Assembly: GCA_904377845.1 (NCBI GenBank)
Contig: CAJFGR010000023.1
Span: 1 to 42,278, forward strand
From: an uncultured Ruminococcus sp.
GTDB taxonomy: Bacteria; Bacillota; Clostridia; Lachnospirales; Lachnospiraceae
DNA length: 42,278 bases
Direction of reading: 5' to 3'
The notes under the pieces are model-generated. The model made no database searches, had not been told where the DNA came from, and saw only the letters and a program-made list of their open reading frames with translations. Positions 1-42,278 of this stretch are shown piece after piece. Position 1 is the stretch's first letter. Each line of letters begins with the position of its first letter. Position numbers and translations under genes: made by a program.

Positions 1-40
1 TGCCATGGTCGAAAGAACTTCCAGCTGAATGTTACAGTAA

Positions 41-63
41 GCGCCGCCAATGAACAGCGGCGC
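41..63. terminator. Perfect 7-bp GC-rich hairpin upstream of bsh
   Basis: The arms GCGCCGC (41-47) and GCGGCGC (57-63) enclose a 9-base loop. No T-run follows, so this is a weak terminator candidate for whatever gene lies left of the window, or simply a stable stem-loop. A short open frame from base 1 ends at a TGA at 88-90 and runs through the hairpin; it cannot be identified. Confidence 0.35.
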
Positions 64-86
64 ATGATTTATGCGGGGCGGAGGAT

Positions 87-114
87 TTGACGTTTACATA
101 ATTAGGGCTACTAT
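87..114 (+). promoter_or_regulatory. Probable promoter of bsh
   Basis: TTGACG (87-92), a 16-base spacer and TACTAT (109-114) resemble a sigma-A promoter. Just downstream, GATAA-AA-TTATC (120-131) is a small palindrome that could be an operator near the start of transcription. The bsh ATG follows at 201 behind a GGAAGGAGG ribosome binding site. Confidence 0.5.
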
Positions 115-200
115 TGTGGGATAAAATTATCGTGTATTATTAACAATAAAAATATTAAGCTGATTAGGCAAATAGTATTGAAAAAGGAAGGAGGCTCTCC

Positions 201-1139
201 ATGTGCACCTGTATCACCTACCTCAATAACGCTTTCTACTTCGGCCGAAACCTCGACCTTGACTGTTCTTTCGGCGAAACCGTCACGATCACCCCACGCA
301 ATTTCCCTCTTATTTTCCGGAAAGCCGGGCGGCAGGATCACCACTACGCCATGATCGGCATGGCGTCAGCCGATGACAGTTTTCCGCTGTATGCAGAGGC
401 TGTCAACGAAAAGGGCCTTGCAATGGCGGGCTTAAATTTTCCGGGAAATGCATTTTATCAGCAACCGGATGGAAAAGGTCTGGAGATTGCCTCATTTGAA
501 GTGATCGCGTGGCTTCTCGGGAAATGTGCTTCTGTGGCGGAAGCGGAAGAGTATCTGCATGAAATGAAGATTGTTGATCTTGCATTTTCGGCTCGGATGC
601 CGCCAGCGCCGCTTCATTGGATGCTTGCAGACCATGAGAAATGTCTTGTTCTTGAGGCGGTCAGAGATGGTCTGAAAGTATATGAAAATCCATTCGGAGT
701 GCTTACGAATAATCCGCCTTTTGAGTATCACAGGATGAACATGAACAATTATATGAACCTGACAACGGAGAGCCCCCAGAATCGTTTCGCGGACAGGCTG
801 GATCTTAAGCCCTATGCACAGGGAATGGGAGCTATGGGGCTTCCGGGCGACGCATCATCGGCGTCCCGTTTTGTTCGTGCGGCATTTCTGAAGTGGAACT
901 CTGTTGCTCCGGAAGAGGAGAAGGCGAACGTTTCTCAGTTCTTCCACATTCTGGACAGTGTGGCTATGGTCCGCGGATCCGTAGTGACGGATCAGGGAAC
1001 CTACGATATTACCACATATTCCTGCTGCGCAAATGCGAGGACAGGCGTTTACTATTATAAGACGTATGACGACAGCCGAGTGCGTGCAGTGGATATGCAT
1101 GAGACAGATCTGGACGGGAATGTACTAATTCAAAGATAA
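201..1139 (+). CDS. bsh: Choloylglycine hydrolase (bile salt hydrolase)
   Basis: An N-terminal nucleophile amidase of 312 residues that hydrolyses the amide bond of glycine- or taurine-conjugated bile acids in the cytoplasm. Cys2 follows Met1 directly, as needed for the autoprocessed nucleophile. Other family residues are visible: Arg16 and Asp19 in GRNLDLD, Asn79 in GLNFPG, Asn170/171 in LTNNP and Arg223 in SRFVR. NYMNL..SPQNRF and GLPGD.SS.SRF match bile salt hydrolases better than penicillin V acylases. Length is normal for the family. It has its own promoter and ends in a nested hairpin, so it looks monocistronic. Substrate preference cannot be read from the sequence. Confidence 0.9.
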   Translation: MCTCITYLNNAFYFGRNLDLDCSFGETVTITPRNFPLIFRKAGRQDHHYAMIGMASADDSFPLYAEAVNEKGLAMAGLNFPGNAFYQQPDGKGLEIASFEVIAWLLGKCASVAEAEEYLHEMKIVDLAFSARMPPAPLHWMLADHEKCLVLEAVRDGLKVYENPFGVLTNNPPFEYHRMNMNNYMNLTTESPQNRFADRLDLKPYAQGMGAMGLPGDASSASRFVRAAFLKWNSVAPEEEKANVSQFFHILDSVAMVRGSVVTDQGTYDITTYSCCANARTGVYYYKTYDDSRVRAVDMHETDLDGNVLIQR

Positions 1140-1140
1140 T

Positions 1141-1217
1141 AGTTCAGCCATGGCACTGCCTGTTCGAAAAATCATGCGAGCATGATTTTCTCTTTTTGAC
1201 AGCCCCATGGCTGAACT
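1141..1217 (+). terminator. Nested hairpin terminator after bsh
   Basis: Two concentric inverted repeats. The outer arms AGTTCAGCCATGG (1141-1153) and CCATGGCTGAACT (1205-1217) are a perfect 13-bp match. The inner arms AAAATCATGC (1168-1177) and GCATGATTTT (1180-1189) form a 10-bp stem with a GA loop, followed by a CTCTTTTT tract. The inner stem is a good intrinsic terminator; the outer stem is unusual. Confidence 0.75.
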
Positions 1218-1232
1218 GTTGTCTGAAAACCG

Positions 1233-1261
1233 TTGACATTTTAAGTTTAAAGTGATAAAGT
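1233..1261 (+). promoter_or_regulatory. Sigma-A-type promoter of the T-box operon
   Basis: TTGACA (1233-1238), a 17-base spacer and TAAAGT (1256-1261). Transcription would start near 1268, directly at the 5' end of the T-box leader. Confidence 0.75.
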
Positions 1262-1264
1262 GTT

Positions 1265-1551
1265 ACCAGACCGATGAGGAAGAGCAAGTAACTTCACTGG
1301 ACGCTTCACAGAGAGCCGCGGGCGGTGGGATCGCGGTATGCCGGACTTGGAGTGAATGGGCTTCTGAGGGCGAGTTGAAAATCAGAGTAGGCGAGCCGGA
1401 GAACTGACTCCGTTATCAAAGAAAGCATATGTCAGTATGCATGAGTGGATGTAGTATATTACGTCAAGCCGGGTGGCACCGCAGGAGTATTTGTATGAAT
1501 TACAGCTCTTGTCCCTGCAATTTTATTGTATGGGATGAGGGCTTTTTATTT
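1265..1551 (+). ncRNA. T-box leader riboswitch, specifier probably UGG (tRNA-Trp)
   Basis: A transcription-attenuating T-box. Stem I shows the AGAGAG element (about 1309-1314), the GGUGGGA distal segment and a specifier strand reading GAA-UGG-GCUUCUGAG (about 1353-1369), which places UGG (Trp) in the specifier position. The T-box core GGGUGGCACCGC lies at about 1470-1481. Its bulge UGGC predicts a G discriminator base, which fits tRNA-Trp. The core can pair with 1508-1515 (CUCUUGUCCC) as antiterminator. The competing terminator pairs 1505-1515 with 1532-1542 and is followed by TTTTTATTTT. Uncharged tRNA should therefore switch on the downstream dehydrogenase and transporter. The T-box is clear; the Trp assignment is by pattern only. 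Confidence 0.88.
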
Positions 1552-1552
1552 T

Positions 1553-1700
1553 GCGCGATACGCCCGGATGGCGACCGCCGTGCTTGCACGAGCGGGCATC
1601 CGACGGGCAACGGTCATCGAGCGGCAATGCCGCGAGATGAACGAGGTATCGCGGTGAGCGGGTGGGGGAAGGAATCTTCCCTTATCCGCTCAAAAAAGAC
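1553..1700 (+). other. Highly structured G+C-rich segment in the operon leader
   Basis: Between the T-box terminator and the first start codon lies a stretch full of nested inverted repeats. An outer stem CGCGATAC (1554-1561) / GTATCGCG (1646-1653) encloses two hairpins. The first is CGGATG (1565-1570) / CATCCG (1597-1602), with an inner CGTGC-TT-GCACG stem; the second is GCGGCA-A-TGCCGC (about 1621-1633). A further stem GAGCGGGT..GGGGAAG / CTTCCC..ATCCGCTC (about 1656-1691) follows. It could be a structured RNA element or a remnant of a palindromic repeat. No coding function is supported. Confidence 0.5.
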
Positions 1701-1770
1701 TGAGTGGAAAACAACTGATATCCCATATGTTATGCGATACATGGCAGCACAGAGGAAAGGAGATATTACC

Positions 1771-2880
1771 ATGAAACTTGAAAATTATGAAGTACACCTT
1801 CCGAACTATTCGATCGGAGATAAAATTTATGACAAGATCGGACCGGTATGTGAATCATACGGCAGGAAAGTTCTTGTGATCGGCGGTAGAAAAGCACTTG
1901 CGGCAGCATATGACAAGATCAGGTCTTATGTGGAGCAGACGAATCTTGAGATTATCGGAAAAGAGATTTACGGTGAGAACTGTACGTATGCCACAGTGGA
2001 AAAGCTGCGCGCCATGCCTCTGTATCAGGAGGCTGACATGGTATTCGGCGTAGGCGGCGGCAAGGCGCTGGATACAGTGAAATGCCTGTGTATTACGGAT
2101 GACAAGCCGGTATTTGCATTCCCGACGATCGCGTCAAACTGTTCCGCCTGCACATCGGTTTCCATTATGTACAATGAGGACGGCACATTTCTGAAACCGC
2201 ATTTTTTCATCAGGCCGGTCATGCATTCATTTATTGATACGGAAATTATTGCCAAGGCGCCCAGCCAGTATATGTGGGCAGGAATCGGTGATACCTATGC
2301 GAAATATTATGAAGCCACGATCTCATCAAGGGATGAACAGCTGGAACATTTTACCGCTCTTGGCGTGGCAGTCAGCCGGATGTGCTGTGACCCGCTGATC
2401 CAGTACGGACCGAAAGCGCTGGAAGACCACAAGAAAGGGCTCTGCACCTATGACGTGGAGCAGGTTGTGCTGGCGATTGTCGTGACCACGGGTATTGCGT
2501 CTATCTTCCTGACAAAGGATTATACACCGGATTACAACAGCGGTCTCGCTCACGCGATATTCTATGCTATGACATCCTATCCGGTTATCGAGGAGAGGCA
2601 TCTGCACGGCGAAGTAGTCGGATTCGGCATCCTGCTGGCGCTCCTCGTTGATCAGCAGTATGACGAGTTTGAGAAAATTTACAGACTGAACCGGGCAGTT
2701 GATCTTCCGGTTTCACTTGAGGACATCGAAATTACGGATGAACAGTGGAACGAATGCATGGAGCGCATCCCGGAAATGTCGGATGTAGCCCATTATCCGT
2801 ATAAGGTGACAAAGGAAATGCTGACAGAGGCAATGGACAGACTGAGAGAAAGAGTGAGAAAAGACAATGAAGAAGAATAA
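1771..2880 (+). CDS. Iron-containing alcohol (glycerol-type) dehydrogenase
   Basis: A 369-residue NAD(P)-dependent, metal-dependent dehydrogenase of the GldA/iron-ADH superfamily. The start at 1771 is set by an AAAGGAG site nine bases upstream. The longer open frame from 1429 runs through the T-box and the structured leader, so it is not used. Visible are GVGGGKALDT for cofactor binding, PTIASNCSACT, GIGDTYAKYYEA with the metal-binding Asp, and the His-containing LAHAIFYAM and RHLHGEVVGFG metal-site motifs. It overlaps the next gene by 14 bases, so the two are probably translationally coupled. The substrate is unknown; control by a Trp-type T-box hints at aromatic amino-acid metabolism, which is inference. 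Confidence 0.85.
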   Translation: MKLENYEVHLPNYSIGDKIYDKIGPVCESYGRKVLVIGGRKALAAAYDKIRSYVEQTNLEIIGKEIYGENCTYATVEKLRAMPLYQEADMVFGVGGGKALDTVKCLCITDDKPVFAFPTIASNCSACTSVSIMYNEDGTFLKPHFFIRPVMHSFIDTEIIAKAPSQYMWAGIGDTYAKYYEATISSRDEQLEHFTALGVAVSRMCCDPLIQYGPKALEDHKKGLCTYDVEQVVLAIVVTTGIASIFLTKDYTPDYNSGLAHAIFYAMTSYPVIEERHLHGEVVGFGILLALLVDQQYDEFEKIYRLNRAVDLPVSLEDIEITDEQWNECMERIPEMSDVAHYPYKVTKEMLTEAMDRLRERVRKDNEEE

Positions 2881-4048
2881 AACAGGGGCAGTCATTCTTG
2901 GAGTGGCATTTGTATGGTTTACGACACATTTCGGAGGCGGATTCGCATCAGGAGCGCAGATATACAGCTATTTCGTCAGGTACGGCATCTGGTGCCTGAT
3001 CATGCCGGTGTTTGCAATGCTCTACAACACGGTGTTCTTTGCATACAGCCTGCGCTTTGCAAGAAAACATCAGGTTTATGACTACAGATCCTATAATAAT
3101 GCGTTTTATGGAAGATTCGCACCCATATTTTCGAACCTTTTCGAGATCCTTTATATCTGCGTGATGTGTGTGGCTCCGGCGGTTGCATTTGCCACGGGCG
3201 GCGCAACGCTGAGCACACTGACAGGACTTCCGTACCTGCTCTGTACATTCCTGATCGGTGTGTTTATATTTGTGGTCGCCATATTCGGGACAGATCTGGT
3301 GCGGAAAGTAGCTTCCGTATTATCCATCTGTATTATTGCAGGACTGCTGATCGTATATATTCCCAACATCATTTCCGGTTTATCGGGAATCTCAGCAGCT
3401 GTGGAGAGCATGACAAAGGCAGAACTGCCGCTGGGGGATGCGCTTTATTCGGCATTTCTGTACGGAACGTTCCAGCTCTCTAACATTGCAGTGTTTGTGC
3501 AGCACGCGAAATCATTTGACAAGCCGGGCGATGCAGTGAAGAGCATGGGGGTCGGATTTATAGTTAATGCCTTGATGATGGTCATGGTTGTGTTGGGCCT
3601 TATGACGATTTATACGAATCCGGACGCTGCCGGGCAGAGCGTACCAACGCTCTTTATGGTACAGAACGGCGTGGGGGCTTCTTTTATGACTCCGCTCATT
3701 TCTATTCTGATTATCCTCGGCGCCGTGTCTACAGCTGTCAATATGGTAGCTGCAATGGTGAAGAGAATCTGCGGCGAGGCGGGAGAGGAAGCGTCCGGTG
3801 CAGAAGTACAGGCGTCGGGTGAAGCCGAAGAAAAAGAAAAGCCGGCCGGAAAGAAGAGATTTCAGGTTACACGAAAAGAGATCATTGCGGCGCTCATCTG
3901 CTGTATCATAGATTTCGGGATTGCTCAGTTCGGACTGCTCACTCTGATCCAGAAAGCGTATAGTTTTCTTGCTTACCTTGCAATACCGGTCATCCTCATT
4001 CCGTACATCATTCATATGATCGCGACAAGATTTGACACTAAAATTTGA
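2867..4048 (+). CDS. YkvI-family membrane transporter
   Basis: A polytopic membrane protein of 393 residues with roughly eleven hydrophobic segments. The first helix carries the glycine-rich FGGGFASGAQ motif of YkvI-type members of the APC/LeuT-fold superfamily. A charged cytoplasmic loop (GEEASGAEVQ..EKEKPAGKK, about residues 303-327) separates the last three helices. It starts inside the end of the dehydrogenase gene and shares its T-box leader, so uptake or export of an amino acid or a product of the neighbouring enzyme is likely. Transport of tryptophan is a hypothesis from the leader only. The stop codon overlaps the -35 box of the feoAB promoter. Confidence 0.8.
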   Translation: MKKNKTGAVILGVAFVWFTTHFGGGFASGAQIYSYFVRYGIWCLIMPVFAMLYNTVFFAYSLRFARKHQVYDYRSYNNAFYGRFAPIFSNLFEILYICVMCVAPAVAFATGGATLSTLTGLPYLLCTFLIGVFIFVVAIFGTDLVRKVASVLSICIIAGLLIVYIPNIISGLSGISAAVESMTKAELPLGDALYSAFLYGTFQLSNIAVFVQHAKSFDKPGDAVKSMGVGFIVNALMMVMVVLGLMTIYTNPDAAGQSVPTLFMVQNGVGASFMTPLISILIILGAVSTAVNMVAAMVKRICGEAGEEASGAEVQASGEAEEKEKPAGKKRFQVTRKEIIAALICCIIDFGIAQFGLLTLIQKAYSFLAYLAIPVILIPYIIHMIATRFDTKI

Positions 4049-4094
4049 CTTATAGGGCCGCACCATATATAATATCTGTTGAGAAAAATTATCA
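4045..4094 (+). promoter_or_regulatory. feoAB promoter with Fur-like operator
   Basis: TTGACT (4045-4050), a 17-base spacer and TATAAT (4068-4073) form a near-consensus promoter. At the predicted transcription start, 4080-4094 reads TGAGAAA-A-ATTATCA. That matches 12 of 14 arm positions of the 7-1-7 Fur box TGATAAT-N-ATTATCA. Iron-dependent repression of feoAB is the natural reading. Confidence 0.75.
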
Positions 4095-4124
4095 ATAGCA
4101 GACATACAAAGGGTGAGGCTTATT

Positions 4125-4352
4125 ATGAAACTGAAAGAGGGAAAAAACAATCATACTTATGTGGTCGAAAAGATAGAAATCGAGCTGAATCTTGAGAGAC
4201 GACTCGAGGCGCTCGGCCTGACGGAAGGCTCCAGGATCACTATATTAAATAATGATAAGAAAGGTGCAATGACTGTGAAATTCCGCGGAACACGATTCGC
4301 ACTTGGCAGACGCATTGCCGACAATATCTTCGTAAAGGAGGAAGCGGCATGA
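4125..4352 (+). CDS. feoA: FeoA family protein
   Basis: A 75-residue FeoA protein, a small SH3-like cytoplasmic partner of the FeoB ferrous iron transporter. The fold pattern is visible as LERRLEALGLTEGSRITILNN..GAMTVKFRGTRFALGRRIADNIFV. I chose ATG 4125, preceded by GGGTGAGG, over the in-frame GTG at 4113, which lies inside that binding site. The stop overlaps the feoB start as ATGA, indicating coupled translation. An iron-repressed promoter lies directly upstream. Confidence 0.9.
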   Translation: MKLKEGKNNHTYVVEKIEIELNLERRLEALGLTEGSRITILNNDKKGAMTVKFRGTRFALGRRIADNIFVKEEAA

Positions 4353-6394
4353 GTGGAAAAGTGATAAATGTGGGATTTATCGGCAATCCGAACTGCGGAA
4401 AGACGACATTGTTCAACGCCTACACCGGAGCAAATCTGAAAGTGGCGAACTGGCCGGGCGTTACGGTGGAGAAGAAAGAAGGCTATACAACCTACAAGGG
4501 ACAGGAGTTCAAGCTGATCGATCTGCCCGGTATTTACAGCCTGACTTCTTATACAATGGAAGAAAAGGTGTCCCGTGAGTGCATTATGAGCGATGAGGTA
4601 GACGTAATCGTGGATGTAGTGGATGCGTCCTGTCTGGAACGAAACCTGTACCTGACACTGCAGCTCATTGAGCTTGGAAAACCGGTTGTTCTGGCGCTCA
4701 ACATGATGGATATCGTGGAAGAGCGAGGGATGGAGATCGACCTTCACCGTCTGCCCGAGATGCTCGGCATTCCTGCGATTCCTGTATCGGCGAGAAAACG
4801 TACGGGGCTTGAGATCCTGCTCCATGCAGTGGCTCATCACAAAGAATATGCAAAGCAGGGGCCTTTTATCCATCATCATTCGGATCAAACGGGACACAAA
4901 CACAATCACCACAGCGAGTATGCCATGGTGTATGACGACGAAATAGAGGATAAGATCGATGCGATTATCGAACAGTTCCGCGAGAAATATCCTGAGATGG
5001 ACAATATGCGCTGGCACGCCATTAAGACGCTCGAGCAGGATGATACGGTAATGAAGAAATATCCTGTCGATACGGCAGGGATTGCGGACCGGAGCTATGA
5101 GAAAGATATTATTAATGAAAAATATGATTTTATAGAAGAAGTGATCGACGAAACACTTGTCAATAAAAGTGCAAAGGCGGAACAGACAGACCGTATTGAC
5201 CGTTTTATGACGAGCAGGTGGCTGGGACTTCCGATCTTTCTTGTGATCATGGCACTGGTATTTTTCCTGACATTTACGGTGGGTGACTGGCTGAAGGGAT
5301 ACTTCGAGACAGGGCTTGATCTTCTGACTGGAGCGGTGAGTGCAGGACTTGAGGCGGCGGGTACATCCCCGATGCTCAATTCATTGTTGGTGGACGGTAT
5401 TATCTCCGGTGTGGGCGGCATCCTTACATTCCTGCCGAATATCTTCATCCTGTTCCTTGCGCTTGCTTTTCTTGAGGACAGTGGTTATATGTCGAGGGTA
5501 GCGTTCGTCATGGATGACATCATGAGCCATCTTGGACTCTCAGGAAGGGCGTTCCTGCCCATGCTGCTGGGATTCGGGTGTTCCGTTCCAGCGGTCATGG
5601 CGTCGCGTGCGCTGGAGCACCGGAAAGACAGACTGAAGACGATCCTTGTGACGCCGTTTATGTCATGCAGCGCCAGACTGCCGATTTATGTACTGTTCTC
5701 TTCGATGTTTTTCGGGGAAAATGCAATGCTGGTATGTTACTCAATGTATCTGCTGGGAATTATAATCGCGATCCTGACGGCATTTATCATTTCAAAGATT
5801 GACGGCAGCAAGGCGGAACACGCGCTGCTCATTGAGCTGCCCGAATATAAAGCACCGAATGCACGTACGATTGCGGTATATGTATGGGAGAAAGTGAAAG
5901 ATTATCTGACAAAAGCAGGAACGGTTATTTTCCTTGCATCGATCATTATGTGGGTGATCCTGAATTTTGGCCCGACCGGTTATGTGACAGACATTGCAGA
6001 CAGCTTCGGCTCGATCATAGGAAAAGCGATCGTACCGTTCTTCCGTCCGCTTGGACTGGGCTATTGGCAGATCGTGGTTGCACTTATTTCCGGAATCGCG
6101 GCAAAGGAAGTCGTGGTGTCAAGCTGCAGCGTGCTTTTCGGAATACAGAATATCACCACATCCCACGGTATGGACAGCTTTGTGGCTACGCTCGGGGCAA
6201 TGGGCTTCGGCGCGGCAAATGCATATGCACTGATGGTATTCTGTCTGCTGTATGTGCCCTGTACGGCGACGATAGCCACGATCCACAGAGAAGTGGGAAG
6301 CAAGAAGCTGACCTGTGGAATTGTCCTGTTTCAGCTGGCGGTTGCATGGGTGGTAAGCTTTATTGCATTCCACATAGCCGGACTGATTTTGTGA
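4349..6394 (+). CDS. feoB: Ferrous iron transport protein B
   Basis: A 681-residue Fe2+ transporter with an N-terminal GTPase domain and a C-terminal membrane domain. Visible GTPase motifs are GNPNCGKTT (residues 12-20), DLPG (58-61) and NMMD for guanine recognition. A His-rich stretch (HHHSDQTGHKHNHH, about 175-188) sits between the GTPase and membrane parts and may bind metal. The two Gate regions are recognisable, the first around LTFLPNIFILFLALAFLEDSGYMSR and the second near GIAAKEVVVSSC. No feoC follows; the next gene is convergent. Length is normal for Firmicutes. Confidence 0.95.
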   Translation: MSGKVINVGFIGNPNCGKTTLFNAYTGANLKVANWPGVTVEKKEGYTTYKGQEFKLIDLPGIYSLTSYTMEEKVSRECIMSDEVDVIVDVVDASCLERNLYLTLQLIELGKPVVLALNMMDIVEERGMEIDLHRLPEMLGIPAIPVSARKRTGLEILLHAVAHHKEYAKQGPFIHHHSDQTGHKHNHHSEYAMVYDDEIEDKIDAIIEQFREKYPEMDNMRWHAIKTLEQDDTVMKKYPVDTAGIADRSYEKDIINEKYDFIEEVIDETLVNKSAKAEQTDRIDRFMTSRWLGLPIFLVIMALVFFLTFTVGDWLKGYFETGLDLLTGAVSAGLEAAGTSPMLNSLLVDGIISGVGGILTFLPNIFILFLALAFLEDSGYMSRVAFVMDDIMSHLGLSGRAFLPMLLGFGCSVPAVMASRALEHRKDRLKTILVTPFMSCSARLPIYVLFSSMFFGENAMLVCYSMYLLGIIIAILTAFIISKIDGSKAEHALLIELPEYKAPNARTIAVYVWEKVKDYLTKAGTVIFLASIIMWVILNFGPTGYVTDIADSFGSIIGKAIVPFFRPLGLGYWQIVVALISGIAAKEVVVSSCSVLFGIQNITTSHGMDSFVATLGAMGFGAANAYALMVFCLLYVPCTATIATIHREVGSKKLTCGIVLFQLAVAWVVSFIAFHIAGLIL

Positions 6395-6482
6395 TGAAAG
6401 AAGCGGTTCCCGGTACTGCCGTGCCAATATGGTGATACTGTTATTGCTATTGTGAAAGTCCGGTATTGCTACAGGTTAAAGT

Positions 6483-7235
6483 TTAATATTGTACAGATTT
6501 GAGCAGGAGTCCTTTTGCTTCGCAGGGGGCGCCTGCTTTTTCTGTCCCCTCGAGAATACGCAGTATACTTTCCGGAGCCCGTTTCCTCTGACCGGTCTCA
6601 AGGAGGGTTCCAACGATCAGAGAAGGCATCCGGTATAGAAAATCATTTGCAGTAAGAGAGATGATAAGCGTATCTGTATCATTGGCTGTATTATCAGACT
6701 TCCGAAATGAGATTTCCAGCAGTTCTTTCTCTGTTCCCTTTTTTTTCTTTGCACCAGAGAAGAAACGGAAATCATGGCGCCCTTTCAAATATCCTGCCGC
6801 AGTCTCCATGGCACTGATATCCGGTGCGGGACAGAGGTGAGCTGTATATGCGGCTGTAAAGATGTTGTAGACAGGAGCGGTACAGATCCGGTATTCGTAT
6901 GTGCGCGACTGTGCATTCAGATCGGCGCGGAATCGGTCCGGTGCAGCTTCGCAGCGAAGAATGCGGATATCCATGGGAAGATAATGATCCAGATTCTGCT
7001 GGAGCATTTTCATATCAGGCAAAGAATCCGCGGCAAAGCTGACAGTCTGTTCCAGAGCGTGCACACCAGGCTCGGTCTTAGCGCCCGCGTAGAGCGTGAC
7101 CGGACCACCTGTCATTTTTTCCAGAACAGAGGATAGTCTGTATGCAATTGTTTTGGGATAACCGTCCTTTTCCGGACGCTGCCAGCCCAGATAACGGCTC
7201 CCGTCATATTGGAGTGTGAGTCTGATATTTGCCAT
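6483..7235 (-). CDS. TruA-like tRNA pseudouridine synthase with altered catalytic motif
   Basis: A 250-residue protein with the TruA fold: RLTLQYDGSRYLGWQRP at the N-terminus, the SRTYEYRI strand, and RHDFRFFSGAK and NDFLYRMPSLIVGTLLETGQ at the C-terminus. TruA normally makes pseudouridine at positions 38-40 of tRNA using the Asp of GRTDxGVHA. Here that segment reads GAKTEPGVHA, so the expected Asp is Glu55 and the preceding Arg is Lys53. I start at 7235 (MANIRLT), where homology begins, rather than at the upstream Met. Likely a second, diverged TruA paralogue. Whether it is active is open. Confidence 0.8.
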   Translation of the reverse strand: MANIRLTLQYDGSRYLGWQRPEKDGYPKTIAYRLSSVLEKMTGGPVTLYAGAKTEPGVHALEQTVSFAADSLPDMKMLQQNLDHYLPMDIRILRCEAAPDRFRADLNAQSRTYEYRICTAPVYNIFTAAYTAHLCPAPDISAMETAAGYLKGRHDFRFFSGAKKKKGTEKELLEISFRKSDNTANDTDTLIISLTANDFLYRMPSLIVGTLLETGQRKRAPESILRILEGTEKAGAPCEAKGLLLKSVQY

Positions 7236-7361
7236 GTTTGTCTCGCTTTCATCGGTTTGTATCCTGAATTTCTGTTCGTTTACAGCATAAGCTATATGCT
7301 GATAAGTTGTTGAGAACATTGTAAAGGAAGAAAAGAAACTTGACAAGAGCAGTGTGCAGGC

Positions 7362-7390
7362 TTGTTTTCAAAAGCCGCTGTTGTTACAAT
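7362..7390 (+). promoter_or_regulatory. Possible promoter of the thioesterase gene
   Basis: TTGTTT (7362-7367), a 17-base spacer and TACAAT (7385-7390), 44 bases before the ATG. A TTGACA at 7340-7345 lacks a good -10 box at standard spacing. The intergenic region also serves the divergent truA-like gene and holds the small palindrome CAGCATA..TATGCTG near 7286-7303. Confidence 0.45.
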
Positions 7391-7434
7391 AGAAAATAAT
7401 ATAAAATAAAATATGTAAAATCGGAGATAAAATT

Positions 7435-7911
7435 ATGTCAGAAAAAAGAAAAGTATCAGATTCGCAGGTGGAAATTGTCCGGCTTGTGCGTCCGAATCAT
7501 CTGAACTCTGCGGGAAGGCTGTTCGGAGGTATGCTCATGCAGTGGCTTGATGAAGCTGCAGGAATGGTAGCGATGCGTCATACGAGAACTAATGTGATAA
7601 CTGCTTCGGTGGATAATCTGAGATTTATCCATGGAGCTTATAATGGAGAGATGATTGTTATAGTCGGGAAAGTGACGTTCGTAGGGCGTACGTCGCTGGA
7701 AGTCAGGCTTGATACTTATGTAGAACATCTTGAGAATGGGATGCGCCATCCGATCAATCGGGCATATTTTACAATGGTGGCTCTGGATGAAAATGATAAA
7801 CCCACACCTGTCCCCGGACTAATCCTTGAGACAGAGGCGGAAAAAGCAGAGTGGGAAGCAGCACAGAAAAGACGGAAAATGAGGATGCGAAGAAAAGAGG
7901 AGGGATTTTAA
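7435..7911 (+). CDS. Acyl-CoA thioesterase, hotdog fold
   Basis: A 158-residue single-hotdog acyl-CoA hydrolase of the YciA/BACH group. It hydrolyses acyl-CoA thioesters in the cytoplasm. The diagnostic N-terminal stretch is RPNHLNSAGRLFGGMLMQWLDEAA with the active-site Asp/Glu, then VTASVDNLRFIHGA-like and GKVTFVGRTSLEV strands. The C-terminus is a basic tail (KRRKMRMRRKE). The start is preceded by GGAGATAAAATT. The inverted-repeat element begins right after its stop codon. The precise chain-length preference cannot be inferred. Confidence 0.85.
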   Translation: MSEKRKVSDSQVEIVRLVRPNHLNSAGRLFGGMLMQWLDEAAGMVAMRHTRTNVITASVDNLRFIHGAYNGEMIVIVGKVTFVGRTSLEVRLDTYVEHLENGMRHPINRAYFTMVALDENDKPTPVPGLILETEAEKAEWEAAQKRRKMRMRRKEEGF

Positions 7912-8155
7912 ATCCCGATTTTTCGTATCGGCTGATGTTACGCACAACATCTGGACACAGACACCTACTGCAGTCTGACTCACGTATCCACAGACAGAGA
8001 AAAAGATTAATACCGGCTCCGGTTACTTGGAGTTATTTCCCTCTACAGTCGCCGTCCTTAATCTTTTTCTCTGTCTGTGGATACGTGAGTCAGTCATTCC
8101 GTATTTAACCACTTTTCAAATGATTTTCTACTCCTGAGCCGGTATGAAAAATCGG
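7912..8155. repeat. About 240-bp inverted-repeat element, copy 1
   Basis: The ends match as inverted repeats: CCGATTTTTCGTATCGGCT at 7916-7934 versus AGCCGGTATGAAAAATCGG near 8137-8155, with one or two differences. Inside is a perfect 35-bp inverted repeat (7976-8010 against 8058-8092) around a 47-bp loop. The central left part (7935-7975) is unrelated to its right counterpart (8093-8136). Copy 2, at the right end of the window, has the fully matching left arm. No protein is encoded. It fits a MITE-like or palindromic intergenic repeat. Confidence 0.8.
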
Positions 8156-8160
8156 AATAA

Positions 8161-8448
8161 TCATTTCTGGTGTTTTTGCAACAGGGAACTGGTCATTTTT
8201 ATAGTCCGGTCAATCTGTTCCTGTTCTTCTTTGCTTTTTCCTTTTTTGAGAATTTCCAGAATCAGGCTTACTTCATCGGGCGAGAAGCGGATCCCCTGTT
8301 TGTTGGCGTTTGTAATCAGCGCCAGCATTATGGGAGCCAGATCACGCCCGGATTTACCTGAGGTCCTCTCGGCCGCCATCCGGATCAGTTCCAGCTTCGC
8401 CGGATCTATATTCTTCATCGCCGGATTGTTCATCCATTCGTTGTCCAT
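8161..8448 (-). CDS. Conserved-looking hypothetical protein, helical
   Basis: A 95-residue mostly helical protein that I cannot assign to a named family. The start is the second ATG (MDNEWMNNP), because an AAAGGAG site sits at proper distance from it and overlaps the first ATG at 8457. Its first 95 bases overlap, in another frame, the 3' end of the gene upstream, so the two are probably translated together. The sequence has no signal peptide, membrane helix or cysteine. Two amphipathic helices (PAKLELIRMAAERT, DEVSLILEILKKGKS) are predicted by eye. Confidence 0.65.
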   Translation of the reverse strand: MDNEWMNNPAMKNIDPAKLELIRMAAERTSGKSGRDLAPIMLALITNANKQGIRFSPDEVSLILEILKKGKSKEEQEQIDRTIKMTSSLLQKHQK

Positions 8449-8935
8449 TGTTTTCATCTCCTTTCTTTGCGCTGTCCGTGGCCTGTGAAAAAATATCGCT
8501 GTACATACGGAACATTTCCTGCTGTTCAGGCGGAAGCATTCCGGAGAGCAGTTCCATGGGATCCGGCGGTGTGCCGGCTCCTTCCGCGATGTTCTGTGCA
8601 GCCTGCATCGTTTCCATAACAGACATCATTTCTTTTATGTTTATGATCGTATCGAGCATAGAAGTTTCTTTCGGTCCGAGGTATGGCCGGAAGCTGTTGA
8701 GTATGTCTGTCGGGGAAAGGGGGCCGTCATCGGGAATCATCTGGGCTCTCAGACCGCCGTTTCGGTTTCGGAAGAGGCGGAGAGCTTCTCTTAATTCCAT
8801 GAATTTGACCATTCCGGCCAGCGTCTGCCGCCCTGATGCAGGGGCATAGGGAATGAGCAGTTTAATTATCTGGAGTTCCGGGGTGGTGACAAGTTCATCA
8901 AAGGGGGTCATTAATCCGGGCAGCTCTTTATCCAT
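8354..8935 (-). CDS. Hypothetical protein with acidic C-terminal tail
   Basis: A 193-residue cytoplasmic protein without a family I recognise. Residues 1-150 are helical and Met/Leu-rich, with PELQIIKLLIPYAPASGRQTLA and a Pro-rich segment GAGTPPDPMELLSGMLPP. Residues 150-193 are a disordered-looking acidic and Gly-rich tail. The ATG at 8935 has AGGAG 11 bases upstream. The tail is encoded across the start of the next gene, an overlap of about 95 bases, which is long for bacteria. The last part of the frame could therefore be less constrained. Confidence 0.6.
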   Translation of the reverse strand: MDKELPGLMTPFDELVTTPELQIIKLLIPYAPASGRQTLAGMVKFMELREALRLFRNRNGGLRAQMIPDDGPLSPTDILNSFRPYLGPKETSMLDTIINIKEMMSVMETMQAAQNIAEGAGTPPDPMELLSGMLPPEQQEMFRMYSDIFSQATDSAKKGDENNGQRMDEQSGDEEYRSGEAGTDPDGGREDLR

Positions 8936-9109
8936 TCCAGAGATACTCCTGCATATAGCGTTGTAAATATATATGTTGATATGGATAGAAATATGAATTC
9001 TGGAAAGGCTTTATTGATGGAACGGGTTATGATTCTGACTGTCTGCTTTGTCAAGATAGTGCGGAATTCATAAAATAATATGGAAACGAAGAGAAAGGAT
9101 GGAACAGAG

Positions 9110-9304
9110 TTGGCAAGAAAGCTGATCATTGATGGAAATGCGGTCTATGAAATTGACGAGGAGTGTATGCTGAAAAATCGTGTGGACGATAGTGAACACA
9201 GCAGAGACGACCACGGGAAGAAAGGAGAGAAAGCCGGATACAAAAGCGAAAGGAAAACTGATCAGACAGATGCAGGAAGAGGACGCAGCGGGAGAATGAG
9301 ATAG
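9110..9304 (+). CDS. Small hypothetical protein, TTG start
   Basis: About 64 residues beginning ARKLIIDGNAVYEIDEECM, followed by a strongly charged, probably disordered tail rich in Lys, Arg and Asp. I choose TTG 9110, because GAAAGGATGG lies nine bases upstream; the ATG at 9080 has no such site. The conserved-looking head (KLIIDGNAVYEIDE) suggests a real gene, and I recall similar heads in Lachnospiraceae small proteins. No function can be offered. Confidence 0.5.
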   Translation: MARKLIIDGNAVYEIDEECMLKNRVDDSEHSRDDHGKKGEKAGYKSERKTDQTDAGRGRSGRMR

Positions 9305-9329
9305 AGAGATACAGTGCTAATATAATTAA

Positions 9330-9357
9330 GCGCCTGCCCCGGCATCGGGGCAGGCGC
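9330..9357 (-). terminator. Perfect 12-bp GC-rich hairpin
   Basis: GCGCCTGCCCCG (9330-9341) pairs perfectly with CGGGGCAGGCGC (9346-9357) around GCAT. It lies between converging genes. The minus strand continues as TTAATTATATT, so it most likely terminates the Cys-rich gene, and may work for both sides. Confidence 0.65.
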
Positions 9358-9395
9358 TGTGAGTTTAGAAATCAATATCCGGTTGTGTTTTCTGA

Positions 9396-9608
9396 TCAGC
9401 AGCCGCAGCCGTTATTGCCAAATCCGCCGCAGCAGCAGAGAAGCAGGATGATCCACAGGCAGCTGTCATTTCCGCAGCCGTTTCCGCTGAAACCGTTTCC
9501 GCCGCATCCGCCACAGCAGCAGAGCAGAAGAATGATCCACAGACAAGAAGACATTCCGTTGCCGTTGTCGCATCCACATCCACAGTTTGTAGCAGTTAAA
9601 TCACTCAT
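9396..9608 (-). CDS. Cys/Gly-rich small protein with internal duplication (chorion-class high-cysteine type)
   Basis: A 70-residue protein with two near-identical units, SCLWIILLLCCCGGCGGNGF and SCLWIILLLCCCGGFGNNGC, each a short hydrophobic stretch ending in CCCGG. It is preceded by MSDLTATNCGCGCDNGNG. GGAGGATTTAAC before the ATG is a good binding site. Such proteins are commonly annotated 'chorion class high-cysteine protein' in Lachnospiraceae. A role in a spore or cell-surface layer is suggested by analogy to small Gly-rich spore proteins, but is not shown here. Confidence 0.75.
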   Translation of the reverse strand: MSDLTATNCGCGCDNGNGMSSCLWIILLLCCCGGCGGNGFSGNGCGNDSCLWIILLLCCCGGFGNNGCGC

Positions 9609-9695
9609 GTTAAATCCTCCAGTTGGGTTATTATTTACAGTTCTATATTATGCAGACGCCGGGAAAGTGTGCTTCAGGTACGAAGGAGATGTTTT

Positions 9696-9731
9696 GTGAA
9701 TATTCTGATTAAAAAGGAACTGTGCGTATAG
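9696..9731 (+). other. Possible 11-codon leader ORF before the subtilase
   Basis: GTG 9696 to TAG 9729-9731 encodes VNILIKKELCV. It is preceded by a strong GAAGGAG site at proper spacing. The subtilase ATG lies four bases after the TAG and has no good binding site of its own, so translational coupling through this mini-ORF is plausible. Confidence 0.35.
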
Positions 9732-9735
9732 CATT

Positions 9736-10644
9736 ATGAAATGGGTAAAACAATCAGTTGGATATTGGTGTGAAGATATACAGAAACTAAGGTGTCTGGG
9801 AAAAGGTATCTGTGCCGCGATAATGGATACAGGAGTTTCCGGACACCCTGATCTGAGGGGCCGTATCGTCGATTTTAAGGATTTTACGGGCGGACCGTCG
9901 GTGCGCAGAGATGACAGCGGACACGGCACGCACGTAGCCGGGATACTTGCAGGAGACGGAAGGGTATCCGGAGGAGTTTATGGGGGAATGGCTCCGGAAG
10001 CAGAGCTTCTCATTGGAAAGGTTCTTGACCGTGATGGGAACGGTAATGTCGAGAATGTTCTCAATGGTATCGCCTGGATACTTGAGAACAGGAAAAAGTC
10101 ACGTGTTCGTATCGTCAATATTTCCGTGGGAACGCAGCCGGAACTTGCACAGGAGCAGAAACAGCGTTTCCTGGCAGCTGTAGAGGAACTCTGGGATAAG
10201 GGGCTTGTTGTTGTTGTTTCTGCCGGAAATTACGGCCCCGGAGAGGGAACGGTTGCGGTGCCCGGAAACAGCCGGAAGGTTATTACGGTGGGAGTACCCG
10301 ACACAGAAATACGCTCTGCATCGCGTGGGAAGAGTAATGTAAATTATTCCGGGCGCGGACCTACAGGAGCCTGTGTGGTAAAGCCGGATGTCTTTGCGCC
10401 CGGTACGGGGATTATAAGCTGCAATGCAAGGTACGGCTATCCGGGAGAGCATCCTTATATAATGAAGACAGGTACATCGATGGCTGCACCGGTTGTGTCC
10501 GGAGCAATCGCCTGCCTTCTGTCTAAATATCCGGATATGACGAATGTGGAAGTGAAGCTGAAACTCAGGGACTCATGTGTGAAAAGTCCCGGCACCGGAG
10601 CCGGCTGGGGGCTCCTGAATGTGGAAAAATTGCTGGAAGCATGA
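9736..10644 (+). CDS. Cytoplasmic subtilisin-like serine protease (S8)
   Basis: A 302-residue S8 peptidase with a complete triad: Asp31 in IMDTGVSGHPDL, His63 in SGHGTHVAGI and Ser248 in GTSMAAP; Asn165 in SAGNYG is the oxyanion residue. No signal peptide, membrane helix or clear propeptide is visible, so it is probably an intracellular, AprX- or Isp-like enzyme. The start lacks a nearby Shine-Dalgarno; the 11-codon frame ending just before it may drive its translation. It sits between the Cys-rich protein and ylxM-ffh. Its target is unknown. Confidence 0.85.
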   Translation: MKWVKQSVGYWCEDIQKLRCLGKGICAAIMDTGVSGHPDLRGRIVDFKDFTGGPSVRRDDSGHGTHVAGILAGDGRVSGGVYGGMAPEAELLIGKVLDRDGNGNVENVLNGIAWILENRKKSRVRIVNISVGTQPELAQEQKQRFLAAVEELWDKGLVVVVSAGNYGPGEGTVAVPGNSRKVITVGVPDTEIRSASRGKSNVNYSGRGPTGACVVKPDVFAPGTGIISCNARYGYPGEHPYIMKTGTSMAAPVVSGAIACLLSKYPDMTNVEVKLKLRDSCVKSPGTGAGWGLLNVEKLLEA

Positions 10645-10660
10645 AAAAAGAGATTATAAA

Positions 10661-10706
10661 CTGTCAAGAAAAAAACCTTGACAGAGTTATTTCTTTCATG
10701 TATTAT
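10661..10706 (+). promoter_or_regulatory. ylxM-ffh promoter with inverted repeat over the -35 box
   Basis: TTGACA (10678-10683), a 17-base spacer and TATTAT (10701-10706). CTGTCAAG (10661-10668) and CTTGACAG (10677-10684) form a perfect 8-bp inverted repeat that includes the -35 box. It could be an operator or a weak terminator stem for the subtilase gene. Confidence 0.7.
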
Positions 10707-10722
10707 AGCAAAGGTGACTGTG

Positions 10723-11073
10723 ATGAATAAGATTTTAGAGCAGGCTTTATTATATGATTTTTACGGTGAACTTCTCACCACACATCAGAAAGAGGTTTAT
10801 GAACAGTTCATTCTTGATGATCTTTCTCTGAGTGAGATCGCGGAGAGTGCGGGTATCAGCCGGCAGGGCGTACATGATCTGATCCGGCGGTGTCAGAAGG
10901 CGCTTGAGGGATATGAAAATAAGCTCCATCTGGTGGAAAAGTTCCTCTCAGTGAAAGAAAAGGTCGGACAGATCGACAGTATTCTTGACGAGTGGGAACA
11001 GGAGAAGAAGAACCCGGAGGAGATCGTAAGCCGGATACGGAAGATATCGGATGCGATCATTGAAGAGTTATAG
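10723..11073 (+). CDS. ylxM: YlxM/p13-like SRP-associated HTH protein
   Basis: A 116-residue UPF0122 protein with a sigma-factor-like helix-turn-helix: THQKEVYEQFILDDLSLSEIAESAGISRQGVHDLIRR at about residues 20-56. YlxM family members are encoded next to ffh and are linked to the signal recognition particle. ATG 10723 is chosen because AAAGGTGA lies just before it; the frame opens earlier at 10678 inside the promoter. ffh begins 13 bases after the stop, so they form an operon. Confidence 0.88.
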   Translation: MNKILEQALLYDFYGELLTTHQKEVYEQFILDDLSLSEIAESAGISRQGVHDLIRRCQKALEGYENKLHLVEKFLSVKEKVGQIDSILDEWEQEKKNPEEIVSRIRKISDAIIEEL

Positions 11074-11086
11074 AGGGATAATATAA

Positions 11087-12448
11087 ATGGCATTTGACAG
11101 TTTAACTGAAAAACTACAGAATGTATTCAAAAACCTGCGCAGTAAGGGAAGGCTGACAGAAGACGATGTGAAATCCGCACTGAAAGAAGTTAAAATGGCT
11201 CTTCTCGAGGCGGATGTCAATTTCAAGGTTGTAAAAGGCTTTATCAAGGATGTGCAGGAGCGCGCTATCGGACAGGACGTGATGAACGGACTGAATCCCG
11301 GCCAGATGGTAATCAAGATTGTAAATGAAGAACTGATTAAACTGATGGGGTCCGAGACGACAGAGATCAAGCTTCAGCCGGGAAGTGCAATGACTGTTAT
11401 TATGATGGCAGGTCTTCAGGGCGCAGGTAAGACGACAACCACTGCAAAGCTGGCGGGAAAGTTTAAATTAAAAGGAAAGAAACCGCTTCTCGTGGCGTGT
11501 GATGTCTACCGTCCCGCAGCTATCAAACAGCTGCAGATCAATGGTGAAAAGCAGGGCGTGGAAGTATTTTCTATGGGAGATAAGAACCGCCCGGCTGATA
11601 TCGCAAAAGCAGCAGTGCGGCACGCGGAGAAGAACGGAAACAATATCGTGATTCTCGATACGGCCGGACGTCTTCATATTGATGAGGACATGATGGCGGA
11701 ACTTCAGGAAATTAAAGAAGCAGTGGAAGTACACCAGACTATTCTTGTTGTGGATGCCATGACAGGACAGGATGCGGTGAATGTAGCCGGGACTTTTAAC
11801 GACAAAATCGGGATCGACGGTGTTATTGTCACTAAGCTGGACGGTGACACCAGAGGCGGTGCCGCGCTTTCCATCAAGGCGGTAACAGGATGCCCGATTC
11901 TGTATGTGGGAATGGGAGAGAAGCTTTCGGATCTGGAGCAGTTCTATCCGGATAGAATGGCGTCACGAATTCTCGGAATGGGAGATGTTCTCACACTGAT
12001 TGAGAAGGCAGGCGCTGAACTGGATGAAGCGAAAGCCATTAAGATGGCCGACAAGATGAAGAAAGCCCAGTTTGATTTTAATGATTACCTGGACAGCATG
12101 GAACAGATGCGGAAGATGGGCGGCCTGTCCAGCATTATGAGTATGATGCCGGGACTTGGAGCGCTGGGCGGCAAAGGCAAGATGCCTGACCTCGATTCTG
12201 AGGAAAATGAAAAGAAGATGGCGAGGATGGAGGCAATGATCCATTCCATGACTCCGGAGGAACGCAGCAATCCTGATCTTCTGAATCCGTCGAGAAAGCA
12301 TCGCATTGCGCGGGGCGCAGGAGTTGATATCGCAGAAGTCAACCGTATGGTAAAACAGTTCAATGAATCCAGGAAAATGATGAAGAAACTTCCCGGAATG
12401 ATGGGCGGCAAAGGTGGCAAAAGGGGCAGATTCAAACTTCCCTTTTAA
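11087..12448 (+). CDS. ffh: Signal recognition particle GTPase Ffh (SRP54)
   Basis: The 453-residue protein subunit of SRP, which binds signal sequences and 4.5S RNA and delivers ribosomes to FtsY. Domains in order are the N helical bundle, the G domain (GLQGAGKTTTTAKLAG, DTAGR, TKLDGDTRGGAALS) and the Met-rich M domain from about residue 300. The M domain contains the RNA-binding SRKHRIARGAGVDIAEVNRM and ends GGKGGKRGRFKLPF. Length is standard. Cotranscribed with ylxM. Confidence 0.97.
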   Translation: MAFDSLTEKLQNVFKNLRSKGRLTEDDVKSALKEVKMALLEADVNFKVVKGFIKDVQERAIGQDVMNGLNPGQMVIKIVNEELIKLMGSETTEIKLQPGSAMTVIMMAGLQGAGKTTTTAKLAGKFKLKGKKPLLVACDVYRPAAIKQLQINGEKQGVEVFSMGDKNRPADIAKAAVRHAEKNGNNIVILDTAGRLHIDEDMMAELQEIKEAVEVHQTILVVDAMTGQDAVNVAGTFNDKIGIDGVIVTKLDGDTRGGAALSIKAVTGCPILYVGMGEKLSDLEQFYPDRMASRILGMGDVLTLIEKAGAELDEAKAIKMADKMKKAQFDFNDYLDSMEQMRKMGGLSSIMSMMPGLGALGGKGKMPDLDSEENEKKMARMEAMIHSMTPEERSNPDLLNPSRKHRIARGAGVDIAEVNRMVKQFNESRKMMKKLPGMMGGKGGKRGRFKLPF

Positions 12449-12544
12449 CACATAGATCATGCCGGAGGCGGCCGGCTGCATACGCGGCGGGGCTGACGGC
12501 AGCAGCAACAAACAATAAGAAAAATAAATTAAGAGGTGAAAGAA

Positions 12545-12790
12545 ATGGCAGTAAAGATCAGATTAAGAAGAATGGGACAGAAGAAGGCTCCTTTTTATAG
12601 AATCGTTGTAGCTGATTCAAGGTCCCCGAGAGATGGAAGATTTATCGAGGAGATCGGAACATACGATCCGAACTGTGATCCGAGCGCAATCAAAGTTGAT
12701 GAGGAAGCAGCTAAGAAATGGCTCAACAACGGTGCTCAGCCGACAGAAGTTGTAGGAAAGATCTTCAAGGCAGCAGGTATTGAGAAATAA
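12545..12790 (+). CDS. rpsP: 30S ribosomal protein S16
   Basis: The 81-residue bS16 protein of the small ribosomal subunit: [26 protein letters not shown] pattern, then [15 protein letters not shown] and the C-terminal [19 protein letters not shown]. The start at ATG 12545 follows AGAGGTGAAAGAA; the in-frame GTG at 12536 is part of that site. It opens the classic rpsP-khpA-rimM-trmD-rplS cluster. Confidence 0.97.
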
Positions 12791-12816
12791 GTTGACTTCG
12801 CGGAGGTGCGGGTACG

Positions 12817-13044
12817 ATGAAAGAATTAGTTGAAGTTATCGCAAAAGCACTGGTAGACCATCCGGAAGAAGTCTCTGTAAATGAGAAGAAGGAAGGACGC
12901 ACCACGGTGCTCGAACTTCATGTCGCAGACGGCGATATGGGAAAAGTGATCGGCAAACAGGGCCGTATCGCAAAAGCAATCCGCTCCGTAGTAAAGGCGG
13001 CAGCGGCAAAGGAAGACAAGAGAGTCGTTGTCGATATTGTATAA
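12817..13044 (+). CDS. khpA: KH-domain RNA-binding protein KhpA
   Basis: A 75-residue single KH domain protein (YlqC/KhpA). The RNA-binding GxxG loop is visible in GKVIGKQGRIAKAIR. KhpA works with KhpB in binding RNA and is linked to cell elongation in other Firmicutes. The start follows GCGGAGGTGCGGGTACG. Position between rpsP and rimM is the conserved one. Confidence 0.93.
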   Translation: MKELVEVIAKALVDHPEEVSVNEKKEGRTTVLELHVADGDMGKVIGKQGRIAKAIRSVVKAAAAKEDKRVVVDIV

Positions 13045-13063
13045 AGAATATCGAAGCAAGCAG

Positions 13064-13110
13064 GAAAGAGGGACAGTTTTCCGGAACGGAGAGTCTGCCC
13101 CTTTCTTTTT
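13064..13110 (+). terminator. Hairpin with T-run between khpA and rimM
   Basis: GAAAGAGGGACAG (13064-13076) pairs with CTGCCCCTTTC (13095-13105) with small bulges, followed by TTTTT. It would terminate or attenuate transcription from rpsP-khpA before rimM-trmD. Confidence 0.6.
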
Positions 13111-13137
13111 CCTGAATATAGAAAGGAAGCAGAAGAA

Positions 13138-13641
13138 ATGGAAGAGTTTCTTCAAGTGGGAGTTATTTCTTCAACACACGGAATTCGTGGTGAAGTAAAA
13201 GTGTTCCCTACAACGGACGATCCCGCCCGTTTTAAGAAATTGAAAAATGTGCTTCTGGACACCGGGAGAGAGAGGCTTGAGCTGGAGGTACAGTCCGTAA
13301 AGTTTTTCAAGCAGTTTGTCATCGTGAAATTCAGAGGTATTGACAATATAAATGATATTGAGAAATATAAGGGAAAGAGTCTTCTGGTGCCGAGGGAAGA
13401 TGCGGTGGAACTCGGGGAAGACGAGTATTATATCGCAGATCTTATGGGCATGGAAGTGTTTACCGAAGAAGGCAGATTCGGTGTGCTCAAGGATGTCATG
13501 GAGACCGGGGCGAATGAAGTTTACATCATTGATTCGGATGAACACGGGGAAGTGCTTGTCCCTGCAATACACGACTGTATACTGGATGTGAATATTGAGG
13601 AGAAAGTCATGAAGATCCGCCTTCTTGACGGACTGGTATGA
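13138..13641 (+). CDS. rimM: Ribosome maturation factor RimM
   Basis: A 167-residue 16S rRNA processing factor that binds S19 and helps mature the 30S head. An N-terminal barrel ([26 protein letters not shown]) is followed by the PRC-barrel domain ([32 protein letters not shown]). The start follows GAAAGGAAGCAGAAGAA. Standard gene order before trmD; the trmD start lies 14 bases after its stop. Confidence 0.95.
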
Positions 13642-13654
13642 GGAGAAGCAGACG

Positions 13655-14494
13655 ATGAACTTTCATATACTTACATTATTTCCTGAAATGGTATTGAACG
13701 GACTGAATACGAGCATAATCGGCAGAGCCGTCAATGCAGGATTTCTGTCCATCGAGGCGGTGAATATACGCGATTATGCTTTCAACAAGCATCAGAGTGT
13801 TGATGATTATCCTTACGGAGGCGGAGCGGGGATGCTTATGCAGGCGGAACCTGTGTATCTGGCACACGAAGCTGTTGCGGAGAAGATACTTGCCCGTACA
13901 GATACGGCAGACTGCCGGGAGGATCAGGAGTCAGCGGCGGCAGTCGGCGCAGGCATGGCGACCGCGAATGAAGGTAAGCTCAGCAGAAGAATCCGTACAG
14001 TCTATCTCTCGCCTCAGGGCAGAGTATTTGATCAGAAAATGGCGGAAGACCTGGCGAAGGAGGATGATCTGATTCTGCTCTGCGGACATTATGAAGGAAT
14101 TGATGAGCGTGTTCTTGAAGAGATTGTGACAGATTATGTATCCATCGGCGATTATGTGCTTACGGGCGGAGAACTTCCGGCGATGGTTATGGTTGATGCT
14201 ATTTCCAGACTCGTTCCCGGCGTGCTTCACAATGATGTGTCCGCGGAATTTGAGTCTTTTCAGGACAACCTGCTGGAATATCCGCAGTATTCCCGTCCGG
14301 AGGAATGGCATGGGAAGAAAGTCCCGCCGGTGCTTCTGTCAGGACACCATGCAAATATCGAAAAGTGGCGCAGAGAGCAGTCGATTATCCGGACCTATGA
14401 GAGACGTCCGGATCTGCTGGATAAATGCGAGCTCACGGAGAAAGAGAAAAAATGGTTCCGGGAATGGCTGGAAGAAAAAAATGAAATCCACTGA
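13655..14494 (+). CDS. trmD: tRNA (guanine-N1-)-methyltransferase TrmD
   Basis: A 279-residue SPOUT methyltransferase that makes m1G37 in tRNAs to prevent frameshifting. Visible are [50 protein letters not shown] and the knot motif [16 protein letters not shown]. Start ATG 13655 has GGAGAAGCAGACG upstream; the frame opens earlier at 13625 inside rimM. Between HEAVAEKIL and RTVYLSPQG lies a low-complexity Ala/Asp/Glu-rich insertion of about 30-40 residues, which makes it longer than the usual ~240-255. Confidence 0.95.
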
Positions 14495-14502
14495 AATGGT
14501 AC

Positions 14503-14531
14503 TTGAAAATCCTGTAGAAATATGGTAAACT
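14503..14531 (+). promoter_or_regulatory. rplS promoter
   Basis: TTGAAA (14503-14508), a 17-base spacer and TAAACT (14526-14531), giving rplS its own transcript with a leader of about 75 bases. Confidence 0.65.
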
Positions 14532-14536
14532 ACAAC

Positions 14537-14602
14537 AGTTGTGAAAAGAAGAGCGATGGTCCTCTGGCACAAATCAGTGTTAAGAACGTCAAATATTAAG
14601 GA
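14537..14602 (+). promoter_or_regulatory. Candidate L19 leader
   Basis: The untranslated leader before rplS is in the position of the Rfam L19 leader, an autogenous control element of Firmicutes. It carries short complementary segments around GCGATGGTCCTCTGGCAC and CAGTGTTAAGAACGTC. I cannot run a covariance model, so identity rests on position and general appearance. Confidence 0.35.
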
Positions 14603-14613
14603 GGTCACACAAA

Positions 14614-14961
14614 ATGAACGAAATTATTAAGAAGATTGAAGCAGAGCAGTTAAAAGAGAATGTACCGGAGTTTCATGTCGGCGATACAGTAAGAGTACAC
14701 GCTAAGATCAAAGAGGGTAACCGCGAAAGAATCCAGGTATTCGAGGGAACAGTCCTGAAGAAACAGGGCGGCGGCGCGAGAGCTACTTTTACAGTAAGAA
14801 AGACATCCAACGGAATCGGAGTAGAGAAGACATGGCCGATTCACTCACCGCACGTTGAAAAGGTAGAGGTTGTACGCAGAGGTAAAGTAAGAAGAGCAAA
14901 ACTGAACTACTTAAGAAAACGCGTTGGAAAAGCTGCAAAGGTAAAAGAATTAGTAAAATAG
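14614..14961 (+). CDS. rplS: 50S ribosomal protein L19
   Basis: The 115-residue bL19 protein at the 30S-50S interface. [20 protein letters not shown], the FEGTVLKK segment, [17 protein letters not shown] and the basic C-terminus are typical. A strong TAAGGAGG precedes the ATG. It is followed by an intrinsic terminator, closing the translation cluster. Confidence 0.97.
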
Positions 14962-14972
14962 TAACCATGAGA

Positions 14973-15006
14973 GGGACAATTACAGAACTGTATATTGTCC
15001 CTTTTT
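14973..15006 (+). terminator. rplS terminator
   Basis: GGGACAAT (14973-14980) and ATTGTCCC (14994-15001), with an inner TACAG-AA-CTGTA stem, followed by TTTTT. Confidence 0.85.
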
Positions 15007-15034
15007 GAATATCGGGAGCTGATCTGGAGGGAGT

Positions 15035-15712
15035 ATGCAGGGTTTAGATTTCCGCAGAAAGAGGAGAAACAGTAATAACAGAAAACAAACCAGACCGCGC
15101 AGATCCAGGAGAAGGGCAGTACGCGGAGGGCTTCATTTTGAGAATGGGAAAGAGCCGCTGCATTTTGCGCAGGAGAAGTTCCGTCCTGACAGAGCGGGGG
15201 CAAAAGATATCGTTATATGGACCGTCGAGATCCTGATTGTCTGTATGCTGGCGGTTTTTCTTGTTGCGGCTTTCGGACAGAGAGTGAGCACTGCCGGAGA
15301 TTCTATGGCACCCGCGCTCAGGAACGGAGATGTCCTTTTGATTAACCGGGCGGTCTACCATATTAAAAGTCCTGCGCGAGGAGATATTATCGCTTTCAGG
15401 CAGGAGGAAAACGGGCATTTTTCTGTTAAGAGAATCGTCGGACTTCCCGGCGAGACAGTGCAGATTTCAGAGGGGAAGATTCTTATTGACGGCGAAGAGA
15501 TGACCGAGGATATTTATGTGTCTGACATTGAATACGCCGGAGAAGCAGAACAGCCGGTGAAACTCGGCGATGACGAGTATTTTGTTATCGGGGACAATCA
15601 TGCTGCAAGCGATGACAGCAGACTTCCGGGCATCGGCGCTGTAAGCAGGGACGAGATCTACGGAGAAGCGTGGTTTGTTGCAAGCCCCGGTGATGATTTC
15701 GGATTTATTTAA
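15035..15712 (+). CDS. lepB: Signal peptidase I (first copy, Arg-rich N-terminus)
   Basis: A 225-residue type I signal peptidase that removes signal peptides outside the membrane. Residues 1-55 are an unusually basic cytoplasmic tail rich in Arg and Asn. A transmembrane helix follows at about 58-80, then Ser90 in AGDSMAP and Lys132 in SVKRIVGLPGE form the Ser-Lys dyad. GDNHAASDDSR is the C-terminal family box. It is followed 11 bases later by rbgA. A second signal peptidase lies beyond rbgA, so the two may differ in substrate. Confidence 0.92.
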   Translation: MQGLDFRRKRRNSNNRKQTRPRRSRRRAVRGGLHFENGKEPLHFAQEKFRPDRAGAKDIVIWTVEILIVCMLAVFLVAAFGQRVSTAGDSMAPALRNGDVLLINRAVYHIKSPARGDIIAFRQEENGHFSVKRIVGLPGETVQISEGKILIDGEEMTEDIYVSDIEYAGEAEQPVKLGDDEYFVIGDNHAASDDSRLPGIGAVSRDEIYGEAWFVASPGDDFGFI

Positions 15713-15723
15713 GGAGGAGAAAG

Positions 15724-16581
15724 ATGCATTTTCAGTGGTATCCGGGACATATGACGAAAGCCCGGCGGATGATGCAGGAAAATATAAAGCTGATTGATCT
15801 GATTATTGAACTGGTGGATGCGAGAATTCCGCTTTCCAGCAGAAATCCGGATATTGATGATCTGGGCAAAGGAAAGGCGCGCCTGATCCTTTTGAATAAA
15901 GCGGATCTGGCGGAAGACCGTTTGAATGATGTCTGGATAGAATATTTTAAAGAAAGAGGCTATTCCGCCGTTAAAGTAAATTCGAAGAAGGGCGGAGGAA
16001 TCAAATCGATTCAGTCTGTTATTCAGGAGGCGTGCAGAGAAAAGACAGAACGTGACCGGAAAAGAGGAATTCTGAACAGACCTGTACGGGCCATGGTGGT
16101 CGGGATTCCGAATGTAGGCAAATCTACATTTATTAATGCCCTTGCAGGAAAAGCCTGCACCAAAACGGGAAATAAGCCGGGGGTAACGAAGGGAAAACAG
16201 TGGATCCGGCTGAATAAAAGTGTAGAACTTCTTGATACGCCGGGAATTCTCTGGCCGAAATTCGAAGATCAGGAAGTGGGGCTTAAGCTTGCGTTTATCG
16301 GTTCGATTAAGGATGAGATCCTGCAGACAGAGGAACTTGCCGCAGAGCTGGTTAAGTTTATGACAAAATTCTATCCGGGGGTATTGGAAGAAAAATATGA
16401 TATCCCGGAACCTTCAGACGGATATAAATGTCTGACGGATATTGCGAAGAGCAGACACTGTCTTGTGCGGGGCAGCGAATTAGATACAGAGAAAGCGGCC
16501 TCTATCCTTCTGGATGATTTCCGGGGAGGCAGACTGGGACGGATTACGCTTGAGACGCCGGAAGAGCAGCAGACGATATAA
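15724..16581 (+). CDS. rbgA: Ribosome biogenesis GTPase RbgA (YlqF)
   Basis: A 285-residue circularly permuted GTPase required for late 50S assembly. The motif order is G4 (LNKADL, near residue 58), then G1 (GIPNVGKSTFINAL, about 128-141), then G3 (DTPG, near 175). The N-terminal signature MHFQWYPGHMTKARRMM and the C-terminal helical domain are present. AAGGAGGAGAAAG precedes the ATG. Shares an operon with both signal peptidase genes. Confidence 0.95.
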   Translation: MHFQWYPGHMTKARRMMQENIKLIDLIIELVDARIPLSSRNPDIDDLGKGKARLILLNKADLAEDRLNDVWIEYFKERGYSAVKVNSKKGGGIKSIQSVIQEACREKTERDRKRGILNRPVRAMVVGIPNVGKSTFINALAGKACTKTGNKPGVTKGKQWIRLNKSVELLDTPGILWPKFEDQEVGLKLAFIGSIKDEILQTEELAAELVKFMTKFYPGVLEEKYDIPEPSDGYKCLTDIAKSRHCLVRGSELDTEKAASILLDDFRGGRLGRITLETPEEQQTI

Positions 16582-16638
16582 AGCGCAGGTGCGGCGGATT
16601 ATGACCAGAATACAGATACGGCAGGAAAGGCGGCATAT

Positions 16639-17175
16639 ATGAAAGGCATTATAAAAGAACTTTTGGGATGGATTGTATTTATATTCATTGTAATAGCGGC
16701 ATCCTATCTCGTTGTTACTTATGTGGGGCAGAGAACGGAAGTGAGCGGATCTTCTATGGAAACGACGCTTTCCGACGGAGATCAGCTCATTGTAGATAAA
16801 ATATCCTATCGTTTCCGTGATCCGAGCCGTTATGATATTGTTGTGTTCCCTTATCGTTATGAGGAGAATACATATTATATTAAGAGAATAATCGGACTTC
16901 CCGGTGAGACAGTGCAGATTGTGGACGGCGTCGTCTGGATCAACGGCCAGCCCCTGCACGAGCATTACGGAAATGAAGTGATCGAGGATCCGGGACTTGC
17001 AGCGGAACCCATTACTCTTGGCGATGACGAATATTTTGTCCTCGGCGATAACCGTAATAACAGTCAGGACAGCCGGGCGGCAAATGTAGGACTGATACAC
17101 AGAAATGAACTGCTTGGACGTGCATGGGTGAGAATCTGGCCGTTTAGCGAGTTCGGAGTGATTAAACATGAGTAA
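16639..17175 (+). CDS. lepB: Signal peptidase I (second copy)
   Basis: A 178-residue signal peptidase I. It has a short cytoplasmic start, one transmembrane helix (about residues 9-28), Ser39 in GSSMETTL, Lys82 in YIKRIIGLPGETV and the GDNRNNSQDSR box. It is shorter than the copy at 15.0 kb, because it lacks the basic tail. Its last eight bases overlap the rnhB start, so translation is coupled. Confidence 0.93.
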   Translation: MKGIIKELLGWIVFIFIVIAASYLVVTYVGQRTEVSGSSMETTLSDGDQLIVDKISYRFRDPSRYDIVVFPYRYEENTYYIKRIIGLPGETVQIVDGVVWINGQPLHEHYGNEVIEDPGLAAEPITLGDDEYFVLGDNRNNSQDSRAANVGLIHRNELLGRAWVRIWPFSEFGVIKHE

Positions 17176-17941
17176 CAGTATTGCACAGATCAGATCAGAG
17201 TTTGAACAGTCACCGGAGAGTAAATGGAGCTCTCTGTATGAAAAATATAGTGCAGATGGCCGTTCTGGAGTGAAAAAGATAATCCAAAAATTTCAAAAGA
17301 AGGAAAAAGATTTACAAAAAGAGCGGGAACGTCTCACTTTAATGAGAAAATATGAAGAACAGTATAAAGAATATCATATGATCTGCGGAATAGACGAGGC
17401 GGGAAGAGGTCCGCTGGCGGGACCTGTTGTGGCCGGCGCTGTTATACTTCCGGCGGACTGTGAAATTCTCTATCTGAACGATTCAAAAAAACTTTCTGCA
17501 GCCAGAAGAGAACAGCTCTATGATGAGATTATGGAGAAGGCGTCTGCTGTGGGAATCGGTATGGCTTCTCCGGCCAGAATTGATGAGATAAATATCCTTC
17601 AGGCCACCTATGAAGCGATGCGCGCCGCTGTGGAAGATCTGGGCGTAAAGCCGGATATTCTGTTAAATGATGCGGTAACCATTCCGGAGATAACGATTCC
17701 GCAGGTGCCGATTATAAAAGGGGACGCAAAGAGCGTGTCTATTGCGGCGGCAAGTATTATCGCGAAAGTAACAAGGGATCGTCTGATGATACAGTATGAT
17801 GAAATACTTCCGGAATACGGATTTGCCAGACATAAAGGGTATGGATCAAAGGAACACATTGAGGCGATCCGCAGACTGGGACCATCTCCCATACATAGGC
17901 GAACATTTATAAAAAATTTTATGGGCAGCGGTGAAAAATGA
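17168..17941 (+). CDS. rnhB: Ribonuclease HII
   Basis: A 257-residue RNase HII that cuts RNA in RNA-DNA hybrids and removes misincorporated ribonucleotides. The acidic active site is visible in GIDEAGRGPLAGPVV (Asp76, Glu77) and in later Asp residues of the LLNDAV and ASIIAKVTRDR segments. An N-terminal extension of about 70 residues, mostly charged and helical, precedes the catalytic domain, as in B. subtilis RnhB. The C-terminus KGYGSKEHIEAIRRLGPSPIHR is typical. Confidence 0.95.
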   Translation: MSNSIAQIRSEFEQSPESKWSSLYEKYSADGRSGVKKIIQKFQKKEKDLQKERERLTLMRKYEEQYKEYHMICGIDEAGRGPLAGPVVAGAVILPADCEILYLNDSKKLSAARREQLYDEIMEKASAVGIGMASPARIDEINILQATYEAMRAAVEDLGVKPDILLNDAVTIPEITIPQVPIIKGDAKSVSIAAASIIAKVTRDRLMIQYDEILPEYGFARHKGYGSKEHIEAIRRLGPSPIHRRTFIKNFMGSGEK

Positions 17942-17982
17942 TTTTATGCAGGCGCGCTGTACCGCGCGTCGGAGGATGACCT

Positions 17983-18360
17983 ATGACGGCAGGCAGAGAA
18001 AACCGGAGGCAGACCGGGGCTGTTTACGAGCGTGCAGCCGGTCATTATCTTGAAAAGCTCGGATATGAAATACTGGAATATAATTACAGGTGCAGGGTGG
18101 GCGAGATTGATATTGTTGCCAGAGACGGTGAGTATATGGTATTCTGCGAAGTGAAGTACCGCTCGGACAACCGAAAGGGAAATCCTCTGGAGGCGGTTGA
18201 CGGAAGAAAACAGCAGACGATTTTCCGGTGTGCAATGTACTATCTGACAGAAAATCATTTGCCTGATGTTCCCTGCCGCTTTGACGTGATCGGAATAGAC
18301 GGCGTCAGCGGTATGAAAGAACCTGAGATTACATATATTAAAAATGCGTTTACCGGATGA
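17983..18360 (+). CDS. YraN family (UPF0102) endonuclease-like protein
   Basis: A 125-residue UPF0102 protein with a predicted Holliday-junction-resolvase-like PD-(D/E)XK fold: G.VYERAAGHYLEKLGYEILEYNYRCRVGEIDIVARD and FCEVKYR give the E..E-ID..E-K active-site pattern. Biological role is not well defined. The gene is placed after rnhB, as in many Firmicutes. CGGAGGATGACCT precedes the ATG; the end overlaps the upstream region of pgeF. Confidence 0.9.
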   Translation: MTAGRENRRQTGAVYERAAGHYLEKLGYEILEYNYRCRVGEIDIVARDGEYMVFCEVKYRSDNRKGNPLEAVDGRKQQTIFRCAMYYLTENHLPDVPCRFDVIGIDGVSGMKEPEITYIKNAFTG

Positions 18361-18394
18361 GCCCGGAAATGCGGGAAAACAGCGAGGTGCGGAC

Positions 18395-19246
18395 ATGAGT
18401 CTGGGGCTGGTTTATAAGAATAAAAAACATATATTTGATGAGATAGAAAAAGAGACGCCATATCTGTCGTACCCTCTTTTTGAGGATACAGGGCTGGTAA
18501 ATCAGGGGTTTTCTACACGGCTGGGCGGAGTCAGCAAAGGATATTATGCATCCCTGAATCTTAGTTTTGACCGGGGCGACAGGAAGGAAGCGGTGGCGGA
18601 GAACTTCCGGCGTATCGGAAACGCCATAGGGGTGCGCTGCGAAGATATGGTTCTCTCAAAGCAGACACATACAACGAATGTGCGGATTGTGACAGAGGAA
18701 GACCGGGGAAAAGGAATCGTCAGAGACCGTGATTATACAGATGTGGATGGACTTGTTACAGATGTACCGGGGCTCTGTCTTGTGACGACTTATGCGGACT
18801 GCGTTCCTCTCTATTTTGTGGATCCGGTCAGGAAAGTGATCGGTCTGAGCCATTCGGGATGGAGAGGGACGGTGGGGAAGATAGGCAGAAAGACTGTTGA
18901 ACTAATGCACAGCAGATTCGGATCTGATCCCGGAGATATTCTGGCGGCGGTAGGGCCATCTGTCTGTATGGAATGTTATGAAGTCAGTTACGATGTGATC
19001 GGCAGGTTTAAAGAAAGTTTTGATGAAAAATACTGGGATCAACTTTTTTATGAAAAGCCGGATGGAAAATATCAGCTTGATCTCTGGAGGGCCAATGAGT
19101 TGATTTTTCTCGAGTCGGGAATTGATCCGGAGCATATCGCTGTAACGAATGTGTGCACACATTGCAACAGTAAAATACTGTATTCCCACCGTGCATCGGG
19201 GGACAGAAGAGGAAATCTCTGTGCATTTCTTGCATTAAAGAAATGA
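18395..19246 (+). CDS. pgeF: Peptidoglycan editing factor PgeF (laccase-domain family)
   Basis: A 283-residue YfiH/PgeF protein, once called polyphenol oxidase. It removes wrongly incorporated amino acids from UDP-MurNAc precursors. Metal or active-site ligands are visible as KQTHTTNV, TYADCVPLYF and LSHSGWRGTVG, with AAVGPSVCMECYEV further on. The start is ATG 18395 with GCGAGGTGCGGAC upstream, not the earlier in-frame ATG at 18344 inside yraN. Confidence 0.9.
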   Translation: MSLGLVYKNKKHIFDEIEKETPYLSYPLFEDTGLVNQGFSTRLGGVSKGYYASLNLSFDRGDRKEAVAENFRRIGNAIGVRCEDMVLSKQTHTTNVRIVTEEDRGKGIVRDRDYTDVDGLVTDVPGLCLVTTYADCVPLYFVDPVRKVIGLSHSGWRGTVGKIGRKTVELMHSRFGSDPGDILAAVGPSVCMECYEVSYDVIGRFKESFDEKYWDQLFYEKPDGKYQLDLWRANELIFLESGIDPEHIAVTNVCTHCNSKILYSHRASGDRRGNLCAFLALKK

Positions 19247-19305
19247 CAGTTAATGAAAAAGTATTTAAAGTGATAATTAAGAGTTCAAACTGGAGGTGTC
19301 AGACT

Positions 19306-20292
19306 ATGATCCGTAATTTGTTGCAGGTGGGGGTCTATATTGCGGCTGCCGCATCGGGCCTGACTGATGTGACAGACGATTCGGTCAGCGATGTGATTGA
19401 TTCGGCGGCAGAGGCGACGACTGAGGCGGCGCAGGAAGTAAATCAGTTCGTGCAGTTTGTTCAGGATAATATTCCGAACTTAATCGGTTTCGGGATCAAG
19501 GTTATACTTGCTCTTGTTTTTTTCTTCCTCGGAGGAAAGATAATCAAGTGGCTGAGGAAGATTGTGCACAGGTCTTTTGAACGCACGAATGTGGATGCGG
19601 GCGTGGTTCAGTTTGTGGATTCCATGATGAAATTCGGTCTCTATGCTCTGCTGATTTTTATGATTGCGACAAATTTCGGGATTGAGTCATCCTCAATTGC
19701 AGCATTGATTGCATCTGCAGGTGTTGCGGTCGGTCTCGCATTGCAGGGAAGTCTTTCAAATTTTGCCGGAGGTATCCTGATCCTGCTGCTTAAGCCGTTT
19801 GCAGTCGGAGATTATATTATTGTGACTCAGGAGGGGATCGAGGGAACAGTAAAAGAAATTCAGATCTTTTACACAAAACTGGCAACTGTGGATAACCAGA
19901 CTGTCGTTGTGCCCAACAGTATCCTGACGAGCAACAGTCTGACCAATGTGACAGCAAGGCCGGAGCGCCAGCTTGATCTTAAGGTAGGTATTGATTATGA
20001 TTCGGATCTGAAGGAAGCCAAGAAGCTGATTGAAGATATGCTGTACAGTGATCCGAGCGTCATACAGGATGAGGAGATTAAGGTATTCGTGGATTCACTG
20101 GGTGACAGTGCCGTAATGATCGGGCTGAGAGCATGGGTGAAGACGGAAGAATACTGGGCGACCAGATGGCGTCTGACTGAACAGATCAAACTTACATTTG
20201 ATGAGGCGGGAATTGAAATTCCATATAACCATATTACGGTGCACATGAAGTCGGATGAAAAAAACGGTGCAAAAAGTCAGGATCTGTTTTAA
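19306..20292 (+). CDS. Small-conductance mechanosensitive channel (MscS family)
   Basis: A 328-residue MscS-like channel that relieves turgor on osmotic downshock. A soluble N-terminal stretch rich in Asp, Glu and Ala is followed by membrane helices near residues 65-85 and 110-130. The pore helix is the Gly/Ala-rich ALIASAGVAVGLALQGSLSN, then comes the beta domain (GDYIIVTQEGIEGTVKEI) and a C-terminal domain. ATG 19306 is preceded by TGGAGGTGTCAGACT; the in-frame ATG at 19243 lacks one. Confidence 0.9.
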   Translation: MIRNLLQVGVYIAAAASGLTDVTDDSVSDVIDSAAEATTEAAQEVNQFVQFVQDNIPNLIGFGIKVILALVFFFLGGKIIKWLRKIVHRSFERTNVDAGVVQFVDSMMKFGLYALLIFMIATNFGIESSSIAALIASAGVAVGLALQGSLSNFAGGILILLLKPFAVGDYIIVTQEGIEGTVKEIQIFYTKLATVDNQTVVVPNSILTSNSLTNVTARPERQLDLKVGIDYDSDLKEAKKLIEDMLYSDPSVIQDEEIKVFVDSLGDSAVMIGLRAWVKTEEYWATRWRLTEQIKLTFDEAGIEIPYNHITVHMKSDEKNGAKSQDLF

Positions 20293-20299
20293 AAAACAG

Positions 20300-20328
20300 T
20301 TGAAATTTCTGCGGAAAAGAGATATAAT
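20300..20328 (+). promoter_or_regulatory. tRNA-Thr promoter
   Basis: TTGAAA (20300-20305), a 17-base spacer and a perfect TATAAT (20323-20328), 32 bases before the tRNA. Confidence 0.75.
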
Positions 20329-20359
20329 AGCAAAGGCTCGTCAATAAGACGGGCGTTAT

Positions 20360-20432
20360 GCCGGAATAGCTCAGTCGGTAGAGCACTTCACTCGTAATGA
20401 AGGGGTCGTCAGTTCAAGTCTGATTTCCGGCT
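20360..20432 (+). tRNA. tRNA-Thr, anticodon CGU
   Basis: A 73-base cloverleaf. The acceptor stem pairs GCCGGAA with TTCCGGC, with a T discriminator. The D-arm is AGCTC..GAGC. The anticodon arm CTTCA-CTCGTAA-TGAAG gives anticodon CGU, reading ACG. The T-arm contains GTTCAAGTC. The 3' CCA is not encoded. Its own promoter and a strong terminator flank it, so it is transcribed alone. Confidence 0.95.
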
Positions 20433-20440
20433 TTATCAAT

Positions 20441-20475
20441 AAAGGCGCAATCCCTTGACGGGGGTTGCGCCTTTT
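20441..20475 (+). terminator. tRNA-Thr terminator
   Basis: AAAGGCGCAATCCC (20441-20454) pairs with GGGGTTGCGCCTTT (from 20461), followed by a short T-run. Confidence 0.85.
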
Positions 20476-20557
20476 ATAGCAAAGCAGTGAAATACAGAAA
20501 GTCGGGAAATGTGCATACATGGAGCAGCAGCACTGTATGCATGGAAAGGAGAACAAC

Positions 20558-20953
20558 ATGAAACCATCAGAGGAAACAATACGGCTGTTTCAGAATGACC
20601 GGTTTGCGACAGAAAACGGTGCGGTTATAGAAGAAGTGGATGATCACTATGCAAAATGCAGTCTGATGATTGAGGACAGGCATCGCAACGCCATGGGAGC
20701 GGTAATGGGAGGAGTCTATTTTACCCTTGCTGATTTTGCATTGGCAGTGGCAAGCAACTGGCAGAAGATGGGAAATGTTTCGTTGAATTCCGAGATTACA
20801 TATCTGACGCCTGCTAAAGGGAACAAGCTGACTGCAGAGGCGGTCTGTGTCAAAAACGGAAGAACGACGGGATATTACAGGATTGATATAAAAGATGATG
20901 AGGGAAATCTAGCAGCGGCGGTTACATCTACAACATACTGCGTGGCAAAATAA
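20558..20953 (+). CDS. PaaI family thioesterase (hotdog fold)
   Basis: A 131-residue single-domain hotdog thioesterase. The N-terminal helix and the HRNAMGAVMGGVYFTLADFALAVASN segment, with the active-site Asp, are typical of PaaI/YbgC-like acyl-CoA thioesterases, followed by NSEITYLTPAKGNKLTAEA. ATG 20558 has AAAGGAGAACAAC upstream; the in-frame start at 20519 does not. The substrate is unknown. Confidence 0.85.
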   Translation: MKPSEETIRLFQNDRFATENGAVIEEVDDHYAKCSLMIEDRHRNAMGAVMGGVYFTLADFALAVASNWQKMGNVSLNSEITYLTPAKGNKLTAEAVCVKNGRTTGYYRIDIKDDEGNLAAAVTSTTYCVAK

Positions 20954-21022
20954 GGACTTTTACGGAAGAGATGTTTTGGTGACAGTACAAAGTATTTGCG
21001 AAGAAAGGGGATATTAAAGCAT

Positions 21023-22147
21023 ATGGAAAAGTCAAAAGTATTTTTTACGGATATGCGTGCTCTTCCAGGCACAAACCTTCCGGACAAATTAAAAAAACTG
21101 ATCCGCAAAGCGGGAATCGGTGGGATTGATTTCGAAAAGAAGATGACTGCAATCAAGATTCACTTCGGAGAGCCGGGAAATCTTTCTTTCCTGCGTCCGA
21201 ACTATGCGAAAGCAGTGGCAGATGTAGTGAAAGAGCTGGGCGGGCGTCCGTTTCTGACGGACTGCAATACACTCTATGTCGGCAGAAGAAAGGATGCGCT
21301 TGAACACTTGAGTGCCGCATATGAAAACGGGTTTAATCTTCTCTCTACAGGATGTCATATTATCATCGGAGACGGACTGAAAGGAACCGACGACGTCAGC
21401 ATCCCTGTGGAGGGCGGAACCCTGGTTAAAGAAGCCAAGATCGGAAAGGCCATTATGGACGCAGATGTGTTTATCAGTCTTTCGCATTTTAAAGGTCATG
21501 AGATGACAGGATTCGGGGGATGCTTCAAAAATATCGGTATGGGCTGCGGAAGCCGTGCGGGAAAGATGGAGCAGCACAACAGCGGAAAGCCATCGGTTGA
21601 TCAGTCTGTCTGCGTGGGATGCCGCGTCTGTTCCAGAAACTGCGCTCATGACGCAATCTCATTCCCGGAGAGGAAAGCCTTCATCGACCATGAAAAATGT
21701 GTGGGATGCGGCCGATGTCTCGGAGCCTGTAATTTTGATGCTATTTATAATGAAAATTCTTCAGCGGTAAAGGAATTGAACATCAAGATGGCAGAGTACA
21801 CGAAGGCTGTTGTGTCGGGACGTCCGGCATTTCATATCAGTCTGGTGATTGACGTATCGCCTTACTGTGACTGCCACCCTGAAAATGATGTTCCGATCCT
21901 GCCGGATGTGGGAATGTTTGCAAGCTTTGACCCGGTGGCTCTGGATCAGGCCTGTGCCGATGCGTGCAATGCACAGCAGCCGGTGAGGGGGAGTCTTCTG
22001 GATGAACATATCCACGAGGAGGGCTTCTGCGATCACCACGACCATTTCACGAATACTACACCGGAGAGTGAGTGGGAGACCTGTCTTGCCCACGCGGAGG
22101 AGATCGGTCTGGGCAGCAGGGAGTATGAATTGATCGAGGTGAAGTAA
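21023..22147 (+). CDS. DUF362 protein with two 4Fe-4S clusters
   Basis: A 374-residue cytoplasmic protein. Residues 1-180 are the DUF362 domain (IKIHFGEPGNLSFLRP, LTDCNTLYVGRRKDA, ISLSHFKGHEMTGFGGCFKNIGMG). They are followed by a ferredoxin module with two cluster motifs, CVGCRVCSRNC and CVGCGRCLGAC, and a C-terminal part of the same DUF362 fold. DUF362 proteins are widespread in anaerobes and their reaction is not settled; electron transfer is inferred from the clusters. ATG 21023 is chosen; AAAGGGGA lies somewhat far upstream. Confidence 0.88.
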   Translation: MEKSKVFFTDMRALPGTNLPDKLKKLIRKAGIGGIDFEKKMTAIKIHFGEPGNLSFLRPNYAKAVADVVKELGGRPFLTDCNTLYVGRRKDALEHLSAAYENGFNLLSTGCHIIIGDGLKGTDDVSIPVEGGTLVKEAKIGKAIMDADVFISLSHFKGHEMTGFGGCFKNIGMGCGSRAGKMEQHNSGKPSVDQSVCVGCRVCSRNCAHDAISFPERKAFIDHEKCVGCGRCLGACNFDAIYNENSSAVKELNIKMAEYTKAVVSGRPAFHISLVIDVSPYCDCHPENDVPILPDVGMFASFDPVALDQACADACNAQQPVRGSLLDEHIHEEGFCDHHDHFTNTTPESEWETCLAHAEEIGLGSREYELIEVK

Positions 22148-22251
22148 GTGCTCCCGGCAAAATACTGCGATGCACCGCCGGCATGGAAAAGCGGTTTGCG
22201 GGATAAGGCGCAGTTGCATAGTGAAAAAGGAAAAAAGAGAGGAAAGTAACA

Positions 22252-23622
22252 ATGAAAAGAGAAAAATTCGGTTCCCGTATCGGGTTCATCCTCATATCAG
22301 CAGGATGCGCCATCGGGCTGGGAAATGTATGGCGTTTCCCTTACATTACAGGACAATACGGCGGCGCGGCGTTCGTGCTCATCTATCTGGTGTGTCTCGT
22401 TCTGCTGGGGCTGCCGATCATGATTATGGAGTTTTCCATCGGACGCGGCGCGGGCTGCAGTATTGCACGCGCGTTTGATAGACTGGAACCGCTGGGAACA
22501 AAATGGCACTGGTACAAATGGTTCGGCATTGCAGGAAATTATCTGCTGATGATGTTCTATACAACGATTGGCGGATGGCTGCTGATTTACCTGTTCAAGA
22601 TGGGGGCAGGCAGCTTCGAGGGTATGGATGCGTCACAGATCGAGGGGGCGTTCGGCGACCTGATGGGACAGCCGGTTCTTATGACCGTGTGTATGGCAAT
22701 TGTGGTGATCATGTGTTTCGGTATCGTAAGTCTCGGCCTTCAGAAAGGTGTGGAGGGCATTACCAAGATTATGATGGTGCTTCTGTTCATCCTTCTGATC
22801 ATCCTGGCAATCCGGTCTATTTTGCTGCCGGGCGCCGGAGCAGGACTTGAATTCTATCTTCTGCCGGACTTTGGCAAGATGAAAGAGGCGGGTATACTGG
22901 AAGTAGTATCTGCGGCCATGAATCAGTCTTTCTTTACGCTTAGCCTGGGAATCGGTGCGATGGCAATCTTCGGAAGTTATATTGATAAAAAGAGAAGGCT
23001 TGCAGGCGAGGCAGTGGCGATCACAGTGCTCGACACGTGTGTTGCCCTTATATCAGGCCTGATCATTTTCCCTGCCAGCTTTGCGTTCGGAGTAAATCCG
23101 GACAGCGGCCCGAACCTGATCTTCATCACCCTGCCGAATATCTTTAACTCCATGGCGGGCGGAAGACTCTGGGGAGCAATCTTTTTCCTCTGTATGTTCT
23201 TCGCATCGGCGTCCACGATTATCGCGGTGTTCGAGAATATTATCGCTTTCGCGATGGATCTGACCGGATGCTCCAGAGGAAAAGCAGTAGCTATCAATCT
23301 TGTGGCAATCCTGATTCTCTCTATGCCGTGCGTGCTCGGTTATAATGTGCTGAGCGGATTTGCACCGTTCGGAGAAGGATCGGCGATCCTTGATCTGGAA
23401 GACTTTATTGTAAGCAACAACCTTCTGCCGCTTGGAAGTCTTGTATATGTACTCTTCTGTACCACACGTTACGGATGGGGCTGGAAGAACTTCCTTGCCG
23501 AGGCAAATACAGGAGAAGGTCCGAAATTCCCCAAATGGGTAAGACCCTACGTAACCTTCATAGTACCCCTGATCGTAATCTTCCTGTTCATCCAGGGATA
23601 CTGGAGCAAATTTGCAGGCTAG
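22252..23622 (+). CDS. Sodium-dependent transporter, NSS/SNF family
   Basis: A 456-residue Na+-coupled symporter with about twelve transmembrane helices. Helix 1 carries the sodium-site motif ISAGCAIGLGNVWRFPYITGQYGG, and helix 2 ends MIMEFSIGRGAG. Bacterial NSS proteins of this length often import hydrophobic or aromatic amino acids; the substrate here is not known. GAGAGGAAAGTAAC precedes the ATG. A very long hairpin follows the gene. Confidence 0.9.
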   Translation: MKREKFGSRIGFILISAGCAIGLGNVWRFPYITGQYGGAAFVLIYLVCLVLLGLPIMIMEFSIGRGAGCSIARAFDRLEPLGTKWHWYKWFGIAGNYLLMMFYTTIGGWLLIYLFKMGAGSFEGMDASQIEGAFGDLMGQPVLMTVCMAIVVIMCFGIVSLGLQKGVEGITKIMMVLLFILLIILAIRSILLPGAGAGLEFYLLPDFGKMKEAGILEVVSAAMNQSFFTLSLGIGAMAIFGSYIDKKRRLAGEAVAITVLDTCVALISGLIIFPASFAFGVNPDSGPNLIFITLPNIFNSMAGGRLWGAIFFLCMFFASASTIIAVFENIIAFAMDLTGCSRGKAVAINLVAILILSMPCVLGYNVLSGFAPFGEGSAILDLEDFIVSNNLLPLGSLVYVLFCTTRYGWGWKNFLAEANTGEGPKFPKWVRPYVTFIVPLIVIFLFIQGYWSKFAG

Positions 23623-23635
23623 GCTCAAGCCGTGC

Positions 23636-23695
23636 GTCATAAAAAAGAGTATTCACATCATGCTTGCATGAATGTGGATGCTCTTTTTTTATGAC
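23636..23695. terminator. 60-base near-perfect hairpin after the NSS gene
   Basis: GTCATAAAAAAGAGTATTC.. pairs with ..GAATGTGGATGCTCTTTTTTATGAC over about 28 base pairs, with an ATGC-TT-GCAT tip. A- and T-runs within the arms give it terminator character in both directions. Its tip resembles the inner stem after bsh (ATGC-GA-GCAT). Confidence 0.8.
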
Positions 23696-23785
23696 ATAGG
23701 GCGCAGCCCGTGAGCGAGATGGAGCGCGGCCGGATCATTGAGATTGATCGGAAGCACTCCCTCTTTTATATTATACAGGGATCAG

Positions 23786-23891
23786 AATCGTTTCTTATAT
23801 AATTTCTCCACTACCCCGATCACCGCATACAGCCCCATCGCCATAATACACAGCAGCACGATCGACATGAGCAGCCAGTTCATCTTGAAAA
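23786..23891 (-). pseudogene. Orphan 3' fragment of the ABC permease gene (left edge of the cassette)
   Basis: On the minus strand this encodes FKMNWLLMSIVLLCIMAMG and the last residues VEKLYKKRF with a stop. It nearly duplicates the C-terminus of the permease at 28.1 kb (which ends VEKIYQKQF). From 23817 to 23892 there are only two differences from 28171-28246, and the innermost 52 bases are identical. The rest of the permease is absent here. It is best explained as the original gene end, cut off when the cassette arrived. Confidence 0.85.
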
Positions 23892-23977
23892 GGTGAAGGG
23901 ACAAAAAGACAAAATGACCATCGTCCGAGGAATATAGAAAGATGACAAGAATGGCGAAAAACGTTGAATGTGTCAGG

Positions 23978-24006
23978 TATACAAATTTTAATGAATACGG
24001 TATAAT
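23978..24006 (+). promoter_or_regulatory. Promoter of the MNT-HEPN operon
   Basis: TATACA (23978-23983), a 17-base spacer and TATAAT (24001-24006), about 44 bases before the MNT start. Confidence 0.6.
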
Positions 24007-24049
24007 AAAATACAAAATAAAAGGACTAAACTGAAAGAGGTGAGGTCAA

Positions 24050-24385
24050 ATGACGACAAATATTACAGAAATAATGCAGCAGTTTGCAGGCAGAGTGAGG
24101 GAACTTCTGGGAAATACCCTTGACAGCGTCATTGTATATGGGTCATATGCAAGAGGAGATTATTCTGAACTATCAGATATTGATGTGATGATTTTGGTTA
24201 CTCTGTCAGAGGAAAAAATAAAGAAAATATCTGATGAGATCAGTGACATGGCTTTTGAATATTTGATGAAATTCGGAGTAGATATTTCGCCGGTAATAAC
24301 TAATATAGACCATTTTAACTACTGGGTAGATAATCTACCCTACTATCGTAATGTAAGAGATGAGGGGGTAAGGCTTAGTGCATGA
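24050..24385 (+). CDS. MNT-type nucleotidyltransferase (antitoxin-like)
   Basis: A 111-residue minimal nucleotidyltransferase. The core VIVYGSYARGDYSELSDID has the GSxARG loop and the DxD metal-binding pair (about residues 30-47), and a third acidic residue lies in the FGVDISPVI strand. Proteins of this type sit beside HEPN toxins and block them, in known cases by adding AMP to the toxin. GAAAGAGGTGAGGTCAA precedes the ATG. It overlaps the damaged HEPN gene by eight bases. Composition is A+T-rich, unlike the housekeeping genes. Confidence 0.85.
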   Translation: MTTNITEIMQQFAGRVRELLGNTLDSVIVYGSYARGDYSELSDIDVMILVTLSEEKIKKISDEISDMAFEYLMKFGVDISPVITNIDHFNYWVDNLPYYRNVRDEGVRLSA

Positions 24386-24661
24386 TATCAATAAAGATAT
24401 AGAATTATCAAAGTACAGGTACTCTTTGGCGAAACAGACTTATAACAATGCGAAAATGTGTTTTGATAATGGGTTTTACAGAGATTGTATTAATCGCTCG
24501 TATTATGCGGTGTTTTATGCAATACGAGCTGTGCTGGCGTTAGAAAGTATAGACTTTATATTGCTTCTGCAGATGAAGCTCAAACACAGCTTCAGTCGGT
24601 TGAATATATGCTTCCGCTGCTAAAAGAATATTTAACAGGACATGGTGTAAAAATAATGTAA
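24378..24661 (+). pseudogene. HEPN-domain toxin gene with internal frameshifting deletion
   Basis: The first about 60 codons read as a HEPN domain (AKQTYNNAKMCFDNGFYRDCINRSYYAVFYAIRAVLALESID). The frame then runs into unrelated residues and stops at 24623. In another frame, from 24557, the expected C-terminus continues: YIASADEAQTQLQSVEYMLP..LKEYLTGHGVKIM, with its stop at 24659-24661. Together they make about 95 residues where 125-135 are usual, so about 30-40 codons between them are lost with a frame change. The missing part would include the H of the R-x4-6-H RNase motif. The toxin is probably dead. Confidence 0.75.
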
Positions 24662-24749
24662 ATTGCGGAACGCAGTTAAGGATTGTTACAGTGTGAAAAG
24701 TAAATTGAAATATACATATGAGGAGAAGCAGACGGATATGTTAGATATA
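24662..24749. other. Gap between the HEPN gene and the helicase fusion
   Basis: A short A+T-rich stretch. It probably held the promoter or start region of the large gene that follows; no intact start codon in the right frame with a binding site is evident. Nothing else was recognised. Confidence 0.4.
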
Positions 24750-27700
24750 CAGAGAGAAAAAATATCGAAAGACACATTAAGACACATTCAGAACGTTCTG
24801 CTGAAGATCATGCGGCAGTTGATGTTTTGAGGAGTTTTTTAAGGTCTAATGGTAAAATAAATACTGATTTTTCTTGTGACGATAAATGACCGAACACAGA
24901 TGGTACATTTGAGTTTGTCTCGAAGCCTTATATGTCAAGAAAGCCGGAACAAAATTTTTTTGTTCAGATTAAAGGAACTCATACATATACAGAAAAAGAT
25001 GGAGGAATTAAGTATTTATTAAAGAGTTTAGCTTTTCCTGCATTCATGCGTTATCGAGTGACGCTTGATCCAGGTATTCTTTTTGTTGTAATTAACCCTG
25101 ATGAACGCGGATATGAAAGAGTATTCTGGAAATATATGTCTATAGATTTTCTCCATTCACTTGACTTTAATAAGGAGAGTGCCACTATTTATTTTACAGC
25201 AGATGAGGAAATAGAGAATACAGAGGAAAGCATTGATAAATTTTGCGATAAACTAGAATATATTGCAAGCCAACATTCTTTTGCGGCTCAGTTAGATGAT
25301 ACAGATTATTCAAAGAGTGATATATATAGCATTATAAAAGAATGTGACAGACAGATTACAGAATGTATTGACAGAATGGAAATTTATAATGAAACCTGTG
25401 ATGATGTGTCAAAGAGAATGTTGACACGACTGAAGGATATAAGTGTTGCTGCACTGCTGCTCAATGCATTAAATGAAGGATATGAAAAAATAAGTATTCG
25501 TCTGGCATGGGAACGTTCGTTGCTGAACATAGAAACAAAATATCTTTGGGGGTTTTATAAAGCTTTAAAATATGTCGGCTACAGAATTCCCATGGAAGGT
25601 CAGTCAGAACGGCTGATGCTCAAATATTATGATTTCCTCTGGCAGATCAGAGATTCTTTTTGGAAAAATAATGAGTTAACAGTATTGCACAATTTGGAGA
25701 AATTTCCCCTTTGTATAGACAATACGGATAAGGAATATTATCGTTTGATATCTGTGGCAGTTGATTCTGCTGATAAAAGTTATAGAGCAGTAGAATCTTC
25801 AAGATTTTATGTGCAGAAAAAAACTCCTTTTTTTGTCGGAAAGGAAAGATATTATGAAGTCACTTTACAGCTGGCGGGGGTTTATGCTACAAAATACAAC
25901 AGGATAACTGCTTATACAAAAGAAAATATTTCAACAAATTATTCTGTTCAGATAAGTTATGTGGATGCTGAGATTAATTTGTGGGATATAAATACAAAGA
26001 TTAAAGTTATTACAAATTGGAAAGTATCGCTTGATCCAGTATGTTTAAATAAACTTGCTAAAATACTTAAGATACCTATGAGACTCAATTCAAAATACCG
26101 AGAGTATATAGAATTGATGAATTTCCTTACAAGAACCGGTATCAATTTTCTTGATCTGATAGATTTACAGGAAGTTAAGTTTTATACACTGATCGATCCT
26201 ATATACAACAGAACGAAAACTTCAGAATTTAGAAAAGTTCTGGTAGAACTGAAGAATCATTATTCTTCTGATTCGCAAAAACCAGGAAGGAATGTAATCA
26301 GGTATTTGTTACAGAACCTGCGAGAAGAAACGATAGAAAATGTATTGCCTACAAAATATACCCCCAAATGTTTGTGTGACAACTTGTTTTTGTCCAGCAG
26401 ATGTTTTCCATTTGAAAAAAATCCGTTTATATCTAATTTAGCCGGAAGCAGAACAAGTGAAGCAAACCATATCCGGCATATTGCAAGAGCGGCTGGATAT
26501 GACAGGATGGATGTGGCTCGTCCGTACTTGGTGATCAGAAACGCGATAAAGCAGACAGGTGAAATATATTTTGAAAATGGAATTGCAGAAACGGATGAAA
26601 TCAATGCGTATAATGCACAGTTGGATTGGTGGGAACGTAAACAAGGTTATAGTATAAAACAAGAAAATGGATTTGTAGGTATAGAACTTTACGAAAAGAC
26701 TACAATCAATATTCTTGAAAAGCTTATAAAGTTTTCTCATAGTGGAAATAAAGGGCAAAGACAGTATAACCAGAGGTTTATCAGAAATGGTGGAATCGGT
26801 TTTTCGGATGATCCATTGAAAATACAGGCTGTAAAAGAAGCTTTTGTTGATTCCCGCCTTTTACTGATTTACGGGGCTGCGGGAACTGGAAAGACAACAC
26901 TTATTAACTATATTTCTAATCTGATAGGTGGGCAGCGAAAACTGTTTCTTACGAAAACTCATACAGCATTACAAAACCTGAAAAGGCGTATTGTCAACCC
27001 GGGGCCGGCGTGTGATTTCCTGAGTATTGACAGTTTTACGAAAAAAGTGACACTTTCAGAATATGATATTATTTTCATTGATGAGTGTAGTACGATAGAT
27101 AATCAGACAATGAAAGTATTTCTGGAAAAATTGAGTCCTGATAGCTTTTTGGTTCTGGCTGGAGATATTTATCAGATTGAATCTATCGATTTTGGAAACT
27201 GGTTTTTTTACGCAAAAGATATTATAAAAACGCGCGGAGCTAAGATTGAATTGCTCAATACGTGGCGTACAGACGATCAATCGTTGATCAGCCTTTGGGA
27301 TGAAGTGAGGAAGCGTGATCCATTAATCACGGAAAAACTTGTTATTGATGGCCCTTTTTCAGAAAATATAGGTCCAAATGTATTGAGAAGGGAAGAAAAG
27401 GATGAGGTAATATTATGTCTTAATTATGATGGAAAATTTGGACTGAATAACATGAACAATTATTTTCAGACTGCAAATAAAAAGGGAAATGCTGTTTTTT
27501 GGAAAGAGTGGAGTTATAAGCCGGGGGATCCGATACTCTTTAATGAGACAAAACGGTTTCCTATCCTGCATAACAATTTGAAAGGGCACATTGTAGATAT
27601 AGTTAAATATGCTGATAGAATTACTTTTACTGTGGATGTTGAGATGAATCTGACAGAGATAGAATGTAAGAGAGAAGAACTGGAATTTATTGATGCTCTT

Positions 27701-28048
27701 GAGAACTCCACTCGCATAAGATTAACAGTATATACATACTAAAGTGGTATCCCTGGGCAGGATGAAGAGCTTGCTCGAATGAGATCAGTGATTCCGTTTC
27801 AGCTTGCTTATGCGGTTTCTATCCATAAGGCACAAGGTTTGGAATATGATTCTGTTAAGGTGATTATTCCGAACAGTAATTCAGAGAAAATAACTCATGG
27901 TATATTTTATACAGCTATTACGCGTGCAAAGAAACGGCTGAAAATATATTGGAGTGCGGAAACGATGGACAAAATTGTCAAAAGTTTTTCAGTGGACGAA
28001 ACGAAGCAGAGAAGCTTGGGAATTGTGAGATCAAAATTGGGAATATAA
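24750..28048 (+). pseudogene. DUF4365-like nuclease / SF1 helicase fusion, broken by stops and frameshift
   Basis: The largest intact frame is 24932-27742 (936 codons). Before it, a homologous-looking frame (ERSAEDHAAVDVLRSF from 24791) is interrupted by a frame change near 24840 and a TGA at about 24886. It then continues to KPEQNFFVQIKGTH, a DUF4365-type PD-(D/E)XK core with Q-x-K. Residues about 60-640 are a central region I do not recognise. The helicase follows: Walker A GAAGTGKTT (near 647), Walker B IIFIDECS (near 712) and GDIYQIE (near 744). A TAA at 27740 stops the frame, yet the same frame reopens to 28048 with SIHKAQGLEYDSV and FYTAITRAKKRL, helicase motifs V and VI. Intact, it would be about 1,100 residues. 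Known relatives are suspected phage-defence or restriction proteins. Confidence 0.8.
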
Positions 28049-28080
28049 AATTCATAGAATACAGAAAAAAGAAATTCTAA

Positions 28081-28129
28081 ATACCCTCAGACAAATTGAT
28101 CTTTAGAAATGTCTGAGGGTATGTTTTTT
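28081..28129. terminator. Terminator at the right end of the cassette
   Basis: ATACCCTCAGACA (28081-28093) and TGTCTGAGGGTAT (28110-28122) are a perfect 13-bp stem, followed by GTTTTTT on the plus strand. It separates the helicase from the convergent permease gene. Confidence 0.9.
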
Positions 28130-28135
28130 CAGATT

Positions 28136-28948
28136 TCAAAATTGCTTCTGATATATTTTCTCCACCAACCCGATCACCGCATACAGCACCATTGCCATAA
28201 TACACAGCAGCACGATCGACATGAGCAGCCAGTTCATCTTGAAAACCTGACTCGAATAGATAATAAGATACCCCAGCCCGTTCCTTGCTGCGAGAAATTC
28301 ACCGATCACGACACCCACGAGGCAGAGCCCGATGTTGACTTTCATGTTGCTGATGATCGCCGGGACTGAGCTTGGCAGCACGACTTTAAACAGTGCGTGT
28401 CTGCGGCTCCCATGAAGGGTGTATATAAGTTTGATCTTCTCTTTGTCGACTGTGGTAAAACTGGTATACAGGTTCATGATACTTCCGAATACGGCGACGG
28501 ACATACCGGCTACGATGATCGTTGTCGGGGTGGCCCCAAGCCATACGATCAGAAGCGGCGCCAGGGCAGATTTCGGCAGGCTGTTCAGTACCACCAGATA
28601 GGGTTCCAGTATTTCGGAAAGCCCCCGGCTGCACCAGAGCAGGACGGCGATCAGGATACCGGAGAAAGTTACTAACAGGAAACTCACGATCGTCTCATAC
28701 AGTGTGATTCCGATATGCAGGAAGATCGACCGGTCCAGTACCATTTCCCAGAAGCAGAGTGCGATCCGTGAGGGACTGCTGAAGATGAAGGAGTCGATAA
28801 TCCCGTAATCAGCGCATATCTCCCACAGAAGCAGAAACAGAATCAGGATAAGAATCCGGGCGGCACATACAATTATGCGGTGGCGGCGCAGTCTGTACAA
28901 AAAGAGTTCCTGTCCGTCAGAATGCTTTTTCAATGATTTGTCCATCAT
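28136..28948 (-). CDS. ABC transporter permease, NitT/TauT type
   Basis: A 270-residue inner-membrane permease with about six helices. The EAA-like loop is visible as IYTLHGSRRHALFKVVLPSSVPAIIS. The family (SsuC/TauC/ThiX-like) imports sulfonates, nitrate or thiamine precursors; the substrate cannot be told here. Its start, with AAGGAATTGAACC upstream, lies 32 bases inside the ATPase gene, so they are coupled. The last about 35 codons are duplicated at 23.8 kb. The present 3' end probably came with the cassette and differs from the older end at four positions near the C-terminus. Confidence 0.88.
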   Translation of the reverse strand: MMDKSLKKHSDGQELFLYRLRRHRIIVCAARILILILFLLLWEICADYGIIDSFIFSSPSRIALCFWEMVLDRSIFLHIGITLYETIVSFLLVTFSGILIAVLLWCSRGLSEILEPYLVVLNSLPKSALAPLLIVWLGATPTTIIVAGMSVAVFGSIMNLYTSFTTVDKEKIKLIYTLHGSRRHALFKVVLPSSVPAIISNMKVNIGLCLVGVVIGEFLAARNGLGYLIIYSSQVFKMNWLLMSIVLLCIMAMVLYAVIGLVEKIYQKQF

Positions 28949-29705
28949 GGTTCAATTCCTTCCATATTTCGTTAAAATAAGTCTTGAATTCGGGTGCATT
29001 TCTTCGGATCAGTGGCGTGTCATGCTCAAGATCAAATGATATCGGAACGATGCGGGCTACGGATGCCGGGCGTTTTGTCAGAATGATCACCCGGTCGGAG
29101 AGACTGACTGCCTCGGAGAGATCATGGGTGACCAGAAGGGCGGTCTTCCCGGATTTCCGGATGATCTGACCGATGTCATCGCTGACAGTCAGACGAGTCT
29201 GGTAGTCAAGGGCAGAGAATGGCTCATCAAGCAGCAGCAGTTCCGGTTCCAGAAGGAGCGTGCGGATAAGCGCCGCCCGCTGGCGCATACCGCCGGACAG
29301 TTCAGACGGTTTGGAGCGCGCAAACTGCTTCAAACCATACTGCTCAAGCATCTCTTCCGCACGTTTTTTGATTTCCGGTGTGAGCTGTCTGCCTATCTCT
29401 GCGCCGAGAAGAACGTTGCGGTATACAGTACGCCATTCAAAGAGATGGTCGTGCTGGAGCATATATCCGATCTTTGATGAATTTTCTGTCAAAGGTTCCC
29501 CGTTCATCAGCAGTTCCCCGCTCTCCGGCTTCATCAGACCGTCGATCAGGGAGAGCAGGGTCGATTTGCCGCATCCCGACGGGCCGACAACGGCCGTGAA
29601 CTCTCCTCTGGTAAGTGAAAATGAAATATTGGACAGGGCCTTTGTCTCCCCGTCCAATGTATGATAGGAATAATCAATTTTTTTTAATTCCAGTATTGGA
29701 GTCAT
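28917..29705 (-). CDS. ABC transporter ATP-binding protein, NitT/TauT type
   Basis: A 262-residue ATPase of the SsuB/TauB group that powers the adjacent permease. It has Walker A GPSGCGKST, the Q-loop YMLQHDHLFEW, the signature LSGGMRQRAAL, Walker B LLLLDEPFSALD and the switch LLVTHD. I use ATG 29705 (MTPILELK), because GGAAGTGACC precedes it; the ATG at 29723 has no site. No substrate-binding protein gene lies on either side, which is unusual for the family. Confidence 0.9.
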   Translation of the reverse strand: MTPILELKKIDYSYHTLDGETKALSNISFSLTRGEFTAVVGPSGCGKSTLLSLIDGLMKPESGELLMNGEPLTENSSKIGYMLQHDHLFEWRTVYRNVLLGAEIGRQLTPEIKKRAEEMLEQYGLKQFARSKPSELSGGMRQRAALIRTLLLEPELLLLDEPFSALDYQTRLTVSDDIGQIIRKSGKTALLVTHDLSEAVSLSDRVIILTKRPASVARIVPISFDLEHDTPLIRRNAPEFKTYFNEIWKELNHDGQIIEKAF

Positions 29706-29789
29706 AAGGTCACTTCCATCCATGTTGTATATCTATAGTTAGTGTATGAAAAAAAGAAATCCTGTGTGCGGGAAAAGTGCGAAATTCCG

Positions 29790-29818
29790 TTGTCTCGTCA
29801 GGGGAAGAGGGGTATAAT
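29790..29818 (+). promoter_or_regulatory. Promoter of the cytidylate-kinase-like gene
   Basis: TTGTCT (29790-29795), a 17-base spacer and TATAAT (29813-29818). Confidence 0.65.
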
Positions 29819-29862
29819 ATGAGTAACAGATGACGTGAAAAAACCGGAAAGGAGGAATCAAT

Positions 29863-30480
29863 ATGACCGGACATAAGATTATTACGATTGGCCGTGAATT
29901 CGGAAGCGGCGGACATGAGATCGGACAGAAACTTGCAGACAGACTGGAAATTCCGCTTTATGACCACAGACTTGTGAGTATGGCGGCGGAAGAATTAGGT
30001 GTGAGAACAGAAGACGCCGAACGGGTAGATGAGTCAAGTCTCAATACATTTGTAGCCGGCTATACGATGACGCCGGGGATGTATACAGATTTTATCAATG
30101 CGGCATCATACATTCCGTCTTTCGACACGGATGTTTACCGGAAGCAGACGGAGATCATCCGGAGTCTTGCACAGAAGGGACCGTGTGTGATCGTGGGACG
30201 GTGCGCGGATTATGTTCTGAAAGACCGTGCGGACTGTATCAATGTATTTATCTGTGCGGATAAGGAAGACCGTAAGAAACGGATTATGGAGCTGTACGGG
30301 CTGACCGAGAGAAAAGCGGCTGAGCGTATCCGCAAGACGGACAAAGAACGCAGATATTATTATGAAGTACATACCGGGCAGGACTGGGGCAGCATCCGAT
30401 CCCATCAGATGCTCCTCAATGCGAGTATGCTCGGGATCGACCGGATTGTTGAGATCCTGGCGATGATCTACAATGCATAG
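29863..30480 (+). CDS. Cytidylate kinase-like family protein
   Basis: A 205-residue P-loop nucleoside-kinase-like protein. The N-terminal TIGREFGSGGHEIGQKLADRL is the phosphate-binding loop of the 'Cytidylate_kin2' family. GPCVIVGRCADYVL, then FICADKEDRKKRIMELYGL and RIRKTDKERRYYYEVHTGQDWG follow the same family. These are distinct from the canonical Cmk and their substrate is unclear. GAAAGGAGGAATCAAT precedes the ATG. Confidence 0.88.
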   Translation: MTGHKIITIGREFGSGGHEIGQKLADRLEIPLYDHRLVSMAAEELGVRTEDAERVDESSLNTFVAGYTMTPGMYTDFINAASYIPSFDTDVYRKQTEIIRSLAQKGPCVIVGRCADYVLKDRADCINVFICADKEDRKKRIMELYGLTERKAAERIRKTDKERRYYYEVHTGQDWGSIRSHQMLLNASMLGIDRIVEILAMIYNA

Positions 30481-30526
30481 TCTTTTATGATGGGATATCT
30501 TTTGCGTCTGCAGTGAAATGAATGTG

Positions 30527-30589
30527 CCGGAACTGTAATAAGGGGTGATTTGCGGAAATTGTTTCTGATATGATCCTTTACAGTTCCGG
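30527..30589. other. Perfect 12-bp inverted repeat upstream of queH
   Basis: CCGGAACTGTAA (30527-30538) and TTACAGTTCCGG (30578-30589) enclose 39 bases. It lies 45 bases before the queH start and may be a terminator or a regulatory stem; the loop is long for a terminator and no T-run follows. Confidence 0.5.
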
Positions 30590-30633
30590 TATGTTATGTC
30601 GTTATTTTAAGTAAGCTTACAGGAGAATTACAG

Positions 30634-31263
30634 ATGAATGTTCAGAAAATCAATTATCAGAAAGAACTTGAAAAGCTGCTCACTCAGCTTGAGGCGGAAC
30701 AGAGAGTCCCGACTCTTCTGATCCACAGCTGCTGTGCACCCTGCAGCAGTTATGTGCTTGAGTATCTGTCGGAGTATTTTAAGATAACTGTATTTTATTA
30801 CAATCCGAATATCTATCCGGAGAGCGAATATACGAAGCGCATTGCGGAGCAGCAGAAACTGATCCATGATATGAAGTTCCGATATCCGGTTTCATTTCTT
30901 GCAGGGGAATATGATAAAGAAAAATTTTACGAGATGGCAGCAGGCATGGAAGATCTGAAAGAGGGCGGAGCGCGGTGCATGAAATGCTATGAGCTGCGGC
31001 TTTCCGAAGCGGCAAGACAGGCTGCGGCAGGCGGATTTGACTATTTTACGACCACGCTCAGTATCAGTCCGCTGAAGAATGCCCAGAAGCTTAATGAGAT
31101 CGGACTTCGCGTCGGTGAAGAATATGGAGTGAAATATCTGGTTTCAGATTTTAAGAAGAAGAACGGATATAAGCGGTCCGTCGAGCTGTCAAAAGAATAT
31201 GGCCTGTACAGACAGGACTATTGCGGATGCGAGTTCTCCATGAGACGTGCAGAGGCATTGTAA
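30634..31263 (+). CDS. queH: Epoxyqueuosine reductase QueH
   Basis: A 209-residue DUF208/QueH enzyme that performs the last step of tRNA queuosine synthesis, reducing epoxyqueuosine to queuosine with an Fe-S cluster. The cysteines are in LLIHSCCAPCSSYV (33, 34, 37), RCMKCYELRL and QDYCGCEFS. FYYNPNIYPESEY and LSISPLKNAQKLN are typical. CAGGAGAATTACAG precedes the ATG. It is an alternative to QueG. Confidence 0.93.
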   Translation: MNVQKINYQKELEKLLTQLEAEQRVPTLLIHSCCAPCSSYVLEYLSEYFKITVFYYNPNIYPESEYTKRIAEQQKLIHDMKFRYPVSFLAGEYDKEKFYEMAAGMEDLKEGGARCMKCYELRLSEAARQAAAGGFDYFTTTLSISPLKNAQKLNEIGLRVGEEYGVKYLVSDFKKKNGYKRSVELSKEYGLYRQDYCGCEFSMRRAEAL

Positions 31264-31299
31264 CAGTTCACTCCGCGCCATTCGCAAAGCAGAACTGTT
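31262..31299 (+). terminator. Possible queH terminator
   Basis: AACAGTTC (31262-31269) and GAACTGTT (31292-31299) form an 8-bp stem directly at the stop codon, followed by TTAAAG. The T-run is weak. Confidence 0.45.
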
Positions 31300-31321
31300 T
31301 AAAGAAAAATGCAGTTTTAAG

Positions 31322-31351
31322 TAGACATATCATACTTTACTGTGGTAAACT
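31322..31351 (+). promoter_or_regulatory. Possible argH promoter
   Basis: TAGACA (31322-31327), an 18-base spacer and TAAACT (31346-31351), about 170 bases upstream of argH. Confidence 0.5.
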
Positions 31352-31357
31352 AAGTCG

Positions 31358-31450
31358 AAAATACAGGACAGACTCAATGCTCTGGACTGTATTTTATTTG
31401 CAAAGGCGATGAGCCGAGCCAAAGTCCGGGCTTGCCCGGGACCTTGGCGA
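31358..31450 (+). promoter_or_regulatory. Structured leader of argH
   Basis: Two stems lie in the predicted 5' untranslated region. AATACAG (31360-31366) / CTGTATT (31387-31393) is followed by TTATTT and looks like an attenuator. A strong G+C-rich stem around CCAAAGTCCGGGC-TT-GCCCGGGACCTTGG follows at about 31418-31447. No known riboswitch was recognised. Confidence 0.45.
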
Positions 31451-31524
31451 CCGTATACAATCCTGGAATATGCCTTTTGGCATTTCCGGTGATTTCAATC
31501 AAAAACAGAAAAGAGGAAAGAGAA

Positions 31525-32862
31525 ATGGCACAGTTATGGGGCGGCCGTTTTACAAAAGAGACGGACAAACTGGTATATAATTTCAATGCATCGATCTCTT
31601 TCGACAAGAGATTGCTTGCGAAGCAGGGAATCCTGACGGAGGAAGAGAAAGAGCAGATTATAAAAGGGCTTGAGAGTATCCGTACTGATGTAGAGAACGG
31701 CACTCTTGAGATCACGGAGGAATATGAAGATATCCACAGCTTTGTTGAGGCAAATCTGATCGACCGGATCGGGGATGCGGGGAAAAAGCTCCACACCGGA
31801 CGAAGCAGAAACGATCAGGTGGCGTTGGATATGAAGCTCTACACAAGAGATGAGATTCTTGAGCTGGACAGCCTTTTAAAGGAAATGCTGGAAGTGCTCT
31901 TAAAGCTGATGAAAGAGAATCTCGAGACGTATATGCCGGGATTTACACATCTGCAGAAAGCACAGCCAATCACACTGGCGCATCACATGGGAGCGTATTT
32001 CGAGATGTTCAAACGCGACCGTTCCCGTATGAAAGATATTTATAAGAGAATGAATCTCTGCCCTCTGGGCTCCGGCGCGCTGGCAGGAACCACGTATCCC
32101 CTGGATCGGGAATATACGGCAGAGCTTCTGGACTTTGACGGACCGACGCTCAACAGTATGGATTCCGTGTCAGATAGGGATTACCTTATTGAACTTCTGT
32201 CGGCTATGTCCACGATTATGATGCATCTGAGCAGATTTTCCGAGGAAGTGATCATCTGGAACACCAATGAATATAAATTCGTAGAGATTGACGATGCCTA
32301 CAGTACAGGCAGCAGCATCATGCCCCAGAAGAAGAATCCGGATATCGCCGAGCTGGTGCGTGGAAAGACCGGAAGAGTGTACGGCGCGCTGATGTCGATG
32401 CTGACAACGATGAAAGGACTTCCGCTGGCATATAATAAGGATATGCAGGAAGACAAGGAATTCGTTTTTGATGCCATCGATACAACGAAAGGGTGTCTGG
32501 CGCTCTTTACGGGAATGTTAAAGACGATGAAGTTTAATTCAGCCCGTATGGAAGAGAGCGCGAAGCATGGGTTCACCAATGCGACAGACGCCGCAGACTA
32601 TCTGGTAAACCACGGTGTTCCTTTTCGGGATGCACATGGGATCGTAGGGCGTCTTGTCCTCTACTGTATCGATAAAGGAATCGCACTGGATGATATGAGT
32701 CTGGAAGAGTTCAGGGCAATTTCACCGGTATTTGAAGAAGATATTTATGATGCCATCAGCATGAAGACCTGCGTGGAGATGCGAAATACCATTGGAGCGC
32801 CGGGTAAGGCTGCGATGGAGAAAGTGATCAGGGCGGAAGAAGAATATCTGGCAGCTGAATAA
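31525..32862 (+). CDS. argH: Argininosuccinate lyase
   Basis: A 445-residue enzyme of the fumarase/aspartase superfamily that splits argininosuccinate into arginine and fumarate, the last step of arginine synthesis. [14 protein letters not shown], the [17 protein letters not shown] region and the signature [12 protein letters not shown] are present. The start at 31525 follows GAGGAAAGAGAA; the frame opens earlier at 31432 inside the leader. No argG is adjacent in the window. Confidence 0.97.
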
Positions 32863-32915
32863 GTATGGGATATATCTGAATAAGTACAGTACACAATAGA
32901 AAGGATGTAGAGAAA

Positions 32916-34001
32916 ATGGATCAGAAATTAAGAGTAGGAATCTTAGGTGCAACAGGTATGGTAGGACAGAGATTTATTTCTCTGCTCGAGAACCATCCGT
33001 GGTTTGAGGTAGTGACAGTTGCTGCCAGCCCGCGTTCAGCAGGCAAGACATATGAAGAGGCAGTAGGCGACCGCTGGAAAATGGACACTCCGATGCCGGA
33101 GGCAGTGAAAAAGCTGGTAGTGCTCAATGTAAACGATGTGGAGCACGTAGCGTCCACAGTTGACTTTGTGTTCAGCGCAGTAGATATGAGCAAGGAAGAG
33201 ATTAAGGCGATCGAGGAAGAATATGCTAAGACAGAGACTCCGGTTGTATCAAACAACAGCGCTCACCGCTGGACACCGGACGTTCCGATGGTAGTGCCGG
33301 AGATCAATGCGGATCATTTTGATGTGATTCCGGATCAGAAAAAACGTCTTGGCACAACACGCGGATTTATCGCCGTAAAACCGAACTGCTCTATCCAGAG
33401 CTATGCTCCGTGCCTTGCAGCATGGAAGGAATTCGGACCGAAGGAGCTTGTTGTTACGACATACCAGGCTATCTCCGGTGCCGGAAAGACATTTAAAGAC
33501 TGGCCGGAAATGGTTGGAAATATTATTCCGTTTATCGGCGGAGAGGAAGAGAAGAGCGAGCAGGAGCCGCTCCGTGTCCTCGGTAAAGTGGAGAACGGAC
33601 AGATCGTGAAAGCAGAGCTTCCGAAGATCACATGCCAGTGCGTGCGTGTCCCGGTACTTAACGGACATACGGCAGCAGTGTTCATCAACTTTGAGAAAAA
33701 ACCGACAAAAGAACAGCTCATCGAAAAGCTTGTAAACTTCAAAGGCTTCCCGCAGGAGGCAGATCTTCCGAGCGCTCCGAAGCAGTTCATCCAGTATCTG
33801 GAAGACGACAACCGCCCGCAGGTAACTCTGGATGTAGACTATGAGAACGGTATGGGCATATCCATCGGTCGTCTGAGAGAGGATACGATGTATGACTACA
33901 AGTTTATCGGTCTCTCCCACAATACAGTAAGAGGAGCAGCAGGCGGAGCGGTCCTCTGCGCAGAGGCTCTTACAGCCAAAGGATATATTGCTAAAAAATA
34001 A
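32916..34001 (+). CDS. asd: Aspartate-semialdehyde dehydrogenase
   Basis: A 361-residue NADPH-dependent enzyme that makes aspartate semialdehyde for lysine, threonine and methionine synthesis. It has GILGATGMVGQRF for cofactor binding and the catalytic Cys158 in AVKPNCSIQSY; the His and Arg of the active site lie in later blocks. The sequence is of the longer class related to archaeal and fungal Asd, not the E. coli class. GAAAGGATGTAGAGAAA precedes the ATG. A terminator follows. Confidence 0.93.
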   Translation: MDQKLRVGILGATGMVGQRFISLLENHPWFEVVTVAASPRSAGKTYEEAVGDRWKMDTPMPEAVKKLVVLNVNDVEHVASTVDFVFSAVDMSKEEIKAIEEEYAKTETPVVSNNSAHRWTPDVPMVVPEINADHFDVIPDQKKRLGTTRGFIAVKPNCSIQSYAPCLAAWKEFGPKELVVTTYQAISGAGKTFKDWPEMVGNIIPFIGGEEEKSEQEPLRVLGKVENGQIVKAELPKITCQCVRVPVLNGHTAAVFINFEKKPTKEQLIEKLVNFKGFPQEADLPSAPKQFIQYLEDDNRPQVTLDVDYENGMGISIGRLREDTMYDYKFIGLSHNTVRGAAGGAVLCAEALTAKGYIAKK

Positions 34002-34047
34002 TACGGTACAGAAATCCGAAAAGCAGAAGAACCGGCTGACGGGAGAT

Positions 34048-34083
34048 AAAGAGGAAGGACGTTAATTTCTTCCTCTTTTTTTT
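34048..34083 (+). terminator. asd terminator
   Basis: AAAGAGGAAG (34048-34057) and CTTCCTCTTT (34069-34078), followed by a long T-run. Confidence 0.9.
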
Positions 34084-34142
34084 CTCGCTTTCCTGTGGTA
34101 AAATGACAAAATAGACGTTTAAAGAAAGAGGAGGCTGTCATT

Positions 34143-35417
34143 ATGGGAATGACAATGACGCAGAAGATTCTGGCGGCTCATGCAGGGCTTGACTCTGTAG
34201 AAGCGGGCCAGCTGATCGAAGCAAAGCTTGACGTGGTCATGGCAAATGACATCACAGGCCCGATGGCTCTGCCGATCATTAAGCAGATGTCAGATCACGT
34301 GTTTGACAAAGATAAAGTAGTATTTGTTCCGGATCATTTTACACCGAACAAGGATATCAAATCAGCGGAGAACTCCAAGGCAATCCGCGAATACGCAAAA
34401 GAGCAGGGGCTGACATGGTATTTTGAGCAGGGCAAATCCGGTGTGGAGCACGCAATCCTTCCGGAGGCGGGAGTTGTAACAGCCGGTGAGTGCATTATCG
34501 GTGCTGATTCTCACACCTGTACATACGGTGCCCTGGGAGCATTTTCAACAGGAATGGGAACGACAGACGTGGCAACCGGTATGGCAACCGGAGAGATCTG
34601 GTTTAAAGTGCCCAGCGCCATCAAGTTTGTCCTGACAGGAAAACCGGGGAAATATGTCAGCGGTAAAGATATTATCATCCATATTATAGGAAAGATCGGT
34701 GTTGACGGTGCTCTTTACAAATCCATGGAGTTTACCGGAGACGGCATCGCAAATCTGTCCATGGACGACCGCTTTACGATGGCGAATATGGCGATCGAGG
34801 CAGGGGCAAAGAACGGAATTTTCCCGGTGGATGAACAGGCTCTTGCATATATCAAAGAACATTCAAAGAAACCATATACAATCTACGAGGCAGACGAGGA
34901 CGCCCGGTATGACGAAGTGATCACGATTGATCTGTCTGAGATCCGTCCCACAGTGGCATTCCCGCATCTTCCGGGAAATGCAAAGACCATTGATGAAATC
35001 GACGCAATGGAGCCGATCAAGATCGATCAGGTTGTAATCGGATCCTGTACCAACGGGCGTATGGAAGATATGAGAAAAGCGGCTGCGATCCTGAAAGGAC
35101 ATACAGTGCATCCGGATGTGCGTGTGATGATCGTGCCGGCAACGCAGAAAATATATAAACAGTGCATTGAGGAAGGGCTTCTGGAGATCTTTGTAGATGT
35201 AGGGTGCGCTGTGAACACACCGAGCTGCGGACCGTGTATGGGCGGACATATGGGGGTTCTTGCCGCGGGAGAGAAATGTGTTTCGACTACAAACCGCAAT
35301 TTTGTAGGACGCATGGGGCACGTAGATTCCCTGATTTATCTTGCGTCCCCCGAGGTGGCGGCAGCAAGTGCCATCGCGGGCTGCATTGCAAATCCTGAGA
35401 AAGTGGGTGAGATGTAA
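34143..35417 (+). CDS. leuC: 3-isopropylmalate dehydratase large subunit
   Basis: A 424-residue aconitase-family subunit of the leucine pathway that isomerises 2- to 3-isopropylmalate; relatives also act on citramalate. The 4Fe-4S ligands are Cys302 (IGSCTNGRM), Cys362 and Cys365 (PSCGPCMGG). It is of the shorter, archaeal-like class. GAAAGAGGAGGCTGTCATT precedes the ATG. Its stop overlaps the leuD start by one base. Confidence 0.93.
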
Positions 35418-35911
35418 TGAGAGCAAAAGGCCATGTATTTAAATACGGTGATAATGTGGATACGGATGTAATTATCCCCGCAAGATACCTGAATTCTTTC
35501 GATGCGCAGGAGCTTGCGAGCCATGCGATGGCGGATATTGATCCTGATTTTGTGAAGAAAGTACAGCCGGGCGACCTGATCGTTGCCAATAAGAATTTCG
35601 GATGCGGTTCTTCAAGGGAACACGCACCGCTCTGCTTGAAGACAGCCGGTGTGAGCTGCATAATAGCGGAAACATTTGCACGGATTTTCTACCGCAATGC
35701 CATTAACATCGGACTTCCGATCATTGAATGTCCGGAGGCGGCAAAGGCGATCGAAGCTGGAGATGAGGTGGAAGTTGATTTTGACAGCGGAAAGATCTAT
35801 GATCTGACTAAGGGAACAGAGTATCAGGGGCAGGCTTTTCCGGAGTTTATGCAGAAACTGATTGCAGCGGGCGGTCTTGTCAATTATACAAATAATAAAA
35901 AGAAGAAATAA
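35417..35911 (+). CDS. leuD: 3-isopropylmalate dehydratase small subunit
   Basis: The 164-residue swivel subunit partnering LeuC. The motifs [17 protein letters not shown] and [15 protein letters not shown] are typical. It shares one base with leuC (TAATG), so it is translationally coupled. The C-terminus is a Lys-rich tail (NNKKKK). A terminator follows. Confidence 0.94.
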
Positions 35912-35920
35912 AACCGGCAA

Positions 35921-35972
35921 AAAGGGATGCTGTACAAGGCAGAAATGTTTCCGCCTGTGCGGCACCCCTTTT
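35921..35972 (+). terminator. leuCD terminator
   Basis: A long stem between AAAGGGATGCTGTACA (from 35921) and TGTGCGGCACCCCTTT (ending 35972), with G-U pairs and one or two bulges, ending in a short T-run. Confidence 0.7.
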
Positions 35973-35999
35973 ATGGCATATCTGTGAAAGGAAAAAGTT

Positions 36000-37310
36000 A
36001 TGGAAAAGGATAAACAGGAAATCGGCGCCCGGACGGCGCAGAAAAGCGGGATAGGAAAGGCATCGGCTCTCCTTCCGATCGGTGTATTCCTTGTTATTTT
36101 TCTCGGAGCGGGGATTGTATTTGGAGATTTCTATGCTATGCCTGCAATTGTTGCTTTTCTGATTGCGCTGTTTGTCGCATTTCTGCAGAACAGAAAAGTG
36201 AGCTTTGATGAGAAGATCGGGATCATTGCAAAGGGAGTGGGTGAGGAGAATATCATCACTATGAGTCTGATATTCCTCTGCGCGGGAGGCTTCTCCGGAG
36301 CCGTGAGTGCGGCCGGCGGTGTGGACAGTACGGTAAATCTCGGACTGTCACTGATACCGGCTCATTTTATCGTGTCAGGACTTTTTATCATCAGCTGCTT
36401 TATTTCGGTTTCCATGGGCACTTCCATGGGAACAATTGCGGCACTGGCTCCGATCGCTGTAGGGATCAGCGAAGAAGCGGGATTCCCTCTGGCGGTCTGT
36501 ATTGCGGCTGTAGTCTGCGGAGCAATGTTCGGGGATAATCTTTCTATGATATCAGATACGACAATCGCAGCAGTTAAGACACAGGGCTGTGAGATGAAGG
36601 ACAAGTTTAAGGCGAATTTTCTGATCGTACTTCCGGCGGCAGTCATTACGGCTGTCTTCTTCTGGTTCATCACAAGAGACATGAGCTATGATATTGCGAG
36701 CGCCGGGTACAATCTGCTTCAGGTTATTCCGTATCTGGTTGTTTTAGTCGGGGCGCTGATCGGAATCAATGTATTTCTTGTGCTGATCGCAGGAACCGTG
36801 CTTTCACTTATTGTGGGTGTGGGAACAGGGACGATCCCTCTGTCGGAAATGTTTACGGTAGTTGGCGACGGCGTTGTTTCGATGTACGACATTACAGTCA
36901 TTTCTATTATAGTGGCATGTATCGTATCGCTTGTCCGGGCAAACGGCGGTATTCATTTTATTCTGAATCTGATCAAAAGCAGGATAAGGGGAAAGAAAGG
37001 CGCGCAGGCAGGTGTTGCGGCTCTGGCGCTTCTGGTGGATCTGTGTACGGCGAACAATACAGTGGCGATTGTGATGTCAGGACCTATCGCCAAGGAGATC
37101 AGCGATGAGTTCGGCGTGGATCCGAAAAGATCGGCATCACTCCTGGATATGTTTACTTCAGTAGGGCAGGGGCTGATCCCCTATGGGGCACAGCTCCTTT
37201 CCGCGGCAACCCTGACCGGGCTGACGCCGTTTGATATGATCCCGTATCTTGTCTATCCGGTGCTGATGGCTGTGTGCGGAATCGTGGCTATTATAATATC
37301 GAAACGGTGA
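36000..37310 (+). CDS. NhaC-type Na+/H+ antiporter family protein
   Basis: A 436-residue polytopic membrane protein with about ten to eleven helices, of the NhaC/YuiF-like ion transporter superfamily. MGTSMGTIAALAPIAVGIS and GAMFGDNLSMISDTTIAA are typical conserved segments. It could be an amino-acid/H+ or Na+/H+ antiporter; malate or lactate exchange is known for relatives. GAAAGGAAAAAGTT precedes the ATG. Lies between leuD and thrC. Confidence 0.8.
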   Translation: MEKDKQEIGARTAQKSGIGKASALLPIGVFLVIFLGAGIVFGDFYAMPAIVAFLIALFVAFLQNRKVSFDEKIGIIAKGVGEENIITMSLIFLCAGGFSGAVSAAGGVDSTVNLGLSLIPAHFIVSGLFIISCFISVSMGTSMGTIAALAPIAVGISEEAGFPLAVCIAAVVCGAMFGDNLSMISDTTIAAVKTQGCEMKDKFKANFLIVLPAAVITAVFFWFITRDMSYDIASAGYNLLQVIPYLVVLVGALIGINVFLVLIAGTVLSLIVGVGTGTIPLSEMFTVVGDGVVSMYDITVISIIVACIVSLVRANGGIHFILNLIKSRIRGKKGAQAGVAALALLVDLCTANNTVAIVMSGPIAKEISDEFGVDPKRSASLLDMFTSVGQGLIPYGAQLLSAATLTGLTPFDMIPYLVYPVLMAVCGIVAIIISKR

Positions 37311-37349
37311 GATGGGAATATAAAACGTTGAGGCGAATATCGGACGCTA

Positions 37350-37379
37350 TGGACAGCGCAACAGAACCTGTGCTATAAT
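37350..37379 (+). promoter_or_regulatory. thrC promoter
   Basis: TGGACA (37350-37355), an 18-base spacer and TATAAT (37374-37379), 42 bases before the ATG. Confidence 0.6.
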
Positions 37380-37420
37380 TCAGTGCAGTAACACGGAGAA
37401 AAGAAAAAGAGGGTATAAGA

Positions 37421-38908
37421 ATGAATCTACTATATAAGAGCACGAGAAACTCTGATAAAACAGTAACTGCCTCCGAGGCAATCTTAAAAGGACTCGCTGA
37501 TGACGGCGGACTGTTTGTACCGGAGTACATTCCGAAACTTGACGTAACGATGGATGAGTTGAAAGGTATGACATATCAGGAGACCGCCTATGCTGTCATG
37601 AAACAGTTTCTTACCGACTTTACGGAAGAAGAACTGAAACACTGTATTGACAGTGCATATGACTCTAAATTTGACACAGAGGTGATCGCCCCGCTTGTCA
37701 AAGTAGAAGACACATATCATCTGGAACTCTTCCACGGCGCTACAATCGCATTCAAGGATATGGCGCTCTCGATCCTGCCGCATCTTCTGACGACGGCGGC
37801 GAAGAAGAATCATGTGACTAAGGATATTGTGATCCTGACAGCTACATCAGGAGATACCGGGAAAGCGGCTCTTGCAGGATTTGCTGATGTTCCGGGGACA
37901 AAGATTATCGTATTTTATCCGAAGGGCGGTGTGAGCCGTGTACAGGAACTGCAGATGGTGACGCAGAAAGGTGAAAATACATCTGTAGTGGCAATCCACG
38001 GAAATTTTGACAATGCGCAGAGCGGCGTTAAAGCCCTCTTTGAAGATAAGGAACTGGAAAAGGAACTTTCAGATGCAGGCTATCAGTTCTCATCAGCGAA
38101 CTCCATCAATATCGGACGTCTTGTTCCTCAGGTGGTTTATTATGTCTATGCATATGCAAAACTGCTGGAGAATGAAGAGATTACATCCGGAGAGGAGATC
38201 AATGTGACAGTTCCAACCGGAAATTTCGGAAATATTCTTGCGGCATATTATGCGAAGCAGATGGGTGTGCCGATTGCGAAACTGATCTGTGCCTCCAACG
38301 AAAATAAGGTGCTTTTTGATTTCTTCCGGACAGGCGTATATGATAAGAACCGTGAGTTTATCCTTACGTCCTCCCCGTCAATGGATATTCTGATTTCCAG
38401 CAATCTGGAACGTCTGATCTACACGATTGCGGGCCGGGATGCAAAGAAGAATTCTGAGCTGATGGCGCAGCTCAAGGAGAAAGGATCATATGAAATCACT
38501 CCGGAGATGAAGGAACGCCTGTCAGATTTCGAGGGCGGATTTGCTACGGAGGAAGAGACGAAAGAGACGATACGAACCACGTATGAGAAGACCGGCTATG
38601 TAATGGATACCCATACGGCAGTGGCGGCGTATGTATGTGCTCAGTACAGAAAAAACAGCGGCGATGATAAAAAGTGCCTTGTTGCATCCACAGCGAGCCC
38701 GTACAAATTTATCCACAGTGTAATGACGGCGATAGATGATAAATATGCAGATGTAGATGAATTTGAGCTTGTGGACGAACTGAGCCGGATCTCCGGAACT
38801 GATGTGCCGAATGCGATCAAGGAGATTCGCAATGCGGAGATCCGTCACACACGCGAGTGCGATGCAGATGAAATGAAACTTACAGTAAAAGAGATTCTCG
38901 GAGTTTAA
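37421..38908 (+). CDS. thrC: Threonine synthase
   Basis: A 495-residue PLP enzyme that converts O-phosphohomoserine to threonine. Lys112 in HGATIAFKDMALS binds PLP. The N-terminal MNLLYKSTRN and LADDGGLFVPEYIP segments and the length place it in the long class (E. coli/fungal-like). SGDTGKAALAGF, then PTGNFGNILAAYYAK bind the phosphate and cofactor. Together with asd it supplies threonine. Confidence 0.95.
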   Translation: MNLLYKSTRNSDKTVTASEAILKGLADDGGLFVPEYIPKLDVTMDELKGMTYQETAYAVMKQFLTDFTEEELKHCIDSAYDSKFDTEVIAPLVKVEDTYHLELFHGATIAFKDMALSILPHLLTTAAKKNHVTKDIVILTATSGDTGKAALAGFADVPGTKIIVFYPKGGVSRVQELQMVTQKGENTSVVAIHGNFDNAQSGVKALFEDKELEKELSDAGYQFSSANSINIGRLVPQVVYYVYAYAKLLENEEITSGEEINVTVPTGNFGNILAAYYAKQMGVPIAKLICASNENKVLFDFFRTGVYDKNREFILTSSPSMDILISSNLERLIYTIAGRDAKKNSELMAQLKEKGSYEITPEMKERLSDFEGGFATEEETKETIRTTYEKTGYVMDTHTAVAAYVCAQYRKNSGDDKKCLVASTASPYKFIHSVMTAIDDKYADVDEFELVDELSRISGTDVPNAIKEIRNAEIRHTRECDADEMKLTVKEILGV

Positions 38909-38921
38909 GGAGTAAGACAGA

Positions 38922-39275
38922 ATGGATAATATGGACAGTGTTTGGGGCATTATAGGGATTATCGTACTTGCCTGCGGTTTATATGCAATTTATGCATTTA
39001 TAAAGATGAAAACAACAGGTGAGATAAATGCTTCCCTTCTTCTTGGTAAAGAATATACTTATAAAAAGTGTAAGAACAAAGAGGCATATGTCAGGAAGGC
39101 TGGACCGGCGCTTCTTGTATTCGGAATCGTTGCCCTCGTTTATGGCATAATAGATGTTGTTCACTGTTATGTCTATCCGATGGATATTGTGGATACTGCA
39201 GGAATGATTATTTTCTTTGTTGTGCTGGTTGCTTTTGCCGTATATACGACTAAAATTAAAAAAGAGTATTTCTGA
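38922..39275 (+). CDS. Small membrane protein of unknown function
   Basis: A 117-residue protein with three hydrophobic segments (residues about 7-27, 62-82 and 89-108). A Lys-rich loop (LLLGKEYTYKKCKNKEAYVRK) lies between the first two, and a basic C-terminus follows. Start 38922, with AAGGAGTAAGACAGA upstream. It lies 13 bases after thrC and may be cotranscribed with it. No family was recognised. Confidence 0.7.
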   Translation: MDNMDSVWGIIGIIVLACGLYAIYAFIKMKTTGEINASLLLGKEYTYKKCKNKEAYVRKAGPALLVFGIVALVYGIIDVVHCYVYPMDIVDTAGMIIFFVVLVAFAVYTTKIKKEYF

Positions 39276-39305
39276 ACGTCCGATATAACGAGGGAGTGAT
39301 CTGAT

Positions 39306-39692
39306 ATGAATTATACGGAACTGATCAGACAGGCTTTATCGGCCAGAGAATATTCATACAGCCCATATTCGCATTTTCGTGTGGGAGCAGCGTTGCTGTG
39401 CAAAGACGGATCTGTATGGACGGGGTGCAATATCGAAAATCGTGCTTATGGTCCTACAAACTGTGCAGAGAGAACTGCTTTCTTTAAGGCAGTATCGGAG
39501 GGAAAGCGTGAATTCGCGGCAATTGCCATTGTCGGCGGAGAAGCGGAACTTGACTGGTGTTATCCCTGCGGTGTATGCCGTCAGGTTATGGCAGAGTTCT
39601 GTGATCCTGACGGATTTGAGATTATTTGTGCCAGATCAGAAGAGGAATATAAGGTTTATACACTGCGAGAACTCCTTCCGGAGATGTTCTGA
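39306..39692 (+). CDS. cdd: Cytidine deaminase
   Basis: A 128-residue homotetrameric-type cytidine deaminase for pyrimidine salvage. The zinc site is Cys53-Ala-Glu55 (TNCAERTAFF) with Cys88 and Cys91 (CYPCGVCRQ), and Glu55 is the proton shuttle. SPYSHFRVGAAL is the N-terminal signature. GAGGGAGTGATCTGAT precedes the ATG. Confidence 0.96.
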   Translation: MNYTELIRQALSAREYSYSPYSHFRVGAALLCKDGSVWTGCNIENRAYGPTNCAERTAFFKAVSEGKREFAAIAIVGGEAELDWCYPCGVCRQVMAEFCDPDGFEIICARSEEEYKVYTLRELLPEMF

Positions 39693-39766
39693 AAAGGTAC
39701 GGGAGAAATCCGGGGCATTACAGATACCGGAAGGACTTTGTTAAAATAATATTTATCGAACTTAAA

Positions 39767-39800
39767 ATGCAGGATTTCACAATGAATCCTGCATTTTTTG
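39767..39800 (+). terminator. cdd terminator
   Basis: ATGCAGGATT (39767-39776) and AATCCTGCAT (39785-39794), perfect, followed by TTTTT. Confidence 0.9.
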
Positions 39801-39897
39801 AACGAAAAAATCATTGCTATCCCGATGTAAACAGAAATAAATGAATTGGATTTTACAAAAACTTTCATAAAAAAGTCGAAATTTAATAAGATTGTTA

Positions 39898-39926
39898 TTG
39901 ATTTTTCAATCGTAATTCTGTATAAT
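39898..39926 (+). promoter_or_regulatory. pckA promoter
   Basis: TTGATT (39898-39903), a 17-base spacer and TATAAT (39921-39926). The rest of the 39693-39993 gap holds the cdd terminator, about 100 A+T-rich bases without recognised features, and a leader with AGAGAGAGGTAGAAGAGGT before the ATG. Confidence 0.75.
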
Positions 39927-39993
39927 GGGAACGTACTGGGGGTTATGACAAGAATTCCCATAAAGATTTTAGAAAGAGAGAGGTAGAAGAGGT

Positions 39994-41598
39994 ATGGCAA
40001 ATATTGATTTAACTCAGTATGGCATTACAGGAACTACGGAAATCGTTCACAATCCTTCCTATGAGATGTTGTTTGAGGAAGAGACAAACCCGAATCTGGA
40101 AGGTTTTGACAAAGGTCAGGAGAGTGAACTTGGTGCAGTAGACGTTATGACAGGTATCTACACAGGCCGTTCACCGAAAGACAAATATATCGTTATGGAT
40201 GAAAACTCCAAAGACACTGTATGGTGGACATCTGACGAGTATCCGAACGACAATCATCCGGCATCTCAGGAAGCATGGGATGCAGTAAAAGACATCGCAA
40301 AGAATGAGCTCTCCAACAAGAGACTTTTCGTTGTAGATGCATTCTGCGGAGCTAACAAAGATACACGTATGGCAATCCGTTTCATCGTTGAGGTTGCTTG
40401 GCAGGCTCACTTCGTAACAAATATGTTCATCCGCCCGACAGACGAAGAGCTGGAGAACTTCGAGCCTGATTTCGTAGTATACAATGCTTCCAAAGCAAAA
40501 GTAGAAAATTACAAAGAGCTTGGCCTCAGATCTGAGACAGCAGTTATGTTCAATATTACAAGCCGCGAGCAGGTTATTGTTAATACATGGTACGGCGGAG
40601 AGATGAAGAAAGGTATGTTCTCTATGATGAACTACTATCTGCCGCTGAAGGGTATCGCTTCCATGCACTGCTCTGCAAACACAGACATGAACGGCGAGAA
40701 TACAGCTATCTTCTTCGGCCTTTCCGGAACAGGTAAGACAACTCTTTCCACAGACCCGAAGAGACTGCTCATCGGTGATGACGAGCACGGCTGGGATGAC
40801 AACGGCGTATTCAACTTCGAGGGAGGATGCTATGCAAAAGTTATCGACCTTGATAAAGATTCTGAGCCGGATATCTACAATGCAATCAAGAGAAACGCTC
40901 TTCTTGAGAACGTTACACTTGACGCAGAAGGACACATTGACTTTACAGACAAGAGCGTGACAGAGAATACACGTGTATCCTATCCGATCAATCACATTGA
41001 GAAGATTGTTCGCCCGGTATCTGCAGCTCCGGCAGCAAAGAATGTAATTTTCCTGTCAGCTGACGCATTCGGAGTACTTCCGCCGGTATCCGTACTTACA
41101 CCGGAGCAGACAGAGTACTACTTCCTGTCAGGTTTCACAGCTAAGCTTGCCGGTACAGAGCGCGGTATCACAGAGCCGACACCGACATTCTCCGCATGCT
41201 TCGGACAGGCATTCCTTGAGCTGCACCCGACAAAATATGCAGAAGAGCTCGTTAAGAGAATGAAAGAGAGCGGAGCGAAAGCTTACCTCGTAAATACAGG
41301 ATGGAACGGAACAGGAAAACGTATCTCCATCAAAGATACACGTGGTATCATCGATGCAATCTTAAGCGGAGCTATCCTTGATGCACCGACTAAGAAGATT
41401 CCGTACTTCAACTTCGAAGTTCCGACAGAGCTTCCGGGAGTTGATCCGGCTATCCTTGATCCTCGCGACACATACGCTGACGCTTCCGAGTGGGAGACAA
41501 AAGCAAAAGATCTGGCTGCAAGATTCATCAAGAACTTTAAGAAATACGAGAGCAATGAGCTCGGAAAAGCACTTGTTGCAGCAGGTCCGCAGGAGTAA
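39994..41598 (+). CDS. pckA: Phosphoenolpyruvate carboxykinase (ATP)
   Basis: A 534-residue ATP-dependent PEPCK that interconverts oxaloacetate and phosphoenolpyruvate. The P-loop is [12 protein letters not shown], with the metal-binding [10 protein letters not shown] downstream; [14 protein letters not shown] binds substrate. In gut anaerobes this enzyme often runs in the carboxylating, ATP-forming direction, which is family knowledge. Codon use is strongly biased (for example ACA, GCA, CCG), suggesting high expression. A terminator follows. Confidence 0.97.
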
Positions 41599-41635
41599 GA
41601 TACAGAAGTATCACAAATACCAATTATATAAAATA

Positions 41636-41676
41636 ACAGCAGGCTGTCTGGTAAAAACTGGACAGCCTGCTGTTTC
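41636..41676 (+). terminator. pckA terminator
   Basis: ACAGCAGGCTGTC (41636-41648) and GACAGCCTGCTGT (41661-41673), perfect 13 bp, followed by TTTCTATA. Confidence 0.88.
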
Positions 41677-41770
41677 TATACCGTGAAATCCCGGCTTCTT
41701 CTTTTGACGTTCGTATTTTGAGACAGCAACTGTAAAGTTGCGCTATAGTTGGTAGAGGCAACCGGCCCTT

Positions 41771-41793
41771 TCTGATATCATGTACATATCAGA
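41771..41793. promoter_or_regulatory. Palindromic operator candidate before the HTH gene
   Basis: TCTGATAT (41771-41778) and ATATCAGA (41786-41793) are a perfect 8-bp inverted repeat with a 7-base spacer, 20 bases upstream of the ATG and next to the AGGGAGGTGA binding site. Self-regulation by the XRE protein downstream is plausible. Confidence 0.5.
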
Positions 41794-41813
41794 TAAGTAG
41801 GGAGGTGAGAATC

Positions 41814-42161
41814 ATGCGGATGACATTTATAATGTTTATATTCGGAACAATTAGTTTGCTCATAACTACTGCAGCAGTAGTCTACCTTTTTATTTTAATT
41901 GTCAGGGCATTAAAAAAGTATATCAATTCTCAGGATGTGAGAAAGGAAAAATCAGAGACGCGGAAGTCATTGGGAGAAGTGTTAAAAAAGTACCGTACAG
42001 ACAATAAAATGACACAGGAGTTTGTGGCGGAATCACTGGGAGTCAGCAGACAGGCTGTCTCCAAATGGGAACAGGGGATCTCCGAGCCGTCGACTTCAAA
42101 CATGATCGCACTGGCAAAGCTTTACAGGGTGACTCCGGAAGAACTCCTAAAGAATATATGA
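41814..42161 (+). CDS. Membrane-tethered XRE-family HTH regulator
   Basis: A 115-residue protein. Residues about 4-31 are a transmembrane helix (TFIMFIFGTISLLITTAAVV region). A charged linker and a C-terminal Cro/cI helix-turn-helix follow: GEVLKKYRTDNKMTQEFVAESLGVSRQAVSKWEQG, about residues 53-87, ending ALAKLYRVTPEELLKNI. The start ATG 41814 follows AGGGAGGTGAGAATC; the GTG at 41805 lies inside that site. The topology puts the HTH on a short tether in the cytoplasm. Its target is unknown. Confidence 0.85.
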   Translation: MRMTFIMFIFGTISLLITTAAVVYLFILIVRALKKYINSQDVRKEKSETRKSLGEVLKKYRTDNKMTQEFVAESLGVSRQAVSKWEQGISEPSTSNMIALAKLYRVTPEELLKNI

Positions 42162-42162
42162 A

Positions 42163-42278
42163 ATTCCGATTTTTCGTACCGGCTCAGGAGTAGAAAATCA
42201 TTTGAAAAGTAGTTAGATACGGAATGATCGACTCACGTATCCGCGGACAGAGGAAAGGTTGATCCCGTCTCCGGTTAC
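42163..42278. repeat. Inverted-repeat element, copy 2 (cut by the window end)
   Basis: From ATTCCGATTTTTCGTACCGGCT onward it matches the reverse complement of the right arm of copy 1 (8155 down to 8058), including CAGGAGTAGAAAATCATTTG and GACTCACGTATCC, with few changes. The end (TCTCCGGTTAC) matches the loop of copy 1 at 8017-8025. As in copy 1, it starts within three bases of a stop codon. Confidence 0.85.

Follow-up and report, generated by a model that had tools for sequence, protein, structure and literature searches.

The A+T-rich block beside an ABC transporter permease gene in the window (the whole 42,278-nt stretch analysed here, whose genome is labelled G000 in our comparisons) is probably a decayed defence-like cassette that derives from large serine recombinase (LSR) elements hitting one point in the permease, the window state arising when an array lost its LSR element. 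We put the probability of this reading at roughly 0.8. Comparison with relatives indicates that the window permease now ends in DNA that arrived with the block.

A repeat search of the region 22.5-30.5 kb returned a direct repeat of 126 nt at 87% identity (23771-23896 versus 28125-28250), the next entry listed spanning 30 nt at 70%. Of the 126-nt repeat, the right copy forms the end of the permease gene and the left copy an orphan 3' end that has a stop codon of its own. As the first-pass annotation had described, the two copies share 52 identical bases, end in a stop codon each and flank an A+T-rich block; the C-terminal tail is KLYKKRF for the copy at 23.78 kb and KIYQKQF for the permease, and the repeat measures about 108 bp from core to stop. 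A check of base composition proposed in that annotation gave 35.0% G+C for the block (23897-28130), whereas 119 overlapping segments of the same length outside it averaged 47.4% (sd 1.1). Open reading frames (ORFs) and Pfam matches confirmed the three kinds of gene that it had named in the block: the MNT gene is intact, and the HEPN and nuclease-helicase genes are broken (Table 1). It was also right that no integrase is left, in that no recombinase was found among the listed ORFs or among the four block ORFs scanned with Pfam. At the gathering threshold, Rfam matched the window once, to a tRNA at 20360-20432, and a search for near copies of 23600-29000 gave no match among 72,556 plasmid records. 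Hairpins like the one between permease and helicase also lie 3' of the permease end in several relatives.

Table 1. Features of the permease locus, in window coordinates.
Feature	Position	Strand	Evidence or remark
SNF-family symporter, native neighbour past the orphan end	22252..23622	+	
Old native permease 3' end, now orphaned, running from the TT core (23888-23889) to the stop codon	23782..23889	-	Collinear with L097/L098/L103, where the site is empty
Relic attR arm (P half-site), class A serine-recombinase element	23890..23923	-	1 substitution from class A pattern
MNT-type nucleotidyltransferase, 111 aa, intact	24050..24385	+	PADLOC PDC-S09 (1.6e-23); 97% identical to G074 copy
HEPN gene, broken	24378..24623	+	81 aa ORF versus 137 aa in G074
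Nuclease-helicase, larger piece of broken gene	24932..27742	+	G074 relative intact, 1111 aa, 95% identical over aligned length, PADLOC PDC-S53
Nuclease-helicase C-terminal piece, same broken gene	27779..28048	+	UvrD_C_2
Terminator-like hairpin between permease and helicase	28080..28122	.	Read by eye
ABC transporter permease, 270 aa, complete ORF, regenerated 3' end	28136..28948	-	ORF list, Pfam (BPD_transp_1)
TT core of regenerated target site in permease (CAGGTT-TT-CAAGATG)	28242..28243	-	
ABC transporter ATP-binding protein, native neighbour upstream of permease	28917..29723	-	

The native arrangement was recovered from relatives. A scan of contigs carrying the permease gave 80 named loci, many of them too short or too distant for an empty site to be judged, and placed the window in or next to the genus Mediterraneibacter. 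Four loci (L097, L098, L103 and L118) have one permease end with the SNF symporter gene 128-241 bp beyond, and in L097 the window stretches 20558-23717, 23780-23889 and 28144-29851 are continuous without the block. Since these relatives lack the block, 23780-23889 is therefore the old native end, still beside its native neighbour. They supply the empty-site alleles that the first-pass annotation had advised seeking, with the native end continuing leftwards of 23780, and they bear out its proposal that the permease received a new C-terminus and left its old end at 23.8 kb. A second permease end is likewise absent from L094, where a motif downstream of the permease resembles what the window, G002 and G004 have past the orphan end. 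G194 carries the insertion on one contig and an empty allele, 88% identical, on another (L219 and L205), which probably represent two strains or species binned in one assembly. In the window (23690-23780), L097 and L096, GC-rich repeated motifs (CTCGCTCACGGGCTGCGCCC) occur in the short intergenic stretch ahead of the symporter gene; they look like a REP-type family of this genus.

The target point is CAGGTn-TT, at codon 235/236 of 270 in the permease. We surveyed 58 Mediterraneibacter-group genomes with the last 70 permease residues as query and obtained matches in 51, of which we read the one in G080 as a 25% paralog, leaving 50 permease-bearing genomes. The permease is cut in eight (G011, G023, G034, G061, G069, G073, G074 and G081), and in all eight the break falls at the identical point, after CAGGTn (CAAGTn in G069), at TT. 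Seven genomes (G000, G002, G004, G014, G015, G064 and G065) have a complete permease with a trailing second piece of its 3' end; the piece in G014 lies on another contig, with merely about 35 bp still matching the permease, and that in G015 is without its core-adjacent part. Four more (G006, G020, G021 and G032) carry HEPN or MNT genes, intact or broken, directly 3' of the permease, and no second permease end was detected in them. On these comparisons the permease point is a recurrent hotspot with varied cargo at the same point in relatives, as the first-pass annotation had thought possible. Its account of entry needs correction: an element did enter the permease gene, but the crossover falls at the TT core (23888-23889 and 28242-28243) and not through the 52-bp segment, which forms the initial stretch of the permease 3' end, past the crossover point. 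In G054 (L065), from another family of the order, the permease 3' end is repeated 0.6 kb downstream, starting from about the same core, and two LSR queries found no match within the 17.5 kb examined.

An LSR was present in all five truncating elements read through (G023, G011, G069, G074 and G081). At E<=1e-60 it was detected in six of the 58 genus genomes, all six among the eight with a cut permease (Fisher P 1.8e-6 over the 50 permease-bearing genomes); G061 and G073 have a cut permease and no LSR match, the site lying there on broken contigs. The G081 LSR (P0001 of G081) has Resolvase, Recombinase and Zn_ribbon_recom domains. Phage matches to the LSR were only distant or partial, the best by identity among those listed being a 14-kb faecal contig (MT836003; 61% over 46% of the query); the best of five viral-contig matches reached 44% and the best plasmid match 36%, and a phage origin of the LSR was dropped on these grounds. 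The large elements of G074 (L076/L077), G034 (L082) and G081 (L079-L081) share RecT, a YqaJ nuclease, DUF932 and a small resolvase, a set that we take as their recurring backbone, and an RtcB-like protein is common to the G074 and G034 elements.

The same association extends across the family. In 299 Lachnospiraceae genomes, one per genus by our tally, the permease was found in 150 (E<=1e-60) and the LSR in 17 (E<=1e-100). Thirteen of these 17 have the LSR and a permease cut near residue 236 on one contig, with the LSR partial in G199 and bearing one stop in G138. As for the other four, G135 has its permease in pieces with the LSR adjoining a fragment, G186 has the two genes on separate contigs, and G145 and G203 have a complete permease, with LSRs 38% and 35% identical. 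The comparison of breakpoints covered the 13, and all of them show the same breakpoint. The right ends of G343 and G187 have permease-like bases flanking the core as well, which leaves the crossover position there uncertain by about 9-14 bp. Short permease matches were seen in G217 and G353. Elements with different LSRs and different arms use one permease point across Lachnospiraceae, leaving the permease split. The first-pass annotation had expected an element to restore the gene with its own copy; intact elements instead cut it, in the eight genus genomes and the 13 other genera, and a restored end is seen in the structures made of cargo and a spare 3' end.

The arms of the elements are inverted repeats read inward. 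We tested 13 of the 17 elements with both ends seen (G282, G199, G187 and G343 were left out), and 11 beat all 2000 shuffles; the weaker arms of G011 were reached by 16 of 2000 shuffles and those of G069, which are not convincing, by 491 of 2000. The window retains one class A arm next to the orphan end (Table 1), and an attR arm is kept in six of the seven complete-permease genomes with a trailing piece, namely the six whose fragment retains the core. Judging by this layout, the arms behave as LSR attP half-sites around a 2-bp core. They resemble in this the att sites of A118-type serine integrases, for which inverted half-sites around a central dinucleotide are described, the A118 attP being pseudo-palindromic with 25-bp half-sites (PMC3783163, in the sections cited); the permease elements differ in having several arm classes that look unrelated in sequence by eye and one common target. 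Because an LSR occurs in five of five elements read through and most arms behave as attP halves, a target-specific transposon with terminal inverted repeats was rejected. In G081 (L079-L081; G081:C11, 6420-25385), about 19 kb separate the distal attR arm from another arm of the same class, which is joined to non-permease DNA; the genes between resemble flagellin, glycosyltransferase and sugar-biosynthesis genes by eye, and the second arm is perhaps a tandem insertion or an assembly rearrangement.

Several elements carry cargo that resembles anti-phage defence genes. With PADLOC we scanned cargo proteins of three genomes: six of G074, three of G065 and one of G015. The 26-kb element of G074 carries Lamassu at its left end (LmuB 4.6e-201, LmuA 4.1e-116) and Septu at its right end (PtuA 3.4e-165, PtuB 9.6e-67). 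The intact G074 copy of the window helicase matched PDC-S53 (7.7e-283), and the G065 cargo, whose ORFs are the same in G064, matched PDC-M07A/B and PDC-M42A, PDC models being candidate defence systems of unproven function. Two of the six G074 proteins and the single G015 protein had no PADLOC match. An MNT gene followed by a HEPN gene is also the order of the MntA-HepT type VII toxin-antitoxin, but the window MNT scores 27.9 bits against the MntA equivalog model, under the cut-off of 60, and the window HEPN is broken. By its gene content, the block appears to be a decayed cassette of defence-like genes. Directly past the second permease 3' end of the G074 locus (L078; G074:C2, about 5041-8000), ORFs reiterate the short peptide FKYISCYCLS, in what looks like a CRISPR array.

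Two genomes of different genera link intact elements to the arrangement in the window. In each, as read from the assemblies, a complete LSR element precedes a permease 3' end and cargo, and past the cargo lie a second attR arm and another 3' end. In G256, from another genus, a single contig runs from the cut permease through a 28-kb element, a 3' end, 2 kb of cargo and an attR arm to a second 3' end, and two of its cargo proteins are 66% and 71% identical to G065 counterparts. In G074 the order spans a contig break. The first contig leads from the cut permease through the 26-kb element to an attR arm with a permease 3' end, and stops in an apparent insertion sequence; the second starts with what appears to be the other end of one and half of the hairpin, followed by helicase, HEPN and MNT genes, all intact, and past MNT by an attR arm and a second permease 3' end. 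The insertion sequence was recognised by eye, and we infer that the two contigs join into one array. Either array minus its LSR element would give the window arrangement.

Some cassettes also appear to have crossed from species to species after the gene bodies had diverged. The permease body and the stretch past its stop are 79.0% and 94.1% identical between G000 and G014, 90.0% and 98.0% between G064 and G065, and 95.8% and 99.5% between G002 and G004; it is for these three pairs that such transfer is suggested. Fourteen pairs were compared, and five showed higher identity past the stop than within the body (over just 49 bp for G000/G024, and by a small margin for G020/G014); the other nine were less alike past the stop, including pairs with different cargo or deletions.

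We propose that a defence-like cassette would hitch-hike behind an LSR element inserted at the TT core of the permease, and that the LSR element would later leave through its own attL and the nearer attR. The permease would then end in the hitchhiker's 3' end, a fresh target, with the cargo remaining and the native 3' end left stranded at 23.78 kb. The arrays in two genera suggest, though they do not prove, that the permease is restored when an LSR element departs; we infer the excision and the order of events, and no excision event was seen in the genomes compared. In G014 the first 33 bp past the core are identical in both copies and the tail is module-like, so the array route needs gene conversion or a donor of the same clade there. 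The array model also leaves the first origin of cargo and spare 3' end unaccounted for. As a more tentative extension, the permease might be a self-renewing docking site, where arriving and leaving LSR elements maroon a cassette with a spare 3' end, gene and target are rebuilt, and defence cassettes build up in succession with the permease kept alive.

The same structures might instead have come about by homologous repair after LSR insertion, an incoming intact permease end replacing the left part of the element and sparing the cargo at its right end, the attR arm and the native end. This sequence of events is possible, if somewhat doubtful. None of the seven complete-permease genomes with a trailing fragment has an LSR at E<=1e-60, and their left arm was not found, the attR arm surviving wherever the core was kept; in the window, moreover, the tails of the two copies have a mosaic look, with no clean sorting into native and foreign, and the likeness of the G014 copies just past the core, with a module-like tail, points the same way. 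Repair would nevertheless need a second crossover in unrelated DNA within the element, and the hairpin-helicase junction common to G000, G014 and G074 (cut by the insertion sequence in G074) favours one event followed by transfer. G014 itself fits either the array route or the repair route, with gene conversion.

A cassette that moves by itself, as a circle of attR arm, permease 3' end and cargo entering the 3' end by homologous, Campbell-type integration, predicts the exact order seen in the window and would have repeats of about 108 bp from core to stop at its disposal. Sequence past the attR arm should then be alike across hosts, yet it differs in G000, G014 and G074, which makes this route improbable unless gene conversion followed. 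A tyrosine-recombinase island carrying a substitute gene end is the common textbook case, and the window does show a targeted gene 3' end with a substitute end present; it is nonetheless very improbable, since the recombinases found at this site belong to the serine family and an intact element splits the gene without restoring it. No tyrosine recombinase appeared in Pfam scans of the G081 LSR, the small resolvase and ten G074 element proteins. Deletion of a second permease gene or operon, with the left fragment as its remnant, has nothing in its favour beyond the fragment itself. We reject this reading on the evidence of the empty-site relatives, which are single-copy with collinear flanks, and of the start of the fragment at the insertion core beside an element arm.

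The array reading has close parallels in known systems. SCC/SCCmec and the Enterococcus cassette chromosome (ECC; CcrA/CcrB) are likewise moved by large serine recombinases into a single site within the coding gene rlmH, in its 3' part, so a protein-coding 3' end as a site for defence cargo, which the first-pass annotation thought would be new, is not new in principle; the same source, in the sections cited, also reports highly variable cargo and multiple attR copies in many ECCs and complex SCCs, with several attR sites in 16 of 32 ECCs (PMC6222049). Here, by contrast, the target is an ABC permease, the intact element cuts it at codon 235/236 of 270, the host is Lachnospiraceae, and the G081 LSR scores 72.6 bits against CcrB and 61.7 against CcrC (cut-off 900 each) with CcrA unmatched. 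The LSR clusters of Durrant et al. 2022 are alike in that diverse LSRs share one conserved site in one coding gene, 33 LSRs using a site in a prolyl isomerase gene; the words 'permease' and 'ABC transporter' have no occurrence in the main text of that paper, and its defence test, which found no enrichment, concerned target genes within or near defence genes and not cargo (PMC10083194). Neither a coding 3' end as target nor a target common to many LSRs is thus new. A mainly open-access literature search found no report of an LSR site in this permease, and 'Mediterraneibacter' with 'serine recombinase' returned 0 papers. As far as the literature searched goes, three findings are new: that this permease serves as a site throughout the family, that defence cargo lies at its ends, and that there are cassettes which have a spare gene end.

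The permease site offers a chromosomal address in common gut bacteria at which defence genes can be searched for systematically, and it allows direct comparison of empty, occupied, tandem and decayed states. LSRs with different arms and one target are also natural material for studying the separate recognition of attP and attB by serine integrases. Should the renewal model hold, it would explain how a coding gene can serve as a repeated landing site without loss of the gene.
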